NCBI GenBank assembly: GCA_015180985.1
Contig: CP054185.1
Location: 1,791,001-1,855,000, forward strand
Length of the DNA stretch: 64,000 nucleotides
Reading direction: 5' to 3'
DNA from: Flammeovirgaceae bacterium
Lineage (GTDB): Bacteria > Bacteroidota > Bacteroidia > Cytophagales > Cyclobacteriaceae
How positions within the stretch are numbered: position 1 is the stretch's first letter; each line of letters opens with the position of its first letter. The notes beneath the pieces are model-generated. The model did not search any database and was not told the origin of the DNA. It saw only the letters and a list, made by a program, of their open reading frames with translations. Of this stretch, positions 1 through 64,000 are shown in pieces. The position numbers were made by a program, and so were the translations under genes.

Positions 1-19
1 TAAAATACCAAAATTGGTG

Positions 20-619
20 CTATTCGGAAATCGAGTAGAAGAGGGGTTTCTTTTCCAACGTAGCGCTTTGATCAATCTCTTTCAGAATCGATTTGTTGGA
101 ATCGATGAACTGGTTATAAGCCTGTGCCGCTGCATCGTAATCGGCCCGATGAACTTCAATACGCTGGTCGGCCAGGCGCAACCGTTCAACCAGTTGCTGC
201 AACGTGCTGTTATATGCATACGAAGGAATGGATTCGGCCAGGGCGCTGATTTCGGTTACAAGTGAGTTAGAAGCAAAGTCATACTCTTCCACTACATCGC
301 TGTTGGTCATGGTTTTTTGGGTAAAACGAATACGGTGCAGTTGGTCAATCCGGTAGTTAAGTGATTGCCAAAGTTCATCATCTGTTTCGCGGGTAACTTT
401 CAGTTCGTGCAGGATGGCTTTCATGGCTTTAATGCGTTGGTTATCATCATACATCATCCGGTTCCAGGTATTCAGCATACTATCCTTCAGCAGCAGGTAG
501 GTATCGGTAAGCGAATCAATCTTTGTATAGCTGGTAAGATGTTCAGAAGGCTTCCCTGTGCAGGCCCCCAGCAGGACAGCCAGCAGTAAAACGGATAAAC
601 CCAACACAAGATTCTTCAT
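20..619 (-). CDS. LemA-like lipoprotein
   Basis: Probable exported lipoprotein of unknown function. The start at 619 gives a short basic N-terminus, a hydrophobic stretch and a lipobox ending LLGAC, so Cys20 or so would be lipidated; an in-frame ATG 7 codons upstream would put extra residues before this signal and is less likely. The mature part is helical, and its C-terminal part (LADQRIEVHRADYDAAAQAYN) resembles the LemA-family pattern of an R-I-x-x-x-R-x-x-Y-N-x-A-V-x-x-Y-N type helix, but it lacks the usual LemA membrane anchor. It lies downstream of and in the same direction as the paa genes, 94 nt after paaD, and could be read with them. The LemA link is an inference from one motif. Confidence 0.6.
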   Translation of the reverse strand: MKNLVLGLSVLLLAVLLGACTGKPSEHLTSYTKIDSLTDTYLLLKDSMLNTWNRMMYDDNQRIKAMKAILHELKVTRETDDELWQSLNYRIDQLHRIRFTQKTMTNSDVVEEYDFASNSLVTEISALAESIPSYAYNSTLQQLVERLRLADQRIEVHRADYDAAAQAYNQFIDSNKSILKEIDQSATLEKKPLFYSISE

Positions 620-712
620 GGTATAAAGCAGTACGCGCAAAAGTATAAAATTGTTGGGGCTGCCCGCCCTACTTTTGTCAGGTTGTAAGGTTTAGCACAA
701 AATAGCTGGTTT

Positions 713-1198
713 TTATACCGGTTTAAACTGTTCAAATGCTTCCCGGCAGTCGTTGCAGTAGTGAATGGATCGGCACAAGGTTGGCCCGAACGGATTTTTA
801 AGCTCGGTGTTTGTGCCGTTGCAGCGCGGGCAGGGCACATGCTCCAGTATGTCCAGGTCTTCAAGCAGCACCTTGCCTGCAGGTGGCGGGGCCAGTCCGA
901 ATTGTTTTAATGCACGTCTTCCTTTTTCGCTGATTCTATCGGATGACCAGGATTTCTTAAAACTGATTTCAACTTCGGCATGTGTCACACCTTTTTCCTT
1001 CAACCGGGTAAGCACATCGCTCTTCATCATATCTAATGCAGGGCATCCAACGAAAGTAGGTGTCATTTCAATAAATACCGATTCTTGTTTTATGTTGATT
1101 CCGGTAATCACACCCAAATCGACCAGTGAGAGTACGGGTATCTCGGGGTCTTTTACTTCATCAAGCCACTCCAGAATTTGTTTTTCGGTATAAGGCAT
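713..1198 (-). CDS. paaD: 1,2-phenylacetyl-CoA epoxidase subunit PaaD (PaaJ)
   Basis: Accessory subunit of the phenylacetyl-CoA epoxidase complex, thought to help deliver or assemble metal. The N-terminal half is a MIP18/DUF59 domain (EWLDEVKDPEIPVLSLVDLG). The C-terminal half carries the family's zinc-type cysteines: CPRC, a Cys in FGPTLC, and CNDC near the end, followed by the EAFEQFK ending. The start at 1198 (MPYTEKQ) is preferred because it lies just beyond the paaC stop (1209 end); the longer reading would overlap paaC by 38 nt. It is last in the order paaA-paaB-paaC-paaD. The length of 161 aa is normal for the family. Confidence 0.93.
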   Translation of the reverse strand: MPYTEKQILEWLDEVKDPEIPVLSLVDLGVITGINIKQESVFIEMTPTFVGCPALDMMKSDVLTRLKEKGVTHAEVEISFKKSWSSDRISEKGRRALKQFGLAPPPAGKVLLEDLDILEHVPCPRCNGTNTELKNPFGPTLCRSIHYCNDCREAFEQFKPV

Positions 1199-1208
1199 GG
1201 CCGTTTTA

Positions 1209-1964
1209 TTACCACTCCGCAGTTGGATCAATGCCGAATACTTCACTCATTTCATCGAGCAAGGGCTGCAGGTGTTCGCTGTGCTTACCCAGGCGGCCAC
1301 CATAAACAGGTTTAAGTAGTTTCCAATCAGGCAGACTTAATTGAGTTTGGCTGAGTACCAGGTCAATCTGCTTCATCCATTTTTCCTGTAAAATATCTTC
1401 ACCTCCAAAAATTCCCTGCGTTATCAGATCTTGTTCGTACGGTGAGGGTTCAAAAATACCCAATGCATGGGGCAAGGCTTGTTGTAATGCAAGCTGCAGC
1501 CGACTAACGCTTTCTTCGGTAGCGCTGCCCAGTTGTTTTACCCAGGTGTTGGCGTGCAGTGTGTGGTAACGCAATTCAGCACGGACTTTTACGGCCAGTT
1601 CAGCCAGCGGTTTATACGATGAACGGGTAAGCATTTCGAAGCGCAGGGCCTCGGCTGTATCATAGAGAAAATGCCTGATCAGGCTGAAATCGTATTCGCC
1701 ATTAGGTAGTTCAACCAATATGCAATTATGAAACTGGCCGGCATTGCGGGTAAAGGCCACGGTGTCCGGTTCCTGTTCGCCCAACTGGTGAAGCAACTGA
1801 TACAACGCATGGCTTTGCCCGATCTTATCCTGGGCCATGCTGGAGAAGGCAATGTCTTCTTCAAGCAAGGGCCCCATGCCGGTCCATTCGGAGTTTCGGT
1901 GGCCGAGGATGAGCTGATCATCGGCCATTTTATAAAGCAGCTCCTTTAATGCAGCGTTGTTCAT
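1209..1964 (-). CDS. paaC: 1,2-phenylacetyl-CoA epoxidase subunit PaaC
   Basis: Structural, catalytically inactive partner of PaaA in the soluble di-iron monooxygenase that epoxidises the ring of phenylacetyl-CoA. The 251-aa ferritin-like protein starts with the typical PaaC region (LLYKMADDQLILGHRNSEWTG) and has AQDKIGQSHALY where PaaA has its iron-binding DEVGH, so the metal ligands are degenerate as known for PaaC. The start is 2 nt from the paaB stop, which argues for coupled translation in one operon. Confidence 0.95.
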   Translation of the reverse strand: MNNAALKELLYKMADDQLILGHRNSEWTGMGPLLEEDIAFSSMAQDKIGQSHALYQLLHQLGEQEPDTVAFTRNAGQFHNCILVELPNGEYDFSLIRHFLYDTAEALRFEMLTRSSYKPLAELAVKVRAELRYHTLHANTWVKQLGSATEESVSRLQLALQQALPHALGIFEPSPYEQDLITQGIFGGEDILQEKWMKQIDLVLSQTQLSLPDWKLLKPVYGGRLGKHSEHLQPLLDEMSEVFGIDPTAEW

Positions 1965-1966
1965 GG

Positions 1967-2575
1967 TTAAACTTTAGTTCGTTCCAGAAATTCTTTGAGC
2001 TTATCACCGCCTTTATAATCCGAGGCATCCCTGAATTTTTTCTCGGGCAGGGTAAGCCACAGTTCCTTTTCTTCGGGCGAGGTAAACCGGATGTCGGCTG
2101 TGCGGATGGCCCATACATTATAAACCAGTTTGGAACCATAAAGTTTCCTGGCTTCACTCATGGCTTCGGCCGGATTGGCGGCTTGTACGGTGCCCGCGTG
2201 CTGATGTTGCTTGCCGCGCCTCAGTAAACAGTATATTTCATACGAAACTTTATCTCCCGGCTGCTGTTCTATCAGGTTGATAAAATCCCATGCGCTTGTG
2301 TTTCCATCTGTCATGGCTGAAACATACACATGGCGTGTATCGGCCACATACAGCGAAACACAGGTGAAGCGTCTGGTGAAAGCCTCTTTGGCCAGTACAA
2401 AAGCCAGCTCTGAATCGGGGGCATGCACGATGCCTTCATGCTGAAAGGGTTTTCCTTCTTTTGCCTGTACAAATACCTCAAAGGTGCCGAGCTGGTCGAG
2501 CGGTGCTTTCGGTTCAACCTGGCCGGGCTGGCCTACTTTCGGCAACCGGTTTACGCGTGGGTCAAGCGACTTCAT
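1967..2575 (-). CDS. paaB: 1,2-phenylacetyl-CoA epoxidase subunit PaaB, two-domain form
   Basis: Small structural subunit that bridges PaaAC units. Enterobacterial PaaB is about 95 aa; this protein is 202 aa and contains two PaaB-like repeats: residues about 29-88 (FEVFVQAKEGKPFQHEGIVH...) and about 107-165 (YEIYCLLRRGKQHQHAGTVQ...), each with the beta-strand, K-x-x-x-H-x-G and alanine-rich helix layout. An intragenic duplication or fusion is the simplest reading. A C-terminal tail (KELWLTLPEKKFRDASDY) follows. It is tightly linked to paaC but separated from paaA by 352 nt that hold an opposite-strand ORF. Confidence 0.9.
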   Translation of the reverse strand: MKSLDPRVNRLPKVGQPGQVEPKAPLDQLGTFEVFVQAKEGKPFQHEGIVHAPDSELAFVLAKEAFTRRFTCVSLYVADTRHVYVSAMTDGNTSAWDFINLIEQQPGDKVSYEIYCLLRRGKQHQHAGTVQAANPAEAMSEARKLYGSKLVYNVWAIRTADIRFTSPEEKELWLTLPEKKFRDASDYKGGDKLKEFLERTKV

Positions 2576-2683
2576 CGCGACAAATATACGCTTCCTTCAA
2601 CCGTTTGAAAACGGTTTAAACCGGTGCTGATAAATGTCATGTTTCGGGGTAACCTGCGGTTTCTTTTTGCTGTTGCTTACTGT

Positions 2684-2923
2684 ATGAAGTACACGGATTT
2701 ATTGTGGATGCTGGATGTGCTGTACCGGTTTTACCCCCGGTATCATACCCATGATTTGATATTGCTTGCCGAGGATATCTGGAAATGGGTGAATCATGAA
2801 CTGCCGGAAGACAGTGCCGCGCTGGTGTATCTGAAAACCTCCTTTGGTTCACCGGCTGAAGCGCTTCAGTGGATATGGGATGAAATTGAAATGCTGGCGG
2901 GATTTTACCGGTTTCCAAATTAG
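2684..2923 (+). CDS. Small hypothetical protein inside the paa cluster
   Basis: No family is recognised. The 79-aa acidic protein (MKYTDLLWMLDVLYRFYPRY...) is rich in Trp, Leu and Tyr and looks mostly helical; codon use resembles neighbouring genes, unlike the Pro/Ser/His-rich reading on the other strand. An upstream in-frame ATG at 2624 would add 20 hydrophobic residues, but the start at 2684 gives a cleaner soluble protein. It is transcribed against the paa genes, in the gap between paaB and paaA, and its stop lies 4 nt from the paaA stop. Whether it is expressed is not shown by the sequence. Confidence 0.55.
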   Translation: MKYTDLLWMLDVLYRFYPRYHTHDLILLAEDIWKWVNHELPEDSAALVYLKTSFGSPAEALQWIWDEIEMLAGFYRFPN

Positions 2924-2927
2924 CCTG

Positions 2928-3914
2928 TTACGCTAAAGGCGTAACGTAGGCCATGCTTGGTTTTTTTAACGCTTCGCGCACCCACCGGCCGCGCTCTTCG
3001 GCTATGCGCCTTACCTCCAGACGTTCTTTGTTACAGGGGCCGTCACCATTTATCACCCGCTTAAATTCTTCCCAGTCGGGTTCGGTGTATTCCCACCGGC
3101 CGGTATCCGTGTTCTTTTTCAGATTCGGATCAGGTATGGTGAAGCCAAGTTCCCAGATTTTTGGCACATACATATCAAGGAACTGGTTGCGCATGTCATC
3201 GTTGGAGGCCATTTTCACCTTCCAGCGCATCAGCACTTCGGTGTGGGCCGAAATTTTATCGGATGGGCCGAAGAAATGCATCATCGGTGTCCACCAGCGG
3301 TTAATGGCTTCCTGAAACATTTGGCGCTGCTTTTCTGTGCCGGAAGCCAGGTAAATAACGCAGTGATGTCCATATTTCAGGTGGAAAGATTCTTCGGCAC
3401 AAATCCGATCGAGGGCACGGCAGTAGGGGCCGTAACTTCCTTTGGCATTGGCCAGTTGGTTTACGATGGCGCCTGCATCTACCAGCCACGAAATAAAACA
3501 TGAGTCGGCCCAGGTAAAGGCAGGGTAATTAAAGATGTTGGAGTATTTTGATTTGCCGGTAATCAGGTCGGTAATCATCTGTTCGCGCGTTTTACCCAGC
3601 GTTTCGGCAGCGCTGTAAAGCAGTTGTGCGTGGCCTACTTCGTCCTGCACTTTGGCCATTAACGAGAGTTTGCGCTTAAAGCCCGGAGCGCGGGTAATCC
3701 AGGTGCCTTCGGGTAACGCTCCGATAATTTCGCTGTGGGCGTGTTGCTCAATCATGCGGATGAGTTGTTTGCGGTACAACTGCGGCATCCAGTCGGTGGG
3801 CTCGATTTTTTCACCGCGGTCAATGCGGGCTTCAAACTCGGCCAGTTTAACCGGGTCTTCCTGCGCCAGGCTATCGGTTTTAATTCCTTCAAAAGTTTGT
3901 CCTCCTCCGTACAT
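2928..3914 (-). CDS. paaA: 1,2-phenylacetyl-CoA epoxidase catalytic subunit PaaA
   Basis: Catalytic subunit of the O2-dependent epoxidase that turns phenylacetyl-CoA into ring-1,2-epoxyphenylacetyl-CoA. The 328-aa protein has both ferritin-like iron-ligand motifs, DEVGH (in [15 protein letters not shown]) and EESFH (in [15 protein letters not shown]), so it should bind a di-iron centre. N-terminal and C-terminal family signatures ([41 protein letters not shown]) are intact. It follows the tetR gene by 43 nt on the same strand. The reductase PaaE that supplies electrons is not in this window. Confidence 0.96.
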
Positions 3915-3957
3915 ACCAGTTATGGGGTTTTCTTTAAGGTAACAACCAACCTTTGGT

Positions 3958-4545
3958 TTAGTTCTTCTTTAATCCGTTTATCAGCATATCGGCAAGCTGT
4001 TTGCCCAGGGCTTCCGGTGCAATGGAGTTCTCCGGACTGTACCACAGGGGCATCCAGTTTAATGATGAAAACAAGGTCATAACAGAAAGCTTGGTGTCAA
4101 TGTCTTTTTTAAATTCGCCAGATTGCACACCCTCTTCAATGATTTTTTTAAACCGGTTGATGTAGTTGATGCGCAGCAGCAGGAAATCGCGCAGATAAGG
4201 CTGGCTGAGGTGGCGGTGTTCGTTCATGAAAACGGCCGAGGCAGTCAGGTCGCGGGCCATTACCCGCACGTGGCCTTCAATACCGCTACGCAGTTTTTCG
4301 CTGGCCGAGGCTTTCATTTTCTCTACAGCATTAAGCGAAGCGCGGAATTCGGCTGCCATATCGAAACACAGCGTGCGGAGGATTTCTTCCTTCGATTTGA
4401 TGTGCGAATACAGGCTGGCTGCTTCAATGCCCAGTTTCTGGGCAAGGTCGCGCATGGAGGCCGCGGCATAGCCTTTCTCCCTGAAAAGCTCAGCCGCTTT
4501 ACGGATAACCTGCTTTTTACGCGATATCGTTGCAGTAACTTCCAT
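3958..4545 (-). CDS. TetR family transcriptional regulator
   Basis: DNA-binding repressor, probably of the paa genes that follow on the same strand. The N-terminal TetR helix-turn-helix is clear ([44 protein letters not shown], read in pieces), with a helical ligand-binding C-terminal domain. The start at 4545 ([11 protein letters not shown]) places the HTH at the usual distance from the N-terminus; starts at 4554 and 4599 are in frame. A 9-nt direct repeat GAAATGCAT flanks these alternative starts. Control of phenylacetate genes by a TetR protein is known as PaaR in other bacteria; equating the two is inference. Confidence 0.88.
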
Positions 4546-4599
4546 GAAATGCATCTCAAAAATACAATAAAATGCCCTGATGCTAAAAGTGAAATGCAT
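4546..4599. promoter_or_regulatory. Direct repeat GAAATGCAT, candidate TetR operator
   Basis: GAAATGCAT occurs twice, at 4546-4554 and 4591-4599, in the short divergent gap between tetR and the membrane-protein gene at 4632. Each copy contains the palindrome ATGCAT. The location fits an autoregulatory site, but the spacing (45 nt) is only suggestive and no symmetric larger operator was found. Confidence 0.3.
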
Positions 4600-4631
4600 A
4601 ATTTGGAGACACGGATAACAACCGGTAAGTC

Positions 4632-5120
4632 ATGCAGTACCAGTCGGCAAGTGAGTATTTTTACAAATTGTATGCCCGGCTGTTCGTACTGGTACTGGTG
4701 CCGCTGATAGCCTTCTTGTTTTTATTTTTAGCCGTTACAACAGGGCACTTGAGCAATCCTCTGGGTGTTGACGGGCAATCGGTTGTGTGGTTACGCTATG
4801 TATTTTTATTTGTATTTGTTGCTGATTGGACGTTAGCCTTTCAGTACTACAGGCGTTCATTAAAGCCTGTGCGAACGTTAGTGAGTCTTGCCGACCGGCT
4901 AAACAGGTATTACTATCTTGTATCCATACGGTTTGTTATCATCATTACCGGATTGGTGTTGCTGGCCGCAGGGTACTACCTGCTTGCCGATGAAGTGCTG
5001 GCGGGTATCTTCATTACCAGCCTGCTACTGCTTGTTTTAATTTGGCCTTTCCCCGGGCGCGTGGCCAGCCACCTGCACTTGAAAGGAGATGAACAACGAT
5101 GGGTGCGTGACTGGAAATAA
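4632..5120 (+). CDS. Hypothetical four-helix membrane protein
   Basis: No family is recognised. The 162-aa protein shows four hydrophobic spans: about residues 17-36 (LFVLVLVPLIAFLFLFLAVT), 54-72, 98-117 and 121-141. A short polar linker (YYRRSLKPVRTLVSLADRLNRYY) separates spans 2 and 3, and the C-terminus is charged and probably cytoplasmic. The two-plus-two span layout is symmetric. It is divergent from tetR, with which it shares an 86-nt intergenic region, and its stop codon lies within the A-run used as the terminator tail of the opposing gene. Confidence 0.65.
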   Translation: MQYQSASEYFYKLYARLFVLVLVPLIAFLFLFLAVTTGHLSNPLGVDGQSVVWLRYVFLFVFVADWTLAFQYYRRSLKPVRTLVSLADRLNRYYYLVSIRFVIIITGLVLLAAGYYLLADEVLAGIFITSLLLLVLIWPFPGRVASHLHLKGDEQRWVRDWK

Positions 5121-5146
5121 AAAAGCTGCCGGAGTAAACAGCAGCT
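5118..5146 (-). terminator. Rho-independent terminator of the beta-barrel gene
   Basis: On the minus strand, AGCTGC and GCAGCT (5141-5146 and 5124-5129) form a 6-bp stem with an 11-nt loop, followed by a run of six T. It lies 26 nt beyond the stop of the outer membrane protein gene ending at 5172. Confidence 0.6.
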
Positions 5147-5171
5147 CGTATTGGAAGGTTATGCAGCCTAC

Positions 5172-6146
5172 TCAGAAAATTATTCCGAAACTGAATGCAT
5201 TTAATTTTGGGTTGTTAGGCTGACTGGTAGTAAACAACTCATTCAGATCGTAATTAAAGAAAAGATCGGTAGAGCGTATGCCCAGCTGAACCCGCACTCC
5301 GTAACGGAAATTTTGAAGGTAAAAGTTGTCTTTGTTCTTATCCTTTTCTTTATCACCATCTTCTTTATAAATCACTTTACTGTGGCTGCCGATGCGGTAG
5401 CCGGCATACGGGCCGATGCCGATGCGGAATTTACTTCCGTTCGAATCCCAGAATCGGGTTTTATCCCCGCGGCCGCCAAAGTCAAGCATGGGTATAAAGT
5501 AGGCATTTACAAAACTCATCGAGAGTTTGCTCTTGGAATAATTTCTGGCCGGGTCTAAATCTTCTGCAAATACCACCCCGTTTTCATCTTTCGACATAAC
5601 GACATTATCGTTTTCGAACTTAAAGGTATACCAACTCATACCCAGGCCCCATTCAATAAACAGCTTACCGGCAACCGGTGTATGCTGTACGGAGGTAAGC
5701 CCCAGGTACCACGAGCCCCAGGGCCGCGCGGTGTATAACGCATTGGTTTCATCCGGAAATTTTCCGTTTTGCAGGTAATTGTTAAGGCCCAGGTCAATAT
5801 TAAAAGAGTGCCGGGTTCTTTTGCTGCGGTAGGTTCGGTTGCTGCGCCATTCGTTGTCATCATCGTCATCCCACACTACTTCAGCGGGTTCATCGGGTGT
5901 TTCAACGCGTGGCGTATCAGCAACTGCAACTGCCTGATTTTTTTCAATACGGTTCAGGATGTCGGTAAACAACGCCTGAAAATCGTATTGCCGAAGCGTT
6001 GAAAGGTCGGCATGGTCTTTTATCGTAAATACCACGCGGCTGGTTTTTGCCAGTTCAACAATAACGGTGTCGGTTTTTTGTTGAGCAAAAGCCTGCAGGG
6101 CAATGCCTGCGAAGAAGGTACTTAAAAAAATGGTTTTCATCATCAT
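5172..6146 (-). CDS. Outer membrane beta-barrel protein, porin-like
   Basis: Probable outer membrane protein with no known substrate. It has a signal peptide (KTIFLSTFFAGIALQAFAQ), a short periplasmic N-terminal part, an acidic run (WDDDDDNEW) at about residue 92-100, then a C-terminal region of alternating amphipathic strands rich in aromatic and glycine residues ending in FGIIF, with the terminal Phe typical of barrels. It is the last gene of an operon behind an ECF sigma factor and a membrane-anchored protein, 3 nt after the latter, so it may be part of an envelope-stress regulon. Any of three adjacent Met codons may be the start. Confidence 0.75.
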   Translation of the reverse strand: MMMKTIFLSTFFAGIALQAFAQQKTDTVIVELAKTSRVVFTIKDHADLSTLRQYDFQALFTDILNRIEKNQAVAVADTPRVETPDEPAEVVWDDDDDNEWRSNRTYRSKRTRHSFNIDLGLNNYLQNGKFPDETNALYTARPWGSWYLGLTSVQHTPVAGKLFIEWGLGMSWYTFKFENDNVVMSKDENGVVFAEDLDPARNYSKSKLSMSFVNAYFIPMLDFGGRGDKTRFWDSNGSKFRIGIGPYAGYRIGSHSKVIYKEDGDKEKDKNKDNFYLQNFRYGVRVQLGIRSTDLFFNYDLNELFTTSQPNNPKLNAFSFGIIF

Positions 6147-6149
6147 CGT

Positions 6150-6812
6150 TTAGTTTTTCTTGTCTTTTTTGTTATCCAGGAAATTAAAAGCAAACAGTTC
6201 GTTTTTCCTGTCGCGCAGGTCGCCCAAAATATCCTCGTTGCTGAGGTTGTGAGCCAGGCCTGCCAGCTTTTGTAAACGAGATGATTTTTTATGTTCCGGG
6301 GTTGCACCAATTTCTTCCGGCTTTAATAAATATTTTGAATGGATTTCTTCAGCAGTGAGCACAATAACCAATCCGGTAGCCGGTTGAGTGATTGTTTCTT
6401 CGTTGTTCGGAGCCGGAGTGGTGTGTTCATTTATCTCAACAGGCAGTTCGATGGCGGCTATTGGTTGAAACACCTTGGCGGGAGGCTCAGGTAACATTTT
6501 CTTTCGTGCTGATTTTGTAGCCTCATGTACAACCGGATCGGCACCTGAAGGAATTTTTGCTGTGATTTCAACTGAATTACGTTCAGGCTCGGATGTTTGC
6601 TGTGCAATAACGGGCTCCTCTGTTCCGGTTAAGTTTACGAGCAGCAGCGAGGCAACGGCAAACAGGGCAACACCTGCGGCAACCTTTAGCCATACCATTT
6701 TTTTGGCTGATTTATTAAGTTCCGATTCAACGCGCGTCCACGCTTCCATTGCAGGCGGAATAGCGTGGTGTCCGAGTTTTGATTTAAATAACGAATCAAG
6801 TTGCTGATTCAT
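6150..6812 (-). CDS. Membrane-anchored protein, probable anti-sigma factor
   Basis: Single-pass membrane protein in the position of an anti-sigma factor. The start at 6812 (MNQQLDSLFKSKLGHHAIPP) gives a cytoplasmic N-terminus of about 45 residues with the FKSKL-x-x-H-x-x-P-P-x-x-W pattern common in Bacteroidota anti-sigma-like proteins, one transmembrane span (VAAGVALFAVASLLLVNL) and a Pro/Glu/Thr-rich periplasmic part. The N-terminus overlaps the sigma factor gene by 17 nt, which supports translational coupling. It has no HxxxCxxC zinc motif, so it is not a classical zinc anti-sigma factor. The role is inferred from context. Confidence 0.7.
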   Translation of the reverse strand: MNQQLDSLFKSKLGHHAIPPAMEAWTRVESELNKSAKKMVWLKVAAGVALFAVASLLLVNLTGTEEPVIAQQTSEPERNSVEITAKIPSGADPVVHEATKSARKKMLPEPPAKVFQPIAAIELPVEINEHTTPAPNNEETITQPATGLVIVLTAEEIHSKYLLKPEEIGATPEHKKSSRLQKLAGLAHNLSNEDILGDLRDRKNELFAFNFLDNKKDKKN

Positions 6813-7380
6813 GGTGGTGGTGGTTATGGTTAAGGCCATCCATGTCGGCCAATAATTTTTGAAGGTATGAGCGCGCCCGGCTCAACTGCGACTTGGAGGT
6901 GTTTTCGCTTATTCCCAATTGGTCGGCTATTTCTTTATGCGAGTACCCGTCAATGGCATACATGTTGAATACAATTCGATAGCCCGTGGGTAATTGCTGG
7001 ATTAGTTGCAGCAGGTCTTCCGCTTCCAGGTGGTTGCTTATTATGTTATAGTCTGGCTCACGGTCAGCCGCTTCCAAATCAGTTTCAAGGTACATCGACC
7101 GGTTTCTGCGCAAAAAGGTGAGCGCTTCATTTACCACTACCTTGCGAATCCATCCTTCAAAACTTCCTTCACCTTTATATTGTTCAATGCGTTCAAATAT
7201 CTTTGTAAAGGCAGTTACCAGCACGTCTTCGGCATCCATACTGTCCTTTACATAGCGATAACATAGAGCATACATTTTGGCAGAATAGCGGTTGTAAAGG
7301 GATTGCTGGGCGCTCCGCTCGCGCCTGATGCACCCCTTAATCAGCTGTTCTTCCTGTGCCCGGTAAATAGTAAACTCCAT
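6796..7380 (-). CDS. ECF-type RNA polymerase sigma factor
   Basis: Sigma-70 family factor of the extracytoplasmic function class. The 194-aa protein has region 2 (LYNRYSAKMYALCYRYVKDSMDAEDVL), a W-x-x-K-V-V-V-N-E-A segment, and region 4 HTH (GYSHKEIADQLGISENTSKSQLSRARSYLQKLL). The C-terminus carries a histidine tail (NHNHHHHES) in the coupling region with the next gene. It heads a sigma/membrane protein/beta-barrel operon and probably controls it. Confidence 0.93.
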   Translation of the reverse strand: MEFTIYRAQEEQLIKGCIRRERSAQQSLYNRYSAKMYALCYRYVKDSMDAEDVLVTAFTKIFERIEQYKGEGSFEGWIRKVVVNEALTFLRRNRSMYLETDLEAADREPDYNIISNHLEAEDLLQLIQQLPTGYRIVFNMYAIDGYSHKEIADQLGISENTSKSQLSRARSYLQKLLADMDGLNHNHHHHESAT

Positions 7381-7504
7381 TATGCAGTTCGTTGGTAAGA
7401 TGCGCCCTGGCGCCCATGGGTTGCACGGCTTGTAAAAATAAATGTAAAGGCGTGCTTTTTACGCTATTCTGGTGGTAGAAACAAATATTCCGTTACCGGG
7501 TTGG

Positions 7505-7561
7505 CTAGGCCTGTGCCACCAGCCACCCGACAAATAGTATGAGCAGAATGATGATAATCAT
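7505..7561 (-). CDS. 18-codon hydrophobic micro-ORF
   Basis: The ORF encodes MIIIILLILFVGWLVAQA, a single membrane-span peptide. Its ATG is 2 nt from the TAA of the PspC/GIN gene (TAACCATG), the spacing of a translationally coupled gene. No other ORF occupies 7381-7563. The family is unknown and the length is at the limit of what can be called; the close coupling and purely hydrophobic composition are the reasons to list it. Confidence 0.35.
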   Translation of the reverse strand: MIIIILLILFVGWLVAQA

Positions 7562-7563
7562 GG

Positions 7564-9918
7564 TTAGTCTTTTATTACTTCGGGGTTTCCTTTATAGGTT
7601 ATTTTGCTGGCTATACCCTCGTTCATTTCCAGCCGCCCGGTAACATGCACCTTTGCTTTGGATGCCCCCGATGTGCGGATGTCGGCATCGCGAACGCGGA
7701 AATCGAATGCGCTCAGTTGCGAGGCGCCACTGATGCGGGCATCCAGTGAAGTGCCTTCTCCCTGAAGGATTAATTCAGAGGCACCGTTCAGGTTAACCCG
7801 CAGGTCGCGCACGTTGGCCTCGCCCCGGATTTCAACCGCACCTGATGCATCTAGTTCCAAATCGTCTTCGGTAAAATCTTTAAACCGCACTTTGCCGGCT
7901 CCGCTTACTTCCATGCGCTCCAGCTCAGGCATTGTAATGCGGATGTTCATTTGTTCCAGCTTAAGGGGGTTGCGTCTCCAGTTTATTCGTTTCTCATCGT
8001 CATAATCAATAATCAGTGTGCTGCCTCTGGTGTATATTTTGTATTTCTCTTTTTCGGTATCCCGGCCGATCCACTCTACAGCATAGGTATTTCCACGGGT
8101 AATGGTTACATCGAGCAGGCCGTTCAGTTCAAGTTCACTAAAATCCTCCAGGCCATACTGATCAGTAGCTGATGAGTCCTGCGGAAACGGTGTTTCTTCT
8201 GATTTGCTTTCGCAGGTTATGCACTTCAGCCATCCATCAGTGGTAATGAGCCAGGTGTTGCCGTTACGGTTTTCGTATTCAATATACTGCGAGAGCAACC
8301 GCCAGGTGTTATCATCGAGCACGAACGGATAATTGTATGGGATGTACAGCGTCATCTTTAACCGTTGTGCCCGGAACACGGCCCCGTTACTGAATTGGAT
8401 GTTTGAATCAAACGTCAGGACAGAATCCTGTTGCTGAACGGTATAGTTAATCATTTGCGCATTATTGGCTGCTTCCTGGCGGGTTCGGCCCTGCGCCTCG
8501 AAATACTGTACCAGTTTAAAGGTCTTTCCTTCGTAGCCTTTTAATGATAGCGTGGTAACGTCATAATCGTCCAGTCCGGTTTCGCGGATTTTCAGTACAG
8601 CTGTTTTGCCTTGTAAGTCGTAAACCGTTTCCACTTTGTGTTCCCCATCTTCTTTAAAGCTCATTACAATTTTCGGCACGGTTGCGCTGAGCACCACAAC
8701 GGATGACAGGAACAGGATAAACAGGAACCAGCCGGTGGCGGCATTAAATACTACCCGGTTAGCGATGGCCGAAATGCCCAGCAGCAGGATAATAATGCCC
8801 GGAATGAGCGACCCGATAAAGGCCACCGCTACGGTAAATGTTGGAATGGCGCGCGAAAACTCTTCAATCGGGAAACTGATATCCTGCCAGCCCAGCAGCC
8901 AGGCCGACTGGAAGGTAAAGAGGCCCAGGAAGATGCCAAAGGCAACCAGTACACCAATAACCAGGATGAGGCCTGTAAATGCAATAAGGATACCAATGGC
9001 CACTCGCAGTACTTCGGCTATCGGAGTTAGTATTTTACCTAAGCCGGTAATAAGCATGCCCAGCAGGCGGAAGGGAAAAAGCAGGATCTTTGTAAATGCA
9101 TTCTCTTCACTACGCTGTGCATCGCTTCCTTTTTTTATGTTCGATTCAATATTTGAAAGGGTTACCGGCTCGCCCTGCATCTGCATTTTATCGGTAATGG
9201 ATTTGGCCTCGGGCAATACAATCCACAGTACAATGTAGGTTACAATTCCAAGGCCACCGAATACGGTGAGGATGATAAAAAGTATGCGGACAATTACCAC
9301 GTCCATGCCGAAGTATGCCGCCATACCGGCCGAAACTCCGCCAAGCACTTTTCTTTCCGGATCGCGGAAGAGCTTTTTGGTAATTTGGGGCTCATCCAGG
9401 TCATAGGAACCCGGAATAACTATCCACAGCACAAGATACACCAGTAGAATAACTCCATAAGCCAGTGTTAAAAAAGCAAACAGCAGGCGTATCCACACCG
9501 GGTCAACGTTAAAATAATTGCCTAAGCCTGCACACACGCCACCGAGTATTTTGCGCTTTTGGTCGCGTAAAAATTTCTTGTCGGTTTGTGATGAATAGGA
9601 TTGTTGGCCCGAATTTGTTGTGCCCGAATCGGGTTGCACAAAATCCTGTTCTTCGGCTGCTTTGAAATCGTGCACGCTGCCCATGGTGGCAATCAGGTTT
9701 TTTACGTCTTCGCTGGTAATCACCTGTTTGCTTTCGCTGAGCTTGCTCAGAAAAATTTCGGCAATGCGGCTTTCAATATCGGCTAAAATTTCGCTGCTGT
9801 CGTCAAACGAACTGAAGTATTTGTTTACCGAGTCGAGGTATTTCTTCAGCGCTTCGTAGCCGTCTTCTTCAATATGAAAGATGATGCCGCTGATATTGAT
9901 GCTGATATTCTTTTTCAT
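7564..9918 (-). CDS. Double PspC-domain membrane protein with C-terminal GIN (DUF2807) domain
   Basis: Large inner-membrane protein, probably in envelope-stress response. Order: a soluble N-terminal domain (1-110), PspC repeat 1 at about 114-170 (KRKILGGVCAGLGNYFNVDP...), PspC repeat 2 at 181-238 (ERKVLGGVSAGMAAYFGMD...), several further membrane spans at about 280-430, a beta-rich segment, and from about 595 to the end a beta-helix-like DUF2807/GIN domain (SGAGKVRF, SGAVEIRG, NGASELIL, SGASQLSA, SGASKAKV repeats). It is 19 nt after a PadR-type regulator, a linkage common in Bacteroidota. The function is not known beyond this. Confidence 0.88.
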   Translation of the reverse strand: MKKNISINISGIIFHIEEDGYEALKKYLDSVNKYFSSFDDSSEILADIESRIAEIFLSKLSESKQVITSEDVKNLIATMGSVHDFKAAEEQDFVQPDSGTTNSGQQSYSSQTDKKFLRDQKRKILGGVCAGLGNYFNVDPVWIRLLFAFLTLAYGVILLVYLVLWIVIPGSYDLDEPQITKKLFRDPERKVLGGVSAGMAAYFGMDVVIVRILFIILTVFGGLGIVTYIVLWIVLPEAKSITDKMQMQGEPVTLSNIESNIKKGSDAQRSEENAFTKILLFPFRLLGMLITGLGKILTPIAEVLRVAIGILIAFTGLILVIGVLVAFGIFLGLFTFQSAWLLGWQDISFPIEEFSRAIPTFTVAVAFIGSLIPGIIILLLGISAIANRVVFNAATGWFLFILFLSSVVVLSATVPKIVMSFKEDGEHKVETVYDLQGKTAVLKIRETGLDDYDVTTLSLKGYEGKTFKLVQYFEAQGRTRQEAANNAQMINYTVQQQDSVLTFDSNIQFSNGAVFRAQRLKMTLYIPYNYPFVLDDNTWRLLSQYIEYENRNGNTWLITTDGWLKCITCESKSEETPFPQDSSATDQYGLEDFSELELNGLLDVTITRGNTYAVEWIGRDTEKEKYKIYTRGSTLIIDYDDEKRINWRRNPLKLEQMNIRITMPELERMEVSGAGKVRFKDFTEDDLELDASGAVEIRGEANVRDLRVNLNGASELILQGEGTSLDARISGASQLSAFDFRVRDADIRTSGASKAKVHVTGRLEMNEGIASKITYKGNPEVIKD

Positions 9919-9937
9919 AGTCGGGATAATCGAATGG

Positions 9938-10279
9938 TTAGGAAGTTGCTTTTGATCGTGACGTGATCATTTCCGTGGAATGGATGACCTCATCCCAGGT
10001 TTCGGTAAGTTTCTGCAGAAATTTCATACCCTTATCGGTAAGTTTATAGTATTTGCGTGGCGGCCCCGATTTTGACTCGACCCATTTGTATTCCAGCAGG
10101 CCCGAATTCTTAAGCCGGGTAAGTAATGGATACAGGGTGCCTTCTACCACTATCATACGGGCATTGGTGAGTTCATCCAGCAGGTCGGATGCATACACTT
10201 CGCCCCGCGAAATAATGTGAAGGACACAATATTCCAATACCCCTTTGCGCATCTGCACTTGTGTGTTCTCCAGGTTCAT
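9938..10279 (-). CDS. PadR family transcriptional regulator
   Basis: Winged-helix regulator, probably autoregulatory and controlling the PspC/GIN gene behind it. The 113-aa protein from 10279 (MNLENTQVQMRKGVLEYCVL) has the PadR pattern: GVLEYCVLHIISRGEVYASDLL, then VEGTLYPLLTRLKNSGLL and the wing with PPRKYYKLTDKG. An upstream in-frame start at 10318 would lie inside the palindromic operator, so the shorter start is chosen. The length suits the PadR-s1 group. Confidence 0.92.
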   Translation of the reverse strand: MNLENTQVQMRKGVLEYCVLHIISRGEVYASDLLDELTNARMIVVEGTLYPLLTRLKNSGLLEYKWVESKSGPPRKYYKLTDKGMKFLQKLTETWDEVIHSTEMITSRSKATS

Positions 10280-10301
10280 AACAGCCGGCCTTTGGCAGCC
10301 G

Positions 10302-10322
10302 GTACTTGGCATCACCAAGTAC
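10302..10322. promoter_or_regulatory. Perfect palindrome upstream of padR, candidate PadR operator
   Basis: GTACTTGG at 10302-10309 and CCAAGTAC at 10315-10322 form a perfect 8-bp inverted repeat around the 5-nt spacer CATCA, 22 nt before the padR start. The only regulator gene of the operon is padR itself, so autoregulation is the likely meaning. Confidence 0.65.
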
Positions 10323-10408
10323 TAAGCCAAAGAACGTGATTTTTAAAAAAGCTTGTTTTTGAACCAAAATGAGTGGTTTTATCTTTTGAGGCCGGGTCGT
10401 AATTCCGT

Positions 10409-11275
10409 TCACTGGTCATAATTGAACAGTGCAAAATCAGAAGCGTACATGTTACGGGCTATTTTTAACGTGCTGCCGGAATAATAAACACGGTAGTCAT
10501 AAGGTGGAGTTTGGTTCAGGTGAGGGAACTCCAAACCATAGGCCGAAAGAAACTTCTGTAATGCTTCCGGCTTTTCCAGTTTAAAAATCTTCACCGGGAT
10601 TTTTCTTTTTAAATACGATGCAACAAACTGGCGCTGCGGGCGGAAGTGCTGATCCTTCAAGCGGTCGGGGATTTTACTGATCCGATACACAAACTCATCG
10701 AATGAAAGTGATTTTGGCAGTATGCCGAAAAGGTAATCGTTGTAAATAAAGTCGCTATCGTTTCGTTCAAAAAAATCGCGGTACACCGATACCAGCCGGT
10801 GTAGCGGATGGCGCACTACGGTAAAGCCGGTTAATGTTTTCAAAGCCGGCCCAACCTTGTCTTCAAGCCAACAATCCGTAATCAAATTTACCTGGGTTGA
10901 AGTAATGGTTTTGGGTAAATCCGGAAAATTGATTTTTAAAAGAGCAAACGAGCAGGATGTGTTTGCGGCCTTGGGTATGCGCACGTAAAAAAGTTTCTTT
11001 TCCGGGGCAACTAAATGCCCGCCTTGCTGGCGAAGTGAACTTTTTAAGTGTGCACCTGTGCTTTTAAATTGATGAACAATTAAGTTCTTATGAGGAAGCG
11101 GCTTTTCAGGAAGACTTTGATTTGGGAGAAATTTTTCAAACCCCGCCAGTTGACTTTTTTGTAAAAAAGCAAAATCAGTAGCCGGGGTTTTAAAGGAGCC
11201 GTGTTTGGCTATAACGGTAAGTAATGAAAGTAGTCCGGCCACAAACGTAAAACTAAAAAAAAGGCCGGCATGCAA
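10409..11275 (-). CDS. Sulfotransferase family 2 protein
   Basis: Probable PAPS-dependent sulfotransferase acting on a carbohydrate or other polymer. The 288-aa protein has the 5'-phosphosulfate loop equivalent (FYVRIPKAANTSCSFAL, about residue 96-112) and the 3'-phosphate motif (TVVRHPLHRLVSVYRDFFE), both typical of Sulfotransfer_2. An N-terminal hydrophobic stretch (LFFSFTFVAGLLSLLTVI) may be a membrane anchor if the start is right. It is divergent from the C25 peptidase gene and shares an 89-nt region with it. The acceptor is not identifiable. Confidence 0.8.
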   Translation of the reverse strand: MHAGLFFSFTFVAGLLSLLTVIAKHGSFKTPATDFAFLQKSQLAGFEKFLPNQSLPEKPLPHKNLIVHQFKSTGAHLKSSLRQQGGHLVAPEKKLFYVRIPKAANTSCSFALLKINFPDLPKTITSTQVNLITDCWLEDKVGPALKTLTGFTVVRHPLHRLVSVYRDFFERNDSDFIYNDYLFGILPKSLSFDEFVYRISKIPDRLKDQHFRPQRQFVASYLKRKIPVKIFKLEKPEALQKFLSAYGLEFPHLNQTPPYDYRVYYSGSTLKIARNMYASDFALFNYDQ

Positions 11276-11364
11276 TTGCCTTTTACTTGGTGCCGCAAAA
11301 CGGTATAAACGCCAATCCTGCCGTATATTGCAGGGTGAAAAGGTTGGCTTTCAGTAAAATACCG

Positions 11365-14300
11365 ATGAATTGGCGAGGATTGGTGCTGTTTAATGTGCTG
11401 GCTGCGGTAATACCCGCTTTTTCTCAGCACGGCAACGAATGGATTCGGTTTAATCAGTTCTACTATAAAATTCCGGTTGCCCAAACCGGCCTGTACCGCA
11501 TTACCTATACCGATTTACAGAATGCCGGCTTTCCGGTGTGGAGTGTAGACCCCCGAAGATTGCAACTCTTTCACCGCGGTGAAGAACAGGCCATATATAT
11601 AGAAGGAGAGTCTGACGCGGTTTTTAACGTAACCGACTACATTGAATTTTTCGGTGTAAAGAATGACGGGACTTCTGATGCCTCGTTGTATAAACCAGCA
11701 GCGCACCAGCCGCACCCGTACCATAACCTGTTTAACGATACCACCTGGTACTTCTTAACCTACAACCTGCTGCAAGCCGGCAAGCGGATGCCCGTTACCT
11801 GGGAAGTAAATGTGACCAGCATACCCAAAGAAACCTCTCACCTTCATGAAAACCTGATGGTGCTGTCAAATCAGTATGCTACCGGCATTGGTTATGGGGC
11901 AGCACCAAACAATTTTATTCAAAATACTTTTTTTGATTTAGGCGAAGGCTGGACCGGCACGTTGCTTCGGCAGAATGAGCAAGCCGATTACGTGCTCACC
12001 AATCTCACCAATCAGGTGCAGGCTGACGGAACCCCGGTATTACAGGTGCAGGTGGTGAGCCGTGCCGATGTGCTTAACCGCGTGGAAATTTATGCCGGCC
12101 CGAATACGGCAGGTCTGCGACTATTGACCACTCAAAACTTTTCAGGGTTTACACCGGTTACACTTACGCTCCCCATCAATTGGACGGACATCGGGGGAGA
12201 CGGCAACATGACGGTGCGTGTTCGTGCCCTCAGCCAGGGTGCCGGTGCAGCGCGCCTGAGTGCTTCATATATTAAATTGACTTTTCCGCAATCGTATAAT
12301 GCCAGCGGTGCCACCGAAAAGTTTTTTAATCTGAATGAAAATCCTTCCGGTAAATCATACATCGAAGTTCAAAGCCCACCGGCTGGTGCACGGCTGTTCG
12401 ATGTCACTTATCCGGCCGATGTAGTTTGGTATAAGCCGCCCACACCGGCTTCTCCTATGCATCCGGTTATATCCGGAACAACGGTTTCGCGAAAACTCTT
12501 TCTGGCCTCAGCTGCCCGTTCGGTTACAGGAATCAAGCGGGTACACTTCCGCCAGATTAACCCGCCAGAGCATGATTACATCATCATCAGCCACCCGTTG
12601 TTGCGTCAACCTGCCGGTGGCTATGCCGATCCGGTTAAAGCGTATGCTGAATACCGTGCATCTGTTGAAGGTGGTGGTTATGATACACTGTTGGTAAACA
12701 TCGGCCAATTGTACGATCAGTTTGCTTATGGCGAAACCACACCGCTGGCGATTTACCGGTTTATGAAATTTTTTACCGATACGCATGTGCCCAAATACCT
12801 TTTCATTATCGGTAAAGGACTTGACCCTTCCTGGAATTACTTCCGTAATCCGAATGCCCCGGAGTTTGCCGTTCATAAAAACCTGGTACCCTCGGCCGGC
12901 ATGCCGGCATCTGATATGCTTTTCACCATCGGCTTGGCCGGCACTACCTATGAACCGGCCGTACCTACTGGCAGAATTTCTTCTACATCGGCCGCACAGG
13001 TAGCGGCTTATCTGAATAAAGTCAAAGAGATGGAAGCCCAACCCTTTGATGCGCTGTGGCGTAAGCAACTTATTCATTTAAGCGGTGGCATCGCTGCCGG
13101 TGAGACGGATGCGTTCAGGATTTTTCTGGAGCAATATGCAGAAGTAGCCAAAGGCCCCTACCTGGGCGCCAGCATAAAAGCGCAGGCCAAGAACACAACA
13201 GAAGTGGGCGAACTTATTAACATAGCCGAGGAAGTGAATAACGGCACCAACCTGATTACTTTCTTTGGCCACAGTTCACCCACAACAAACGATTTTGAAG
13301 TAGGCTTTGTGACCGATCCGCTGCTGGGGTACAACAACCCGGGCAAGTACCCGATGTTCCTTATCAACGGCTGCAACTCGGCCGATTTCTTTACTACCAC
13401 GCTGCGCTGGGGCGAAGACTGGGTGCTGGCCGCCAACAAGGGGGCGCTTGGCTTTATGGCGCATACATCGTTTGGTTATACGGCAACGCTTCGCAAGTAT
13501 TCTGATATTTTTTATAACGTGGCGTATGGCGATTCAGTGTTTATAAAAATTGGTGTTGGCGATATCCAGAAAGAAGTGGCCAGGAGGTACATGCTTACCA
13601 GCCCGCCTACCGAAATCAATCTTACCCAGGTTAGCCAGATGCTGCTGCTGGGCGACCCGGCTGTAAAAGTATTCGGGGCCACAAAACCCGACTATGAAGT
13701 GAGCAGCAATACGCTGGCGGTCGAGTCGCTGGATGGTGAACCGGTTACCGCGCTTACCGATGAATTTTCGCTGCGGTTTATCATCCGCAATTTCGGGCAG
13801 GCCCGGCCCGATGTGCTGCCCGTGCGGGTAACCCGAATCTACAACGATAATTCAACTGAATCGTATGACACGCTTTATCAGCCTGTCTATCATGCCGACA
13901 CCGTTTCGTTTGTAATCCGGCAGCAAAAGAACAAAGGCTTTGGCAATAACACATTCAGGGTAGAGTTGGATCCGTACAACCAGTACCCTGAACTGAATGA
14001 AGAAAACAATGCCGCTGAACTTAACCTGTTCATACCGCTTAATGTTACACGCAACCTGTTTCCGTACGATTTCGCAATTGTTAACTCAATAACTCCAAAA
14101 CTCACATTTTCGAGTACCGATATTCTGGGTACAGCCCGCGATTTTGAACTGGAGGCGGATACAGTCAATACATTTGACAGCCCCTACCGGAAACAATTTG
14201 TGGTAAACGGTGTGATTGCCGAAAAAACCATTGACCTGCTCACGCAGGATTCGCTGGTGTATTACTGGCGTACCCGGTTTAAGGATCCGCAACCCGGTGA

Positions 14301-16341
14301 GAGCTCCGATTGGGTTCAATCGTCATTCAGCTACATTGCAGGTTCAGCCGAAGGCTGGGCACAGCTTCACTTTCCGCAATACCTTAAAAACAGTTCGGTA
14401 GGATTGGTGAAAGATGCCGAATTGCGCCTGCTGAAATTTGAAGAAAGCACCATCCCGGTGGATATCCACACCTTCGGCAGCAACCATCCCGCACCCCATA
14501 CCGATGTTTCGGTAAAAATTAACGGCAGCGAATACAATCCCTCAACCTTTGTGGCTGTATGCCGCGACAACACCATTAACCTGATTGCGTTCGACCGGCA
14601 TTCAACCATACCGTATGCAGGTCTTGAGCTTAACCCGTTTATCGGCCTGGCATGCGGCCGAAGGCCTCAGGTGATTAACAGCTTCAAACCGAATGAACTG
14701 GTAACAGGCCTTGGCAATGATATTTTTCAATACATGACCAACGTATCCGATGGCGATTCGGTGGTGGTATTTTCCATTGGTGATGCAGGATATTCCTTGT
14801 GGCCGGCCGCTGCCAAACTTCAGTTTGAGCTGATTGGTATTTCCGGTGCACAAATCAATTCCCTCCAACCCGGTGAACCCGTTGTGTTCTTCGGAAAAAA
14901 GGGCGCCTTGCCCGGTACAGCACGAATGTTCCGGCCCGCAGCCGCACCCGTTAATGAACAGGAACTTTCGGTGAGCGGTACCATCAGCGGAGGGTTCAGT
15001 GCAGGAACAATGACAACCACACGCATCGGGCCGGCAACAGCGTGGCAAAGTTTTACCGCACAGGCAGTGTTTTCAGAATTTCCGGTAACGGATTTATACC
15101 GCTTCAATATATATGGACTAAACCTTCAGGGTCAGTCTGATTTGCTTGTGCTTGATGCGGGCAATTCTGTTGATCTTTCGTTCATTGATGCCGGGCAATA
15201 CCCTTACCTCCAGATTGAGTACTATGCTGAAGATGTTACCAACCTAACCCCGCCCCAGTTGACGAAGTGGCTGGTGCTGTACACCCCGGTGGCCGAAGGC
15301 GTACTCACTTATTCGGGCGAAGCCGGACCTGTTACCTTACACGAAGGTGAAACCTGGATTGGTAATTACGGGTTTAAAAACATTTCGCAGAAAAATTTTT
15401 CCGATTCGCTTGTGGTGCGGATGGAGGTATTTAATCAGCAAGCCCTGAGCAACGACCTGCGTACTGTAAAAATTAAAGCACCTGCACCCGGTGAGACCAC
15501 ACCCTTTACGTTTACTATAAACACCATTGAAAAAAGCGGACTGAACGATGTAAAAGTTTTTGTTAACCCGCGCCTGGTGCCTGAGCAATATTATGAAAAC
15601 AATGTGTTGGAACTGTACAACCACCTCGATGTACAGGCCGATGTATTCAACCCGGTACTTGATGTAACGGTTGACGGCCGCTACCTGCAAAACGGAGACT
15701 ATGTTTCACCGAATCCGAAAATCACTATCCGCTTATGGGATGAAAACTCGTTGATTAAAAAGACCGATACGCTGGGTGTGAAAATTTTCCTTACCTACCC
15801 GGAAGAAACAACACCAACCCCTGTTTATTTCAACCGCGCTGATGTAGCGTGGTTTGCCCAAACGGATGTAGAAGATTTTCGTGTTGAATTTCTACCGGTA
15901 AACCTGCCGGAAGGGGAGTACACGCTGCAGATTGAAGCCCGCGATGCGCGCAACAATGCCAGCGGTGCCGAGCTGTATACAATAACATTTAATGTGCGGT
16001 ATGAACAAACGGCCTTATTGCTGGCACCTTATCCCAATCCAATGTCTTTTATTACCTCGTTTGTGCTGGTGCTCTCCGGTGAAACACCGCCCGACAAGTT
16101 GGTGCTTGATGTTTTTAACGGCAACGGCCAGCCTGTACGAACGGTTGAATTTGGCGACTTTGTGATTGGCACCAACCGGCTGGTGTGGGATGGAACCGAC
16201 AGCAGGGGCAATACGCTGTCGAATGGATTATATCTATACCGGGTAAGATTAATCAGCAATGGCGAGTTGGTTTCTGTGGCTATACCGGAAGGCGAGCAGT
16301 TTCTGAAGAACGGGTACGGGAAGCTTGTAGTGGCGAGATAG
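11365..16341 (+). CDS. C25-family (gingipain/PorU-like) secreted cysteine peptidase with T9SS-type C-terminal domain
   Basis: Very large exported protein of 1658 aa. The start at 11365 gives a signal peptide (WRGLVLFNVLAAVIPAFSQ); an earlier ATG adds 26 residues before it. The N-terminal part resembles PorU (GLYRITYTDLQNAGFPVWSVD), the C25 domain is at about 400-770 with the catalytic His636 in FFGHSS and Cys670 in NGCNSADFF. Long beta-sandwich regions follow (CARDB-like), ending in a FlgD/Por-secretion-like domain (PYPNP...NRLVWDGTDSRGNTLSNGLYLYRV). PorU is the sortase of type IX secretion; this protein is longer than classical PorU and may be the long PorU-like form seen in Cytophagales or a secreted protease. 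Confidence 0.88.
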   Translation: MNWRGLVLFNVLAAVIPAFSQHGNEWIRFNQFYYKIPVAQTGLYRITYTDLQNAGFPVWSVDPRRLQLFHRGEEQAIYIEGESDAVFNVTDYIEFFGVKNDGTSDASLYKPAAHQPHPYHNLFNDTTWYFLTYNLLQAGKRMPVTWEVNVTSIPKETSHLHENLMVLSNQYATGIGYGAAPNNFIQNTFFDLGEGWTGTLLRQNEQADYVLTNLTNQVQADGTPVLQVQVVSRADVLNRVEIYAGPNTAGLRLLTTQNFSGFTPVTLTLPINWTDIGGDGNMTVRVRALSQGAGAARLSASYIKLTFPQSYNASGATEKFFNLNENPSGKSYIEVQSPPAGARLFDVTYPADVVWYKPPTPASPMHPVISGTTVSRKLFLASAARSVTGIKRVHFRQINPPEHDYIIISHPLLRQPAGGYADPVKAYAEYRASVEGGGYDTLLVNIGQLYDQFAYGETTPLAIYRFMKFFTDTHVPKYLFIIGKGLDPSWNYFRNPNAPEFAVHKNLVPSAGMPASDMLFTIGLAGTTYEPAVPTGRISSTSAAQVAAYLNKVKEMEAQPFDALWRKQLIHLSGGIAAGETDAFRIFLEQYAEVAKGPYLGASIKAQAKNTTEVGELINIAEEVNNGTNLITFFGHSSPTTNDFEVGFVTDPLLGYNNPGKYPMFLINGCNSADFFTTTLRWGEDWVLAANKGALGFMAHTSFGYTATLRKYSDIFYNVAYGDSVFIKIGVGDIQKEVARRYMLTSPPTEINLTQVSQMLLLGDPAVKVFGATKPDYEVSSNTLAVESLDGEPVTALTDEFSLRFIIRNFGQARPDVLPVRVTRIYNDNSTESYDTLYQPVYHADTVSFVIRQQKNKGFGNNTFRVELDPYNQYPELNEENNAAELNLFIPLNVTRNLFPYDFAIVNSITPKLTFSSTDILGTARDFELEADTVNTFDSPYRKQFVVNGVIAEKTIDLLTQDSLVYYWRTRFKDPQPGESSDWVQSSFSYIAGSAEGWAQLHFPQYLKNSSVGLVKDAELRLLKFEESTIPVDIHTFGSNHPAPHTDVSVKINGSEYNPSTFVAVCRDNTINLIAFDRHSTIPYAGLELNPFIGLACGRRPQVINSFKPNELVTGLGNDIFQYMTNVSDGDSVVVFSIGDAGYSLWPAAAKLQFELIGISGAQINSLQPGEPVVFFGKKGALPGTARMFRPAAAPVNEQELSVSGTISGGFSAGTMTTTRIGPATAWQSFTAQAVFSEFPVTDLYRFNIYGLNLQGQSDLLVLDAGNSVDLSFIDAGQYPYLQIEYYAEDVTNLTPPQLTKWLVLYTPVAEGVLTYSGEAGPVTLHEGETWIGNYGFKNISQKNFSDSLVVRMEVFNQQALSNDLRTVKIKAPAPGETTPFTFTINTIEKSGLNDVKVFVNPRLVPEQYYENNVLELYNHLDVQADVFNPVLDVTVDGRYLQNGDYVSPNPKITIRLWDENSLIKKTDTLGVKIFLTYPEETTPTPVYFNRADVAWFAQTDVEDFRVEFLPVNLPEGEYTLQIEARDARNNASGAELYTITFNVRYEQTALLLAPYPNPMSFITSFVLVLSGETPPDKLVLDVFNGNGQPVRTVEFGDFVIGTNRLVWDGTDSRGNTLSNGLYLYRVRLISNGELVSVAIPEGEQFLKNGYGKLVVAR

Positions 16342-16346
16342 CGAAC

Positions 16347-17774
16347 TTAAACCTTGGCCGTCTTCCATCCGCCTCGTGAAAAAAGCCATAAGGTAAACAG
16401 CCCTACCGAGGTCTCGGAAATGAACACACCCCAAAACACACCCGACTGCTGCCAGTTTAAGTGAATGGCCAGGAACCACGACAGCGGTATCTGGATGAGC
16501 CAGAAAAACACCACGTTAATTTTGGTCGGGGTTTGCGTATCGCCTGCACCGTTAAAGGCCTGCACCGAAACCATCCACCAGCCGTACACAAACAGCGAGT
16601 AGGAGAGTATGCGCAGCCATTCAGCGCCTACGGCAATCACCCGCGCATCGGTTGTGAAAATACCCATCAGGGCGTTGTTAAAGAAAAAATAAACAAACGA
16701 AACACCCACCAGGAAAATCATATTGTACCCCCCGATTTTCCAAACAGATGATTCAGCCCGTTCGGGACTGCCCGCACCGAGGTTTTGCCCCACCAGGGTG
16801 GCCGCTGCATTGGATAGTCCCCAGGCGGGCATCATGGTAAACATCATCAGCCGGATGGCAATGGTTGAGCCGGCCACCGCTTCGCTGCCGATTTCCGACA
16901 AAATGCGCATCAGGAAAATCCATGACGTCATGGCCACAATCATCTGGCCTATGCCGCCCAGTGAGGTTCTGAAAATGTTCAGGATGATTTTTGCATCCCA
17001 AACCAGTTGAGCGTACATGGCTTTAATGTGTTTTCCGCCATGAAACAGCGTGTACAACTGAACCAGCACCCCGGCCCCCCGGCCAATGTTGGTGGCCATG
17101 GCCGCGCCTTCAATGCCGAAGGCCGGAATAAATCCCCAGCCGAAAATCAACAACGGATCCAACAGGATATTAATGCCATTGGCGATCCACAGCACACGCA
17201 TGGCGATGGCGGCATCGCCCGCACCGCGAAATACTGCGTTGATGATAAACAGCAGCATGATAACCGCATTGCCACCCAGCATCCATTGCGTGTAGCGGTA
17301 GCCTTCGGTTAGCGCCCACGCATCGGCACCCATCAGTTGAAGCAACTCCTTGGCGTAAAAGATTCCGGCTATTGCAAATGGCAATGATGCGAGTATGCCA
17401 AGGAAGATAGATTGAATGGCTGAGCGGCCGGCCTCTTCGTTGTTTTTCTCGCCCACTCTTCGCGCAATAATGGCCGTTACTGCGGTGGCCAATCCCATAG
17501 CAATGGAGTATAAAAGAAACAGGTAGGTTTCGGTAAGTCCAACGGTAGCTACGGCCGAAGGGCCCAGTTTGCCAACGAAGAAAATATCAACCACAGCAAA
17601 GGTGGATTCCATTACCAGTTCGAGGATCATCGGAACGGCCAGCAGGAAAATAGCACGCCTGATACCTATTTGGGTGTAGTCGGCCTCGGTGCCGCTCATG
17701 GCATTTTTAAGTTCCTGCCAAATGGATGGACGCACCGGAGTAGCGGGAGGGGATGAAGAGGGGTTTTGTTGCAT
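16347..17774 (-). CDS. MATE family multidrug/cation efflux transporter
   Basis: Twelve-span inner membrane exporter driven by H+ or Na+. The 475-aa protein shows the two homologous MatE halves, beginning with RAIFLLAVPMILELVMESTFAVVDIFFVGKLG and with the second half at VAMTSWIFLMRILSEIGSEAVAG. FNGAGDTQTPTKIN near residue 415 is a typical MATE segment. It converges with the C25 peptidase gene with a 5-nt gap. The substrate cannot be told from sequence. Confidence 0.93.
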   Translation of the reverse strand: MQQNPSSSPPATPVRPSIWQELKNAMSGTEADYTQIGIRRAIFLLAVPMILELVMESTFAVVDIFFVGKLGPSAVATVGLTETYLFLLYSIAMGLATAVTAIIARRVGEKNNEEAGRSAIQSIFLGILASLPFAIAGIFYAKELLQLMGADAWALTEGYRYTQWMLGGNAVIMLLFIINAVFRGAGDAAIAMRVLWIANGINILLDPLLIFGWGFIPAFGIEGAAMATNIGRGAGVLVQLYTLFHGGKHIKAMYAQLVWDAKIILNIFRTSLGGIGQMIVAMTSWIFLMRILSEIGSEAVAGSTIAIRLMMFTMMPAWGLSNAAATLVGQNLGAGSPERAESSVWKIGGYNMIFLVGVSFVYFFFNNALMGIFTTDARVIAVGAEWLRILSYSLFVYGWWMVSVQAFNGAGDTQTPTKINVVFFWLIQIPLSWFLAIHLNWQQSGVFWGVFISETSVGLFTLWLFSRGGWKTAKV

Positions 17775-17851
17775 GGTTGTGGCTTACCAGATTTCAAATG
17801 TACCCTATTTACTAACAATCTTGTTTCAACAGCAACTAATTGTTATTGGTA

Positions 17852-18691
17852 TCAGGCTTCCAGCAGTTGCTTAATGTTGAACTTTTTCATTTTTAAGAAT
17901 GCTTGCATTACTCTTCCGGATCGCTTCTCATCACTCATCAGGCTATCCAGAACAGCAGGCACCACCTGCCAACTTACCCCAAAGGTATCTTTCAGCCAAC
18001 CGCACATGCTTTCCCGGCCTCCTTCGGTTAGTCGGTTCCAGTAGTAATCAATTTCTTGTTGATCATTGCATTCGATAACAAACGAATTGCCTTCCGCAAA
18101 GTCGGCATCGTGCGGAAGGGAACTGCTCATGGCATTAATAATGAAATTATTCAACTTAACCTGTGCAAACAGCAGGGTTCCTTCCGGCTGTTTTGCATGG
18201 GGTGGATAGGGAGCTTCCAGTAAAACTGTTGAGTTACTGAAAATACCGGTATAATGATTCAATGCACGTTTTACCAGGCTGCTCTTGGCATTGGCGAACA
18301 ATAGGCTCGGAACAATTTTCTGATGAGAATTAATGGCGTCAACGTCCAGTTGCCAGTTCACACCAAACCGGTCCCTTATCCATGCATAGTTTTCCGACCA
18401 GTCGTATTTCCCCAACGGCATGAGGATATCGCCATCTGTTGAGAGTAAGTGGTATAACCGGTTAATCTCGGTTTCGCTGCCGCAATACACATAATATGAA
18501 ATGGCTGAGTTTACGCTAAAGGACGGTCCGCCATTTAACGCCATGAATTTCGTTCCGCCAGTTATAAAGGTTGTGGCTAATGCTGATTTTTTAAGGATGG
18601 CCGAACCCGGAAAAGCGGAGCAATAGAATTCAGCAGCTTTGTGTGCGTTGTTGTTAAACCACAAACAAGGATAGATATTGGTGTTCGTCAT
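17852..18691 (-). CDS. Two-domain VOC/PhnB-like protein
   Basis: Member of the vicinal oxygen chelate superfamily, PhnB/YdcD-like branch. Two tandem domains can be read: residues 1-125 (IYPCLWFNNNAHKAAEFYCSAFPGS...WIRDRFGVNWQLD) and 130-260 (KIVPSLLFANAKSSLVKRALNHYTGIF...WLKDTFGVSWQVVP), with the repeated D-x-F-G-V-x-W-Q signature. The domains often bind metal and small substrates or antibiotics; the substrate here is unknown. It is the last gene of a same-strand series of small-molecule-type genes from 21387 to 17852. Confidence 0.85.
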   Translation of the reverse strand: MTNTNIYPCLWFNNNAHKAAEFYCSAFPGSAILKKSALATTFITGGTKFMALNGGPSFSVNSAISYYVYCGSETEINRLYHLLSTDGDILMPLGKYDWSENYAWIRDRFGVNWQLDVDAINSHQKIVPSLLFANAKSSLVKRALNHYTGIFSNSTVLLEAPYPPHAKQPEGTLLFAQVKLNNFIINAMSSSLPHDADFAEGNSFVIECNDQQEIDYYWNRLTEGGRESMCGWLKDTFGVSWQVVPAVLDSLMSDEKRSGRVMQAFLKMKKFNIKQLLEA

Positions 18692-18744
18692 GGGATTATT
18701 TTTATGGTTGTTTTTCTTTGACCGGGGCCCTGAATTGCATTTTG

Positions 18745-19341
18745 TTAACCTCCCATAACACCGGTCTTGACTTTGCCGGCCCGCTTGTAGTGTGCGATAA
18801 TTACTCCGGTTGGTGTAACAGAACTTTTTTCCAAAGTAAATGATGCTGCGCTCGAACTATTGTTGAACAGATTTTTTCCCTTACCCAGAATTAATGGATG
18901 AATTTTTAACCTGAGTTCGTCTGCTAAATCATGCTTAAGCAATAAGTGAACGAGCTCGCTACTGCCCCAAACCTGCATATCCGGACCTTTTGAGTTTTTC
19001 ACTTTTTTTATGTCAGCTATGGATTTGATGAAGACAGAATTATTCCACCGCGACTTTTTGCGGGTTTTTGAAAGGACGTATTTTGTTCCATTGTTGATAC
19101 CCGGCCAGAAGTCTGAATGAGCAGGCCAGTAATCCTCCCAGATTTCAAACGTTTTCCTGCCCAACAGATAATCTGCCGGTTGTTGTAATTCCTCCTGTAC
19201 TACGTTGGCATACGTTTGATCATCATACGGAGCAACCCAACCTCCATATTTAAAACCGCCTGATGGGTCTTCTTTGGGGCTACCGGGTCCTTGCAAAACG
19301 CCATCCAATGTGATCATCGACAGGATAATTATTTTTCTCAT
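18745..19341 (-). CDS. Dihydrofolate reductase-like (RibD C-terminal domain) protein
   Basis: NAD(P)H-dependent reductase fold of the RibD_C family, not the essential FolA. The 198-aa sequence has the start motif MRKIIILSMITLDGVLQGPG, the YLLGRKTFEIWEDYWP segment, and WGSSELVHLLLKHDLADELRLKIHPLILGKGKNLF, which are typical of the stand-alone family found with VOC and AHSA1 genes. The reaction is unknown. It sits between two VOC genes. Confidence 0.88.
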   Translation of the reverse strand: MRKIIILSMITLDGVLQGPGSPKEDPSGGFKYGGWVAPYDDQTYANVVQEELQQPADYLLGRKTFEIWEDYWPAHSDFWPGINNGTKYVLSKTRKKSRWNNSVFIKSIADIKKVKNSKGPDMQVWGSSELVHLLLKHDLADELRLKIHPLILGKGKNLFNNSSSAASFTLEKSSVTPTGVIIAHYKRAGKVKTGVMGG

Positions 19342-19358
19342 GCTTAATGAATCCGGGT

Positions 19359-19796
19359 TTAGTCCTTAGCAGCACAATTGAACATCCAACGCACTCCAAA
19401 TTTATCCGTGCAACTTCCGAAGTAATCACCCCAGAACATATCCTGCAACTCCATTTCAATGGTGCCTCCGGCCGAAAGTGCCTTGAACAGCCGTCTTGTT
19501 TCTTCGCGCGTATCGGGTTCGAGGTTAATGTACACGTTGTTGCCCATGTTCACTTTAAAGCCCATGGATTCAGGTGCATCGGTGCCCATTAACCTATGGC
19601 CGCCCAGTATAGGCAGGCATACGTGCATCACCAGGTTTTTGTCAGCCTCTGCGATAGGCGGGGCATCGGGTGAAGGCGGAATGTCGCTGAATCGTGAAAT
19701 GCCGCCATCGAAATCATTACCAAAAACAGATTTGTAAAAAGTAAACGCTTCCTCGGTTTGCCGCGGAAAGTTCAGGTAGGTGCTTACGGTTGCCAT
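19359..19796 (-). CDS. VOC/PhnB-like single-domain protein
   Basis: A 145-aa protein of the PhnB branch: YLNFPRQTEEAFTFYKSVFGNDF at the start, then HVCLPILGGHRLMGTD, and the C-terminal W-G-D-Y-F-G-S-C-T-D-K-F-G-V-R-W-M-F signature. It probably binds a divalent metal and an unknown small molecule. An A/C-rich, G-poor leader precedes the start on the coding strand (19798-19831). Confidence 0.88.
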   Translation of the reverse strand: MATVSTYLNFPRQTEEAFTFYKSVFGNDFDGGISRFSDIPPSPDAPPIAEADKNLVMHVCLPILGGHRLMGTDAPESMGFKVNMGNNVYINLEPDTREETRRLFKALSAGGTIEMELQDMFWGDYFGSCTDKFGVRWMFNCAAKD

Positions 19797-19797
19797 G

Positions 19798-19831
19798 AGT
19801 TTAGTTGTTAGTTATTCGTTGTTAGTTGTTT
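19798..19831 (-). other. A/C-rich G-poor leader element shared with 59122-59158
   Basis: Read on the minus strand this leader contains AACAACTAACAAC and CGAATAACTAACAACTAA directly before the start of the VOC gene at 19796. The leader of the gene at 59159 contains AACAACTAACAAC and CGAATAACGAACAACTAA in the same sense. Low secondary structure before a start may aid translation in a phylum with weak Shine-Dalgarno use; this is inference. Confidence 0.35.
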
Positions 19832-20712
19832 GAAGCAGCTTCGCAAATGGCCTTTAGTTTCTTTAACGCACGAGGCCATGCTTCGGTGAAGTAATCTTTG
19901 AACTGTGCATTGGAGTCCATTTCCACTTTAACTATCGTTTTACCATTTGCTTCAGTAAATGAATAATCTTCGCGTGAACCTGCCCATTCGTCAACACCCG
20001 GGCCGCTGGTAATTTCATTTCCATCGCTCACCATTCCGTAATGTTCAAGTGAAACATATTTGTTGGGTATCAACTCAGCAACCCGGCTCACAATACCTTC
20101 GGTTTTACCTTCCTGGTTGGTTCCGATAAAAAGTATTTTTGTGCCTTTTACCCAGTTTCCCTTGTAATGCGATGTGGGGTTGAATTCGGCTGTCCATTTG
20201 CGGTACGTTTTATCATCAAGCATTGTATGATAGACCTTTTCGGCAGGGGCATTAATAGTGGTTTCAAAAACAAGTCGCTCAAACTTTGAGGAAAGCTCAA
20301 CATATTTTTTAAAGTTATCCAGTATCGCCTGCCACCCCGCGCGCTGCATTTCTATGGAGTGAACGCTTTCGGTTTCGAATGTTTCAGACACGGAGGTATA
20401 ATCTCCATTGGGCGCAAACGTAACAGAAACCTTTCGTCCATCCGACATCGTGTAGTCAATTTTCCGGTGCTCATCCACGCGGGTATAGATTCCGGTAAAG
20501 TCAAAACTCATACTTCCGTCACGGGCGGCCATGCGTGAAAGAAATTTACCTCCAACCCGCAAATCGTTTTCGGCATGAGGGGTATGCCAGTCATCCGATG
20601 CCTTATTCCATCGGGTAACGTGTTGGGGTAGTGTCCAGAGTGGCCACACTTTTTCTACCGGTGCGTTAATGGTGGCTTGCACGGTAATGGTTGTTTTAGC
20701 AGCAGTTTCCAT
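19822..20712 (-). CDS. Tandem SRPBCC (AHSA1-like) protein
   Basis: Two START/Bet v1-type domains in one 296-aa chain. Domain 1 (about 7-140) begins TITVQATINAPVEKVWPLWTLPQHVTRWNKASDDWHTP; domain 2 (about 146-290) begins LVFETTINAPAEKVYHTMLDDKTYRKWTAEFNP. Both carry the family's NAPxEKVW/Y start. AHSA1-type domains bind hydrophobic ligands; the ligand here is unknown. It lies in a same-strand series with VOC and DHFR-like genes. Confidence 0.88.
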   Translation of the reverse strand: METAAKTTITVQATINAPVEKVWPLWTLPQHVTRWNKASDDWHTPHAENDLRVGGKFLSRMAARDGSMSFDFTGIYTRVDEHRKIDYTMSDGRKVSVTFAPNGDYTSVSETFETESVHSIEMQRAGWQAILDNFKKYVELSSKFERLVFETTINAPAEKVYHTMLDDKTYRKWTAEFNPTSHYKGNWVKGTKILFIGTNQEGKTEGIVSRVAELIPNKYVSLEHYGMVSDGNEITSGPGVDEWAGSREDYSFTEANGKTIVKVEMDSNAQFKDYFTEAWPRALKKLKAICEAASNN

Positions 20713-20725
20713 AGTTTAGTTGAGT

Positions 20726-21133
20726 TTAATTTTTTGACAATGCGTTTTCATCCATGTAAAGTATTTCCCACTGGTGGCCGTCAAGGTCGGCAAAACTGTG
20801 GCCGTACATCCAGCCGTGATCCTGCGGTTTCATGTAGGTTGTTCCTCCGGCTTTAACGGCCTTGTTAATCACCTCATCTACTTCAGCCCTGCTGGAAGCA
20901 TCCAGTGCAATCAGTACTTCGGTATGCCTTCGGGCATCGCAGATTTCTTTTTTTGTGAATGTTTTGAAATAGGGCTCTGTGATTAGCATGGCATAGATGT
21001 TTTCGCTGATAACCATACAGGCGGCCTTATCATCGGTAAATTGTGGATTGAATAAAAAACCAAGTGATTTAAAAAAAGTCATCGAATCACCAAGATTTTT
21101 TACCGGAAGGTTTACAAAGATTTGTCGAGCCAT
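20726..21133 (-). CDS. VOC family (glyoxalase-like) protein
   Basis: A 135-aa glyoxalase/bleomycin-resistance-fold protein: QIFVNLPVKNLGDSMTFFKSLGFLFNPQFTDDKAACMVI and the C-terminal MYGHSFADLDGHQWEILYMD, where the last Glu matches the family's metal ligand. It overlaps the next upstream gene (21112-21387) by 22 nt, so the two are probably cotranslated. Confidence 0.9.
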   Translation of the reverse strand: MARQIFVNLPVKNLGDSMTFFKSLGFLFNPQFTDDKAACMVISENIYAMLITEPYFKTFTKKEICDARRHTEVLIALDASSRAEVDEVINKAVKAGGTTYMKPQDHGWMYGHSFADLDGHQWEILYMDENALSKN

Positions 21134-21387
21134 GATTTTATGGGGTTGCTATTCAATAGGGGTTGGTCATTTTCAAGTATTTCAATGTAGAACCCGAGTC
21201 GGTTCAATAACTTAACTACGTCTTCACTATGAATTGGTTCTCTTTTGCTTTTTATCCGCATAACTTTGTCGCAATCTTCTAGATCGAAATTAATGACGTA
21301 GGCAGGATACACTTCCTTCAGCAGGGACGAAATCATAAGTGCTTCATGGTGATGGGTGATTTGCGTTTTGAACACTTCAATTTGCAT
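21112..21387 (-). CDS. Small HMA-like ferredoxin-fold protein
   Basis: A 91-aa protein (MQIEVFKTQITHHHEALMIS...) whose beta-alpha-beta pattern and NFDLEDCDKVMRI-x-S-K segment resemble small Bacteroidota proteins related to heavy-metal-associated domains, but the CxxC metal motif is missing. The start at 21387 is chosen because the longer reading adds a membrane-like stretch on a gene that otherwise looks soluble. Its 3' end overlaps the VOC gene. The function is unknown. Confidence 0.6.
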   Translation of the reverse strand: MQIEVFKTQITHHHEALMISSLLKEVYPAYVINFDLEDCDKVMRIKSKREPIHSEDVVKLLNRLGFYIEILENDQPLLNSNPIKSWLDKSL

Positions 21388-21509
21388 GTGCGATGGGTTA
21401 ACAATACAAACGTAGCACACAACCAGATACAACAAGGGGTGTAAATCTGCCATTCACGGGGGTTGTTTGCGACAACCTTAACCCTTAGTTTTGATAAAAA
21501 ACTAAGGAT

Positions 21510-22496
21510 ATGAAAACCATTTCCATTTTAGTGCCACGGGGTGCGGTGGCTTTGAGTTGCATTGAGGGTCCGTTTATTCTTTTTAATAAAGCAAACGAGT
21601 TTCTGACCAGCGTTGGGCAGCAACCGCTTTTTCAGATTCAGCTGGTAGGCCTGACTCCTGATGCGCAGGTTTACGATCAGTTTTTTACTGTGAAACCGCA
21701 TACAACCATTGATCAGGTAGAGCATACTGACCTTATTATAATTCCAGCTGTGAACGGAAATTTTACGGAAGTAATTGATACTAACCGCGATTTCCTGCCC
21801 TGGATTAAGCGGCAACATGAAAAGGGAGCAGAGGTAGCCAGCCTGTGCGTGGGTGCCTTTTTACTGGCGTCAACCGGTTTACTCAACGGGAAGAAATGTT
21901 CAACGCACTGGAGTGCCGTTGATACGTTCCGCGAAATGTTTCCGGACGTGGAACTTGTCTCTGATCGCGTAATAACGGATGAGCAAGGCGTGTATTCCAG
22001 CGGAGGGGCAAGTTCGTTCTGGAATTTGTTGCTTTACCTTTTGGAAAAATACACCAACAGGGAAATGGCTATTTTGTTCTCAAAATATTACGCTATTGAA
22101 ATTGACCGGTATACGCAATCTCCTTTTATCATTTTCCAGGGCCAAAAGGAGCACAAGGATCCGGTAATCCGCAAAGCTCAGGAGTTTATTGAAGCCAATT
22201 ACCAGGAAAAGATAAGTGTGGAGCAGTTGGCCAGCATGTTTGCGCTGGGGCGCAGAAACCTGGAACGCAGGTTTAAGAAAGCCACTTCCAATTCAGTAAT
22301 TGAATACCTGCAACGTGTGAAGATAGAAGCGGCCAAAAAGAGTCTTGAGATTTCGCATGAGAATGTAACTGAGGTCATGTATAAAGTGGGTTATTCCGAT
22401 GCAAAAGCTTTTCGTGATGTTTTTAAAAAAGTTACCGGCATGACGCCCCTGGAATACCGTAAGAAGTACAACGCAGCAGAAGCAACAGCCGCTTAA
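21510..22496 (+). CDS. GlxA-type AraC regulator with DJ-1/PfpI domain
   Basis: Transcription regulator with an N-terminal DJ-1/PfpI amidotransferase-like domain (residues about 1-190, with the nucleophile-elbow Cys in ASLCVGAFLLASTGLL) and a C-terminal AraC DNA-binding domain (ISVEQLASMFALGRRNLERRFKKATSNS and VMYKVGYSDAKAFRDVFKKVTGMTPLEYRKKY). It is divergent from the VOC/SRPBCC/DHFR series with a 122-nt gap, so it may control that series. The stop is 1 nt from the start of the YkgJ-like gene. Confidence 0.92.
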   Translation: MKTISILVPRGAVALSCIEGPFILFNKANEFLTSVGQQPLFQIQLVGLTPDAQVYDQFFTVKPHTTIDQVEHTDLIIIPAVNGNFTEVIDTNRDFLPWIKRQHEKGAEVASLCVGAFLLASTGLLNGKKCSTHWSAVDTFREMFPDVELVSDRVITDEQGVYSSGGASSFWNLLLYLLEKYTNREMAILFSKYYAIEIDRYTQSPFIIFQGQKEHKDPVIRKAQEFIEANYQEKISVEQLASMFALGRRNLERRFKKATSNSVIEYLQRVKIEAAKKSLEISHENVTEVMYKVGYSDAKAFRDVFKKVTGMTPLEYRKKYNAAEATAA

Positions 22497-22497
22497 T

Positions 22498-22998
22498 ATG
22501 AGCGTACCTGATCTACCTGCGTTTAGTGAAAAATCGAAGCGGCTTTCAAAGGAAAATCAAAAATTTCTGTTGAAACTGAAGGATAAAAATCCCCGCAAAG
22601 TAGATGACGTATTTCACCGCCTGCACGATGAGGTATTTGAACAAACCGATTGCCTTGCCTGTGCCAATTGCTGTAAAACCACAAGCCCGATTTTTTACCA
22701 AACCGATATTGAACGTGTCGCAAAGTCATTACGGATGAAGCCCGGTGATTTTGTAAAAAAATACCTTCGTGTAGATGAAGACAATGATTTAGTGCTGCAA
22801 TCAACACCTTGCCCCTTTCTGCTTGCTGATAACCGTTGTAAAATATACACGGATCGGCCTAAAGCCTGCCGGGAGTATCCGCACACCAACCGGAAAAAGA
22901 TGGTTCAGATTATGGATTTGACACACAGGAATACGCTGGTTTGCCCCGCGGTTTTGGAAATGGTAGAGCAGTTTAAAAGATTGAGCCTTGAATTCTGA
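22498..22998 (+). CDS. YkgJ family cysteine cluster protein
   Basis: Small protein of the YkgJ/UPF0153 family, thought to bind zinc or an Fe-S cluster. The 166-aa chain has C-L-A-C-A-N-C-C in its middle, then CPFLLADNRCKIYTDRPKACREYP, the typical spaced cysteines. The role is not known; it starts 1 nt after the GlxA-type regulator and is 17 nt before the P1 peptidase, so the three may be cotranscribed. Confidence 0.9.
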   Translation: MSVPDLPAFSEKSKRLSKENQKFLLKLKDKNPRKVDDVFHRLHDEVFEQTDCLACANCCKTTSPIFYQTDIERVAKSLRMKPGDFVKKYLRVDEDNDLVLQSTPCPFLLADNRCKIYTDRPKACREYPHTNRKKMVQIMDLTHRNTLVCPAVLEMVEQFKRLSLEF

Positions 22999-23015
22999 AC
23001 CTTAAATTTTGAATA

Positions 23016-24158
23016 ATGAACCTTATCAAAAGCGCATTAATTATTGTATCGGTGCTGGTTGCGGGTTTACCGTACGTTTCGGGCCAAACCCGGGCGCGCG
23101 ATCTGGGCATTACCATCGGAGTGCTGCCCACCGGTAAACTGAATGCGATAACCGATGTTACGGGTGTAAAGGTTGGGCACACCACGCTGGTAGCGGGCAG
23201 TACAGTTCGTACAGGGGTTACTGCTATTTTGCCGCATGATGGAAACATATTCCAGGAAAAAGTACCGGCAGCCATTTTTGTAGGTAACGGATTCGGAAAG
23301 CTTGCAGGCAGTACACAGGTAAAGGAACTTGGCAATATTGAAACACCCATTATACTCACCAATACATTATGTGTTTCCACAGGAATCGAAGCTGTTATCG
23401 AGTACACGCTAAATCAAAAAGGAAATGAGCATGTGCAGTCGGTAAATGCCGTAGTTGGTGAGACTAATGATGGATATTTGAATGACATCCGCGGCAGGCA
23501 TGTAAGCCGTCAGCATGTGCTGGATGCGCTTTCATCCGCATCCGGTGGTTCGGTGAGGGAAGGAAATGTTGGTGCAGGTACGGGCACGGTATGCTTCGGC
23601 TTTAAAGGCGGTATCGGTACGTCATCGCGGGTACTTCCAAAAAGCCTGGGCGGTTATACAGTAGGCGTGCTGGTACAAACCAACTTTGGCGGTGTTTTGC
23701 AGATTGATGGTGCCCCGGTAGGGGAAGAGTTGAAAAAATTTTACCTGCGGGATCAACTTACCGAAAAAGCTGATGGCTCCTGCATAATTGTAGTGGCTAC
23801 CGATGCACCGCTGGATGCGCGTAACCTGGAGCGGCTTGCGCAGCGTGCCATGATGGGCTTAGCTAAAACCGGAGGTATTGGCAGCAACGGCAGCGGTGAT
23901 TATGTGATAAGTTTTTCAACGAACCCGCAGGTGAGGATTAAGCACGAAAAGGCGGGCTTATCGGATACAACGGTTTATGTGCGCAACGATGCCATGTCAC
24001 CTTTGTTTATGGCTACCATTGAAGCAACTGAGGAGGCGATCATTAATTCATTAATTGGTGCTGAAACAATGACGGGAAAAGACGGGCGAAAAGCAGAAGC
24101 ATTACCTCGCCAGGAGGTTCTTGCAATTTTGAGGAAATATGGTGCGGTGAAAAATTAA
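23016..24158 (+). CDS. P1 family (DmpA-like, S58) peptidase
   Basis: N-terminal-nucleophile aminopeptidase. The 380-aa protein has a signal peptide (IKSALIIVSVLVAGLPYVSGQ), then ITDVTGVKVGHTTL and the G-N-V-G-A-G-T-G-T-V-C-F-G-F-K-G-G-I-G-T-S-S-R segment in which the Ser after GIGT is the expected self-cleaving nucleophile by comparison with DmpA. GSNGSGDYVISFST and NDAMSPLFMATIEATEEAIINSL are also family motifs. It would mature into two chains in the periplasm. Confidence 0.92.
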   Translation: MNLIKSALIIVSVLVAGLPYVSGQTRARDLGITIGVLPTGKLNAITDVTGVKVGHTTLVAGSTVRTGVTAILPHDGNIFQEKVPAAIFVGNGFGKLAGSTQVKELGNIETPIILTNTLCVSTGIEAVIEYTLNQKGNEHVQSVNAVVGETNDGYLNDIRGRHVSRQHVLDALSSASGGSVREGNVGAGTGTVCFGFKGGIGTSSRVLPKSLGGYTVGVLVQTNFGGVLQIDGAPVGEELKKFYLRDQLTEKADGSCIIVVATDAPLDARNLERLAQRAMMGLAKTGGIGSNGSGDYVISFSTNPQVRIKHEKAGLSDTTVYVRNDAMSPLFMATIEATEEAIINSLIGAETMTGKDGRKAEALPRQEVLAILRKYGAVKN

Positions 24159-24184
24159 AAAAGTGGCCGTTTTGATTCGGCCAC
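24157..24184 (-). terminator. Terminator of trxA
   Basis: GTGGCCG (24163-24169) pairs with CGGCCAC (24178-24184) around an 8-nt loop. Read on the minus strand it is followed by six T, so it ends trxA; on the plus strand no T-run follows, so it is only a weak stop for the P1 peptidase gene. Confidence 0.7.
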
Positions 24185-24198
24185 CTGGTTATAATCGT

Positions 24199-24522
24199 TT
24201 AAGCTACCTGTGCTGCCAGCTTTTGCGAGAGTACCGATTTAGGCACTGCGCCCACTTGCTTATCAACAACCTGGCCGTTTTTAAACACCAGTAAGGTTGG
24301 AATAGAGCGGATGCCGAATTTGGCTGCGGTCTGCGGGTTTTCATCCACATTCAGTTTAGCCACCACGGCTTTGCCATCGTAGTCGCCAGCCAGTTCTTCC
24401 ACAATAGGGCCAATCATCTTACAAGGTCCGCACCATTCGGCCCAAAAGTCAACCAATACGGGCTTATCGGTTTTTACAATCTGATCAAAATTGGAGTCGT
24501 TGAGTTCAATCGTTTTTCCCAT
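24199..24522 (-). CDS. trxA: Thioredoxin
   Basis: Cytoplasmic thiol-disulfide oxidoreductase of 107 aa with the active site W-C-G-P-C-K (Cys31, Cys34) and the cis-Pro in SIPTLLVFKNG. Length and motifs are those of standard thioredoxin 1. It lies 29 nt after the dnaE stop on the same strand and has its own terminator. Confidence 0.96.
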   Translation of the reverse strand: MGKTIELNDSNFDQIVKTDKPVLVDFWAEWCGPCKMIGPIVEELAGDYDGKAVVAKLNVDENPQTAAKFGIRSIPTLLVFKNGQVVDKQVGAVPKSVLSQKLAAQVA

Positions 24523-24551
24523 GATAATAATGTTGTGAATTTATGTCAGTT

Positions 24552-27500
24552 TTAAAGTTCTGCTGTTTCCAACACAAAGGTAGAAGAATTTGTTCCATCT
24601 TCTGCAGGTTCAGGTACGGGTTCAGTAACAAGGGTATCCGCAAGCCAGCGTAACCCGGTCTTGTCGGAAATTATCCCGATTTCACCTAGTTTTTTAAATG
24701 CCTGGATAACCGCATTGGAAGCATTAACCCGGTAGGTGCGCGACAGTAATTCGGTTTGGATGGACTCCTGTTCGTCCAGGACATATAAATGAAAGGAGGA
24801 TTTTCCCGGATTCTTTTTAACGGTTTCTTCAATTGTTAGTATAAGTTCCGGGTTAATAGCCTGCAAGGGTAGTTTTAGAGCAATACCCTGCACGCGTTTT
24901 TCGGCCAGGTCATGCAGGTTTTCGATGTTGCGTATCTGGAACTCCAGATTCATGTTTCCCCAGTTGTTTCGTTGGACAGCGCCTTCAACAAACAGAAACC
25001 ACCCTTGCGACATGAAGTCTTTGTATTTCCGGTATTGATCGCCAAACAAGGTAAAGGTGAAATTTCCCGAGTAATCCTCCAGGGTAAATTTGCCGAAAGG
25101 CCTTCCGGTTTTAGTCATCCGGTGTTCTACCGAAGTAACAATACCACATACTTTCTTTTCCTGGTTTTCAATTTTTTCAAGGTCGGCAAGCTGGCCGCAC
25201 ATGGAGTTGCAAAAGGCACTAATCTCAAAGCGGAAATTATCCAGCGGATGCCCCGAGATGTAAATGCCGATAACCTCTTTTTCCAGGTTAAGCTTTTCCA
25301 GTTCACTAAACGGTTCAATGGCATCCACTTTAGGCTTGGGCATGGCTGTGCCGGTAGCTGCGCCAAACAAACTTACCTGTGCGCTGAGTTCCTCCTGCTG
25401 CGATTTACCCGCATACTTAATGGCTTTTTCAATCAGGCTGGGTTCTCCATTGTTAGAATATATGTACTGCCTTCGGTGGATGCCCTGGAAGCAATCGAAA
25501 GCCCCGGAGAGCGCAAAGCACTCAAAGGTTTTTTTATTTACGGCACGCTGGTTAACCCGTTTGGCAAAATCAAAAATGTCTTCAAACGGGCCGCGGGCAT
25601 CGCGTTCCTGGATGATGGCTTCAACGGCTGCTTCACCGGCTCCTTTAATGGCTCCAAGGCCGAAACGAATTTCACCCTGTTGGTTAACGGCAAAATAAAC
25701 CCCCGATTCATTTACATGCGGCCCCAGTACCTTAATGCCCATGTTGCGGCATTCTTCGATAAAAAACGTAACCTTATCCAGGTTGCTTTGCGAGTGGGTG
25801 AGTACGGCAGCCATATACTCGGCCGGGTAGTTGGCCTTGAGGTAGGCCGTTTGGTAAGCCACCAAAGAATAGCAGGTGGAGTGCGATTTGTTGAATGCAT
25901 ACTGGGCAAAGGCCTCCCAGTCGCTCCAGATTTTTTCGCACGTTGCCTGCGGATGACCGTTTGCCTTACAGCCTTCGATGAATTTGTCCTTCATCTTGTC
26001 CAGCACACTCTTTTGCTTTTTGCCCATGGCTTTGCGCAAAATGTCGGCATCGCCTTTGCTAAAACCGGCCAGTTTTTGCGAGAGCAGCATAACCTGCTCC
26101 TGGTAAACAGTAATGCCATACGTTTCAGCCAGGTATTCCTGCATTTCGGGCAGGTCAAATTTCATGGCCTGTTGCCCGCGTTTGCGTGCAATAAATTCCG
26201 GGATGTACTCCATTGGTCCGGGCCGGTAGAGGGCATTCATGGCAATCAGGTCTTCAAACTTATCGGGCTTGAGTTGCCTCAGGTATTTTTGCATGCCGGC
26301 ACTTTCAAACTGAAACGTGCCGGTGGTTTCACCGCGCTGGTAAAGTTGATAAGTCTTTTCATCATCCAGCGGTATGGCCTCTATATCAATCTCAATACCC
26401 TTGCTTTTCTTAATGTTTTTTAAAGCCGTTTTTATAATCGTAAGGGTGGTGAGGCCAAGAAAATCCATTTTCAACAATCCGGCACTTTCAACCACGCTGT
26501 TATCAAACTGGGTAACCAGCATGGCGGAGTCTTTGGCGGTTGAAACCGGCACAAAGCTGGCCAGCTCATCGGGTGTGATGATTACACCACAGGCGTGGGT
26601 TCCGGTATTGCGAACTGAGCCTTCTATAACCTCAGCCTGCCTCAATACCTCGGCACGCAGGTCGTTTCCTTTCCGGATATTGTCCAGATCTTTGATTTCT
26701 GTAAAGGCAGCATCCAGCGTTGTGCCGGGCCGTTCAGGAACCATTTTGGCCAGCAGGTTTGCCTCCGACAGGGGTAGGTCCATTACCCGCGCACAATCGC
26801 GAATGGAGGATTTTGCGGCCATGGTGCCATACGTAATAATTTGAGCAACCTGCTCTTTGCCGTACTTCTCAATTACATATTGAAGTACCTTCTCGCGTCC
26901 TTCATCGTCAAAGTCAATATCAATATCGGGAAGAGAAACCCGGTCGGGGTTAAGAAAACGCTCGAACAGCAAGTCGTACTGAATAGGGTCAACATTGGTA
27001 ATACCGGTGCAATAGGCTACCACCGAACCGGCTGCTGAGCCGCGGCCTGGGCCAACCGAAACACCCATTTCGCGTGCTTTCGTGGTGAGGTCCTGTACAA
27101 TCAGAAAATAGCCGGGGTAACCGGTTTTGCGGATGGTTTCCAGTTCAAATTCAATCCGGTCTTTTATTTCCGGACTAAGTTCATCGTAGCGTTTTTTTGC
27201 ACCCTCGTATGTCAGGTGCCGTAAGTAATCATCTTCTGTTTTAAAGCCCGGGGGTATCTCAAATTTCGGAAGCACCACCTGGCGTTCCAGGGTGTAAGCT
27301 TCAACCTTATCAATTATTTCAGTAATAGTGTGGACGGACTCCGGTAAATCGCGGAAGATGGATTTCATTTCCTCCTGCGATTTGAAGTAGTATTCATCGT
27401 TAGGCAGCCCGTAACGAAAGCCCCTGCCCGATCCTTTCGGGGTATTTAGTTTTTCATTTTCACCAATGCATACGAGAACATCCTGTGCTTTGGCTTCGTG

Positions 27501-28847
27501 CTTTTCAAGGTAGAAAACTTCATTGGCGGCAAAATACTTAACGCCATATTTTGTTGCGAAGCGCAGCAGAACCTCGTTTACATGGTCTTCCTCTGCAAGG
27601 CCATGGCGATTAAGCTCAATGTAAAAATCACTACCAAATAAACGATGCCACCATTGAAATGCTTCTTCGGCTTGCCGTTCGCCTACATGAAGAATAAGGT
27701 GCGGAATTTCACTGTTCAGGTTTCCGGTGGTGGCAATGAGATTGTTGTGGTATTGCGAAACCAGTTCTTTATCAATGCGTGGATACATACCGTACAAACC
27801 TTCGGTGAAGCCGAGTGAACAAAGGCGCGCAAGATTATGATATCCGGTTTTGTTTTTTGCCAGCAACACCTGCTGGTAGCGCTTGTCGGGGTTGTCTTTA
27901 GTAAATTTTAGTTTCTTCCGTTCTTCAGCCAGGTAAAATTCGCATCCCACAATGGCTTTAATCCCAAGCGCATGGGCTTCGCTTACAAACTTAAATGCAC
28001 CGTACATATTGCCCAGGTCGGTTAGGGCTACAGCCGGCATCCTGAGATCGGCCGCCAGTTTAACCAGCGACTTGATGTCTGGTGTGGCTTGCAGTACGGA
28101 GAATTGTGAGTGCACGTGCAGGTGACAGTACGCGCTTTCAATAGCCGGTTCTGATTCACCGGTAAGAGAGTAACCCGCCTGTTTTACTTTCTCGCGCTTA
28201 GCAAAGTTTGCCGTTTCCAGGTCGGGTTCTTCGTAGTCAATTTCTGTTACCGGAGTTTCATCAACTGGCGCGATAACTTTTTTTGTTATTAACCCGAAAA
28301 AGCAGCGGGCTGTGGCGGCTACATCGTAGGCAGCATCATGCGCATCGTTAAAACCTTTTCCAAAGAGTTTCTCGTGCAGTTCGAGCAGGCGCGGCATTTT
28401 CAGTTTGCCGCCAATACCGCCACTGAGCTGGCAGAATTCAATGGAGGCGATTCCGGTATCTGTCTTCCGGAGCTCAAGTATTTTTCGGGGGTCAAGGTCT
28501 CTGCGGATAAATTCCGCCCCGATGATGTTGATATCAAACTCAATATTATGCCCTACTAACATGGTAGCTTGGCCAACATCTGATAGAAATTGAGCCAATA
28601 CGGCATCCAGTTCAGTACCCTCTTCCAAAGCACGTTTGGTTGAAATGCCGTGCACCTGCTCGGCCTTAAACGGGATGTTAAAGCCATCGGGCCGGATGAT
28701 AAAATTCTGTTGCGAAAGAAGTTTACCCCGGTTGTCATGCAGTTGCCAGGCCAGTTGTACCAGTCGCGGCCAGTTTTCCAGATCGGTTAACGGAGCAGTT
28801 TTATTGTGCGGAACACCGGTAGTTTCCGTGTCAAAAATCAGGTACAT
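24552..28847 (-). CDS. dnaE: DNA polymerase III alpha subunit with fused DnaQ-type exonuclease
   Basis: Replicative polymerase of 1431 aa. Residues 1-190 are a DEDDh 3'-5' exonuclease: Asp6 and Glu8 (FDTETTG), Asp105 (HNIEFD), His170 and Asp175. The PHP domain follows from about 238 with HLHVH at 242-246, so its metal site may be intact. Palm acids are Asp641 and Asp643 (PDIDIDFDDEG) and Asp795 (KMDFLGL). The tail has an OB-fold (VCGIVTSVEHRMTKTGRPFGKFTLEDYSG). E. coli DnaE is 1160 aa with a separate epsilon subunit; here proofreading is on the same chain, as known in some Bacteroidota. Long antisense ORFs over it are shadows. Confidence 0.95.
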   Translation of the reverse strand: MYLIFDTETTGVPHNKTAPLTDLENWPRLVQLAWQLHDNRGKLLSQQNFIIRPDGFNIPFKAEQVHGISTKRALEEGTELDAVLAQFLSDVGQATMLVGHNIEFDINIIGAEFIRRDLDPRKILELRKTDTGIASIEFCQLSGGIGGKLKMPRLLELHEKLFGKGFNDAHDAAYDVAATARCFFGLITKKVIAPVDETPVTEIDYEEPDLETANFAKREKVKQAGYSLTGESEPAIESAYCHLHVHSQFSVLQATPDIKSLVKLAADLRMPAVALTDLGNMYGAFKFVSEAHALGIKAIVGCEFYLAEERKKLKFTKDNPDKRYQQVLLAKNKTGYHNLARLCSLGFTEGLYGMYPRIDKELVSQYHNNLIATTGNLNSEIPHLILHVGERQAEEAFQWWHRLFGSDFYIELNRHGLAEEDHVNEVLLRFATKYGVKYFAANEVFYLEKHEAKAQDVLVCIGENEKLNTPKGSGRGFRYGLPNDEYYFKSQEEMKSIFRDLPESVHTITEIIDKVEAYTLERQVVLPKFEIPPGFKTEDDYLRHLTYEGAKKRYDELSPEIKDRIEFELETIRKTGYPGYFLIVQDLTTKAREMGVSVGPGRGSAAGSVVAYCTGITNVDPIQYDLLFERFLNPDRVSLPDIDIDFDDEGREKVLQYVIEKYGKEQVAQIITYGTMAAKSSIRDCARVMDLPLSEANLLAKMVPERPGTTLDAAFTEIKDLDNIRKGNDLRAEVLRQAEVIEGSVRNTGTHACGVIITPDELASFVPVSTAKDSAMLVTQFDNSVVESAGLLKMDFLGLTTLTIIKTALKNIKKSKGIEIDIEAIPLDDEKTYQLYQRGETTGTFQFESAGMQKYLRQLKPDKFEDLIAMNALYRPGPMEYIPEFIARKRGQQAMKFDLPEMQEYLAETYGITVYQEQVMLLSQKLAGFSKGDADILRKAMGKKQKSVLDKMKDKFIEGCKANGHPQATCEKIWSDWEAFAQYAFNKSHSTCYSLVAYQTAYLKANYPAEYMAAVLTHSQSNLDKVTFFIEECRNMGIKVLGPHVNESGVYFAVNQQGEIRFGLGAIKGAGEAAVEAIIQERDARGPFEDIFDFAKRVNQRAVNKKTFECFALSGAFDCFQGIHRRQYIYSNNGEPSLIEKAIKYAGKSQQEELSAQVSLFGAATGTAMPKPKVDAIEPFSELEKLNLEKEVIGIYISGHPLDNFRFEISAFCNSMCGQLADLEKIENQEKKVCGIVTSVEHRMTKTGRPFGKFTLEDYSGNFTFTLFGDQYRKYKDFMSQGWFLFVEGAVQRNNWGNMNLEFQIRNIENLHDLAEKRVQGIALKLPLQAINPELILTIEETVKKNPGKSSFHLYVLDEQESIQTELLSRTYRVNASNAVIQAFKKLGEIGIISDKTGLRWLADTLVTEPVPEPAEDGTNSSTFVLETAEL

Positions 28848-29055
28848 CAGTAATTAAAAAGTGGTAGTGGTTTACAGCGTAAAAATAGGCTATTGGTTAG
28901 TTATTTCAATTTGGTTCATTTTGGAATATTAGTTCAATATTGGGAATTTAATCCGTTTTTAGTTCAACTCTGTTATATGTAAATAATTGACTATCAAACA
29001 TTTAATTTTTCAGGCCTGAAATTAGCCTTACAGCATTAACCATTTTTTAAGTAAG
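28848..29055. other. AT-rich intergenic region with repeated TTAGTTCA
   Basis: No gene is seen. TTAGTTCA occurs at 28929-28936 and 28959-28966 and the variant TTGGTTCA at 28911-28918, giving 18- and 30-nt steps. This may hold regulator sites for dnaE (minus) or for the small ORF and sdh genes (plus), but no known binding motif is recognised. Confidence 0.25.
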
Positions 29056-29169
29056 ATGAAGCAGTTCATGAAGGCGGTAATGAATTTTATCAGGCGCGAG
29101 TGGTTCTTGTTTGTTGTACTTGGCACCATAGCAGTTATTTTTCTCCTGTTCGAAGTTTTTTTTGCCTGA
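29056..29169 (+). CDS. 37-codon single-span membrane peptide
   Basis: A small ORF encodes MKQFMKAVMNFIRREWFLF followed by VVLGTIAVIFLLFEVFFA: a basic amphipathic N-terminus and one membrane span, ended by TGA. The charge layout (K/R before the span, few charges after) is that of a real small membrane protein with N-in topology. It lies 82 nt before sdhC on the same strand. The family is not recognised, and the link to succinate dehydrogenase is by position only. Confidence 0.5.
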   Translation: MKQFMKAVMNFIRREWFLFVVLGTIAVIFLLFEVFFA

Positions 29170-29251
29170 TAACGATTTTGTTTCCTGTTCAACAAACATT
29201 GTTTGGTAATTCTTCGGGAGGTATTTTGCATGACTTAATTGCAAGTAAGTC

Positions 29252-29932
29252 ATGAATTGGTTTATCCGTTTTTTAACCAGTAGCCTCGGAAGAAAATTAG
29301 TCATGGCCCTCACCGGCCTTTTTCTCATTCTTTTCCTTGCTGTGCATTTAACCGGTAATCTTCAATTACTGAAGAATGATGGTGGCCGGGCATTTAACAT
29401 CTATGCCGAGTTTATGAGCACCAATCCGCTCATTCAATTCATTTCCAAAGGAAATTTTGCTTTCATTCTCATACACGTTCTGCTTTCTTTTTACCTCACC
29501 ATTCAGAACCGCAAAGCGCGTGGATCGGAGCGTTATGCGGTAACCTCCGGCAAATCTTCAATTTGGGCATCTCGCAATATGGGCATCCTTGGAACCTTGA
29601 TTTTGATTTTTATTGTCATCCACCTGAAAGATTTTTGGGCGCAGATGCACTTTGGCTCGGTAGCTACAGTTGATTACGATGGCCATCAGGTGCGCGATCT
29701 GGCCGGCCTTGTGGATTACTGGTTCGCTAAAGAATGGTACGTTGCCGTTTACGTATTCTGCATGGTTGCATTGGCGTTTCACTTGTGGCACGGCTTTATC
29801 AGTGCCTTTCAAACATTGGGCTTAAACCACCTAAAATATAATTCGCTTATCAGTTTTGTAGGCAAAGCGTTCGCGCTGATTGTTCCGGCACTGTTTGCCT
29901 GGATACCCATTGCCATGTACTTCAACATTTAA
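29252..29932 (+). CDS. sdhC: Succinate dehydrogenase cytochrome b subunit
   Basis: Membrane anchor of the type-B succinate:quinone oxidoreductase, with five membrane spans and two haems in one chain. The 226-aa protein has the B. subtilis/Bacteroidota-type pattern: KLVMALTGLFLILFLAVHLTGN (His ligand), FAFILIHVLLSFYLT, GTLILIFIVIHLKDFW and VALAFHLWHGFISAFQTLG. No separate SdhD exists, as expected for this class. It heads sdhCAB, 23 nt before sdhA. Confidence 0.95.
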   Translation: MNWFIRFLTSSLGRKLVMALTGLFLILFLAVHLTGNLQLLKNDGGRAFNIYAEFMSTNPLIQFISKGNFAFILIHVLLSFYLTIQNRKARGSERYAVTSGKSSIWASRNMGILGTLILIFIVIHLKDFWAQMHFGSVATVDYDGHQVRDLAGLVDYWFAKEWYVAVYVFCMVALAFHLWHGFISAFQTLGLNHLKYNSLISFVGKAFALIVPALFAWIPIAMYFNI

Positions 29933-29955
29933 TCGCTTAACTTGTTTGTACCGAT

Positions 29956-31878
29956 ATGAAGTTAGATTCCAAAATTCCTGAAGGGCCGCTTGCGGAAAAA
30001 TGGACGAAACACAAGTTCAACCTGAAGTTGGTTAACCCGGCCAACAAAAGGAAATATGATATTATCGTAGTGGGTACCGGTTTGGCCGGAGCATCGGCAG
30101 CCGCTTCGTTGGCCGAATTAGGATATAATGTAAAAACATTTTGTTTTCAGGACAGCCCCCGCAGAGCACACAGCATTGCGGCACAGGGCGGTATCAACGC
30201 TGCAAAAAATTACCAGAACGATGGCGATAGTGTGTATCGGTTGTTTTATGATACCATAAAAGGAGGCGACTACCGGGCCCGCGAAGGCAATGTTTATCGC
30301 CTGGCCGAAGTAAGCGTAAACATAATCGATCAGTGTGTGGCGCAAGGTGTACCCTTTGCCCGCGAATATGGCGGCTTGCTGGCCAACCGATCATTTGGAG
30401 GCGCACAGGTATCGCGCACATTTTATGCCCGGGGCCAAACCGGCCAGCAGTTGTTGCTGGGTGCTTATTCGGCCATGAACCGCCAGATTGCCAACGGTAA
30501 GGTTAAATCATACACCCGAACCGAAATGCTGGATGTGGTGCTGGTTGATGGTAAAGCCCGCGGTATCATCACCCGCGATCTGGTAACCGGAAAGATTGAA
30601 GCGCATAGCGCTCACGCAGTATTGTTATGTACGGGCGGTTACGGTAACGTATTTTATCTCTCAACCAATGCCAAAGGCTCCAATGTAACGGCCGCCTGGC
30701 GCGCCCATAAAAAAGGGGCGTTGTTTGGTAATCCGTGTTTCACTCAAATTCATCCTACGTGCATTCCGGTTTCGGGCGACCATCAATCCAAACTCACACT
30801 GATGTCAGAATCACTTCGTAACGATGGGCGCGTGTGGGTGCCCAAGGTAGCCGTTAAAGGATTGAAGGCCAGCGATGCGGTAAAGATTGCCGAAGCCGAT
30901 AGAGATTATTTCCTCGAAAGGCGTTACCCTTCGTTTGGTAACCTGGTTCCCCGCGATGTGGCCTCGCGCAATGCAAAATATGTTTGCGATGAAGGCCGCG
31001 GAGTAGGCTCTACCGGCCTGGCGGTTTTTCTCGACTTCTCCGATGCCATTAAACGCGATGGCCGCAACGTAATTGAAGCCAAATACGGCAACCTGTTCGA
31101 TATGTATAAGCAAATCACAGGCGATGACCCGTATGAAGTACCCATGATGATTTACCCGGCCGTTCATTACACCATGGGCGGACTATGGGTAGACTATAAC
31201 CTGATGACTACCGTACCCGGATTATATGCACTGGGCGAAGCAAACTTCTCTGACCATGGTGCTAACCGGCTGGGCGCCAGTGCCCTGATGCAGGGACTGG
31301 CCGATGGGTATTTTGTAATACCCTATACCATTGGCGATTACCTGGCCGGTATGCCGTATGAGAAAGTAAGTACTGACAGGCCCGAGTTTAAAGAAGCTAT
31401 ACAACAGGTGAGCGACCGGATAGCAAAATTGCTGAACATAAAAGGCAAGAAAACCGTGGACGAATTTCACCGTGAATTAGGTCTCACCATGTGGGAATAT
31501 TGTGGCATGTCGCGGAATGAAGCAGGCTTGAAAATAGCCAAGAAGAAAATTCAGGAATTGCGGGCGGAATTCTGGCAAAATGTAAATGTATTGGGTAGTG
31601 GTAATGAACTGAATATGGAATTGGAAAAAGCCAACCGCGTTGCTGATTTTATGGAACTTGGTGAGTTGATGGTTGATGATGCCCTCAACCGCAGCGAGTC
31701 GTGTGGCGGGCACTTCCGTGAAGAATCGGCTACTGAAGACGGTGAAGCCAAACGTAGAGATGATGAGTTTGCTTACGTGGCCGCTTGGGAATACAAAGGC
31801 GATAACCAGCCTGAAGTGCTGCACAAAGAAGAATTGCGATTTGAAAATGTAAAACTTACCCAACGTAGTTATAAATAA
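29956..31878 (+). CDS. sdhA: Succinate dehydrogenase/fumarate reductase flavoprotein subunit
   Basis: FAD-binding catalytic subunit that oxidises succinate. It has the Rossmann motif [23 protein letters not shown], the covalent-flavin His region ([18 protein letters not shown]), the active-site region TQIHPTCIP and the [23 protein letters not shown] segment. The 640-aa length matches the type-B family. The stop is 2 nt from the sdhB start. Confidence 0.97.
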
Positions 31879-31880
31879 GT

Positions 31881-32651
31881 ATGGAGCTTACGCTGAAGAT
31901 CTGGAGGCAAAAAGGCCCGCATGACAAAGGGGGTTTTAAAACCTACAAGCACACCCACGTTTCACCCGATATGTCGTTTCTCGAAATGCTGGATGTGCTC
32001 AATACCGAGTTAATTAAAAAAGGAGAGGAGCCTGTCCACTTCGACCATGATTGCCGCGAGGGTATCTGTGGCATGTGCAGCCTGTACATTAACGGCCGGC
32101 CGCACGGTCCGCTGCAAACCACCACGTGTCAGTTGCACATGCGCTCGTTTAAGGATGGCGAAACCATTACCATTGAACCCTGGCGGGCAAAGCCATTCCC
32201 TATAATTAAAGACCTTGTGGTTGACAGAACGGCTTTTGACCGGATCCAACAGGCTGGCGGATATATTTCGGTGAATACGGGTGGCGTACCCGATGGCAAC
32301 GAAATACCCATACCCAAAAAAATTGCTGATGAAGCAATGGACGCAGCAACCTGCATCGGTTGCGGGGCGTGTGTGGCCGCTTGTAAAAATGCTTCGGCCA
32401 TGCTTTTTGTCAGTGCTAAAGTGTCGCAGTATGCCCTGCTCCCCCAGGGTAAACCCGAACGGAAAGAACGTGTTGAACGCATGGTGGCCCAAATGGATGC
32501 CGAGGGCTTTGGTGCATGTACCAATACCCGCGCCTGTGAGGCGGAATGCCCTAAAGGAATTAGTGTTACCAATATTGCACGCTTAAACAGGGAGTATTAC
32601 TCGGCCATGATGAGCTCGTATGAAATTGCCTCCAAAGGAGGCGGTGACTAA
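31881..32651 (+). CDS. sdhB: Succinate dehydrogenase iron-sulfur subunit
   Basis: Electron-transfer subunit with three clusters: a 2Fe-2S ferredoxin-like domain ([13 protein letters not shown] with later C-Q-L-H), and the C-terminal 4Fe-4S/3Fe-4S pattern [13 protein letters not shown] and [15 protein letters not shown]. The 256-aa protein is complete and lies directly behind sdhA. No terminator hairpin is obvious before the convergent gene that ends at 32665. Confidence 0.96.
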
Positions 32652-32664
32652 GAGCTATCGGTAA

Positions 32665-33180
32665 TTATCGCAGATATTTTCGGATTCGCTTTGCGTAATA
32701 GGGTGGCAGTTGCCCTTCGGCTTGATATTTTTCCACCAGTCTGAAATATTTTTTTACCGTATAGGGTGTTAGCAGAATGTATTGCGCACCCAGATTAATT
32801 CCACTCGCTATCATGCCCATTGCACCAAGCAGGGGTATCAGGAAACTAATATCTTCCTGTCCTTCGGAAGGAGGCGCGTTACCGGCCATAACAAGGCCGG
32901 TAACAAGCACTACAGATGAAACGCCAAACACTATCCAGTTGGTTTTCATATTCAGCCCGATGTAGCGTTCAATTTCACTGGTTGTATGCGGGCCAATGAT
33001 TTGTTGTCGTTTTGCCAGGAACAAGGTAGCCAGAGCCCGTGTAGTGTCATCATACGCGGCAAGGTAAATGCGCTCGTATTTTTTTAAACGAATGGTACCA
33101 GACGAGTCGGTTTGAGAAAAAACGGAAGACAACGGAAGCAACAAAAGAGTGATTGCGGTAAAGAAACGCAAGGTTTTCAT
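32665..33180 (-). CDS. Hypothetical exported membrane protein
   Basis: No family is recognised. The 171-aa chain has a signal peptide (FFTAITLLLLPLSSVFSQ), a polar domain of about 70 residues, and two hydrophobic spans (IVFGVSSVVLVTGLVMAG and FLIPLLGAMGMIASGINLG) before a basic C-terminus. It converges with sdhB and precedes nothing on its strand, being 18 nt downstream of the lipoprotein gene at 33199. Confidence 0.65.
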   Translation of the reverse strand: MKTLRFFTAITLLLLPLSSVFSQTDSSGTIRLKKYERIYLAAYDDTTRALATLFLAKRQQIIGPHTTSEIERYIGLNMKTNWIVFGVSSVVLVTGLVMAGNAPPSEGQEDISFLIPLLGAMGMIASGINLGAQYILLTPYTVKKYFRLVEKYQAEGQLPPYYAKRIRKYLR

Positions 33181-33198
33181 TGCTTTTGCCGGATAATA

Positions 33199-33705
33199 CT
33201 ACTCGCTTTTACAAACTCCGAACTCAATGCGGCTTCTGCCCGAATCGTTGATGTGGGCGCTGCCAATGTTACCGCCTGCCAGGATGATATCGCGGTCAGG
33301 GCCGGAGTCAGCCAGGTGTACCTTTATGCAGGCGTTTAATGCAATAAGCGCCTCGTAGGTTATGGGCGTTTCATCGGCCAGCATTTCCAGGGTGGTTTCG
33401 CTCGTACCGGTGTTTCCTTTAACCGGATTCAACAGCGCAGCTATTTCCGCATCCGGTGTTGCAATATCGCCTAAATGCAGGTGCACCGGGTGCAGGAGGT
33501 TTCCTTCTGTTCCCGAAAGGGTAACTACAATTTGTGCTGCTCCATCCTTTCGTTCTTTAATGGTAACGCTACCGCTTACCGGGTACACCGAACCGGCTTG
33601 CAGGGCATAGGTAACTTCATTTCCGGTTAAATTGCTCAGGGCATTTTCGTTCTCCTGACAGGCCGTAAATGCACTCAACAACACAAAAACCCATAATTTT
33701 CTCAT
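33199..33705 (-). CDS. Lipoprotein with CHRD-like domain
   Basis: Probable lipoprotein: the start at 33705 gives MRKLWVFVLLSAFTACQEN with a lipobox ending TAC. The body is beta-rich, with VTYALQAGSVYPVSGSVTIKE, HPVHLHLGDIATPD and a C-terminal IILAGGNIGSAHINDSG, resembling the CHRD or Cu-Zn superoxide dismutase-like fold, but the metal-binding set is not complete. An upstream in-frame ATG at 33720 would spoil the signal peptide. The role is unknown. Confidence 0.6.
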   Translation of the reverse strand: MRKLWVFVLLSAFTACQENENALSNLTGNEVTYALQAGSVYPVSGSVTIKERKDGAAQIVVTLSGTEGNLLHPVHLHLGDIATPDAEIAALLNPVKGNTGTSETTLEMLADETPITYEALIALNACIKVHLADSGPDRDIILAGGNIGSAHINDSGRSRIEFGVCKSE

Positions 33706-33801
33706 AATCGTGATGTCCATAACCGATTCAATTTAATACAGACTCTCTAAATTCTAAACAGATTTGGCCTTAGATTTGTCTTCACTGATTAAACGTTCTG
33801 A

Positions 33802-35202
33802 ATGAATCCGATTTTACAACGCAGTTTCTGGTTAAAAAATTTTAGGTTGGTTTGCTTTTTTAGTGTGCTGCTTAACCCCTCCTGCAGCCCAAAGGTTCAG
33901 CAGCCAGTGGATACGCGGCCAGCCTGGTTAAAGGGTGAATCGGCCCAACGCGGTTACTATACCGGAGTAGGTCATAGCGTTAAGGACGGTACCAATAATT
34001 ATGTGCAGGCAGCCAAAAAAAGCGCACTGGACGACCTCGTTTCACAGATTAAAGTAACTGTTTCAAGTACGTCAATCCTCAGCACATTCGAAGAAAACCG
34101 GAGTAACTTTAAAGAGACCTATGAGCAGATTATACAAACGTCTGTTGCCGATGAGCTGGAAGAGTTTGAACTGGTTGGCAGTTGGGAAGATGAGCGCAAC
34201 TATTGGGTTTATTACCGCTTGTCGGTGGCGCGCTACCGCGAGATAAAAGAAGAACAAAAGCGCAATGCGGTTCTGCTGGCAACCGACTTTCTGAAAAAAG
34301 CCCGCGCCTCAGAAGCCGCAAAAGAGTATCTTCAAGCCCTTGGTTTTTATTTCCAGTCCTTCCGAAGTGTTGAAAAATACCTGGCTGAAGCCATTCCGGT
34401 AACTGTTGATGGCCAGGAGTTTCTTCTAACCAACGAAGTGTATGCCTCCATTCAAAAAATTCTCAATACTATTCAACTGCGTATTGAACCGGCCGAACTA
34501 CAGGTTAACCGAAGGGTCAACCTGAAGGAACAGCCTCTTACTGTAAAAGCAACCTTCATGGAGGACAATAAACCAGTTTCCATGCTGCCACTACAAGCTG
34601 CGTTCGATAAAGGTGCAGGCGATGTTTTTCCGGATTACAAAACCGATGAGAGCGGGACAGCCAAAATACTGGTTACAAAAATCGCAAGCCGTGAACTGGA
34701 ACAGACGGTGGCTGTTAAAGTGAACATTGACGCCATTAGTGGCTCCAGTTCAACCATCTATAACCTGGTGGCCAAAACATTAAATGTACCGGTTACCAAG
34801 GTGCTGCTCAAAGTGCAACGCCCCGTGGTGTACATGGTGGCCGAAGAAAAGAGCCTCGGTACAGCCCGTAATAACAACCAGTTAAGCAACAAGCTTAAAA
34901 ACCTGCTGGCTAATAACGGATTTGAGTTTACTAATGATAAATCGGCAGCCGATCTGATGTTTGAAGTGCAGGCCGATTCGGAAAGAGGCTCGGTGAGCGG
35001 AAGTATTTACATCACTTTCCTTACAGGAGTCATCAAAGTTTCGGCTGTTCGCGAAGGAAAGGAGATTTATGCTACAACCCTGGACCGCATAAAGGGCTAC
35101 GGCCTTGATTATGAGCGCTCCAGCCAGGATGCCTATAACAAAGCGCTCGAAACCCTTGAAAAGGAGCGGATGGCTGAATTATTGAACACGATTCTTCAGT
35201 AA
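33802..35202 (+). CDS. LPP20-like lipoprotein, long form
   Basis: Probable envelope lipoprotein of 466 aa. The N-terminus has a hydrophobic stretch and a lipobox-like LLNPSC. Residues about 35-155 match the LPP20/Tol-Pal-associated pattern: PAWLKGESAQRGYYTGVG, then AAKKSALDDLVSQIKVTVSS and W-E-D-E-R-N-Y-W-V-Y-Y-R-L-S. A beta-sandwich region (LRIEPAELQVNRRVNLKEQPLTVKA) and an AMIN-like C-terminal domain follow. A second LPP20-type gene follows 112 nt later. The -7-like element TAGATTTG lies at 33771-33778. The function is not known. Confidence 0.75.
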   Translation: MNPILQRSFWLKNFRLVCFFSVLLNPSCSPKVQQPVDTRPAWLKGESAQRGYYTGVGHSVKDGTNNYVQAAKKSALDDLVSQIKVTVSSTSILSTFEENRSNFKETYEQIIQTSVADELEEFELVGSWEDERNYWVYYRLSVARYREIKEEQKRNAVLLATDFLKKARASEAAKEYLQALGFYFQSFRSVEKYLAEAIPVTVDGQEFLLTNEVYASIQKILNTIQLRIEPAELQVNRRVNLKEQPLTVKATFMEDNKPVSMLPLQAAFDKGAGDVFPDYKTDESGTAKILVTKIASRELEQTVAVKVNIDAISGSSSTIYNLVAKTLNVPVTKVLLKVQRPVVYMVAEEKSLGTARNNNQLSNKLKNLLANNGFEFTNDKSAADLMFEVQADSERGSVSGSIYITFLTGVIKVSAVREGKEIYATTLDRIKGYGLDYERSSQDAYNKALETLEKERMAELLNTILQ

Positions 35203-35314
35203 AAATTGATGATTTTGAAAGAAATTCGATGGATTATTTAAATCTAAATGTTCTGCTCGTAAATTGGTCTTAAAATTGCCACAGTAAATACATTAACCAA
35301 CTACTTATTTGATT

Positions 35315-35881
35315 ATGAAAAAACTGACCTATTCTTCCGTGTTCCTTTTTGCACTGGCCGGTGCGGTGATGATCGGCTGTAAAGGAAAGGAAAAACTTCC
35401 GAAGGGTGAAGTTGAAGTGAACATACCCTGCTCCGGTCCGGATTATTTTACCAACAACAAATTTTTCCGGGCTAATTCGCTGGGCGAAAGTATGGACCTG
35501 GTGGCATCCAAAAAGAAAGCCATGGATAATGCCCGTGCCGAACTGGCTGCAAGCATTCAGTCAACCGTAAAAACCGTTACGGATAATTACCTGAATTCGC
35601 GGGAGTTCAATAACAAGGAAGAACTCGAAGAACGATTTGAACAACTCAATCGCACCATTGTTAACCAAACCCTTAGCGGGATAAAAACAATCTGCGAGAA
35701 GCAGGTTAAGACAGACAAAGGCAACTTTAAAACCTATGTGGCCATTGAATTATCAGCGGCCGACATTGTTTCGAAGTATAATGAAAGCCTTTCGAAGGAA
35801 GAGCGCCTGAAGATTGATTACGACTACGAGAAATTTAAAGAGACATTCGATAAAGAAATGGAAAAAATGGGGAACAGGTAA
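35315..35881 (+). CDS. LPP20-like lipoprotein, short form
   Basis: Lipoprotein of 188 aa: signal MKKLTYSSVFLFALAGAVMIGC with Cys22 as the lipid site, chosen over an ATG 6 nt upstream. The mature part shares the LPP20 core with its neighbour: FFRANSLGESMDLVASKKKAMDNARAEL and K-T-Y-V-A-I-E-L-S. It is rich in charged helices near the C-terminus. The pair suggests the two act together at the outer membrane; this is inference. Confidence 0.75.
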   Translation: MKKLTYSSVFLFALAGAVMIGCKGKEKLPKGEVEVNIPCSGPDYFTNNKFFRANSLGESMDLVASKKKAMDNARAELAASIQSTVKTVTDNYLNSREFNNKEELEERFEQLNRTIVNQTLSGIKTICEKQVKTDKGNFKTYVAIELSAADIVSKYNESLSKEERLKIDYDYEKFKETFDKEMEKMGNR

Positions 35882-35908
35882 TCCGATTCTCTCAATAAAT
35901 ACTCCGAG

Positions 35909-35935
35909 CCCTGGCGGTTGCCGTCAGGGTTTTTT
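35909..35935 (+). terminator. Terminator after the LPP20 pair
   Basis: A 9-bp stem (CCCTGGCGG with CCGTCAGGG, one G-T pair) around the loop TTG is followed by six T. It ends the lipoprotein genes before the convergent asnS. Confidence 0.88.
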
Positions 35936-35955
35936 AGTTAGTATGATAATGATTG

Positions 35956-37389
35956 TCAGAATTCCGCATTTCCCGGGTACCTCGGGAATGGAATTACATC
36001 ACGTATGTTCGTCATGCCGGTAACAAACTGAATCAGCCGCTCAAAGCCCAATCCGAAACCGCTGTGCGGTGCTGAACCGAATTTGCGCAGTTCCAGGTAC
36101 CACCATAAATCCTTTTCGGGCAGGTTCAGTTCTTTAATACGCTTCAACAGGTTATCGTACCGTTCTTCGCGCTGCGAGCCTCCTATAATTTCGCCAATAC
36201 CCGGAAACAAAATATCCATTGCGGCAACCGTTTTGCCATCTTCGTTTTGCCGCATATAAAAGGCTTTAATACCGGCCGGGTAGTTGTAAAGGATAACCGG
36301 CTTTTTAAAATGTTTCTCCACCAGGTAACGCTCATGTTCCGATTGCAGGTCGGCACCCCACTGGTCGATGAGGTATTGAAATTTTTTCTTTTTGTTAGGA
36401 TTGGAGTTTCTTAATATATCTATGGCCTCGGTGTAGGTAAGCCGTTGAAAATCATTCTGAACAACAAATTTCAGCCGGTCAATCAGTCCCAGTTCGCTGC
36501 GTTGTTCCTGGGGTTTACTCATCTCCTCTTCCTGTGCGCGCTTGTTAAGAAACTCCAGATCTTCAGCACAGTTTTCCAGTGCATACCGGCACAGGTATTT
36601 TAGAAAAGCTTCAGCCAGTTCCATGTTGTCGTGGATGTCGTAAAATGCCATTTCGGGTTCTACCATCCAGAACTCGGCAAGGTGGCGAGTGGTATTTGAA
36701 TTTTCAGCCCGGAACGTGGGGCCGAACGTGTAAGTTTCTGAAAGCGCCAGCGCATAGGTTTCTACCTCCAGTTGACCAGAAACAGTTAGGTTGGTCTCTT
36801 TTCCAAAAAAGTCTTCTTTAAAGTCAATGTTGCCGGCCTCGTCTTTCGGAAGCTTATTTAAATTCAGTGTGGTAACCTTAAACATATCGCCTGCGCCTTC
36901 GGCATCGGACCCGGTAATGATGGGTGTGTGGATGTAGAAGAAGCCTCGTTCATTGAAAAATTGGTGAATTGCAAAAGCCATGGCATGCCGCACACGCATC
37001 ACAGCGCTAATGGTGTTGGTGCGCGAGCGCAGGTGAGCAATTTCGCGCAGAAACTCCAGGGAGTGTTTCTTTGGCTGAAGCGGGTATTTTTCCGGGTCAC
37101 AATCACCTAAAACTTCAATTGCCTTCACCTTGACTTCTACCGGTTGCCCCTTTGCAGGCGAAGGAACCAGGGTTCCGGTAACGGAAATGCAGGCACCTGT
37201 AGTAATCCGTTTTAAAGTAGCATCATCGGTAGCTGTATAGTCAACAACCGCCTGCAGGTTGTTGATGGTGGAACCGTCATTAATTGAGATAAACTGATTA
37301 TTCCGGAACGTTCGCACCCACCCCATAACCACAACCTCCCGGCCATCGGGCACTGCTTGAAGTAAATCGCTGATTTTTGTACGCCTCAT
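35956..37389 (-). CDS. asnS: Asparaginyl-tRNA synthetase
   Basis: Class IIb aminoacyl-tRNA synthetase that charges tRNA-Asn. An N-terminal OB-fold ([21 protein letters not shown]) is followed by the class II core with [25 protein letters not shown] (motif 2) and [27 protein letters not shown] (motif 3). The start at 37389 ([10 protein letters not shown]) is used; the 20-residue longer reading has no support. The length of 477 aa is normal. Confidence 0.96.
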
Positions 37390-37504
37390 ACCCTGTTTTA
37401 TCCGTGTGAGTTCAGGCCGCAAAAAAAGGTATTTTAAAACTCTTATCAAAAACCAGCAAGAATCTTAAACCGGTACCCGGGTTTTCATGAACGCCATGAA
37501 TTAA

Positions 37505-37512
37505 TACCTTTG
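37505..37512 (+). promoter_or_regulatory. Bacteroidota-type -7 element of rpoN
   Basis: TACCTTTG matches TAnnTTTG and lies 27 nt before the chosen rpoN start, with a T-rich -33 region (GTTTTC at 37481) at about the right distance. It supports the start at 37540 over 37510. Confidence 0.5.
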
Positions 37513-37539
37513 CCTATATTGTTTTTGAATGGTGGATTG

Positions 37540-38997
37540 ATGCAGAAACTTGGATTAAGCCAAACGTTACAACAAAAACTGTCGCCCCAGCAGATACAGT
37601 TTATTAAACTATTGCAGGTGCCAACGGCCGAGCTGGAAAGCCGCATTGAGGAGGAACTGGAGATAAACCCTGCTTTGGAAGAAGGCTCCGATGAGCCGGT
37701 TGATGAAAAGCCCGGAAGTGAAGAGGAATACCAGGAAACTTCGGGGAGTGAGGATGAAATTGATATAAAAGATTACCTGCGCGATGACGACTATGCCGGG
37801 TATAAAATGCAGGCCGATGGGGGAGGCGATGAAGATGAAGACGATCGTGAAATGCCCATCCCCATGGCTACCAGCCTGCATGAACAACTGATGACCCAAT
37901 TGGGGTACCTGGGCCTTGATGAACGACAACAGGCCATTGGCAAACAACTTATCGGCAGCATCGAAGCCGATGGGTACATCCGCAGGGAACTGGAAGCCAT
38001 CGTAAACGACCTGGCCTTTTCGCAAGGTATTGAAACTACCGTAGAGGAAGTCGAGAGTATTTTAAAAAAGATTCAAACGTTTGATCCGCCCGGCATTGCC
38101 GCGCGCGATTTACGCGAGTGTTTGTTGCTTCAACTGGATCGTATGGATAACGGTCGCGATGTGGATGTAGCCGTGGCAAAAAAGATTATTGCAGAGTGCT
38201 ATGACGAGTTTACCAAAAAGCATTACCAGAAAATTCAGAAAAAGCTGGGCACCGAAGATGAAGACTTTGTTCGCGATGCCGTTGAACTGATTGTGAAGCT
38301 AAACCCCAAACCCGGAGGGGGCGGCTCGGCCGGTATGGTAAAAAATCAATACATTATTCCGGATTTTATCCTTACCAACAATAACGGCAAGCTTGAACTG
38401 GCCCTTAACTCGCGCAATGCACCTGAACTGCGCATCAGCCGGTCATACACCGAAATGTTCAAGGCCTACGATAAAAGCGATAAAAAAGATAAAAAGCTGA
38501 AGGAAGCTGTTACGTTTGTTAAACAAAAACTGGATTCGGCCAAATGGTTTATTGATGCTATTAAGCAGCGTCAACAAACCCTGCTGAAAACCATGCGTGC
38601 CATTGTTGATTTTCAGTACGAATTTTTTCTCGAAGGGGATGAAACCAAGCTGAAGCCGATGATCCTGAAGGATATTGCCAACATGATTGGCATGGATATT
38701 TCCACGGTTTCGCGGGTGGCCAGCAGCAAGAGCATACAAACCGATTTTGGTATTTACCCGCTGAAATATTTTTTCTCCGAAGGCATTTCAACCGATTCAG
38801 GCGAGGAGGTGAGCAGCCGGGAAGTGAAGCAAATTATCAAAGAAATAATCGAGAAGGAGGACAAAAGCAAGCCGCTCTCTGACGATAAGCTTGAAAAAAT
38901 GCTTAATGAAAAAGGGTACAACATTGCCAGGCGCACGGTAGCCAAGTATCGCGAACAACTGAATATACCGGTGGCCCGTTTGCGTAAAGAATTGTAA
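37540..38997 (+). CDS. rpoN: RNA polymerase sigma-54 factor
   Basis: Alternative sigma factor that needs an ATP-dependent activator. Region I begins MQKLGLSQTLQQKLSPQQIQFIKLLQ, an acidic region II follows, then the core-binding region and the C-terminal HTH, ending in the RpoN box ARRTVAKYRE. The 485-aa protein is complete. The NtrC-type regulator at 47435 has a sigma-54 interaction domain and is a likely partner. The following gene starts 1 nt after its stop. Confidence 0.97.
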   Translation: MQKLGLSQTLQQKLSPQQIQFIKLLQVPTAELESRIEEELEINPALEEGSDEPVDEKPGSEEEYQETSGSEDEIDIKDYLRDDDYAGYKMQADGGGDEDEDDREMPIPMATSLHEQLMTQLGYLGLDERQQAIGKQLIGSIEADGYIRRELEAIVNDLAFSQGIETTVEEVESILKKIQTFDPPGIAARDLRECLLLQLDRMDNGRDVDVAVAKKIIAECYDEFTKKHYQKIQKKLGTEDEDFVRDAVELIVKLNPKPGGGGSAGMVKNQYIIPDFILTNNNGKLELALNSRNAPELRISRSYTEMFKAYDKSDKKDKKLKEAVTFVKQKLDSAKWFIDAIKQRQQTLLKTMRAIVDFQYEFFLEGDETKLKPMILKDIANMIGMDISTVSRVASSKSIQTDFGIYPLKYFFSEGISTDSGEEVSSREVKQIIKEIIEKEDKSKPLSDDKLEKMLNEKGYNIARRTVAKYREQLNIPVARLRKEL

Positions 38998-38998
38998 G

Positions 38999-39622
38999 GT
39001 GAATACACTGGCAAAAGGTTTTTCTTACCTGTTTCATCCGCTGCTTATTCCATCGGGTTTATTCGGGCTATTGGCGGTTTACTTTCCACCGGCTTTGTAC
39101 CCGATCAAAATGGAAACGCAACAGCATTTTGTATTATTTGTAGGCGTAATAACGTTTTTACTGCCCGGTGTTAATTTGCTGTTCTTCCGGCAATTCGGGG
39201 TAATACGGTCTTTTTCAATGATCAGCCGCGAAGAACGGGTAACGCCTTTTCTGTTTATTACCTTACTTTACCTGGCCGGTACCTTTATGTTTTATTACAA
39301 AACGCGCATTGGCCTTCAGGATAACGTGTTTAAACTGTTACTGGTGGTTGATGCCCTGGTGCTGGTTTCATTTTTTATTACACTGGTGTATAAAGCCAGC
39401 ATTCACAGCCTGGCCGTTTCGGGTGTACTGGGTATTTTATTGCCGCTAACCAAAGCCGCGGAAGATGGAAGTTTGTTTATTCCTTTTTTAATTGCCTTGC
39501 TGGTGGCAGGCGCCATCATGTCGGCCCGGCTGCAATTAAACGCCCACACGCCACGCCAGATTTTGGTTGGTGCTATAGCCGGATTTACCACAGCATTTAC
39601 AGCTATGCTAATTTTATTTTAA
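38999..39622 (+). CDS. Membrane protein with PAP2-like C-terminus
   Basis: Membrane protein of 207 aa with six hydrophobic spans and a GTG start 1 nt after rpoN. It resembles the C-terminal half of PAP2-type phosphatase relatives in Bacteroidota (SARLQLNAHTPRQILVGAIAGF, a place where active PAP2 enzymes have S-R-x-x-x-x-x-H-x-x-x-D), but the catalytic triad is not complete, so it is probably not an active phosphatase. It may be translated by coupling to rpoN. Confidence 0.65.
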   Translation: MNTLAKGFSYLFHPLLIPSGLFGLLAVYFPPALYPIKMETQQHFVLFVGVITFLLPGVNLLFFRQFGVIRSFSMISREERVTPFLFITLLYLAGTFMFYYKTRIGLQDNVFKLLLVVDALVLVSFFITLVYKASIHSLAVSGVLGILLPLTKAAEDGSLFIPFLIALLVAGAIMSARLQLNAHTPRQILVGAIAGFTTAFTAMLILF

Positions 39623-39636
39623 TCAATTTCGTAACC

Positions 39637-40422
39637 ATGAATGCATTTAACTTTATCAAATACGAAGTTGCCGATGGGGTGGCCACCATTACATTGAATC
39701 GGCCTGACGTTTACAATGCACTGAACGATGAAATTACTTTTGAGCTGCAGGATGCATTGAAAGCAGTAGCGAAAGACGACAAGGTACGCGTGGTAGTGCT
39801 TACCGGTGAAGGCAAGGCTTTTTGTTCAGGCCAGGATTTGAAAGCCGCCTCCGGTAATCAAAAGCGGTCTTTTTTACAATCGCTCCATAAGCGTTACAAT
39901 CCGATTATCCGCGCCATGCGTGCATTACCCAAACCGATTATTTGCCGGTTAAACGGAGTAGCTGCCGGTGCCGGCTGTTCGCTGGCGCTTGCGTGCGATA
40001 TGATTGTAGCATCAGAAGAGGCAACCTTAATTGAAGTATTCATCAACATCGGGTTGGTGCCGGATTCGGGTAGCTCGTACTTTCTTCCGCGCTTAACCGG
40101 AATGGCCAAGGCGTTTGAACTTTGCGCCATGGGCAGCCGGGTAAAAGCGGGCGAGGCCCTGGCCCTAGGCTTGGTAAACAAGGTAGTTCCACACGAAAAA
40201 CTGGATGAAACCGTTAAGGAATACACCGATTATTTTGCTAAAGCACCAACCAAAGCCATAGGTCTGATTAAAAAGATGCTTGCCAAATCGGCAACATCAA
40301 CACTGGATGAAATGCTGGATTATGAAGCCTACTGCCAGGAAATTGCCGGCAGCACACAGGATTACCGTGAAGGTGTTCAGGCATTTCTTGAGAAACGGAA
40401 ACCTGATTTTTCTGGTAAGTAA
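39637..40422 (+). CDS. paaG: Enoyl-CoA hydratase/isomerase, probable PaaG
   Basis: Crotonase-fold enzyme of 261 aa. The oxyanion-hole parts are FCSGQDLKAA and GVAAGAGCSLALACD. The best match from memory is PaaG, the ring-1,2-epoxyphenylacetyl-CoA isomerase: the ending DYREGVQAFLEKRKPDFSGK and the middle PKPIICRLNGVAAGAG agree with it. This would act directly after PaaABCD in phenylacetate breakdown, though the gene is about 36 kb from those genes. It could also be another enoyl-CoA hydratase. It converges with the barrel-protein gene with 1 nt between stops. Confidence 0.75.
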   Translation: MNAFNFIKYEVADGVATITLNRPDVYNALNDEITFELQDALKAVAKDDKVRVVVLTGEGKAFCSGQDLKAASGNQKRSFLQSLHKRYNPIIRAMRALPKPIICRLNGVAAGAGCSLALACDMIVASEEATLIEVFINIGLVPDSGSSYFLPRLTGMAKAFELCAMGSRVKAGEALALGLVNKVVPHEKLDETVKEYTDYFAKAPTKAIGLIKKMLAKSATSTLDEMLDYEAYCQEIAGSTQDYREGVQAFLEKRKPDFSGK

Positions 40423-40423
40423 C

Positions 40424-41191
40424 TTAAAAGCTAACCAGCGAAAGCGTAATGGTGTAATTTGAGGTTGCCGTACCATCTGGTCCTTTTCCGGCTTTAAACA
40501 AATCGCTGAAGTTGTAGTAAAAAGAAAGGTACACGTTGCCAACGCCAACGCGACCGTAAGCGCCATAGCGAAACTGGTTCAGGTTAAAATCCTGGCGGTC
40601 TTTTAATTTTTTCACTTCGCCATCCTCCCGGTACTTTAACTTAGTTTGGGCATTCAGTAAAACACCAAACCGGCCTCCAATAGCAGCTTTAAAACTTTTT
40701 GCCGGGTCGTTAGGGTTGGCTGTAAAACGGAATTCGATGGGTACATCCACATAGTTTGTAATAAACATGGATTTGGTAGCCGCCCGTGTTGTATCGCCAT
40801 ATAAAACTGCGCCTGAACTAATAAACCGGGTGTTACCTGAGGCATCAATGTGGAGGGTTGGCGTGCTTACCTTGATGGTATCATTACTGAATCGTTTTAC
40901 AAAGGATTGCAATTTGTAACGTTCCAACCCGAACCCAATACCAGAGTGAACACTCCATTGTGATGAGCCGAATTGTTTATCGTATTGATAATAGAGGTTG
41001 AGCGTGCGCGAACCCCAGAAACCTTTATTTAAATCCTGGGGCGGCCGGGTAAACCAGTTAAAGCCGTATTCCACCATGAACGTACCGGGTATATCAGGTC
41101 GGCCTTTACGTTTTTTTTCAGGTTCGAGTTGCGCAAAGGTTATTACTGCCATAACCCCGAACAAAACAGTGGTTGCAAGCTTCTTAAGCAT
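40424..41191 (-). CDS. Outer membrane beta-barrel protein
   Basis: Porin-family protein of unknown role. The start at 41191 gives a signal peptide (LKKLATTVLFGVMAVITFAQ); the upstream reading to 41266 lacks one. The mature part has repeated amphipathic strands with Tyr, Phe and Gly (YGFNWFTRPPQDLNKGFWGSR; VGVGNVYLSFYYNFSDLF) and ends in ITLSLVSF with a terminal Phe. It resembles the barrel protein at 5172 in type and size. Confidence 0.7.
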   Translation of the reverse strand: MLKKLATTVLFGVMAVITFAQLEPEKKRKGRPDIPGTFMVEYGFNWFTRPPQDLNKGFWGSRTLNLYYQYDKQFGSSQWSVHSGIGFGLERYKLQSFVKRFSNDTIKVSTPTLHIDASGNTRFISSGAVLYGDTTRAATKSMFITNYVDVPIEFRFTANPNDPAKSFKAAIGGRFGVLLNAQTKLKYREDGEVKKLKDRQDFNLNQFRYGAYGRVGVGNVYLSFYYNFSDLFKAGKGPDGTATSNYTITLSLVSF

Positions 41192-41252
41192 CAGTACAGG
41201 TTTTACCAAGTCCCAAAAATAGGTTTTTTGCGGTGGGGTGCAAAAGTGTGTT

Positions 41253-41283
41253 TTTGGCCGGGCCATATATTTTTTTACATTTG
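41253..41283 (+). promoter_or_regulatory. Bacteroidota promoter of tRNA-Arg
   Basis: The -33 element TTTG at 41253-41256 and the -7 element TACATTTG at 41276-41283 are separated by 19 nt, which matches the Bacteroidota housekeeping sigma pattern. Transcription would begin about 8 nt before the mature tRNA. Confidence 0.75.
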
Positions 41284-41298
41284 CACTCCTTTTTTACC

Positions 41299-41372
41299 GC
41301 ACTCGTAGCTCAACTGAATAGAGCACTTGACTACGGATCAAGAGGTTCGGGGTTTGAATCCCTGCGAGTGCA
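41299..41372 (+). tRNA. tRNA-Arg (anticodon ACG)
   Basis: The full cloverleaf can be folded. Acceptor stem GCACTCG (41299-41305) with CGAGTGC (41365-41371), D stem GCTC/GAGC, anticodon stem CTTGA/TCAAG with loop CTACGGA giving anticodon ACG (41333-41335 by position in the loop), and a T arm with loop TTTGAAT. The discriminator is A41372 and CCA is not encoded. A34 is normally edited to inosine to read CGU, CGC and CGA. Confidence 0.96.
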
Positions 41373-41379
41373 CATCAAC

Positions 41380-41418
41380 AATCCCGGTTATCGAACGATG
41401 GCCGGGATTTGTTATTTT
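41380..41418 (+). terminator. Terminator after tRNA-Arg
   Basis: AATCCCGG (41380-41387) pairs with CCGGGATT (41402-41409) around a 14-nt loop and is followed by a T-rich tail (TGTTATTTT). Confidence 0.7.
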
Positions 41419-41426
41419 CAATTTCT

Positions 41427-41849
41427 ATGTATTTCGTTTATGTGATTAAGAGCAAGGTGGATGGTCGCCTGTACAAGGGCATGACTGAAGATTTACAAAA
41501 ACGGCTTGCTTTGCACAATGCGGGAAAAGTAAGATCTACAAAAGGGTATCGGACATGGGAGTTGGTTTATGTTGAAAAGTATTCAAAAAAGGAAGATGCG
41601 CGGGCCCGTGAGTTGTTTTTAACGAGTATGCAGCATATCTCAATGCTGCCCATTATACCGACAGGTTTATTGGTGAACTCTGGAATTACCTGCAAAGCGA
41701 TGTACAATATAAGGATAAAACAACAATCATCATTACAACAGACCATGGACGGGGTGTGGATACGGAAAACTGGAAGCATCACGGCATTAAGGTTCCGGAA
41801 GCTGACCAGATCTGGATGGCTGTTATCGGGCCGGATACCAGGCCCATAG
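41427..41849 (+). pseudogene. GIY-YIG endonuclease-like gene with 3' end replaced
   Basis: From 41427 the frame reads MYFVYVIKSKVDGRLYKGM and continues through KYSKKEDARARELFLTS, the standard beginning of a UPF0213-type GIY-YIG protein. The usual ending (G-A-G-R-E-F-L-K-type, total about 80-90 aa) is missing after about 41620; the frame then runs out of phase through another gene's remains to a stop at 41849. The N-terminal two-thirds of the domain is intact but the family's conserved C-terminal helix is lost. It follows the tRNA terminator by a few nt. Confidence 0.8.
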
Positions 41850-41980
41850 GAGAGGTTCGTACCCAGGGTCAGTTGTTTCAGAAACAAATTGCAAAAACCG
41901 TTGCTGCATTTTTGGGGCTTGCATTTAATGTTGCAAATGAAAGTTCGGGACCGGTGGAATCAATGTTAGCCGGCAGGTAA
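41621..41980 (+). pseudogene. C-terminal fragment of an alkaline phosphatase-superfamily protein
   Basis: In the frame of position 41621 the sequence reads NEYAAYLNAAHYTDRFIGEL and later KTTIIITTDHGRGVDTENW, KHHGIKVPEADQIWMAVIGP and ends at a TAA at 41980. The TTDHGRG metal-binding motif and the following HG belong to the alkaline phosphatase/phosphodiesterase superfamily. The N-terminal catalytic half is absent here; a matching N-terminal piece lies downstream at 42132. The junction with the GIY-YIG gene falls near 41620. Confidence 0.75.
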
Positions 41981-42131
41981 CAACACCGATACTGAATCAG
42001 TTGCTTTGGTATTAGCTTCTGAAACTTTTCTTAACAGCAGCAGGTTCTTGTAAAAGTAGAATAACTATCGGTATACAATAACGTAACACCTGAAAGGTAG
42101 CTTTGTGTTTGGGTAAATTAAAATTCCGTAA

Positions 42132-42272
42132 ATGAGGTTTTATTACCTCATTTCAATCTTCGTTTTAATTGCAGTTCTCTCATACCCACAGGAACTGAAA
42201 ACAAAAAATGTCATCTTGGTTACTTTAGATGGAGTTCGTTGGCAGGAAATACCAAGCCGGTTGGCGATGTAA
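42132..42272 (+). pseudogene. N-terminal fragment of an alkaline phosphatase-superfamily protein
   Basis: The ORF reads MRFYYLISIFVLIAVLSYPQ, a signal peptide, then KNVILVTLDGVRWQE, the metal-binding start motif of the same family as the C-terminal fragment 150 nt upstream. After RWQE it runs into unrelated sequence and stops at 42272. From about 42258 another frame reads PVGDVIDVLFYTPEYRAALS and stops at 42334; its origin is not recognised. So the order of the two halves is reversed relative to an intact gene. Confidence 0.7.
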
Positions 42273-42340
42273 TTGATGTACTGTTTTACACTCCTGAATA
42301 CCGTGCCGCCCTGTCGGCTACCAGCAACAGGTAATTCCAT

Positions 42341-43018
42341 TTAATGTAAACGGAACCACACGGGCATCACCATTTTAACGGTTACCGGGGTACCGCGTTG
42401 TTTGCCCGGTTCCCACCGGGTTAAAGCCACCACACGGGCCGCTTCGGCATCACAGCCGCTTCCAATTCCTTTAATCACCTTTACATTCGATACATTACCG
42501 GCTTTGTCAATAATAAATTCAACAAACACTTTTCCTTGTGTTCCATTTCGTTGAGCCAGTTTGGGATAGTGTATGGCTTTTGACAGGAACGTGTAAAAAT
42601 GCTGATAGCCGCCAACCGGTTGGGGCATCTTTTCTACAATCAGAAATGTGTCAACAACGGGTTCGGGTGCCGTTAGTACGATTGGGGTAATACTGGTTTC
42701 AGCCGGGAGTTCAGATGGAATTAGCGAAAAGGTGTCAGCCTCGAATGGATTATCTGTACCTTTTGTTTGATTCAGATCGATAACCTGAACTTTTTTAACC
42801 GGTTTTGGGATAGCCTCCGTTTTTTCAACTATCAAGGGTGATTCAAGAATAATCCCAACAGGTTCGGTTGTTGTAAATCGACAGCTTGTTACGGGTTGTT
42901 TTTTTGCTTTCCACTGAAAGGCCATGGCTATCAGGGCAAGGCTGATGATTAAGCCGCTGGACAGGAGTGCCGGATAAAGCCGGTGCACATCCTTTGAAGG
43001 ATTCTTTTTCGGTACCAT
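42341..43018 (-). CDS. TonB-like energy transducer
   Basis: Inner-membrane protein with a periplasmic TonB C-terminal domain. The 225-aa chain has a basic N-terminus, one span (SSGLIISLALIAMAFQW), a Pro/Glu/Thr-rich spacer, and the C-terminal fold HYPKLAQRNGTQGKVFVEFIIDKAGNVSNVKVIKGIGSGCDAEA with V-V-A-L-T-R-W-E-P-G-K. It is the third gene of a sigma factor/small membrane protein/TonB-like unit and probably controlled by that sigma factor. Confidence 0.88.
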   Translation of the reverse strand: MVPKKNPSKDVHRLYPALLSSGLIISLALIAMAFQWKAKKQPVTSCRFTTTEPVGIILESPLIVEKTEAIPKPVKKVQVIDLNQTKGTDNPFEADTFSLIPSELPAETSITPIVLTAPEPVVDTFLIVEKMPQPVGGYQHFYTFLSKAIHYPKLAQRNGTQGKVFVEFIIDKAGNVSNVKVIKGIGSGCDAEAARVVALTRWEPGKQRGTPVTVKMVMPVWFRLH

Positions 43019-43046
43019 AGGTCAGGTAGTTATTAACTACCCAATT

Positions 43047-43310
43047 CTATGTTTCATGAGAAGTCACTGAATACGACTGATTTATTTTTTTGAAGTGCAA
43101 TTCACTGCGTTGCTTGCCTTCCCAGCGGATAACAATGAATAACAAAATGAGAAGAAACAGGATAATCAGGAAATAAGTAAACACCCGCAGCACGCGCTTC
43201 AGGCGTATTTCTTTATCGTGCTGGCGCATTAATTCCGAGTAGTTGCGGTGGCGCGCTATGCGCCCGCTGCTCATCTGTTGTCTGCGTAACCGTATTTCAT
43301 TTCTTCCCAT
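43047..43310 (-). CDS. Small single-span membrane protein of the sigma cassette
   Basis: An 87-aa protein with a strongly basic N-terminal half (NEIRLRRQQMSSGRIARHRN), one span (FTYFLIILFLLILLFIVI) and a short periplasmic tail. It overlaps the sigma factor gene by 14 nt and sits where an anti-sigma factor would be. No anti-sigma motif is visible, so the role is inferred only from position. Confidence 0.65.
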   Translation of the reverse strand: MGRNEIRLRRQQMSSGRIARHRNYSELMRQHDKEIRLKRVLRVFTYFLIILFLLILLFIVIRWEGKQRSELHFKKINQSYSVTSHET

Positions 43311-43920
43311 CGTACTTAATGCTAAGGTTAAAATTTTTGCGCAGCCGGTCCAGAGCCCGGTAGGTGCGCATTTTTGCCCCGCTTTCGGTTATGTTCAGGA
43401 TGAATGCGATTTCTTTGAAATCTTTATCCTCAAAAAACCGCAATTCCAACACCTCCAGCATATCGGTGGGCAATTCTTTTAAATAATTAAGCAAACGCTG
43501 CATTAGTTCTTCATCCCATCCTTCTGAAGTTATTTCAATCAGCTCGCGTATCTTCACTTCTTCAATGGAAAAAACGCGCGTCTTTTTCTTGTTACGGTAA
43601 TGCTTGTTTACTTCGTTGGCCGCAATGCGGTAAAACCAGCTGGATACGGGCACGCCCCTGTACTCAAACCGGTGGCTGTTTTTAAGTGCATTCAGAAAGG
43701 TTTGCGAGCATAAGTCGGCCGTCAGTTCCTCATCATCGGTTTGGCGGTAAATAAAATTAAAGATCCGGTCGTAGTACTTTTCGTACAATTCGCCAAACGC
43801 TTCGGGTTTTTTAGCCGATTGTTTAAGAATGGCGTATTCATGCCGTATTTCGTCATCGGATAACAAAGTGCCGAATTTTAAATTTCGTAATCCATTTACA
43901 ATCTTTTCGTCACATAACAA
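43297..43920 (-). CDS. Sigma-70 family (ECF-like) sigma factor
   Basis: Sigma factor of 207 aa. Region 2: FGELYEKYYDRIFNFIYRQTDDEELTADLCSQTFLNAL; W-F-Y-R-I-A-A-N-E-V-N-K-H; region 4: LELRFFEDKDFKEIAFILNITESGAKMRTYRALDRLRK. The overlap with the next gene and the following TonB-like gene make a three-gene unit. Its promoter target is not visible beyond possible autoregulation. Confidence 0.92.
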   Translation of the reverse strand: MLCDEKIVNGLRNLKFGTLLSDDEIRHEYAILKQSAKKPEAFGELYEKYYDRIFNFIYRQTDDEELTADLCSQTFLNALKNSHRFEYRGVPVSSWFYRIAANEVNKHYRNKKKTRVFSIEEVKIRELIEITSEGWDEELMQRLLNYLKELPTDMLEVLELRFFEDKDFKEIAFILNITESGAKMRTYRALDRLRKNFNLSIKYDGKK

Positions 43921-44001
43921 TATTACGGCTTCTTCATTTTGTTTTGTTACATATTACGGTAATTTGAGGGAAAAATTTAGTCAGCGCATATCCCCGGCAT
44001 C

Positions 44002-44472
44002 ATGTTATCTCGCTTTTATTTATGCATCGCCTTTCTTTTTTTGTCAGGCTGCCAGCCTGATGATACCAGTGAAACGCTGCGCGTACAGGTACTTGATGCC
44101 GATAAAAATTTTAACCGGATGGCCCAGGAGAAGGGTGTTGCTGAAGCGTTTGTTTTTTATGCCGATGAAAATGTAGTAAAGCCAACAGCAGGGCAACAAC
44201 CTGTAGTAGGTAAATTTGCCCTGATGGAATCGTTTAAGAAAAACCCGCCCGGTAATACAAAACTTTTGTGGACTCCGCTGAAGGCCGAAGCGAGCGGCAG
44301 GTTGGGGTATACCCTGGGCAGCTATACCGTACATACCAAAACCCCTGATGGACAACGTGATACAATACTTTATGGAATGTACGTGTCCATCTGGAAGCGT
44401 AAAAATGACGGCAGCTGGCGGTATGTTTTCGACACGGGCAATCCTACGCCAGGTCCTGCTGTACTTAATTAG
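44002..44472 (+). CDS. NTF2-like (SnoaL/DUF4440-type) lipoprotein
   Basis: Probable lipoprotein: MLSRFYLCIAFLFLSGCQPD with a lipobox ending SGC. The mature part (DADKNFNRMAQEKGVAEAFVFYADENVV, then V-G-K-F-A-L-M-E-S-F and YVSIWKRKNDGSWRYVFDTGNP) has the cone-shaped NTF2-like pattern seen in DUF4440 and SnoaL proteins. The family has enzymes and binding proteins; no catalytic residue is clear here. Confidence 0.75.
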   Translation: MLSRFYLCIAFLFLSGCQPDDTSETLRVQVLDADKNFNRMAQEKGVAEAFVFYADENVVKPTAGQQPVVGKFALMESFKKNPPGNTKLLWTPLKAEASGRLGYTLGSYTVHTKTPDGQRDTILYGMYVSIWKRKNDGSWRYVFDTGNPTPGPAVLN

Positions 44473-44483
44473 TCTGAAAGGAG

Positions 44484-45386
44484 TTAAATAGAAGACAAAC
44501 TTTTTTCCGGTACAAGCACCGGTAATGAAGCGGGATTAATTTTGATTTCAAATTTTAAGTCTGCTCCGCAAGGCTCACCATCAACATGAAAGGGTACAGG
44601 TTTGCTGGTTTGCAGCACCAGGTTTCGTACCGGTTCACTCCGGTAGGTGGTGTTGTTTTGCAGGGTGCGGGTAAAAAGCCGGTATGCAAAGGGTACACTT
44701 TTATACAATGGAATTTTCTTTATGGAAACCAGGTGCAGCAGCTTATCGGTTACCGAGGCACCCGGTGATACGCGGGCGTTGTTTCCGTATTGCGATGAGT
44801 TCGCTATTGCGATAATTAAATTTTGTTTTAGTTCTTCTTCAGTATCGTTTTGAATACGGGATGCTTCAAAGGCAGCAAAGCGGATATACTCACTAATCAC
44901 AAAGCGGGCATACCCCCAGAAGCCCCGTTTTTTATTTTCACCAAACAGGTTAGCCACGTGGCCGTCAAACCCGATGCCCGATACATTCACCGATAAGCGG
45001 TTATTCAGATTAAACGTATCCATCAGTATGGTTTTGCTGTTGAATAGTGCCTGCAGGGCTTCTTCCAAATTCATTGGTATGCCCAGATGACGTGCCAGCC
45101 CGTTACCAGAACCTTTGGGTAAAATACCCAGGGGTGTTTTTGAATGCAGTAAACCCTGGGCGATTTCGTTTACAGTGCCGTCACCGCCAACAGCAATTAC
45201 AGCATCGTATTTTCCAATGGCTTCTTTGGCCAGGTCAGTGGCATGCCCGCGACAGGTTGTAAATTGAATCGTACATTCAGCCTGGTGCTGTTCGCACGCG
45301 GTAAGAATTTTTCCTTCCAGTTTCGGCCGTAAACCCGAGCCTGAAAATTTGTTGATAATGAATAATAGCTTGTTAAATTCGCTCAT
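44484..45386 (-). CDS. Diacylglycerol/lipid kinase family protein
   Basis: Cytoplasmic lipid kinase of the YegS/BmrU/DgkB family, 300 aa. The N-terminal catalytic domain has KLLFIINKFSGSG, the signature AVGGDGTVNEIAQGL and GILPKGSGNGLARHLGIP; the C-terminal beta-domain follows with VSGIGFDGHVANLF. It phosphorylates a lipid with ATP; the lipid cannot be told. It is divergent from the YopX-like gene with a 27-nt gap. Confidence 0.92.
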   Translation of the reverse strand: MSEFNKLLFIINKFSGSGLRPKLEGKILTACEQHQAECTIQFTTCRGHATDLAKEAIGKYDAVIAVGGDGTVNEIAQGLLHSKTPLGILPKGSGNGLARHLGIPMNLEEALQALFNSKTILMDTFNLNNRLSVNVSGIGFDGHVANLFGENKKRGFWGYARFVISEYIRFAAFEASRIQNDTEEELKQNLIIAIANSSQYGNNARVSPGASVTDKLLHLVSIKKIPLYKSVPFAYRLFTRTLQNNTTYRSEPVRNLVLQTSKPVPFHVDGEPCGADLKFEIKINPASLPVLVPEKSLSSI

Positions 45387-45413
45387 GCGGAAAGGCCAGC
45401 AAAATTAACCGAA

Positions 45414-45770
45414 ATGGAAGAATTTCAACCCCGTGTGTTCAAGTTTAAAGCCTGGAACCGCGAAGACCGGCTGCTGGTTAAATTGAGCACAATTGATTTT
45501 AAAAAAGGAGTTCTCTATAAAAAAGATCATGTGCTGCTGCAGTTTACGGGGATGCTTGACAAACACGATGAAGAGATTTACGAAATGGATATACTGATGA
45601 AGCAGGACAAGAAGTACCTGGTACGTTGGCACGAGCAACAAAACGGATGGTACATTTTGCACCTTCCGGCACAGGCTTCGCTTGAGCCGTTACGCAATGA
45701 AGAGGCCCGTACAATGAAACGGTTGTGGAGTTACTTTGAATCGGAAGCAAACGGGAACGAAAGCTGCTAA
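45414..45770 (+). CDS. YopX-like protein
   Basis: A 118-aa protein with the YopX pattern: PRVFKFKAWNREDRLLVKLS, then LLQFTGMLDKHDEEIYEMDI and YLVRWHEQQNGWYILHL. YopX domains (Pfam) are mostly known in phages and conjugative plasmids and have no set function; here the gene is alone between a lipid kinase and acpP, without phage neighbours, so it is likely a chromosomal relative. It converges with acpP with a 3-nt gap. Confidence 0.75.
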   Translation: MEEFQPRVFKFKAWNREDRLLVKLSTIDFKKGVLYKKDHVLLQFTGMLDKHDEEIYEMDILMKQDKKYLVRWHEQQNGWYILHLPAQASLEPLRNEEARTMKRLWSYFESEANGNESC

Positions 45771-45773
45771 CGG

Positions 45774-46019
45774 TTACTTCTTTGCCTTTAATTTGTCTTC
45801 AATGTATTTAACAGCAGCGCCAATGGTAGTGAGTTTTTCGGCATCGTCATCCGGTATTTTAATGTCGAAGGTTTGTTCAAAGTCCATCACAATCTCGGCA
45901 TAATCAAGCGAATCAATGCCCAGATCCTTAACGAGGTTGGTATCGGGATTTATTTCGGATTCGGCAACGCCCAGTTTTTCGATCAGGATACGGGCCACTT
46001 CTTCTGAAACGTTTGGCAT
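45774..46019 (-). CDS. acpP: Acyl carrier protein
   Basis: The 81-aa acidic helical protein carries the phosphopantetheine site D-S-L-D at Ser37 (DLGIDSLDYAEIVMDFEQTF). It lacks fab genes beside it, so it could be the fatty acid ACP or a special one; the DSLDYAEIVMDFE helix is close to but not identical with the usual DSLDTVELVMALE, so a special role is possible. Confidence 0.88.
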   Translation of the reverse strand: MPNVSEEVARILIEKLGVAESEINPDTNLVKDLGIDSLDYAEIVMDFEQTFDIKIPDDDAEKLTTIGAAVKYIEDKLKAKK

Positions 46020-46072
46020 AAGGTAATTAAAAAGGTGGTCAAAGGTATTAAATGAGGGGGTTCAGTCCAAAC

Positions 46073-47431
46073 CTAGAACCGCATGATAAATTCGGTTCCT
46101 CCGCCCAGGGTTGATTTTACGGTAAGTGTTCCCTGGTGCTGCCGCATAATCTGCCTGGATAAACTCAGGCCGATACCGGAGCCGGTTTTTTTGGTGGTGA
46201 AAAACGGAATGAAGATCTTTTCCAGCGCATCCGGATCAATACCGCTGCCGTTATCGCGAACGGATATAACCGGGCGTAACTTTTGGTTACAATACGCTCG
46301 CAGTGTTATTTGTTTATCAGGCTGTTCATCAAAAGCCTGGATGGCATTTTTAATCAGGTTAATCAGTACTTGTTCAATCATGCCCTTATCGGCCATAATG
46401 GTCAGGTCGGCCGGCTCAACCAGGATATTCATCGTTATCTGTTTTTCGGCCAGCTCATTTTTATGCAGCATAGAAAGCTCTTCCAGCAGGGGCTGAACCA
46501 TTACCGATTGTGGTTTGGGTTTGGGTATGTGGGTAAGGCTTCTGAATTCTTTTACGAAGTGAATCAGGTTGGCGCTGCGCTTGCTGATGGTTTGAAGCGA
46601 GAGTTGTACATCCGAAAGTTGTTCGGCATTAAGCGGCTTATCCTGCTGGTTTTTTAAATGATTGTTCAGCTCATCCTCCAGTGTTCCGGCCAACGAGGAG
46701 ATAGGGGTTACCGAATTCATGATTTCGTGCGTAAGCACACGCACCAGGTTTTGCCAGGCTTCCATTTCTTTTTCTTCCAGTTCGCTCTGGATGTTCTGCA
46801 ATGAAATCAGCTTTAACGTTTCACCCCGCAGGGTAAGTTCAATGGCATATACCGAAAGTTGGATAAAGTCTTCGCCAACCTGCAGCCGCAGCAGTTCGCG
46901 GCCTCCGGTTTTTAACCGGATGAAGGCCGTAACCAGTTGTTCGTTTACTTCTTTAAGGTCTTGCAGGGTGTCGGCTTTATTTATCCGCAGCAGTTTTCGG
47001 GCTGCGCTGTTAAAAATTTCGATTTTACCATCGCGTTCCCTGAAAATTACAAGACCGATGGCTACATGCATAACAATGTTTTTGTAGAACAGGTATTCCG
47101 TATCCTTTTCCTGCCGTGAATTCCTGATTTTTACCAACACTTCGTTTAACTGTTTTTCCAGTTCTTTGGCATCGGCATCGGTGCTATCCGTTTTAAACGA
47201 AGCAGTTATTTCATCAAAGCGTATTAGCTGAAGAAGCGATCCGATTGCAGGTTGCGGTCTTTCGATTAGGTCAAGCAGCTGCTTCACCTGGAAAACGCAG
47301 GCAGCCAGTAAGGCCAGGGCAGGGATGTAGCTGTTCCGGTCGAACAGAAAAAATCCAAAAGCAAGAATGGTAACCGCCAGGATGGCAAGGCGTGTTAGAT
47401 ATGGCGATTTCCGGTTGAGGTACACAGGCAA
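46073..47431 (-). CDS. Sensor histidine kinase, NtrB/NtrY-like
   Basis: Membrane sensor kinase of 452 aa: two short N-terminal spans (about 13-30 and 36-50), a PAS-like domain (about 118-215), the phospho-acceptor helix with His235 in VRVLTHEIMNSVTPIS and the HATPase domain with NLIKNAIQAF (N box), DNGSGIDPDALEKIF (G1) and GSGIGLSLSRQI (G2). The partner regulator ends 3 nt upstream. The signal is unknown; the H-box EIMNSVTPI is typical of this Bacteroidota group. Confidence 0.93.
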   Translation of the reverse strand: MPVYLNRKSPYLTRLAILAVTILAFGFFLFDRNSYIPALALLAACVFQVKQLLDLIERPQPAIGSLLQLIRFDEITASFKTDSTDADAKELEKQLNEVLVKIRNSRQEKDTEYLFYKNIVMHVAIGLVIFRERDGKIEIFNSAARKLLRINKADTLQDLKEVNEQLVTAFIRLKTGGRELLRLQVGEDFIQLSVYAIELTLRGETLKLISLQNIQSELEEKEMEAWQNLVRVLTHEIMNSVTPISSLAGTLEDELNNHLKNQQDKPLNAEQLSDVQLSLQTISKRSANLIHFVKEFRSLTHIPKPKPQSVMVQPLLEELSMLHKNELAEKQITMNILVEPADLTIMADKGMIEQVLINLIKNAIQAFDEQPDKQITLRAYCNQKLRPVISVRDNGSGIDPDALEKIFIPFFTTKKTGSGIGLSLSRQIMRQHQGTLTVKSTLGGGTEFIMRF

Positions 47432-47434
47432 CTG

Positions 47435-48823
47435 TTACAGTCCGTACTTTTCCATTCTGCGGTACAGCGAGGCGCGGGTAAGTCCCAGTTCATCGGCTGC
47501 TTTCGAAATGTTGCCGCTGTGTATGCTCAGCGCTTTAACAATAGCGGCTTTTTCAACTTCATCGAGGTTCAGCGTTTCGGGCGACATGGCGGTTACCGGC
47601 CGGCTGAACAGGAAGTCTGTTTCCTGTAATGAAGCAGAGTCGGTCATGATTACGGCTCGTTCAATAGCATGTTGCAGTTCGCGGATGTTGCCGGGCCAGG
47701 CGTACCGTTTCAGCTTGTCAATGGCTCCGGCTGATATAGCGGTAACCTGCTTGTGGTATTTACGGGCATAGTAATTCAGGTAATGGTCAGCCAGTAACGG
47801 AATATCTTCAATCCGGTCGCACAACGGAGGTACACGGATCTCAACGGTGTTAATGCGGTAGAGGAGGTCCTGGCGGAAGGTGCCTTCTTTCACCATCTGG
47901 TGCAGGGGCATGTTGGTGGCGCAAATCAGGCGGATGTCAACCGGTATGGGTTGGTTTGAGCCTACACGCGTTACCTGGCGTGATTGCAGTGCGCTCAACA
48001 GTTTGCTTTGCAGGCTCAAACTCAGGTTTCCGATTTCATCCAGAAATAAGGTGCCTCCATTGGCCAGTTCAAAGCGGCCGGGCCGGTCTTCGCGCGCATC
48101 GGTAAAGGCGCCCTTTTTGTGCCCGAAGAGTTCGCTTTCAAATAACGTTTCGGTAATAGCGCCCATGTCAACGGCCACAAAGCTGTTGTCTTTCCGGAGG
48201 GAACGCTGGTGAATGGCGCGCGCAATGAGTTCCTTGCCGGTTCCGTTTTCACCCAGTATCAAAACATTGGCATCGGTTTTCGCTACTTTTTCAATCAGGG
48301 TAAATACTTCTTTAATGGCCGGGCTTTGGCCGATGATTTCGCCAAAGGGTTTGCTGATCTGCTCTTCGAGCATTTCTTTGGCTTTGCGCAGTTTGTCCAC
48401 CTCGTTGTAGGATTGTTTTAACCGGATGGCGGTTGAAATGGTGGCGATGAGTTTTTCGTTTTGCCAGGGTTTTAGTATGAAATCGGTTGCGCCTTGCTTC
48501 AGGGCTTTTACAGCCATTTCCACATCGCCAAAGGCCGTGATGAGGATAACCACTGCGTTGGGATCTTTTTCAAGGATTTTCTCCAGCCAGTAAAAGCCTT
48601 CCTTGCCGCTGGTAATGTCTTTGCTGAAGTTCATGTCCAGCAGGATTACATCGTAGGTATCATTATTGAGGAGGAAGGGTATTTTGTTTGGATTTTTTTC
48701 GATGATTACATGATGGTTCTGTTTCTTAAGCAACATTTTGGCTGCCAGCAACACATCTTCATCATCATCAATCATCAGAATTTTTGCCTGGCGTTCGGCC
48801 TGGCGGGCGCTTTCGGTACTCAT
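47435..48823 (-). CDS. Sigma-54-dependent response regulator, NtrC family
   Basis: Enhancer-binding protein of 462 aa. A receiver domain (Asp19, Asp20, phospho-acceptor Asp63) is followed by an AAA+ domain with Walker A GENGTGKE, GTLFLDEIGNL (Walker B) and the sigma-54 contact loop written GAFTDA in place of GAFTGA, then a Fis-type HTH (NISKAADELGLTRASLYRRMEKYGL). It should activate RpoN-dependent promoters when phosphorylated by the kinase behind it. Its own upstream region has two palindromes and a sigma-54-like element. Confidence 0.94.
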   Translation of the reverse strand: MSTESARQAERQAKILMIDDDEDVLLAAKMLLKKQNHHVIIEKNPNKIPFLLNNDTYDVILLDMNFSKDITSGKEGFYWLEKILEKDPNAVVILITAFGDVEMAVKALKQGATDFILKPWQNEKLIATISTAIRLKQSYNEVDKLRKAKEMLEEQISKPFGEIIGQSPAIKEVFTLIEKVAKTDANVLILGENGTGKELIARAIHQRSLRKDNSFVAVDMGAITETLFESELFGHKKGAFTDAREDRPGRFELANGGTLFLDEIGNLSLSLQSKLLSALQSRQVTRVGSNQPIPVDIRLICATNMPLHQMVKEGTFRQDLLYRINTVEIRVPPLCDRIEDIPLLADHYLNYYARKYHKQVTAISAGAIDKLKRYAWPGNIRELQHAIERAVIMTDSASLQETDFLFSRPVTAMSPETLNLDEVEKAAIVKALSIHSGNISKAADELGLTRASLYRRMEKYGL

Positions 48824-48850
48824 TTCGTTTGTTTAGGGTGGGTAAGGTAC

Positions 48851-48942
48851 TCGAATACCATGCCACGGTTAATAACTGCTTATAAAGCCCTAATTATAGT
48901 TCGGGCTGTTCCACAATGTACAAATATGTTCAATTCTGAACA
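48851..48942 (-). promoter_or_regulatory. Tandem palindromic enhancer sites and sigma-54-like promoter before the NtrC-type gene
   Basis: TGTTCA-N4-TGAACA at 48927-48942 is a perfect inverted repeat; TGTTCC-N4-TGTACA at 48907-48922 is a degenerate copy exactly 20 nt away, two helical turns. On the minus strand a -24-like TGGCAT (48860-48865) is followed at the right distance by TCGA (48851-48854) where TTGC is expected, so the promoter match is imperfect. The sites would sit about 75-95 nt before the start of transcription. Confidence 0.5.
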
Positions 48943-48973
48943 CAGGGATTGTTCGCTGGCACACGGAATGTGC

Positions 48974-49768
48974 TTAATTGATACGCGAAATAACCATTTT
49001 ACCGGGGTAAACCGCATACCGAACTTCATCGGTTAGCAGAATAAAGAGGGCGGTACTATCAGTATATTCTTTTCGCTGCGTTCCGTCAAACAAATCATAA
49101 AAGTTCAACCTTCCTTTATCGGCATAATAGAGTTCTTCACCGATAAAATTAAACCACCTGATTTCCTCACCGGGAATGGTTTTCAGTTGCTTACCGAACC
49201 CGCTGAAGATGTGTATTTGGCTATTAATTAACAGAAAGAGAAAGCCCTGGTATTCTCTCAGTAATTCAACGTTGCCATGTAAACCAGCTGGCAGTGTAAA
49301 TTCTGCTTCTGTTTTTAGCGAAGCGAGGTTTATCCGTCTCAAACTGTAATCTGCTTTATCCAAAATCCACATACCCTGATCCCCGGCTGAACAGGCCAGC
49401 CAGGGTTCAATAGCAAACTCTTCATTAATCGGAGTTTTTGGTTCACTTCCAAAACCTGTAAAGCCTGCCAGGTTGCGCGCTCGGTAATGGGTGAATGTTC
49501 TTGAACCATCGCGTGGTTCGAAAATCGTTGGCGATTCTTTGGGTTTAAATTCGCCAATTAGTTTACCTTCTTTACTGTATTTTATTATCTGGTCGTTCTT
49601 CAACTGTATGTATAAATCGCCAGGCCGATCGATAAAGGCATTAACGGGTTCGGCAGATAAAATAATTTCGATTCCTGCTTGTTGGGCTGCTACCGGCAGG
49701 CTGAAATAAACAAGTAGTAACGCTAAGATTTTAGCCCTCGAATGATTTAAGTTCAACGTTCTTCCCAT
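48974..49768 (-). CDS. Hypothetical exported beta-propeller-like protein
   Basis: No family is recognised. The start at 49768 gives MGRTLNLNHSRAKILALLLV, a signal peptide ending near VAAQQ. The body has repeated beta segments (GDLYIQLKNDQIIKYSKEGKL; GMWILDKADYSLRRINLASLK; GFLFLLINSQIHIFSGFGKQL; EELYYADKGRLNFYDLF) like blades of a small propeller. It overlaps the 3' end of lpxH by 38 nt, so it is likely coupled to it. The role is unknown. Confidence 0.65.
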   Translation of the reverse strand: MGRTLNLNHSRAKILALLLVYFSLPVAAQQAGIEIILSAEPVNAFIDRPGDLYIQLKNDQIIKYSKEGKLIGEFKPKESPTIFEPRDGSRTFTHYRARNLAGFTGFGSEPKTPINEEFAIEPWLACSAGDQGMWILDKADYSLRRINLASLKTEAEFTLPAGLHGNVELLREYQGFLFLLINSQIHIFSGFGKQLKTIPGEEIRWFNFIGEELYYADKGRLNFYDLFDGTQRKEYTDSTALFILLTDEVRYAVYPGKMVISRIN

Positions 49769-50492
49769 CATAAACAGCATATGTACTGAAATGCACCCAT
49801 TCACCCAGGTTGATATACCGGCTTTGTTGCCCAACCGCTAAATCAAGGGGCAAGTGCCGGTGCCCGAAAATATAAAAATCATGGTGCGTAGTTTTTTCCA
49901 CATCACGGCAATACGCCAGCAGATATTCGTTCTCTTCGCCCTGAAATTTTTCTTCCCGCCTGGTGTTGCTGATGCGGCTCTTGCGCGACCAGTAATGAGC
50001 AATGGCAATGCCAAGATTAGGATGAATACGGGCGAACAGCCATTGACAGAATTTACTGTTGAGAAACTTTTTCAGGATTTTGTACGTGTGGTCACCAGGC
50101 CCCAGGCCATCTCCGTGGCCAATCATTAATTTATGGTTGGCAGCGGTAAGCACAATCGGTTTGCGGTACACAGGAATGGCCAGTTCGGTGGGGAAGTAGT
50201 CGAACATCCACATGTCGTGGTTGCCGGTAAAAAAGTAAATGGGTATGCCGGCATCGCGCAGTTCGGCCAGTTTGCCCTGCAGGCGGATAAATCCTTTGGG
50301 TATGGCTTTTTTGTATTCAAACCAGAAATCGAAAATATCGCCCATCAGGTAAATGCTGTGGGCATCGTGGCGGATGTGTTCAAGCCAGCGAACAATTCGT
50401 TTCTCGCGCTCCAGACTCGATTGCGTATCCGGAACACCCAGGTGAAAATCGGAAGCGAAATAAATCTTGTTATTGTTCAGTATTACTTCCAT
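49731..50492 (-). CDS. lpxH: UDP-2,3-diacylglucosamine diphosphatase (LpxH-like)
   Basis: Calcineurin-like metallophosphoesterase of lipid A synthesis that splits UDP-2,3-diacylglucosamine to lipid X and UMP. The 253-aa sequence has the metal motifs DFHLG, GDIFDFWFEY, GNHDMWMFDY, GHGDG and FGHRHLP in order. The GDIFDFWFEY motif is specific for LpxH-type enzymes. It follows the ftsH terminator and is transcribed away from it in the same direction. Confidence 0.92.
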   Translation of the reverse strand: MEVILNNNKIYFASDFHLGVPDTQSSLEREKRIVRWLEHIRHDAHSIYLMGDIFDFWFEYKKAIPKGFIRLQGKLAELRDAGIPIYFFTGNHDMWMFDYFPTELAIPVYRKPIVLTAANHKLMIGHGDGLGPGDHTYKILKKFLNSKFCQWLFARIHPNLGIAIAHYWSRKSRISNTRREEKFQGEENEYLLAYCRDVEKTTHHDFYIFGHRHLPLDLAVGQQSRYINLGEWVHFSTYAVYDGKNVELKSFEG

Positions 50493-50497
50493 AAAAT

Positions 50498-50522
50498 GAA
50501 AAAGCCCGGTTGAACCGGGCTT
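50498..50522 (-). terminator. Terminator after ftsH
   Basis: AAGCCCGGT (50502-50510) pairs with ACCGGGCTT (50514-50522) around TGA; on the minus strand it runs into the T-rich stretch that precedes lpxH. It lies 25 nt beyond the ftsH stop and directly before the lpxH start. Confidence 0.85.
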
Positions 50523-50546
50523 AAATATAAGTCCAAATATCAGTAT

Positions 50547-52592
50547 TTACTGTGGCGAGGCTTTTGACTCTTCTGCAGCCGGAGTTTCCGTTACGGTTGG
50601 CGTGCCGTTGGTTTCAGTTTTAACCTGCTCCGGCTTACCGTTGGTAAATTGTTGATAAGTGGTGGGCTTATCGAACGGGCGTTTACCGATGAGCCGTTCC
50701 AGATCGCTTTGAAAGAGAATTTCTTTTTGAAGCAATTCGTTGGCAATTACTTCAAGGTGCTGCCGATGCTTGCTGAGCAGGCCTTTGGTGCGCTCGTAGC
50801 ACTCATCAACAATACGTTTTACTTCTTTATCAATTTTTTCGGCCGTTGATTCGGAATAGGGTTTCTGGAAGGTGTAATCGTTGGCTTTGGAATCGTAGAA
50901 TGAAATGTTACCGATTTCCTTATTCATGCCATAAACCGTAACCATGCTGTAGGCCATTTTGGTTATCCGTTCCAGGTCGCTTAACGCACCGGTTGAAATT
51001 TTTCCGAACACCAGGTCTTCGGCCGCACGCCCACCGAAGGCCATGCACATTTCGTCCAGCAATTGCTCGGTTTGGTAGAGGAATTGTTCTTTTGGTAAAT
51101 ACTGGGCATAGCCCAGGGCGGCAACTCCACGGGGTACAATGCTAACTTTCACCAACGGGTCGGCATGTTCTAAAAACCAGCCGGCCACGGCATGACCGGC
51201 TTCGTGGTAGGCCACGATTTTCTTTTCTTCCGGTGAGATGATTTTGGTTTTCTTTTCGAGCCCGCCAATCACCCGATCGATAGCGTCCTGGAAGTCCTGC
51301 ATATCAACAGCCTTCTTGTCTCTGCGGGCAGCAATAAGCGCAGCTTCGTTGCACACGTTGGCAATTTCCGCCCCGGCAAAGCCGGGCGTTTGAGCCGAAA
51401 GTTTTTTGATGTCAACGTTCGGATCAAGTTTAATCGGCTTGAGGTGTACCTTGAAAATAGCTTCACGGCCCACGATGTCCGGTTTGTCAATACTAATCTG
51501 CCGGTCGAAACGGCCGGGCCTCAGCAGGGCGGAATCCAATACATCGGGGCGGTTGGTTGCCGCCAGGATGATAACGCCTGAGTCGGTAGCAAATCCATCC
51601 ATCTCAACCAGCAGCGAGTTGAGCGTATTTTCGCGTTCATCGTTGGCACCGGGCATCTGGCCTCTTCCGCGCGAGCGGCCGATGGCGTCAATCTCGTCAA
51701 TGAAAACAATGCAGGGTGCTTTTTCTTTTGCTTGTTTAAAGAGGTCGCGCACGCGGGCTGCGCCAACCCCCACGAACATTTCAACGAAGTCGGAGCCGGA
51801 AAGTGAGAAGAAAGGCACGGCTGCTTCACCGGCCACGGCTTTTGCCAGCAGGGTTTTACCGGTACCCGGAGGACCCACCAGCAAAGCACCTTTCGGAATT
51901 TTTCCGCCCAGCTTGGTGAACTTGGAAGGATTTTTTAAGAACTCAACAATTTCCTGAATTTCTTCCTTGGCTTCGTCAAGGCCGGCTACATCTTCGAAGG
52001 TTATCTTCACTTTGTTTTCGGCATCGAACAAGGCAGCTTTTGATTTACCGATGTTGAAGATTTGGCCGCCAGGCCCTGCACCGCCCGTCATTCTCCGCAT
52101 CAGCATCCAGAATCCGAAAAGCAGCAGGAACAGAAAACCCCATTGCACAAGTACGCTAAAGTAATCGCTGCGTTCTTCAAACTGCAGGTCAACCTGTTCG
52201 GAACGGGGAATGTCTTTGTTTAACTCTTTGTATTCAGTAATAAATGATTCGATGGTGCCCACTTTCATTTTAAAATGGGGGCCGTTAGGATTTACGCCAA
52301 ACCGGTTGCTGTTTTCGAGGCGCTCTTTGTATTTGGCATTTTGAAGGGCGCTGGCGGTAAGTGTTATCTCCAGCACATCCATGTTTTTGATCAGCACAAC
52401 GCGTTTCAAATCGCGGCTCTTAATCATGGACTCAAACTCGCTGCGGTTTACTTCGGGCAGGCCGGATGAGTTGCCGAAATACATAACACCCATGATAACT
52501 GCCACGGTTACCAGAATAACCCAAAGCTGGTAGTTGCCTTTCGGTGGTTTGGGCGGGATAATTTTATTATTGTCTTTTTTGGTGTCTGACAT
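50547..52592 (-). CDS. ftsH: ATP-dependent zinc metalloprotease FtsH
   Basis: Membrane-bound AAA+ protease of 681 aa. Two N-terminal spans (about 22-40 and 148-166) flank the periplasmic part. The AAA+ domain has Walker A GPPGTGKT (240-247), Walker B VFIDE (296-300) and the second region of homology (ATNRPD to RPGRFDR, 345-364). The zinc site is HEAGH at 463-467. The tail is Thr/Glu-rich. It lies 46 nt after rsfS and may be cotranscribed with it. Confidence 0.97.
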
Positions 52593-52638
52593 TGCTTTTG
52601 TTCAATAACGGGTTAAATCTCAATATGTTCCCGGAGGC

Positions 52639-53007
52639 TCATTTTACTTCAATCATCTCTGCATCGCCCCAGAGTTTTTCCAGTGCGAAATATTCCCTGC
52701 GGTCGTGCCGGAAAATGTGGGCGACCACATCAAAGTAGTCGAGCAGCATCCATTCTTTATTGTTTTTTCCTTCAATGTGCCAGGGGTTTTCTTTAACCAA
52801 CTTATACACTTCCTGGTCAACCGAGTCGGCTATGGCATCCAATTGCCTATCCGAGCTGCCCGAACAGATAACAAAAAAGTCGGCTACGGCATTTTTTACT
52901 TTCCGGAGGTCCATAATCAGAATATCAGCGGCTTTTTTCTCCTGCATTCCTTTTACGATGGCATCACAAAGTATTTCCGAACTGCCACCCTTTCTTTTTT
53001 TTGCCAT
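52639..53007 (-). CDS. rsfS: Ribosomal silencing factor RsfS
   Basis: Binds ribosomal protein uL14 and blocks subunit joining in poor nutrition. The 122-aa protein has the Oligomerisation-type RsfS core: IVKGMQEKKAADILIMDLRKV, ADFFVICSGSSDRQLDAIADSV and WHIEGKNNKEWMLLDYFDVVAHIF. It is divergent from birA (40 nt between starts) and upstream of ftsH. Confidence 0.95.
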   Translation of the reverse strand: MAKKRKGGSSEILCDAIVKGMQEKKAADILIMDLRKVKNAVADFFVICSGSSDRQLDAIADSVDQEVYKLVKENPWHIEGKNNKEWMLLDYFDVVAHIFRHDRREYFALEKLWGDAEMIEVK

Positions 53008-53047
53008 TCAGCTATCTTCGGTTTACGTGCAAAACTACAACAATTCC

Positions 53048-53809
53048 ATGTATAAAATCCCTGCCAATACCCTTTTCATGGGCAAACGCCTAATTTATAT
53101 GCCAGAATGTCACTCTACGAATGATGAAGCAAGCAAGCTAATCGGGGCGGGTGGTGAGGTAAACGGAACGATAATGATTACTGATAAACAGGTTGCGGGT
53201 AAGGGACAACGTGGAAACCGGTGGGAGGCAGCACCTGCCAAGAATCTCACCTTCTCAATTGTTATAACCCCTACTAGGTTTTCAGCAATAAATCAGGCGT
53301 ACCTTACCATGGTGGTTTCGCTGGGTATTCATGATTGGCTTAGTCGGACGCTTCAGCAGAAGAAGGTTTACATCAAATGGCCTAACGATGTGCTCGTTGC
53401 CGATCGCAAGGTGTGTGGAATACTTATTGAAAACCACATCACCGGCAATTTCATATCGCATGCAATTGTAGGTATTGGCCTGAATATCAACCAGGAAACT
53501 TTTCAGGCGCCTTTAGCCGTATCACTCAAAATGCTTACCGGTAAAGCATTCAACTTACAAAACTGCTTTGAGCAGGTTGTTGCCTGTATCGAATCGCGCT
53601 ACCTTATGCTTGAGCAGAATGAATTTGTGCTTATTAAAGCCGAATACCTGGAGCGGCTTTATTGGATAGGTGAGCCGCATTACTTTATCAGTGCGGGTAA
53701 GCGTTTTTCCGGAATCATTACAGGCACCGATGAAAGCGGCCGGTTGGTGATTGATGTAAACGGCACCTCAAAGACCTTTGATGTGAAGGAAGTTTCGTTT
53801 GTGAGGTAA
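53048..53809 (+). CDS. birA: Biotin--[acetyl-CoA carboxylase] ligase
   Basis: Attaches biotin to the carboxyl carrier protein. The 253-aa protein from 53048 (MYKIPANTLFMGKRLIYMPE) has STNDEASKL, GKGQRGNRWEAAPAKNLTFS (biotinyl-AMP loop), YIKWPNDVLVADRKVCGIL and VGIGLNIN. No N-terminal HTH is present, so it is a ligase only, not a repressor. A longer reading from 52760 lies antisense to rsfS and is rejected. Confidence 0.94.
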   Translation: MYKIPANTLFMGKRLIYMPECHSTNDEASKLIGAGGEVNGTIMITDKQVAGKGQRGNRWEAAPAKNLTFSIVITPTRFSAINQAYLTMVVSLGIHDWLSRTLQQKKVYIKWPNDVLVADRKVCGILIENHITGNFISHAIVGIGLNINQETFQAPLAVSLKMLTGKAFNLQNCFEQVVACIESRYLMLEQNEFVLIKAEYLERLYWIGEPHYFISAGKRFSGIITGTDESGRLVIDVNGTSKTFDVKEVSFVR

Positions 53810-53924
53810 GCATGTGCCACTCATGTAATATGCAGGCATCCCATCCTTTAAATTTAGTTTCTGATCATTTCCTGCCGTGAACAGGCTTGCCGGTTGGTAT
53901 CTTTAACGCATTAAAATCAACTCT

Positions 53925-56900
53925 ATGAAAGCAATTTATTCCATCCCCGCCTGTATTGTTTTGTTCTTTACACTTTCGCAGGCTGTTTCACAAAAACTCG
54001 ACATGGACAAACTCAAAGGCATGAAGCCCCGTGCCATCGGTCCTGCGGCCATGGGCGGCAGGATAACCGCCATTGATGCTGTGATCAGCAATCCGGATAT
54101 CATCTATGCCGGTGCAGCTTCCGGGGGTGTATGGCTTTCGGCCAGCGGTGGCGTAACCTGGGAACCTGTTTTCGATAAGGAATTAACACAGTCCATTGGT
54201 GCAATCGCTATTCAGCAGGATAATCCCTCGGTGGTTTGGGTAGGTACCGGTGAAGGAAACCCGCGCAACAGTTTAAACGGGGGCGATGGCATTTATAAAA
54301 CGCTAGATGGTGGTAAAACGTGGAAGAAAATGGGCCTCGAAAAAACGCGGCACATTCATCGGATTATTATCGATCCGAAAAATCCGAACACGGTTTATGT
54401 GGGAGCAATCGGTTCGCCATGGGGTGAACATCCTGAGCGGGGTGTTTATAAAACCACCGATGGAGGTGCTACCTGGGAACGTATTCTATTTGTGGATAAC
54501 AAAACCGGCTGTGCCGAACTGGTGATGGATCCATCTAACCCGAATAAATTATTCGCCAACATGTGGGAGCACCGCAGAATGCCATGGACGTTTAAGTCGG
54601 GTGGGCCGTCTTCCGGTTTGCATGTAACGTATGACGGAGGAAAAACATGGAAGAAACTCACCAGCAAAGAAGGCCTGCCCGAAGGTGAGTTAGGCCGCAT
54701 GGGTCTGGCCATCGCCCGCAGTAAGCCCAGCGTAGTGTATGCGCTTATTGAAGCAAAAAAAAATGCCCTGTACCGTTCGGATGACGGTGGCGAGAAATGG
54801 GTGAAGGTGAATGACAAAGAAGAAATAGGCGACCGGCCCTTTTACTATTATGAGATTTATGTCGATCCGAAAAACGAGAACAGACTTTATTCCATATACT
54901 CACGGGTCGGTGTGAGCGAAGATGGGGGCAAATCATTCCGGCAACTGCTTCAGTATTCGGGCGTGCACCCCGATCACCATGCCTGGTGGATTCATCCCGA
55001 AAACCCAAATTTAATTATCGATGGTAACGATGGCGGCCTGAACATTTCACGCGACATGGGTAAAACCTGGGTATTTGCCGACAACATCCCGGTAGGGCAG
55101 TTTTACCACATTAATGTGGACATGGAACATCCGTACAATGTGTATGGCGGCATGCAGGATAACGGCTCGTGGGTAGGACCTGCGTATGTATGGCGAAGTG
55201 CCGGCATTCGCAACTCGTATTGGCAGGAAACATACTTTGGCGATGGCTTTGATGTATTGCCTGATCCGGATGATGCACGTTATGGGTATGCCATGTCGCA
55301 GGGTGGAAACCTTGCACGATACGATTTGAAAACCGGCTTCACCAAAAACACAAGGCCAACGCATCCCGATCCGAATATGAAACTCCGGTTCAACTGGAAT
55401 GCCGCGCTTGCACAGGATCCCCACAACAACTCAACCATCTATTATGGAAGTCAGTTTCTTCATAAGTCCTCCAACAAAGGCGATACATGGGAAATCATTT
55501 CGCCTGATTTAACAACCAACGATCCGTCAAAACAAAAGCAGCATGAAAGCGGGGGCCTCACTATGGATGCCACCGGGGCTGAAAATCACTGCACCATTCT
55601 TGCCATTGCAGCAAGCCCGGTAAAGCAGGGCGTCATCTGGGTAGGTACCGATGACGGCAATGTGCAGGTTACCCAGGATGGTGGCAAGACCTGGACAAAC
55701 GTTTCATCGCGGATTACCGGTATGCCCAAGGGTGCATGGGTTCCGCAAATTCAGGCATCATCAAAAAATGCCGGTGAAGCATTTGTGGTGGTTAATAACT
55801 ACCGGATGTTTGATTACAAACCGTATTTATTCCGCACCAAAGATTATGGAGCAACCTGGGAGAGCCTGGTGACACCCGCACAGGTGGGTGAAAGCAATTT
55901 TACGCTGGCCGTTGTGCAGGATCCGGTTGAACCTAAACTCATGTTTTTAGGAACAGAGAACGGATTGTTCGTTAGCATTGACGAAGGCAAAAACTGGACG
56001 CGCTGGACACATGATTATCCGGCAGGTGTTCCAACAATGGATTTGATAATCCATCCGCGCGAACATGACCTGGTTATCGGTACATTTGGCCGCGCCATTT
56101 ATGTGCTGGATGATATCCGGCCCTTGCGCGAAATGGCTAAAACCGGAGGCATGCCTTCCAAAACAGTGCAGTTGTTTCCTCCACCCGATGCCTACCAGGT
56201 TTCCATACAGCAGCCTTCAGGCCCGCGCTTCGATGCCGATGCAGTATTCAACGGCCAGAACAGACCTGCCGGAGCGATGATTACCTATGCCGTGAATAAA
56301 CCCACTGCACCCAAAGAAGAAACAAAACCTGCGATTGACCCCAAAACCAAAAAGCCGGTTGCTGAAGCCAAACCTGCAGCACTTACACAGTCGAAGCCCG
56401 GAGTAAAATACGATTCAGTGAAGTTGGAGATTTTCAATGCGCAGGGGAAATTGATAAACACCATACGCCAGAAGGCGCCTGATGAAAATGGCGTGTACCG
56501 CATGAGCTGGATGCTGAATGAACGTAGCGATCGGCAGCCATCGCGCGAAAGGCCTCGCGGTGAACCAGGCGGTGGCGGAGGTGGTTTTGGCGGATTTGGC
56601 GGTACACCGGTTTTGCCCGGCACGTATAAACTGCGTGTCACATTTGGCGACCAGAAAGATTCAACAACGCTTACCGTTAAAACCGATCCACGTATGGATG
56701 TTCCGGCAAGTGTTTATGAACAACGCTACGCCATGCTCAAAGATTTACAAGGCCTGCGCGCCAAAGCCACAGTTGCTACCGACAGGCTGCGCGAATCGAA
56801 AGAAGTGGTTGAGGATTTTGAAAAGAGAATCAAAGATGCAAAGCGGACCGACCTGAAGGAGGCAGCCGACAAAACAAAAGCTATGAAAGATTCTATCGAT

Positions 56901-57188
56901 GCGTTATTCGATTTTATCCTTGGCAAGGTAGATACCCGCCAGGGCATCTTGCGTGCGCCCGATCCGACTCCGGTATCCTACATTCAAACCGCTTTGGGCT
57001 ATGTGGCCCGCTCGCGCGACCCGATAAGCGATACTGACAGGCGCGTGTATAAACATGCCGAGGATAAGATTGCCCAGGTGACTAATCGCGTAAACAACTT
57101 TTTTAACACCACCTGGAAGCAGTATCGTGAGATGATGGAAAAAATTTCACTGTCACCGTTTAAGGACTATGAGCCGATTAAACAATAG
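53925..57188 (+). CDS. Large exported Asp-box (VPS10/BNR-type) beta-propeller protein
   Basis: Secreted or surface protein of 1087 aa with a signal peptide (IPACIVLFFTLSQAVSQ). At least nine Asp-box repeats of the form D-G-G-K-T-W can be read (TLDGGKTWKK, TTDGGATWER, TYDGGKTWKK, SDDGGEKWVK, SEDGGKSFRQ, TQDGGKTWTN, SIDEGKNWTR and others), forming sortilin/VPS10-like propellers with no enzyme motif seen. The C-terminal 300 residues are low in order, with a Gly-rich stretch (GGGGGGFGGFGG) and a helical tail. Related Bacteroidota proteins are annotated as glycosyl hydrolases without proof. Confidence 0.85.
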   Translation: MKAIYSIPACIVLFFTLSQAVSQKLDMDKLKGMKPRAIGPAAMGGRITAIDAVISNPDIIYAGAASGGVWLSASGGVTWEPVFDKELTQSIGAIAIQQDNPSVVWVGTGEGNPRNSLNGGDGIYKTLDGGKTWKKMGLEKTRHIHRIIIDPKNPNTVYVGAIGSPWGEHPERGVYKTTDGGATWERILFVDNKTGCAELVMDPSNPNKLFANMWEHRRMPWTFKSGGPSSGLHVTYDGGKTWKKLTSKEGLPEGELGRMGLAIARSKPSVVYALIEAKKNALYRSDDGGEKWVKVNDKEEIGDRPFYYYEIYVDPKNENRLYSIYSRVGVSEDGGKSFRQLLQYSGVHPDHHAWWIHPENPNLIIDGNDGGLNISRDMGKTWVFADNIPVGQFYHINVDMEHPYNVYGGMQDNGSWVGPAYVWRSAGIRNSYWQETYFGDGFDVLPDPDDARYGYAMSQGGNLARYDLKTGFTKNTRPTHPDPNMKLRFNWNAALAQDPHNNSTIYYGSQFLHKSSNKGDTWEIISPDLTTNDPSKQKQHESGGLTMDATGAENHCTILAIAASPVKQGVIWVGTDDGNVQVTQDGGKTWTNVSSRITGMPKGAWVPQIQASSKNAGEAFVVVNNYRMFDYKPYLFRTKDYGATWESLVTPAQVGESNFTLAVVQDPVEPKLMFLGTENGLFVSIDEGKNWTRWTHDYPAGVPTMDLIIHPREHDLVIGTFGRAIYVLDDIRPLREMAKTGGMPSKTVQLFPPPDAYQVSIQQPSGPRFDADAVFNGQNRPAGAMITYAVNKPTAPKEETKPAIDPKTKKPVAEAKPAALTQSKPGVKYDSVKLEIFNAQGKLINTIRQKAPDENGVYRMSWMLNERSDRQPSRERPRGEPGGGGGGFGGFGGTPVLPGTYKLRVTFGDQKDSTTLTVKTDPRMDVPASVYEQRYAMLKDLQGLRAKATVATDRLRESKEVVEDFEKRIKDAKRTDLKEAADKTKAMKDSIDALFDFILGKVDTRQGILRAPDPTPVSYIQTALGYVARSRDPISDTDRRVYKHAEDKIAQVTNRVNNFFNTTWKQYREMMEKISLSPFKDYEPIKQ

Positions 57189-57215
57189 CGGCCGGCTTTA
57201 ACGATTAATTTATGC

Positions 57216-57252
57216 AAGTCTGGCTGGATAACCCGGCCAGACTTTTATTTTT
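57216..57252 (+). terminator. Terminator after the propeller gene
   Basis: AAGTCTGGC (57216-57224) pairs with GCCAGACTT (57236-57244) around 11 nt and is followed by TTATTTTT. It lies inside the longer possible reading of the next gene, so it supports the ABC ATPase start at 57263. Confidence 0.88.
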
Positions 57253-57262
57253 GGAGTTTCAG

Positions 57263-57895
57263 ATGGTTACTGTAAGAAATTTGTCGTTTACGTACGCAGG
57301 TTCAACGCCTATGTCCTTTCCTGATTTTCAAGTTGGTAGCGGTGAACATGCCCTGCTGTTGGGCGACTCGGGTAGTGGTAAAACAACGTTGCTTCATCTT
57401 ATAGGCGGCCTGTTGCGCGGTTACACAGGGTCGGTGCAAGTTGATGGAGCCGAACTGGCTGATCTTTCGGAAAAGGAATTGGATCACCTTCGCGGAAGAA
57501 AAATCGGATTTGTTTTTCAGCGCAATCATTTAATCAGCGCACTAACCGTTAAGCAAAATCTGTTACTGGCATCCTACCTGGCGGAAGCGCCATTGGCTGC
57601 ACAACGCGTTGAAGAGGTGCTTAATCACCTCTCGCTTACCAATTACAGAAATCAAAGCGTATTAAAAATAAGTCAGGGCCAGGCGCAACGGGTGGCCATT
57701 GCCCGCGCGGTACTGAATAAACCTTCGGTAATCCTGGCCGATGAACCGACTTCGGCATTAGACGATAAAAACTGCGAGCGGGTGATTAACCTGTTGCTTC
57801 AGGCGGCAAACGAAAACAAAACTACCTTGTTGGTGGCCACGCATGACCACCGCCTGAAATCTGTTATCAGTCAACACATTATGCTGCGCGCATGA
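57263..57895 (+). CDS. ABC transporter ATP-binding protein (LolD/MacB-like)
   Basis: Cytoplasmic ATPase of 210 aa: Walker A GDSGSGKTT, signature ISQGQAQRVAIARA (the first residues differ from LSGGQ), Walker B VILADEPTSALDD and the H-loop ATHD. The MVTVRNLSFTYAG start at 57263 is preferred over an ATG at 57212, which would read through the terminator. It overlaps the permease gene by 4 nt. LolD-type ATPases pair with FtsX-like permeases, and this is one. Confidence 0.92.
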   Translation: MVTVRNLSFTYAGSTPMSFPDFQVGSGEHALLLGDSGSGKTTLLHLIGGLLRGYTGSVQVDGAELADLSEKELDHLRGRKIGFVFQRNHLISALTVKQNLLLASYLAEAPLAAQRVEEVLNHLSLTNYRNQSVLKISQGQAQRVAIARAVLNKPSVILADEPTSALDDKNCERVINLLLQAANENKTTLLVATHDHRLKSVISQHIMLRA

Positions 57896-59121
57896 ACCTG
57901 GGCATATTGGTATGGAGTTACCTGAAAGCAAGGCCGCTGAACACGGTACTGAATATTGTATTGCTTTCGCTGGGTATTGCGGTAATGGTAGTGCTGCTTC
58001 TTTTCAGCAGGCAACTGGAAGAGAAGATTCAATCCAATGCAAAAGGAATTGACCTTGTTGTTGGAGCGAAAGGGAGTCCACTGCAATTGATTCTTTGCAC
58101 CATTTTTCATATTGATTTTCCTACCGGCAACATAAACCTGGCCGAGGCCGAAAAAATTGCGAAGCATCGCCTTGTAAAAAAAGCAATACCCATGGCGCTG
58201 GGCGACAGTTATCAGGTATTTCGCATTATTGGCACCAACCTGGATTATCCTGCTTTATACAATGCTGAATTGCAGTCCGGACAATGGTTTCAGCATGATC
58301 TGGAAGTCGTGTTGGGAGCCAACGTGGCATCCCTTACCGGGTTTGGTGTTGGCGATAAATTTGAAAGTGCGCACGGCCTTTCGGCCGGAGGGCACGCCCA
58401 CGAAGAACACCAGTTTAAGGTTGTTGGCATTTTGAAGAATACCGGCTCGGTACTTGATAACCTTATCCTCACCTCGGTGGAAAGTGTGTGGAAAGTACAC
58501 GACCTGCTTGTTGAAGTGGTCACTGATTCACTTCGAAAGTCGGTATTGGTGCCTTCGGTGGCAGCCGGTGATTCAACGAAAGAGCTTACTTCCATATTAA
58601 TTCAATATCGTTCGCCCATGGGCGCCATCCAATTGCCGCGCTATGTAAACCAGCAAACCAGCATGCAGGCCGCATCGCCAGCCTTTGAAACAGCCCGCCT
58701 CTTCACCATTCTGGGTACGGGTGTTGATGCGCTGATGATTTTGGCTTATGTGCTGATAATTATTTCAGCTCTGAGCATTTTTATTGCCCTGTATAATTCG
58801 CTGAAGGAAAGGCGTTTTGATTTGGCCGTTATGCGCACGATGGGCGCCACCCGCATAAGACTGGTTTTTACCATTTTGACCGAAGGTGTAAGTTTAACGT
58901 TGTTGGGTAGCCTGGTTGGTTTGGCGCTGGGGCATGGAGTTGTGTGGGTGATGGCGCAGGTGATTGAAGAGATTGAGAAAACCGGAATTACCGGACTTAT
59001 TATTTATAGAGAAGAATGGATAATTTTGGCGGGAAGTTTGTTGTTGGGAATGTTGTGTGCTTTACTGCCTGCCTGGCAGGCGTATCGAACGGATATTTCA
59101 AAAGTACTGGCTGGAAACTAA
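57892..59121 (+). CDS. FtsX/MacB-like ABC permease with His motif
   Basis: Inner-membrane permease of 409 aa: one N-terminal span, a large periplasmic MacB-type domain, and three C-terminal spans (about 270-300, 330-355 and 380-400), ending ALLPAWQAYRTDISKVLAGN. In the periplasmic part the segment G-H-A-H-E-E-H has His168, His170 and His173, a possible metal site. N-terminal TGNI-NLAEAEKIAKHRLVKKAIPMALGDS is family-like. With the ATPase and a secreted CxxC protein it may handle a metal or metal complex, an inference. Confidence 0.88.
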   Translation: MNLGILVWSYLKARPLNTVLNIVLLSLGIAVMVVLLLFSRQLEEKIQSNAKGIDLVVGAKGSPLQLILCTIFHIDFPTGNINLAEAEKIAKHRLVKKAIPMALGDSYQVFRIIGTNLDYPALYNAELQSGQWFQHDLEVVLGANVASLTGFGVGDKFESAHGLSAGGHAHEEHQFKVVGILKNTGSVLDNLILTSVESVWKVHDLLVEVVTDSLRKSVLVPSVAAGDSTKELTSILIQYRSPMGAIQLPRYVNQQTSMQAASPAFETARLFTILGTGVDALMILAYVLIIISALSIFIALYNSLKERRFDLAVMRTMGATRIRLVFTILTEGVSLTLLGSLVGLALGHGVVWVMAQVIEEIEKTGITGLIIYREEWIILAGSLLLGMLCALLPAWQAYRTDISKVLAGN

Positions 59122-59158
59122 ACCGAATAACGAACAACTAACAACCATTAACCAACTT
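59122..59158 (+). other. A/C-rich G-poor leader element shared with 19798-19831
   Basis: The leader before the gene at 59159 contains CGAATAACGAACAACTAA and AACAACTAACAAC, matching the leader of the VOC gene at 19796 at 17 of 18 positions in the first part. Confidence 0.35.
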
Positions 59159-59611
59159 ATGAGTAATCTGCGAATTATACTTTTTGCTGTAAGTTTTCTT
59201 ATGGCATCTTCAGTGGTCGCTCAAACCCCGAAGTTTGATGCCTGGAACGAATTTGCCAAAACCAAGTTTGAGCCCAAATATTACGAGAAAATTGGCGAGT
59301 ATCTTTTTTACCCCAATTTTCCGGATGCCTTAAAAGCACTGGTGGGTAAAGAAATTACGGTTGAGGGTTACTATGTCCCGTTTGCGCCTGAAGAGGGCAA
59401 CTACATTATCATTTCAAAATACCCCATGAGCCAGTGCTTCTTTTGCGGAGGTGGCGGGCCGGAGTCTATCGCTGAGGTTACTTTTAAAACCAATCCCGGA
59501 AAATTTCAGGTAGATGACCTGATAACCGTGCGCGGTAAACTTAAACTGAACTCCGATGACATTGACCATGTTAATTTCATTCTCACCGAAGCGGTGTTGG
59601 TGAAAAAGTAA
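59159..59611 (+). CDS. Secreted CxxC protein, DUF3299-like
   Basis: A 150-aa exported protein with a signal peptide (RIILFAVSFLMASSVVAQ). The body is OB-like (VGKEITVEGYYVPFAPEEGN) and has Cys93 and Cys96 in SQCFFCGGGGPESIAEV, which recalls DUF3299 and related Planctomycete/Bacteroidota proteins linked to FtsX-type ABC genes. The reading from 59057 overlaps the permease and is rejected. It probably binds a metal or acts in a periplasmic step with the transporter; the function is unproven. Confidence 0.72.
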   Translation: MSNLRIILFAVSFLMASSVVAQTPKFDAWNEFAKTKFEPKYYEKIGEYLFYPNFPDALKALVGKEITVEGYYVPFAPEEGNYIIISKYPMSQCFFCGGGGPESIAEVTFKTNPGKFQVDDLITVRGKLKLNSDDIDHVNFILTEAVLVKK

Positions 59612-59723
59612 TCCCTTTTGCTTGGGTGGCCGCCACCTGCCTTCTCATTCCGGGTACCACGCGTTCAAATGTTCCATTAGTTATTTGCCGTAACAGGCCG
59701 AAACGGGTGTCTGTTTATTGATG

Positions 59724-59754
59724 TTTGCTTTTATAGTTAGGATTCCTAACTTTA
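59724..59754 (+). promoter_or_regulatory. Promoter with palindrome before the protoglobin operon
   Basis: TTTG at 59724-59727 (-33) and TAACTTTA at 59747-59754 (-7 like) are separated by 19 nt. Between and over them lies AGTTAGGA-T-TCCTAACT (59735-59751), a perfect 8-bp palindrome with a 1-nt centre. A repressor bound there would block the -7 element; the operon's own MarR regulator is the natural candidate. Confidence 0.65.
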
Positions 59755-59779
59755 TGCAGTTAAACAAAATTTACACCTT

Positions 59780-60361
59780 ATGGCAACAAGTAAAGGATAC
59801 GCTTACGGCCAGGCCGGGCTCGACAAATCGCCTGTTTCACTTCAGGATTTGGCTTTATTAAAGAAAACGTTGTTATGGACCGATGAGGACGATCGCGCCC
59901 TGCGGATGGCGGGCGATGTGTTAAAGGACCAGGTTGACAAGGTGCTGGATTTGTGGTACGGGTATGTAGGGGGTAATGATCACCTGGTACATTATTTCAC
60001 CAAAAACGGGCAGCCCAATGCCGACTATCTGGCTGCCGTACGGGCCCGCTTCGGGCAATGGATTATGGATGTATGCAACCGCCCCTACGATCAAACCTGG
60101 CTCGACTATCAGTATGAAATTGCCAGGCGGCACCATAGTTCCAAGAAAAACAAAACCGATGGCGTTGATACCGTTCCCATAATTCATTTCCGGTACATGG
60201 TAGCCTTTATTTACCCGATTACCGCAACCATCAAATCATTTCTTGAAAAAAAGGGGCATGCTGCAAAAGAAGTGGATGCCATGCATCATGCATGGTTCAA
60301 AGCCGTAACCTTAACGGTCGTACTGTGGTGCTATCCGTATATCAAAAACGGTGAATTTTAA
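59780..60361 (+). CDS. Protoglobin-domain protein
   Basis: Single-domain sensor-type globin of 193 aa that should bind haem and O2, NO or CO. The protoglobin pattern is clear: DRALRMAGDVLKDQVDKVLDLWYGYV, WIMDVCNRPYDQTWLDYQYEIARRHH, IIHFRYMVAFIYPITATI (with the proximal His in this region) and AMHHAWFKAVTLTVVLW. No signalling domain is fused. It heads an operon with DUF2024 and MarR genes and has a palindrome in its promoter. Confidence 0.93.
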   Translation: MATSKGYAYGQAGLDKSPVSLQDLALLKKTLLWTDEDDRALRMAGDVLKDQVDKVLDLWYGYVGGNDHLVHYFTKNGQPNADYLAAVRARFGQWIMDVCNRPYDQTWLDYQYEIARRHHSSKKNKTDGVDTVPIIHFRYMVAFIYPITATIKSFLEKKGHAAKEVDAMHHAWFKAVTLTVVLWCYPYIKNGEF

Positions 60362-60362
60362 T

Positions 60363-60626
60363 ATGGAAGTAGCCGTTTGGGATACCTGGGTTAAACGGAG
60401 TGATGGCCGCTTAATGAATTTTGACATAATTGTTCCACGCACCTTCACTGATGCAACTAAAATTTTCTCCTTTGGCACGGAGTACCTTGCCTCAAAGGGA
60501 ATGCAAGGAAAACTACTCTCTTCAGCCGAATGCCGGTTTTGTCATGTTCAGGTGGCCTTGCCGGAATGGATAAGCCAAATTAAAGAGCTGGGGTATTATA
60601 TTTGTGAATTGCAAGGATGTGAATAA
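60363..60626 (+). CDS. DUF2024 family protein
   Basis: An 87-aa protein of the DUF2024 family: MEVAVWDTWVKRSDGRLMNF, then ASKGMQGKLLSSAECRFCHV with the family's C-R-F-C-H motif, and GYYICELQGC at the end. The function is unknown; the CxxCH-like residues may bind metal or react with a thiol. It starts 1 nt after the protoglobin stop (start choice 60363 over 60351) and overlaps the MarR start by one base (TAATG). Confidence 0.9.
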   Translation: MEVAVWDTWVKRSDGRLMNFDIIVPRTFTDATKIFSFGTEYLASKGMQGKLLSSAECRFCHVQVALPEWISQIKELGYYICELQGCE

Positions 60627-61240
60627 TGCCGCAATCGCCATTTAATTTACAGGTACAGAATACGCAGGTTGAAGGAAGAATTGTAATTGCGCTTGAACGA
60701 ATAGCCCAGGCATTTCGTGTATTGCTGTGGAATGAGGGAAAAGCCCACGCACTAAGTCCCGTGCAGGTGCAAATACTGATCTTTCTTCTTTACCAGCCGG
60801 TTGAAAGACGAACGATTAGTCTGCTAGCCGAAGCATTTAATTTAACCAAGGCTACTCTTAGTGATTCGGTAAAAGTACTGGAGAAGAAGAAGTTGGTGAA
60901 GCGCGTACCCAATCGGGATTTGCGAAGTCATACGCTTGAACTAACGGCTAAGGGGCGGGAGTTAGCCATGCAATCAGCCGTTTTTACACAGGAAATTCAA
61001 CGTCCAATCAATAAACTAAGCCAGGCTGAAAAAGAATCCATGCTCCTTGGCTTACTCGACATTATTTATCATTTAAATCAACAAGGTATAATTAGTATTC
61101 AGCGGATGTGTTATTCCTGTGTCCATTATAAGGCCAATTTTAAAGGGCATCCTCATTATTGCCGGTTGCTTAATCAACAACTCCGGCAAGCGGATATCCG
61201 GATTGATTGCCCCGAATATTCATCGGTATTTTCTACTTGA
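60626..61240 (+). CDS. MarR family regulator with C-terminal four-Cys extension
   Basis: Winged-helix regulator of 204 aa. The MarR core: VQVQILIFLLYQPVERRTIS, AEAFNLTKATLSDSVKVLEKKKLVKRVPNRD and the wing. After the usual end (about 150) an extra domain has Cys162, Cys165, Cys179 and Cys195 (C-Y-S-C-V-H-Y ... H-Y-C ... D-C-P-E-Y), a layout able to hold zinc or an iron-sulfur cluster. It is the last gene of the protoglobin operon and may be the sensor for the palindrome upstream. Confidence 0.85.
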   Translation: MPQSPFNLQVQNTQVEGRIVIALERIAQAFRVLLWNEGKAHALSPVQVQILIFLLYQPVERRTISLLAEAFNLTKATLSDSVKVLEKKKLVKRVPNRDLRSHTLELTAKGRELAMQSAVFTQEIQRPINKLSQAEKESMLLGLLDIIYHLNQQGIISIQRMCYSCVHYKANFKGHPHYCRLLNQQLRQADIRIDCPEYSSVFST

Positions 61241-61267
61241 CAACCTCACTCGTTACTTTTATACTTG
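61236..61267 (+). promoter_or_regulatory. Promoter of the cobalamin riboswitch transcript
   Basis: CTTG at 61236-61239 and TATACTTG at 61260-61267 (TAnnTTTG with one mismatch) lie 20 nt apart; the start of transcription would fall at the beginning of the riboswitch P1 stem. The -33 part overlaps the end of the marR gene. Confidence 0.5.
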
Positions 61268-61272
61268 CACCG

Positions 61273-61455
61273 CTTTGGTTCCTGACTGGTTAACCAATCA
61301 GAAAGGATGAAAAGGGAACCCCGTGAAAAGCGGGGGCTGTTCCCGCAACTGTAAGCATCGTTTGCACTTGTCTGATTCTTTAAGCCACTTTTCAGACGTC
61401 ATCGTCAGGATGGGAAGGCGCAGGCAAGGGATGCAAGCCAGGAGACCTGCCAAAG
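61273..61455 (+). ncRNA. Cobalamin (adenosylcobalamin-type) riboswitch
   Basis: All landmarks are present in order: AAAGGGAA-like part at 61310-61317, CCGTGAAAAGCGGGGGCTG, TTCCCGCAACTGTAAGC, GCCACTT, GGGAAGGCGC and the B12 box GCCAGGAGACCTGCC (61437-61451). The P1 stem pairs CTTTGG (61273-61278) with CCAAAG (61450-61455). It should lower expression of the downstream BtuB-like receptor when cobalamin is plentiful. The 130 nt to the start codon form the expression platform; no obvious terminator was found there, so control of translation is likely. Confidence 0.95.
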
Positions 61456-61585
61456 TAAATTGTTTTTCAGTGCTTCGGGTAAAAGCGACTGTGATTCATG
61501 TGCCTGCGCGGTAGCCTTATCGCCTCCCACCTGATTCATTTTCAGCCTTTACTCTTTTTTCGAACCGTTAAAACCTTTTTCAATT

Positions 61586-63484
61586 ATGAAAAAAGAGATT
61601 AAAGTCTGGGCAATGACCATGATTGCCTGTTGGTTCTGGGTACCAACGCAAACAAACGCCCAACAAGATTCACTGTCATCAACTACACTTCGTGAGGTGG
61701 TGGTAACGGCCACCAAGTTTCCGAAAAATGTTTCTGAAACCGGAAAAATACTCACCATCATTGATGAGGAGCAATTATCACGAAGTGCCGGAAAGGATTT
61801 GTCGCAATTGCTGAATGAGCAGGTGGGCCTGGTCATCAACGGGGCGAACAGTAATCCCGCCAAGGATAAATCGGTTTTTTTGCGTGGTGCAGCAGGTAAG
61901 TATACACTTATACTTGTTGATGGCATACCGGTAAACGATCCTTCGGGCATAGATGGTGCTTTTGATTTGCGCTTGCTTTCTATCGACCAGGTTGAACGCA
62001 TTGAAATTTTAAAAGGAAGCCAATCGACCTTGTACGGAACCGATGCCATTGCCGGGGTAATCAACATCATCACCAAAAAGAAAGGAGATAAACCGGTAAG
62101 TGGGTCAGGCACGGTAAGCTACGGCAGCTACAATACCTTTCGGGGGAATGCTGGCGTTTCGGGCAGTACGAAAAAATTTGATTACAACCTGGGCTACACA
62201 CGTTTTCAAACCGATGGGCTCAGCGAGGCCAGAGATACAACCGGTACGGCCGGTTTTGATAAGGATGGTGCGGAACAGCATGCAGTTCAGGTATACGTGG
62301 GGTACAAGCCGGTTGAAAAACTTTCTTTGCGTCCGTTTTTGCGGTTTAACGATTTTAAAGGTGACTATGATTTGGGTGCATTTACCGATGATGCCGGGGC
62401 AAAGTATGATGCTACCACCTTGCAGTATGGGCTAAATACGGATTACCGGTTAACAAATGGTTCTGTATCGTTAATGTATGCACATAATAAATACGAAAGA
62501 ACATTTTCGGATATGTTTGGCTCCAACGATTATGATGGCCGCTTTGACCACGGTGAAATTTTTGCTCAGTTCAACCTATCCGCCCATGTGCAAGTATTGG
62601 GTGGGCTTTCGTACCAACAATTTAAAATGATAGCCACAAACACCACTATTGAAAATCCTGAAACAACCATCACAAGTCCTTACGTTTCATTTTTCATTAA
62701 CAACTTAAAGGGGTTTTCAGCAGAAGTGGGGGGACGTTTGAACAGCCATTCGGTATATGGAAATAATTTTACTTACAGTGTTAATCCTTCTTACCTCATC
62801 AATAAAAAAGCAAAGCTGTTCATTAATTATTCCACGGGGTTCAAGGCGCCAACGCTTTCACAATTATATGGCCCGTTTGGTGCCAATGAGGATTTGAAGC
62901 CGGAGGAAAGTAAAAGTTTTGAAGGGGGCTTGCAATGGTTGGCCGAAGATGGGAAGGTGGATGTGCGGTTGACGTACTTCAACCGGAAAATAGATAACGT
63001 AATTGCGTACACCACCGGTTATATAAACTGGGATAAACTGGCTGACCGGGGCGTTGAAGTGGAGGCATTCTATAAATTGAACAAGTTCACTTTCACGGGC
63101 TTTTATGCGTATGTGGAAGGAGAAGTTACCACACCCGTGGGTGCAGGTACGGAGACAAAGCCGAATGATCTGCTTCGGAGGCCAAAGCACTCGGTGGGGC
63201 TTAATGTGGGCTTCCAGGCAACGGAAAAACTTTTTGCCAGTTTGAACTTTAAAACCTTCGGCCAACGAAACGATTTATTTTTCGATTTTAACACGTTTGC
63301 CGCAAGCCCGGTGGTGTTGGACGCCTACCAGTTACTGGATGTTTATATGGAGTATGTTGTGATCAACAACCGGATAAAATTGTTTGGCGACTTCCGCAAC
63401 CTCCTTAATCAGGATTATTACGAAGTGTACGGGTACAGTACGCAGCGTTTTAATGCAACGGTAGGGGTTCGGGCACAATTTTAA
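61586..63484 (+). CDS. btuB: TonB-dependent receptor, BtuB-like (vitamin B12)
   Basis: Outer membrane receptor of 632 aa that probably imports cobalamin using TonB. It has a signal peptide (NAQQDS start of mature part), a TonB box-like segment (TLREVVVTATKFPKN), the plug domain with LLNEQVGLVINGANS, L-I-L-V-D-G-I-P-V-N and IEILKGSQSTLYGTDAIAGVINIITK, and a barrel ending in aromatic Phe (GVRAQF). The riboswitch just upstream supports a B12 substrate, while sequence alone would also allow other TonB substrates. Confidence 0.9.
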   Translation: MKKEIKVWAMTMIACWFWVPTQTNAQQDSLSSTTLREVVVTATKFPKNVSETGKILTIIDEEQLSRSAGKDLSQLLNEQVGLVINGANSNPAKDKSVFLRGAAGKYTLILVDGIPVNDPSGIDGAFDLRLLSIDQVERIEILKGSQSTLYGTDAIAGVINIITKKKGDKPVSGSGTVSYGSYNTFRGNAGVSGSTKKFDYNLGYTRFQTDGLSEARDTTGTAGFDKDGAEQHAVQVYVGYKPVEKLSLRPFLRFNDFKGDYDLGAFTDDAGAKYDATTLQYGLNTDYRLTNGSVSLMYAHNKYERTFSDMFGSNDYDGRFDHGEIFAQFNLSAHVQVLGGLSYQQFKMIATNTTIENPETTITSPYVSFFINNLKGFSAEVGGRLNSHSVYGNNFTYSVNPSYLINKKAKLFINYSTGFKAPTLSQLYGPFGANEDLKPEESKSFEGGLQWLAEDGKVDVRLTYFNRKIDNVIAYTTGYINWDKLADRGVEVEAFYKLNKFTFTGFYAYVEGEVTTPVGAGTETKPNDLLRRPKHSVGLNVGFQATEKLFASLNFKTFGQRNDLFFDFNTFAASPVVLDAYQLLDVYMEYVVINNRIKLFGDFRNLLNQDYYEVYGYSTQRFNATVGVRAQF

Positions 63485-63502
63485 AATTTATAAAGCAGGT
63501 TT

Positions 63503-63671
63503 ATGAACAAGCGAAAGGGAGTCAGTAAAAAAGTAAATTCAGGTAAAGTAATCGGTGAACCCGATTACTATTTCGAAAACGGAAACCTGGTGTTTACGAC
63601 TGCCTATCATTAAAAAGCGGGGATTCTGTTGCCGGAATGGGTGCCGTCATTGTCCGTATTCAAATGGTTAA
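63503..63671 (+). pseudogene. DUF5522 family gene, frameshifted
   Basis: From 63503 the frame reads to DYYFENGNLVFTTAYH and meets TAA at 63611. Directly behind, one base out of frame, lies KKRGFCCRNGCRHCPYSNG and a stop at 63671, which is the conserved Cys-rich end of DUF5522 proteins (Y-H-L-K-R-G-x-C-C-x-x-G-C-R-H-C-P-Y). One T missing after CAT, in CATTAAAAAG, explains the break. It could be a true mutation, a sequencing error in a T/A run or, less likely, a programmed shift. Confidence 0.8.
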
Positions 63672-63697
63672 GAATTAAACTAACTTAAAGCGGCAAC

Positions 63698-64000
63698 CTA
63701 AAGCGTTAACAGGTGTTTGGCAAAGACTTCATTTCCTTTACCCCGAATGGAAACGGTTAGCTGAAGTTTTTCGGCTTGCTGGCTGATTTCAAGTACTCCG
63801 AAATTTTTTTTCATAATCAGTTCACCAACCCGGTATTGATTGGCTTCGCCCCAGGCTTCAGCCCAGGTATGCGTTAATCCGCTGGAAGTAATATCGTAAA
63901 GCGGATAGGGTAGGCCTGTAATATCCATTTTTGATATTTCTGCAATGTGCCGGTCACCGCTGATAATCAAAACTTTTTTGTTCGGATACTTTTTTAGTAG
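63698..64000 (-). CDS. PhoD-like alkaline phosphatase, C-terminal part, cut by the window edge
   Basis: The reading frame is open to the window end. It shows LLKKYPNKKVLIISGDRHIAEI, a PhoD-family metal-binding motif (S-G-D-R-H), then LYDITSSGLTHTW and a beta-rich tail ending LLTL. An apparent start near 63970 is an internal TTG (Leu), so the gene continues upstream out of the window. PhoD-type enzymes hydrolyse phosphomonoesters or diesters; the rest is not visible. Confidence 0.85.
   Translation of the reverse strand, partial: LLKKYPNKKVLIISGDRHIAEISKMDITGLPYPLYDITSSGLTHTWAEAWGEANQYRVGELIMKKNFGVLEISQQAEKLQLTVSIRGKGNEVFAKHLLTL

Follow-up and report, generated by a model that had tools for sequence, protein, structure and literature searches.

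Which protein controls the protoglobin gene of this Flammeovirgaceae bacterium, and to which signal does it respond? The gene lies in a 64,000-nucleotide stretch of a complete 3.38-Mb genome (G000:C1:1791001-1855000, referred to here as the window), where a protoglobin, a DUF2024 protein, and a MarR-family regulator are encoded in a row (Table 1). A sequence-only reading of this DNA had named these three products, together with a C-R-F-C-H motif in the DUF2024 protein, and the assignments were confirmed by matches to PF11563, PF09630, and PF12802. Because the protoglobin and DUF2024 genes are separated by 1 bp and the DUF2024 and MarR genes share an overlapping TAATG, we treat the three as one operon. 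The exact set also occurs at other loci, e.g., L040/L170, L061, L111, and L165. Directly 3′ of the operon, and unrelated to it, is a cobalamin riboswitch (RF00174, 108 bits, 61259-61468, plus strand), behind which a BtuB-like TonB-dependent receptor is encoded (61586-63484, plus strand). On the 5′ side, a MacB/FtsX-type ABC exporter (57212-59121) precedes the gene of a 150-aa secreted protein with the motif CFFCGGGGPE, for which Pfam has no family (59159-59611, plus strand).

Table 1. Features of the protoglobin locus (positions in the window) and copies of the secreted protein family at orthologous loci
Feature	Position	Strand	Evidence or description
-33 promoter element TTTG (Bacteroidota type)	59724..59727	+	TTT(G) conserved upstream of ortholog operators
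17-bp palindrome AGTTAGGATTCCTAACT, putative MarR operator	59735..59751	.	Sequence, genome search, ortholog comparison
-7 promoter element TAACTTTA, consensus TAnnTTTG	59747..59754	+	19 bp from TTTG; overlapped by palindrome
Protoglobin, single-domain	59780..60361	+	193 aa; PF11563, 108 bits (cut-off 25), E 4.5e-31
DUF2024 protein	60363..60626	+	87 aa; PF09630, 92.5 bits (cut-off 27)
MarR-family winged-helix regulator with C-terminal Cys4 tail	60626..61240	+	204 aa; PF12802 (MarR_2)
C-terminal Cys4 domain of MarR	61079..61237	+	Residues 152-204
Secreted ~240-aa family copies	L033:4859-5591, L251:5829-6572, L253:5669-6385, L259:4720-5436, L261:1718-2449

Upstream of the protoglobin gene, the palindrome is made up of AGTTAGGA T TCCTAACT, i.e., two perfect 8-bp arms around a single central base, and it ends 28 bp 5′ of the start codon. 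The perfect 8+8 palindrome overlapping the -7 element that had been noted earlier is borne out by the sequence and by the register of the orthologs: the promoter boxes of the window are placed as in the ortholog profile, and their register is nearly that of the internal-operator class described below, TTTG(-12)...TAACTTTA(12). Across the genome's own 3.38 Mb, the palindrome is the sole site within 3 mismatches (control for this search, reversed pattern, 11 matches per strand). An RNA hairpin or Rfam element was also considered for the palindrome and was rejected, as the loop would have 1 base and the Rfam match was by chance only.

Next, we looked into how the palindrome is distributed across orthologous loci. 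In a set of 36 ortholog neighborhoods plus the window, it was present at most operon starts. We then used 109 distinct loci, drawn from the bacterium's own family, the Cyclobacteriaceae, and from the best 80 relatives in 84,980 species genomes; because of how they were chosen, these 80 collection loci are the closest relatives, and the ORF caller used on the loci was crude. The palindrome was found with at most 2 mismatches in 103 of the 109 loci, so that the check that it should precede orthologous operons was passed, and there were 187 sites in total (same loci, 3 sites in Markov shuffles and 0 with the reversed pattern). The operator lies 20 to 90 bp 5′ of the first gene in the ortholog operons and recurs before internal genes. 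Alignment of the 103 first operators gave TTT(G/T)-taT-AGTTAGGAnTCCTtACT-ATATTTG, in which the -7 box TATATTTG starts at the final base of the palindrome, 19 bp past TTT(G); the promoter form is TTT(G)-N19-TATATTTG, with the -7 bases 84 to 100% conserved. The 82 internal operators, located 5′ of secreted-protein, DUF2024, or MarR genes, have the form TTTG-N20-TAACTTTA, with the palindrome between the boxes. Predicted operators thus stand in front of several genes per cluster, an unusual arrangement for so small a locus, and the operator code of the Bacteroidota is predicted to be TAGTWAGGAnTCCTWACTA inside a -33/-7 promoter. The site was not found in eight plasmid loci of distant MarR relatives, and we therefore take this code to be limited to Bacteroidota-type relatives.

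We also evaluated which protein binds the palindrome by comparing genomes with and without the MarR gene. MarR orthologs are present in 35 of the 196 genomes of the family, and the 19-bp consensus (at most 1 mismatch) was found in 27 of these 35 genomes and in 2 of the 161 genomes lacking MarR (P value = 8 × 10−24), with a single locus in each site-bearing genome. In one of the two exceptions (G058), the site is 5′ of a secreted-protein gene at a contig end and the contig is cut inside the operon; in the other (G063), it falls where two coding ORFs of an unrelated locus meet. Alternatively, a different regulator (a Crp/Fnr protein or an Rrf2 of the NsrR kind) could bind the palindrome, with MarR working elsewhere, and indeed NsrR-like Rrf2 genes adjoin the operon in 7 of the 109 loci and Crp-like genes occur in about 10. 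Against such an arrangement, the presence of the site follows that of MarR, 185 of the 187 sites lie within 2.9 kb upstream of MarR, and the bacterium itself carries a single site, its nearest match to NsrR being a remote Rrf2 with 26% identity. We rejected the NsrR/Crp assignment on the co-occurrence with MarR and the lack of a close NsrR in the bacterium's own genome, and we consider that another regulator can hardly be the one that binds here. Since the conserved palindrome in the -33/-7 spacer tracks the MarR gene, since it occurs once in the bacterium's own genome, and since there is no close Rrf2, the prediction that MarR acts through this site, and on essentially one locus, is strongly supported. 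The same holds for the predicted repression of the protoglobin operon by its own last gene: the earlier proposal that MarR represses through a promoter palindrome gains support from the phylogenetic footprint and from the co-occurrence.

The regulator itself is a MarR protein by profile (PF12802, 39.3 bits, cut-off 27; PF13463, 27.5 bits, cut-off 22.2), and no Rrf2 domain was found in it in Pfam or NCBIfam scans. Its AF2 model (pLDDT 81) shares the fold of the MarR metal sensors AdcR/ZitR and MepR over residues 8 to 160 (Z 14.6 over 132 residues at 3.0 Å for AdcR and Z 14.2 for MepR). These sensors have palindromic operators in promoters, as is predicted for the window's MarR, but their solved chains stop short of the Cys4 tail, and the match to the AdcR zinc MarR family was far under the cut-off (NCBIfam NF038251, 19.5 bits versus 175). 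The tail has the pattern R160-x-C162-x2-C165-x13-C179-x15-C195, with a further R192. The sequence-only reading had placed the four Cys exactly right, as the alignment columns agree, and its check that they should be conserved in orthologs was passed: all four are invariant in 37/37 orthologs of the family and in the best 80/80 other relatives. R160 and R192 are likewise conserved alongside them. Plasmid-borne relatives were found in Rhizobiales, Sphingomonadales, Paraburkholderia, Thermus, and Deinococcus, and these members of the Pseudomonadota and Deinococcota keep all four Cys as well as R192, such that the Cys4 set is invariant across three phyla. In the tails of the relatives, the loop from the second Cys to the third varies in length, and 15 residues always separate the third from the fourth. 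These comparisons support the view that the tail is a conserved, metal-ligand-like domain; no family is assigned to it.

The genes that accompany the regulator were counted across the 109 loci. The most frequent partners were a CPVC thioredoxin-like protein (71 loci), DUF2024 (70), and a secreted protein of ~243 aa (41), followed by a downstream YggS (19), protoglobin (13), truncated haemoglobin (12), TlpA-like protein (10), hemerythrin (8), NsrR-like Rrf2, RIC, and GGACT (7 each), Trp-dioxygenase-like protein (5), and 2Fe-2S ferredoxin (4). A protoglobin or truncated haemoglobin is present in 23 loci and absent from 86, and a globin, RIC, hemerythrin, or Rrf2 gene is present in 28. Family-wide, 22 of the ~25 DUF2024 genes and 5/6 stand-alone protoglobins are located at MarR. 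Even when only well-supported branches of the MarR tree are counted, the changes number at least 7 for protoglobin and at least 5 for truncated haemoglobin, from which the comparison indicates that globins were gained or lost several times independently. Because globins were repeatedly recruited or lost on this tree, the type of globin is interchangeable and the sensor is not. The three-gene protoglobin system does not stand as a unit. The conserved module rather consists of MarR, the CPVC thioredoxin-like protein, DUF2024, the secreted ~243-aa protein, and the TlpA-like protein, with protoglobin as one interchangeable effector.

The window's protoglobin matches that of Methanosarcina acetivorans over its full length (PDB 2veb, E 3.6e-76) and shares its proximal-His region RHH, with H118 invariant in 18/18 sequences and aligned to H120 of 2veb; it differs in being embedded in a MarR-DUF2024 operon. 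The DUF2024 protein carries C57-R-F-C60-H61, with C57-x2-C60-H61 and C86 conserved, and matches a protein of the same family with an ECRFCH motif, PDB 2hfq (E 2.3e-17), which we take to come from Nitrosomonas europaea. DUF2024 is also present in 29/30 Thaumarchaeota, where it is entered as metal-binding (PMC6393860). The window's DUF2024 is distinguished from these proteins by its predicted control by MarR; we found no paper on DUF2024 function in the open-access literature. In one genome (G158:C39:322126-322374, locus L244), the DUF2024 gene has two in-frame stops while MarR, the operator, and the neighbors look intact, and it is probably a decayed partner. Two DUF2024 paralogs outside the MarR locus (G046:C338:14419, L247, and G110:C31:8259, L246) are less than 1 kb upstream of RIC, an iron-sulfur repair gene. 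The secreted ~240-aa family has W-H-x-H-W and HPDFDD motifs, is next to MarR in three phyla, and is without a Pfam or NCBIfam entry; its homologs adjoin MarR in Deinococcus, rhizobia, and Hymenobacter. In Sphingomonads, thioredoxin and TlpA-like partners come after MarR.

What the tail binds was assessed with profiles and models, and the hints toward a HiPIP-like fold are all under significance. At a low Pfam threshold, HIPIP was matched more often than any other family, by 5 of 42 tails (best E 0.016); HPIP_like was also among the weak matches (E 0.016), and one tail scored 13.9 bits against a Pfam HIPIP gathering score of 22. With a tail model of modest confidence (pLDDT 73, pTM 0.51), the top Foldseek match, below significance, was 2y8n_B (E 5.3, prob 0.08), an 86-residue chain of a glycyl-radical enzyme; in VIA-align, nothing scored Z 2 or more, and PDB profile searches with the tail returned no HiPIP up to E 10. 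Small subunits of glycyl-radical enzymes adopt HiPIP-like folds that bind [4Fe-4S] (PMC12358834, PMC12590467). The tail resembles HiPIP and the HPAD gamma and BSS beta/gamma subunits in the order of its four Cys, with CxxC followed by an aromatic residue and similar spacing, but its sequence and fold matches to them are not significant, and a HiPIP-like tail is best regarded as a lead. We consider it probable that the tail carries an Fe-S cluster and rather unlikely that it holds zinc. A wider and tentative proposal is that these regulators form a new family of Fe-S repressors that sense NO or redox state through a HiPIP-like [4Fe-4S] domain fused to MarR. The family would occur in Bacteroidota, Balneolota, Ignavibacteria, Pseudomonadota, and Deinococcota, and in Bacteroidota it would use an operator code of its own.

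If the Cys4 set were a structural or thiol-reactive zinc site, oxidants (peroxide, HOCl, or disulfide stress) would be sensed as they oxidize the Cys and free the zinc, and the operon would serve thiol-redox defense with no special part for NO. Four-Cys zinc sites are common, the CPVC thioredoxin-like and in part the TlpA-like proteins are the most constant partners, Sphingomonad copies are arranged MarR-Trx-TlpA, and copies on alphaproteobacterial (rhizobial) and Hymenobacter plasmids have catalase, SOD, AhpD-like, and HTHP neighbors, with which ROS fits as well as NO. However, C-x2-C-x(9-16)-C-x15-C has one CxxC knuckle, whereas zinc ribbons typically have two, the low-level profile and fold matches lean to HiPIP-like proteins, and the repeated recruitment of haem globins and the proximity of RIC and NsrR favor gas or Fe-S damage, leaving this zinc-based scheme unlikely. 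O2 would be the signal if the tail were an FNR-like switch with an oxygen-labile cluster that turned on globin and thiol proteins at oxic-anoxic transitions. Protoglobins and truncated haemoglobins as families bind O2, and the Thermus copy is in a denitrification and respiration island; yet the constant thiol-redox and Fe-S-repair neighbors resemble a damage response, and ArnR, the nearest mechanistic precedent, answers NO and not directly O2 (PMC12343034), so that we regard an O2 switch as improbable.

A gas or redox role is favored by gene context, because globins were recruited repeatedly, because RIC, hemerythrin, and Rrf2 are nearby, and because the neighbors in Thermus are NO related. 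On plasmid pAA3-7b of Thermus thermophilus (L249:5137-12534), the Cys4-tailed MarR adjoins a cytochrome P460 gene in a denitrification island that also has nitrite reductase, Rrf2, and a gene annotated as cbb3-type subunit I, which we read as an NO reductase. Among the 196 family genomes, nosZ was modestly enriched with MarR (27/35 versus 84/161, P value = 0.008), and nirK was not associated (6/35 versus 24/161). RIC presence was set aside as an association, since RIC-like matches in 188/196 genomes make it uninformative and closeness alone counts. The two DUF2024 paralogs close to RIC, and the occurrence of DUF2024 in Thaumarchaeota and Nitrosomonas, also speak for NO. At one locus (L033:1508-4491, in G173; also L128), a row of NsrR-like Rrf2, truncated haemoglobin, Trp-dioxygenase-like, RIC, and hemerythrin genes is directly upstream of the MarR operon. 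A Hymenobacter volaticus plasmid (L261:1-4612) has catalase, the secreted ~243-aa protein, a hexameric tyrosine-coordinated haem protein, protoglobin, DUF2024, a 95-aa protein, and MarR in a row, which may be a longer form of the operon directed at oxidants and haem. For the signal itself, NO is our tentative choice, a general oxidant is less likely, and O2 is the least likely of the three. Of the gas- or redox-responsive loop proposed in the sequence-only reading, the role is thus favored by context and the Cys4 set is conserved, with Fe-S rather than zinc as its probable cofactor and NO, ahead of ROS or O2, as a tentative signal.

Overall, we give a probability of about one-half to a self-repressing redox/NO-stress operon with a [4Fe-4S]-bearing MarR, for which we infer both the cluster and the NO signal. 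A dimeric MarR would bind the 17-bp palindrome between the -33 and -7 boxes and block its own operon, with RNA polymerase and repressor competing over the same 30 bp. The likeliest role of the four invariant Cys is to hold a [4Fe-4S] cluster in the tail, which may have a HiPIP-like fold. The repressor would be released when NO or, with less specificity, reactive oxygen/nitrogen species damage the cluster. Derepression would yield a protoglobin that, judging from its family, may bind and remove NO, O2, or similar ligands, along with DUF2024, a putative metal/thiol protein, and more repressor, which would shut the system again. In most relatives, repressor and operator would control the CPVC thioredoxin-like, TlpA-like, and secreted proteins instead of or with a globin.

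Such a system would act like ArnR and NsrR, with a cluster-bearing repressor of a haem NO-scavenger, and belongs to neither; by profile and fold, its regulator is a member of the MarR family. ArnR of Corynebacterium glutamicum, which represses narKGHJI and hmp, has a wHTH domain reminiscent of MarR/ArsR, a C-terminal sensory domain whose Cys go with a [4Fe-4S] cluster, and an NO-detoxifying haem protein as a target, and NO abolishes its DNA binding (PMC12343034). It differs in having three conserved Cys at 179, 193, and 223 (C-x13-C-x29-C) and in being from Actinobacteria (PMC12343034), whereas the window's MarR has C-x2-C-x13-C-x15-C, is from Bacteroidota, has its own operator and partners, and does not fall in the ArnR family. 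The [4Fe-4S] NO sensors of NsrR/Rrf2 are alike in the proposed logic, in which NO frees a cluster-bound repressor, and in a small regulon, which in Streptomyces coelicolor NsrR comprises three genes (PMC4432287), but they are of another protein family, with no Rrf2 match in the window's MarR.

In the open-access literature, we found no description of the MarR subfamily, the operator, or the DUF2024 link, although subscription papers may hold them, nor a paper linking MarR, protoglobin, and DUF2024; the operator string did not occur in a relevant paper among the matches listed, and no HiPIP-like subunit within a transcription factor was described in the literature covered. To our knowledge, NO and oxidant sensing in Bacteroidota is little described beyond gut Bacteroides. 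Here, comparison alone, across more than 100 loci, yields a regulator together with its exact predicted operator, promoter, and target genes. It also provides a functional lead for DUF2024, fixed in ammonia-oxidizing archaea too, and for an unannotated secreted family. If the proposal is true, MarR proteins would gain a new sensor architecture, and Bacteroidota would have a dedicated single-locus switch for nitrosative/redox stress with DUF2024 and the secreted ~243-aa protein as new effectors. The recurrence of the system across Bacteroidota, with distant relatives in other phyla, points to an unstudied stress-sensing system, probably for NO or other reactive molecules.
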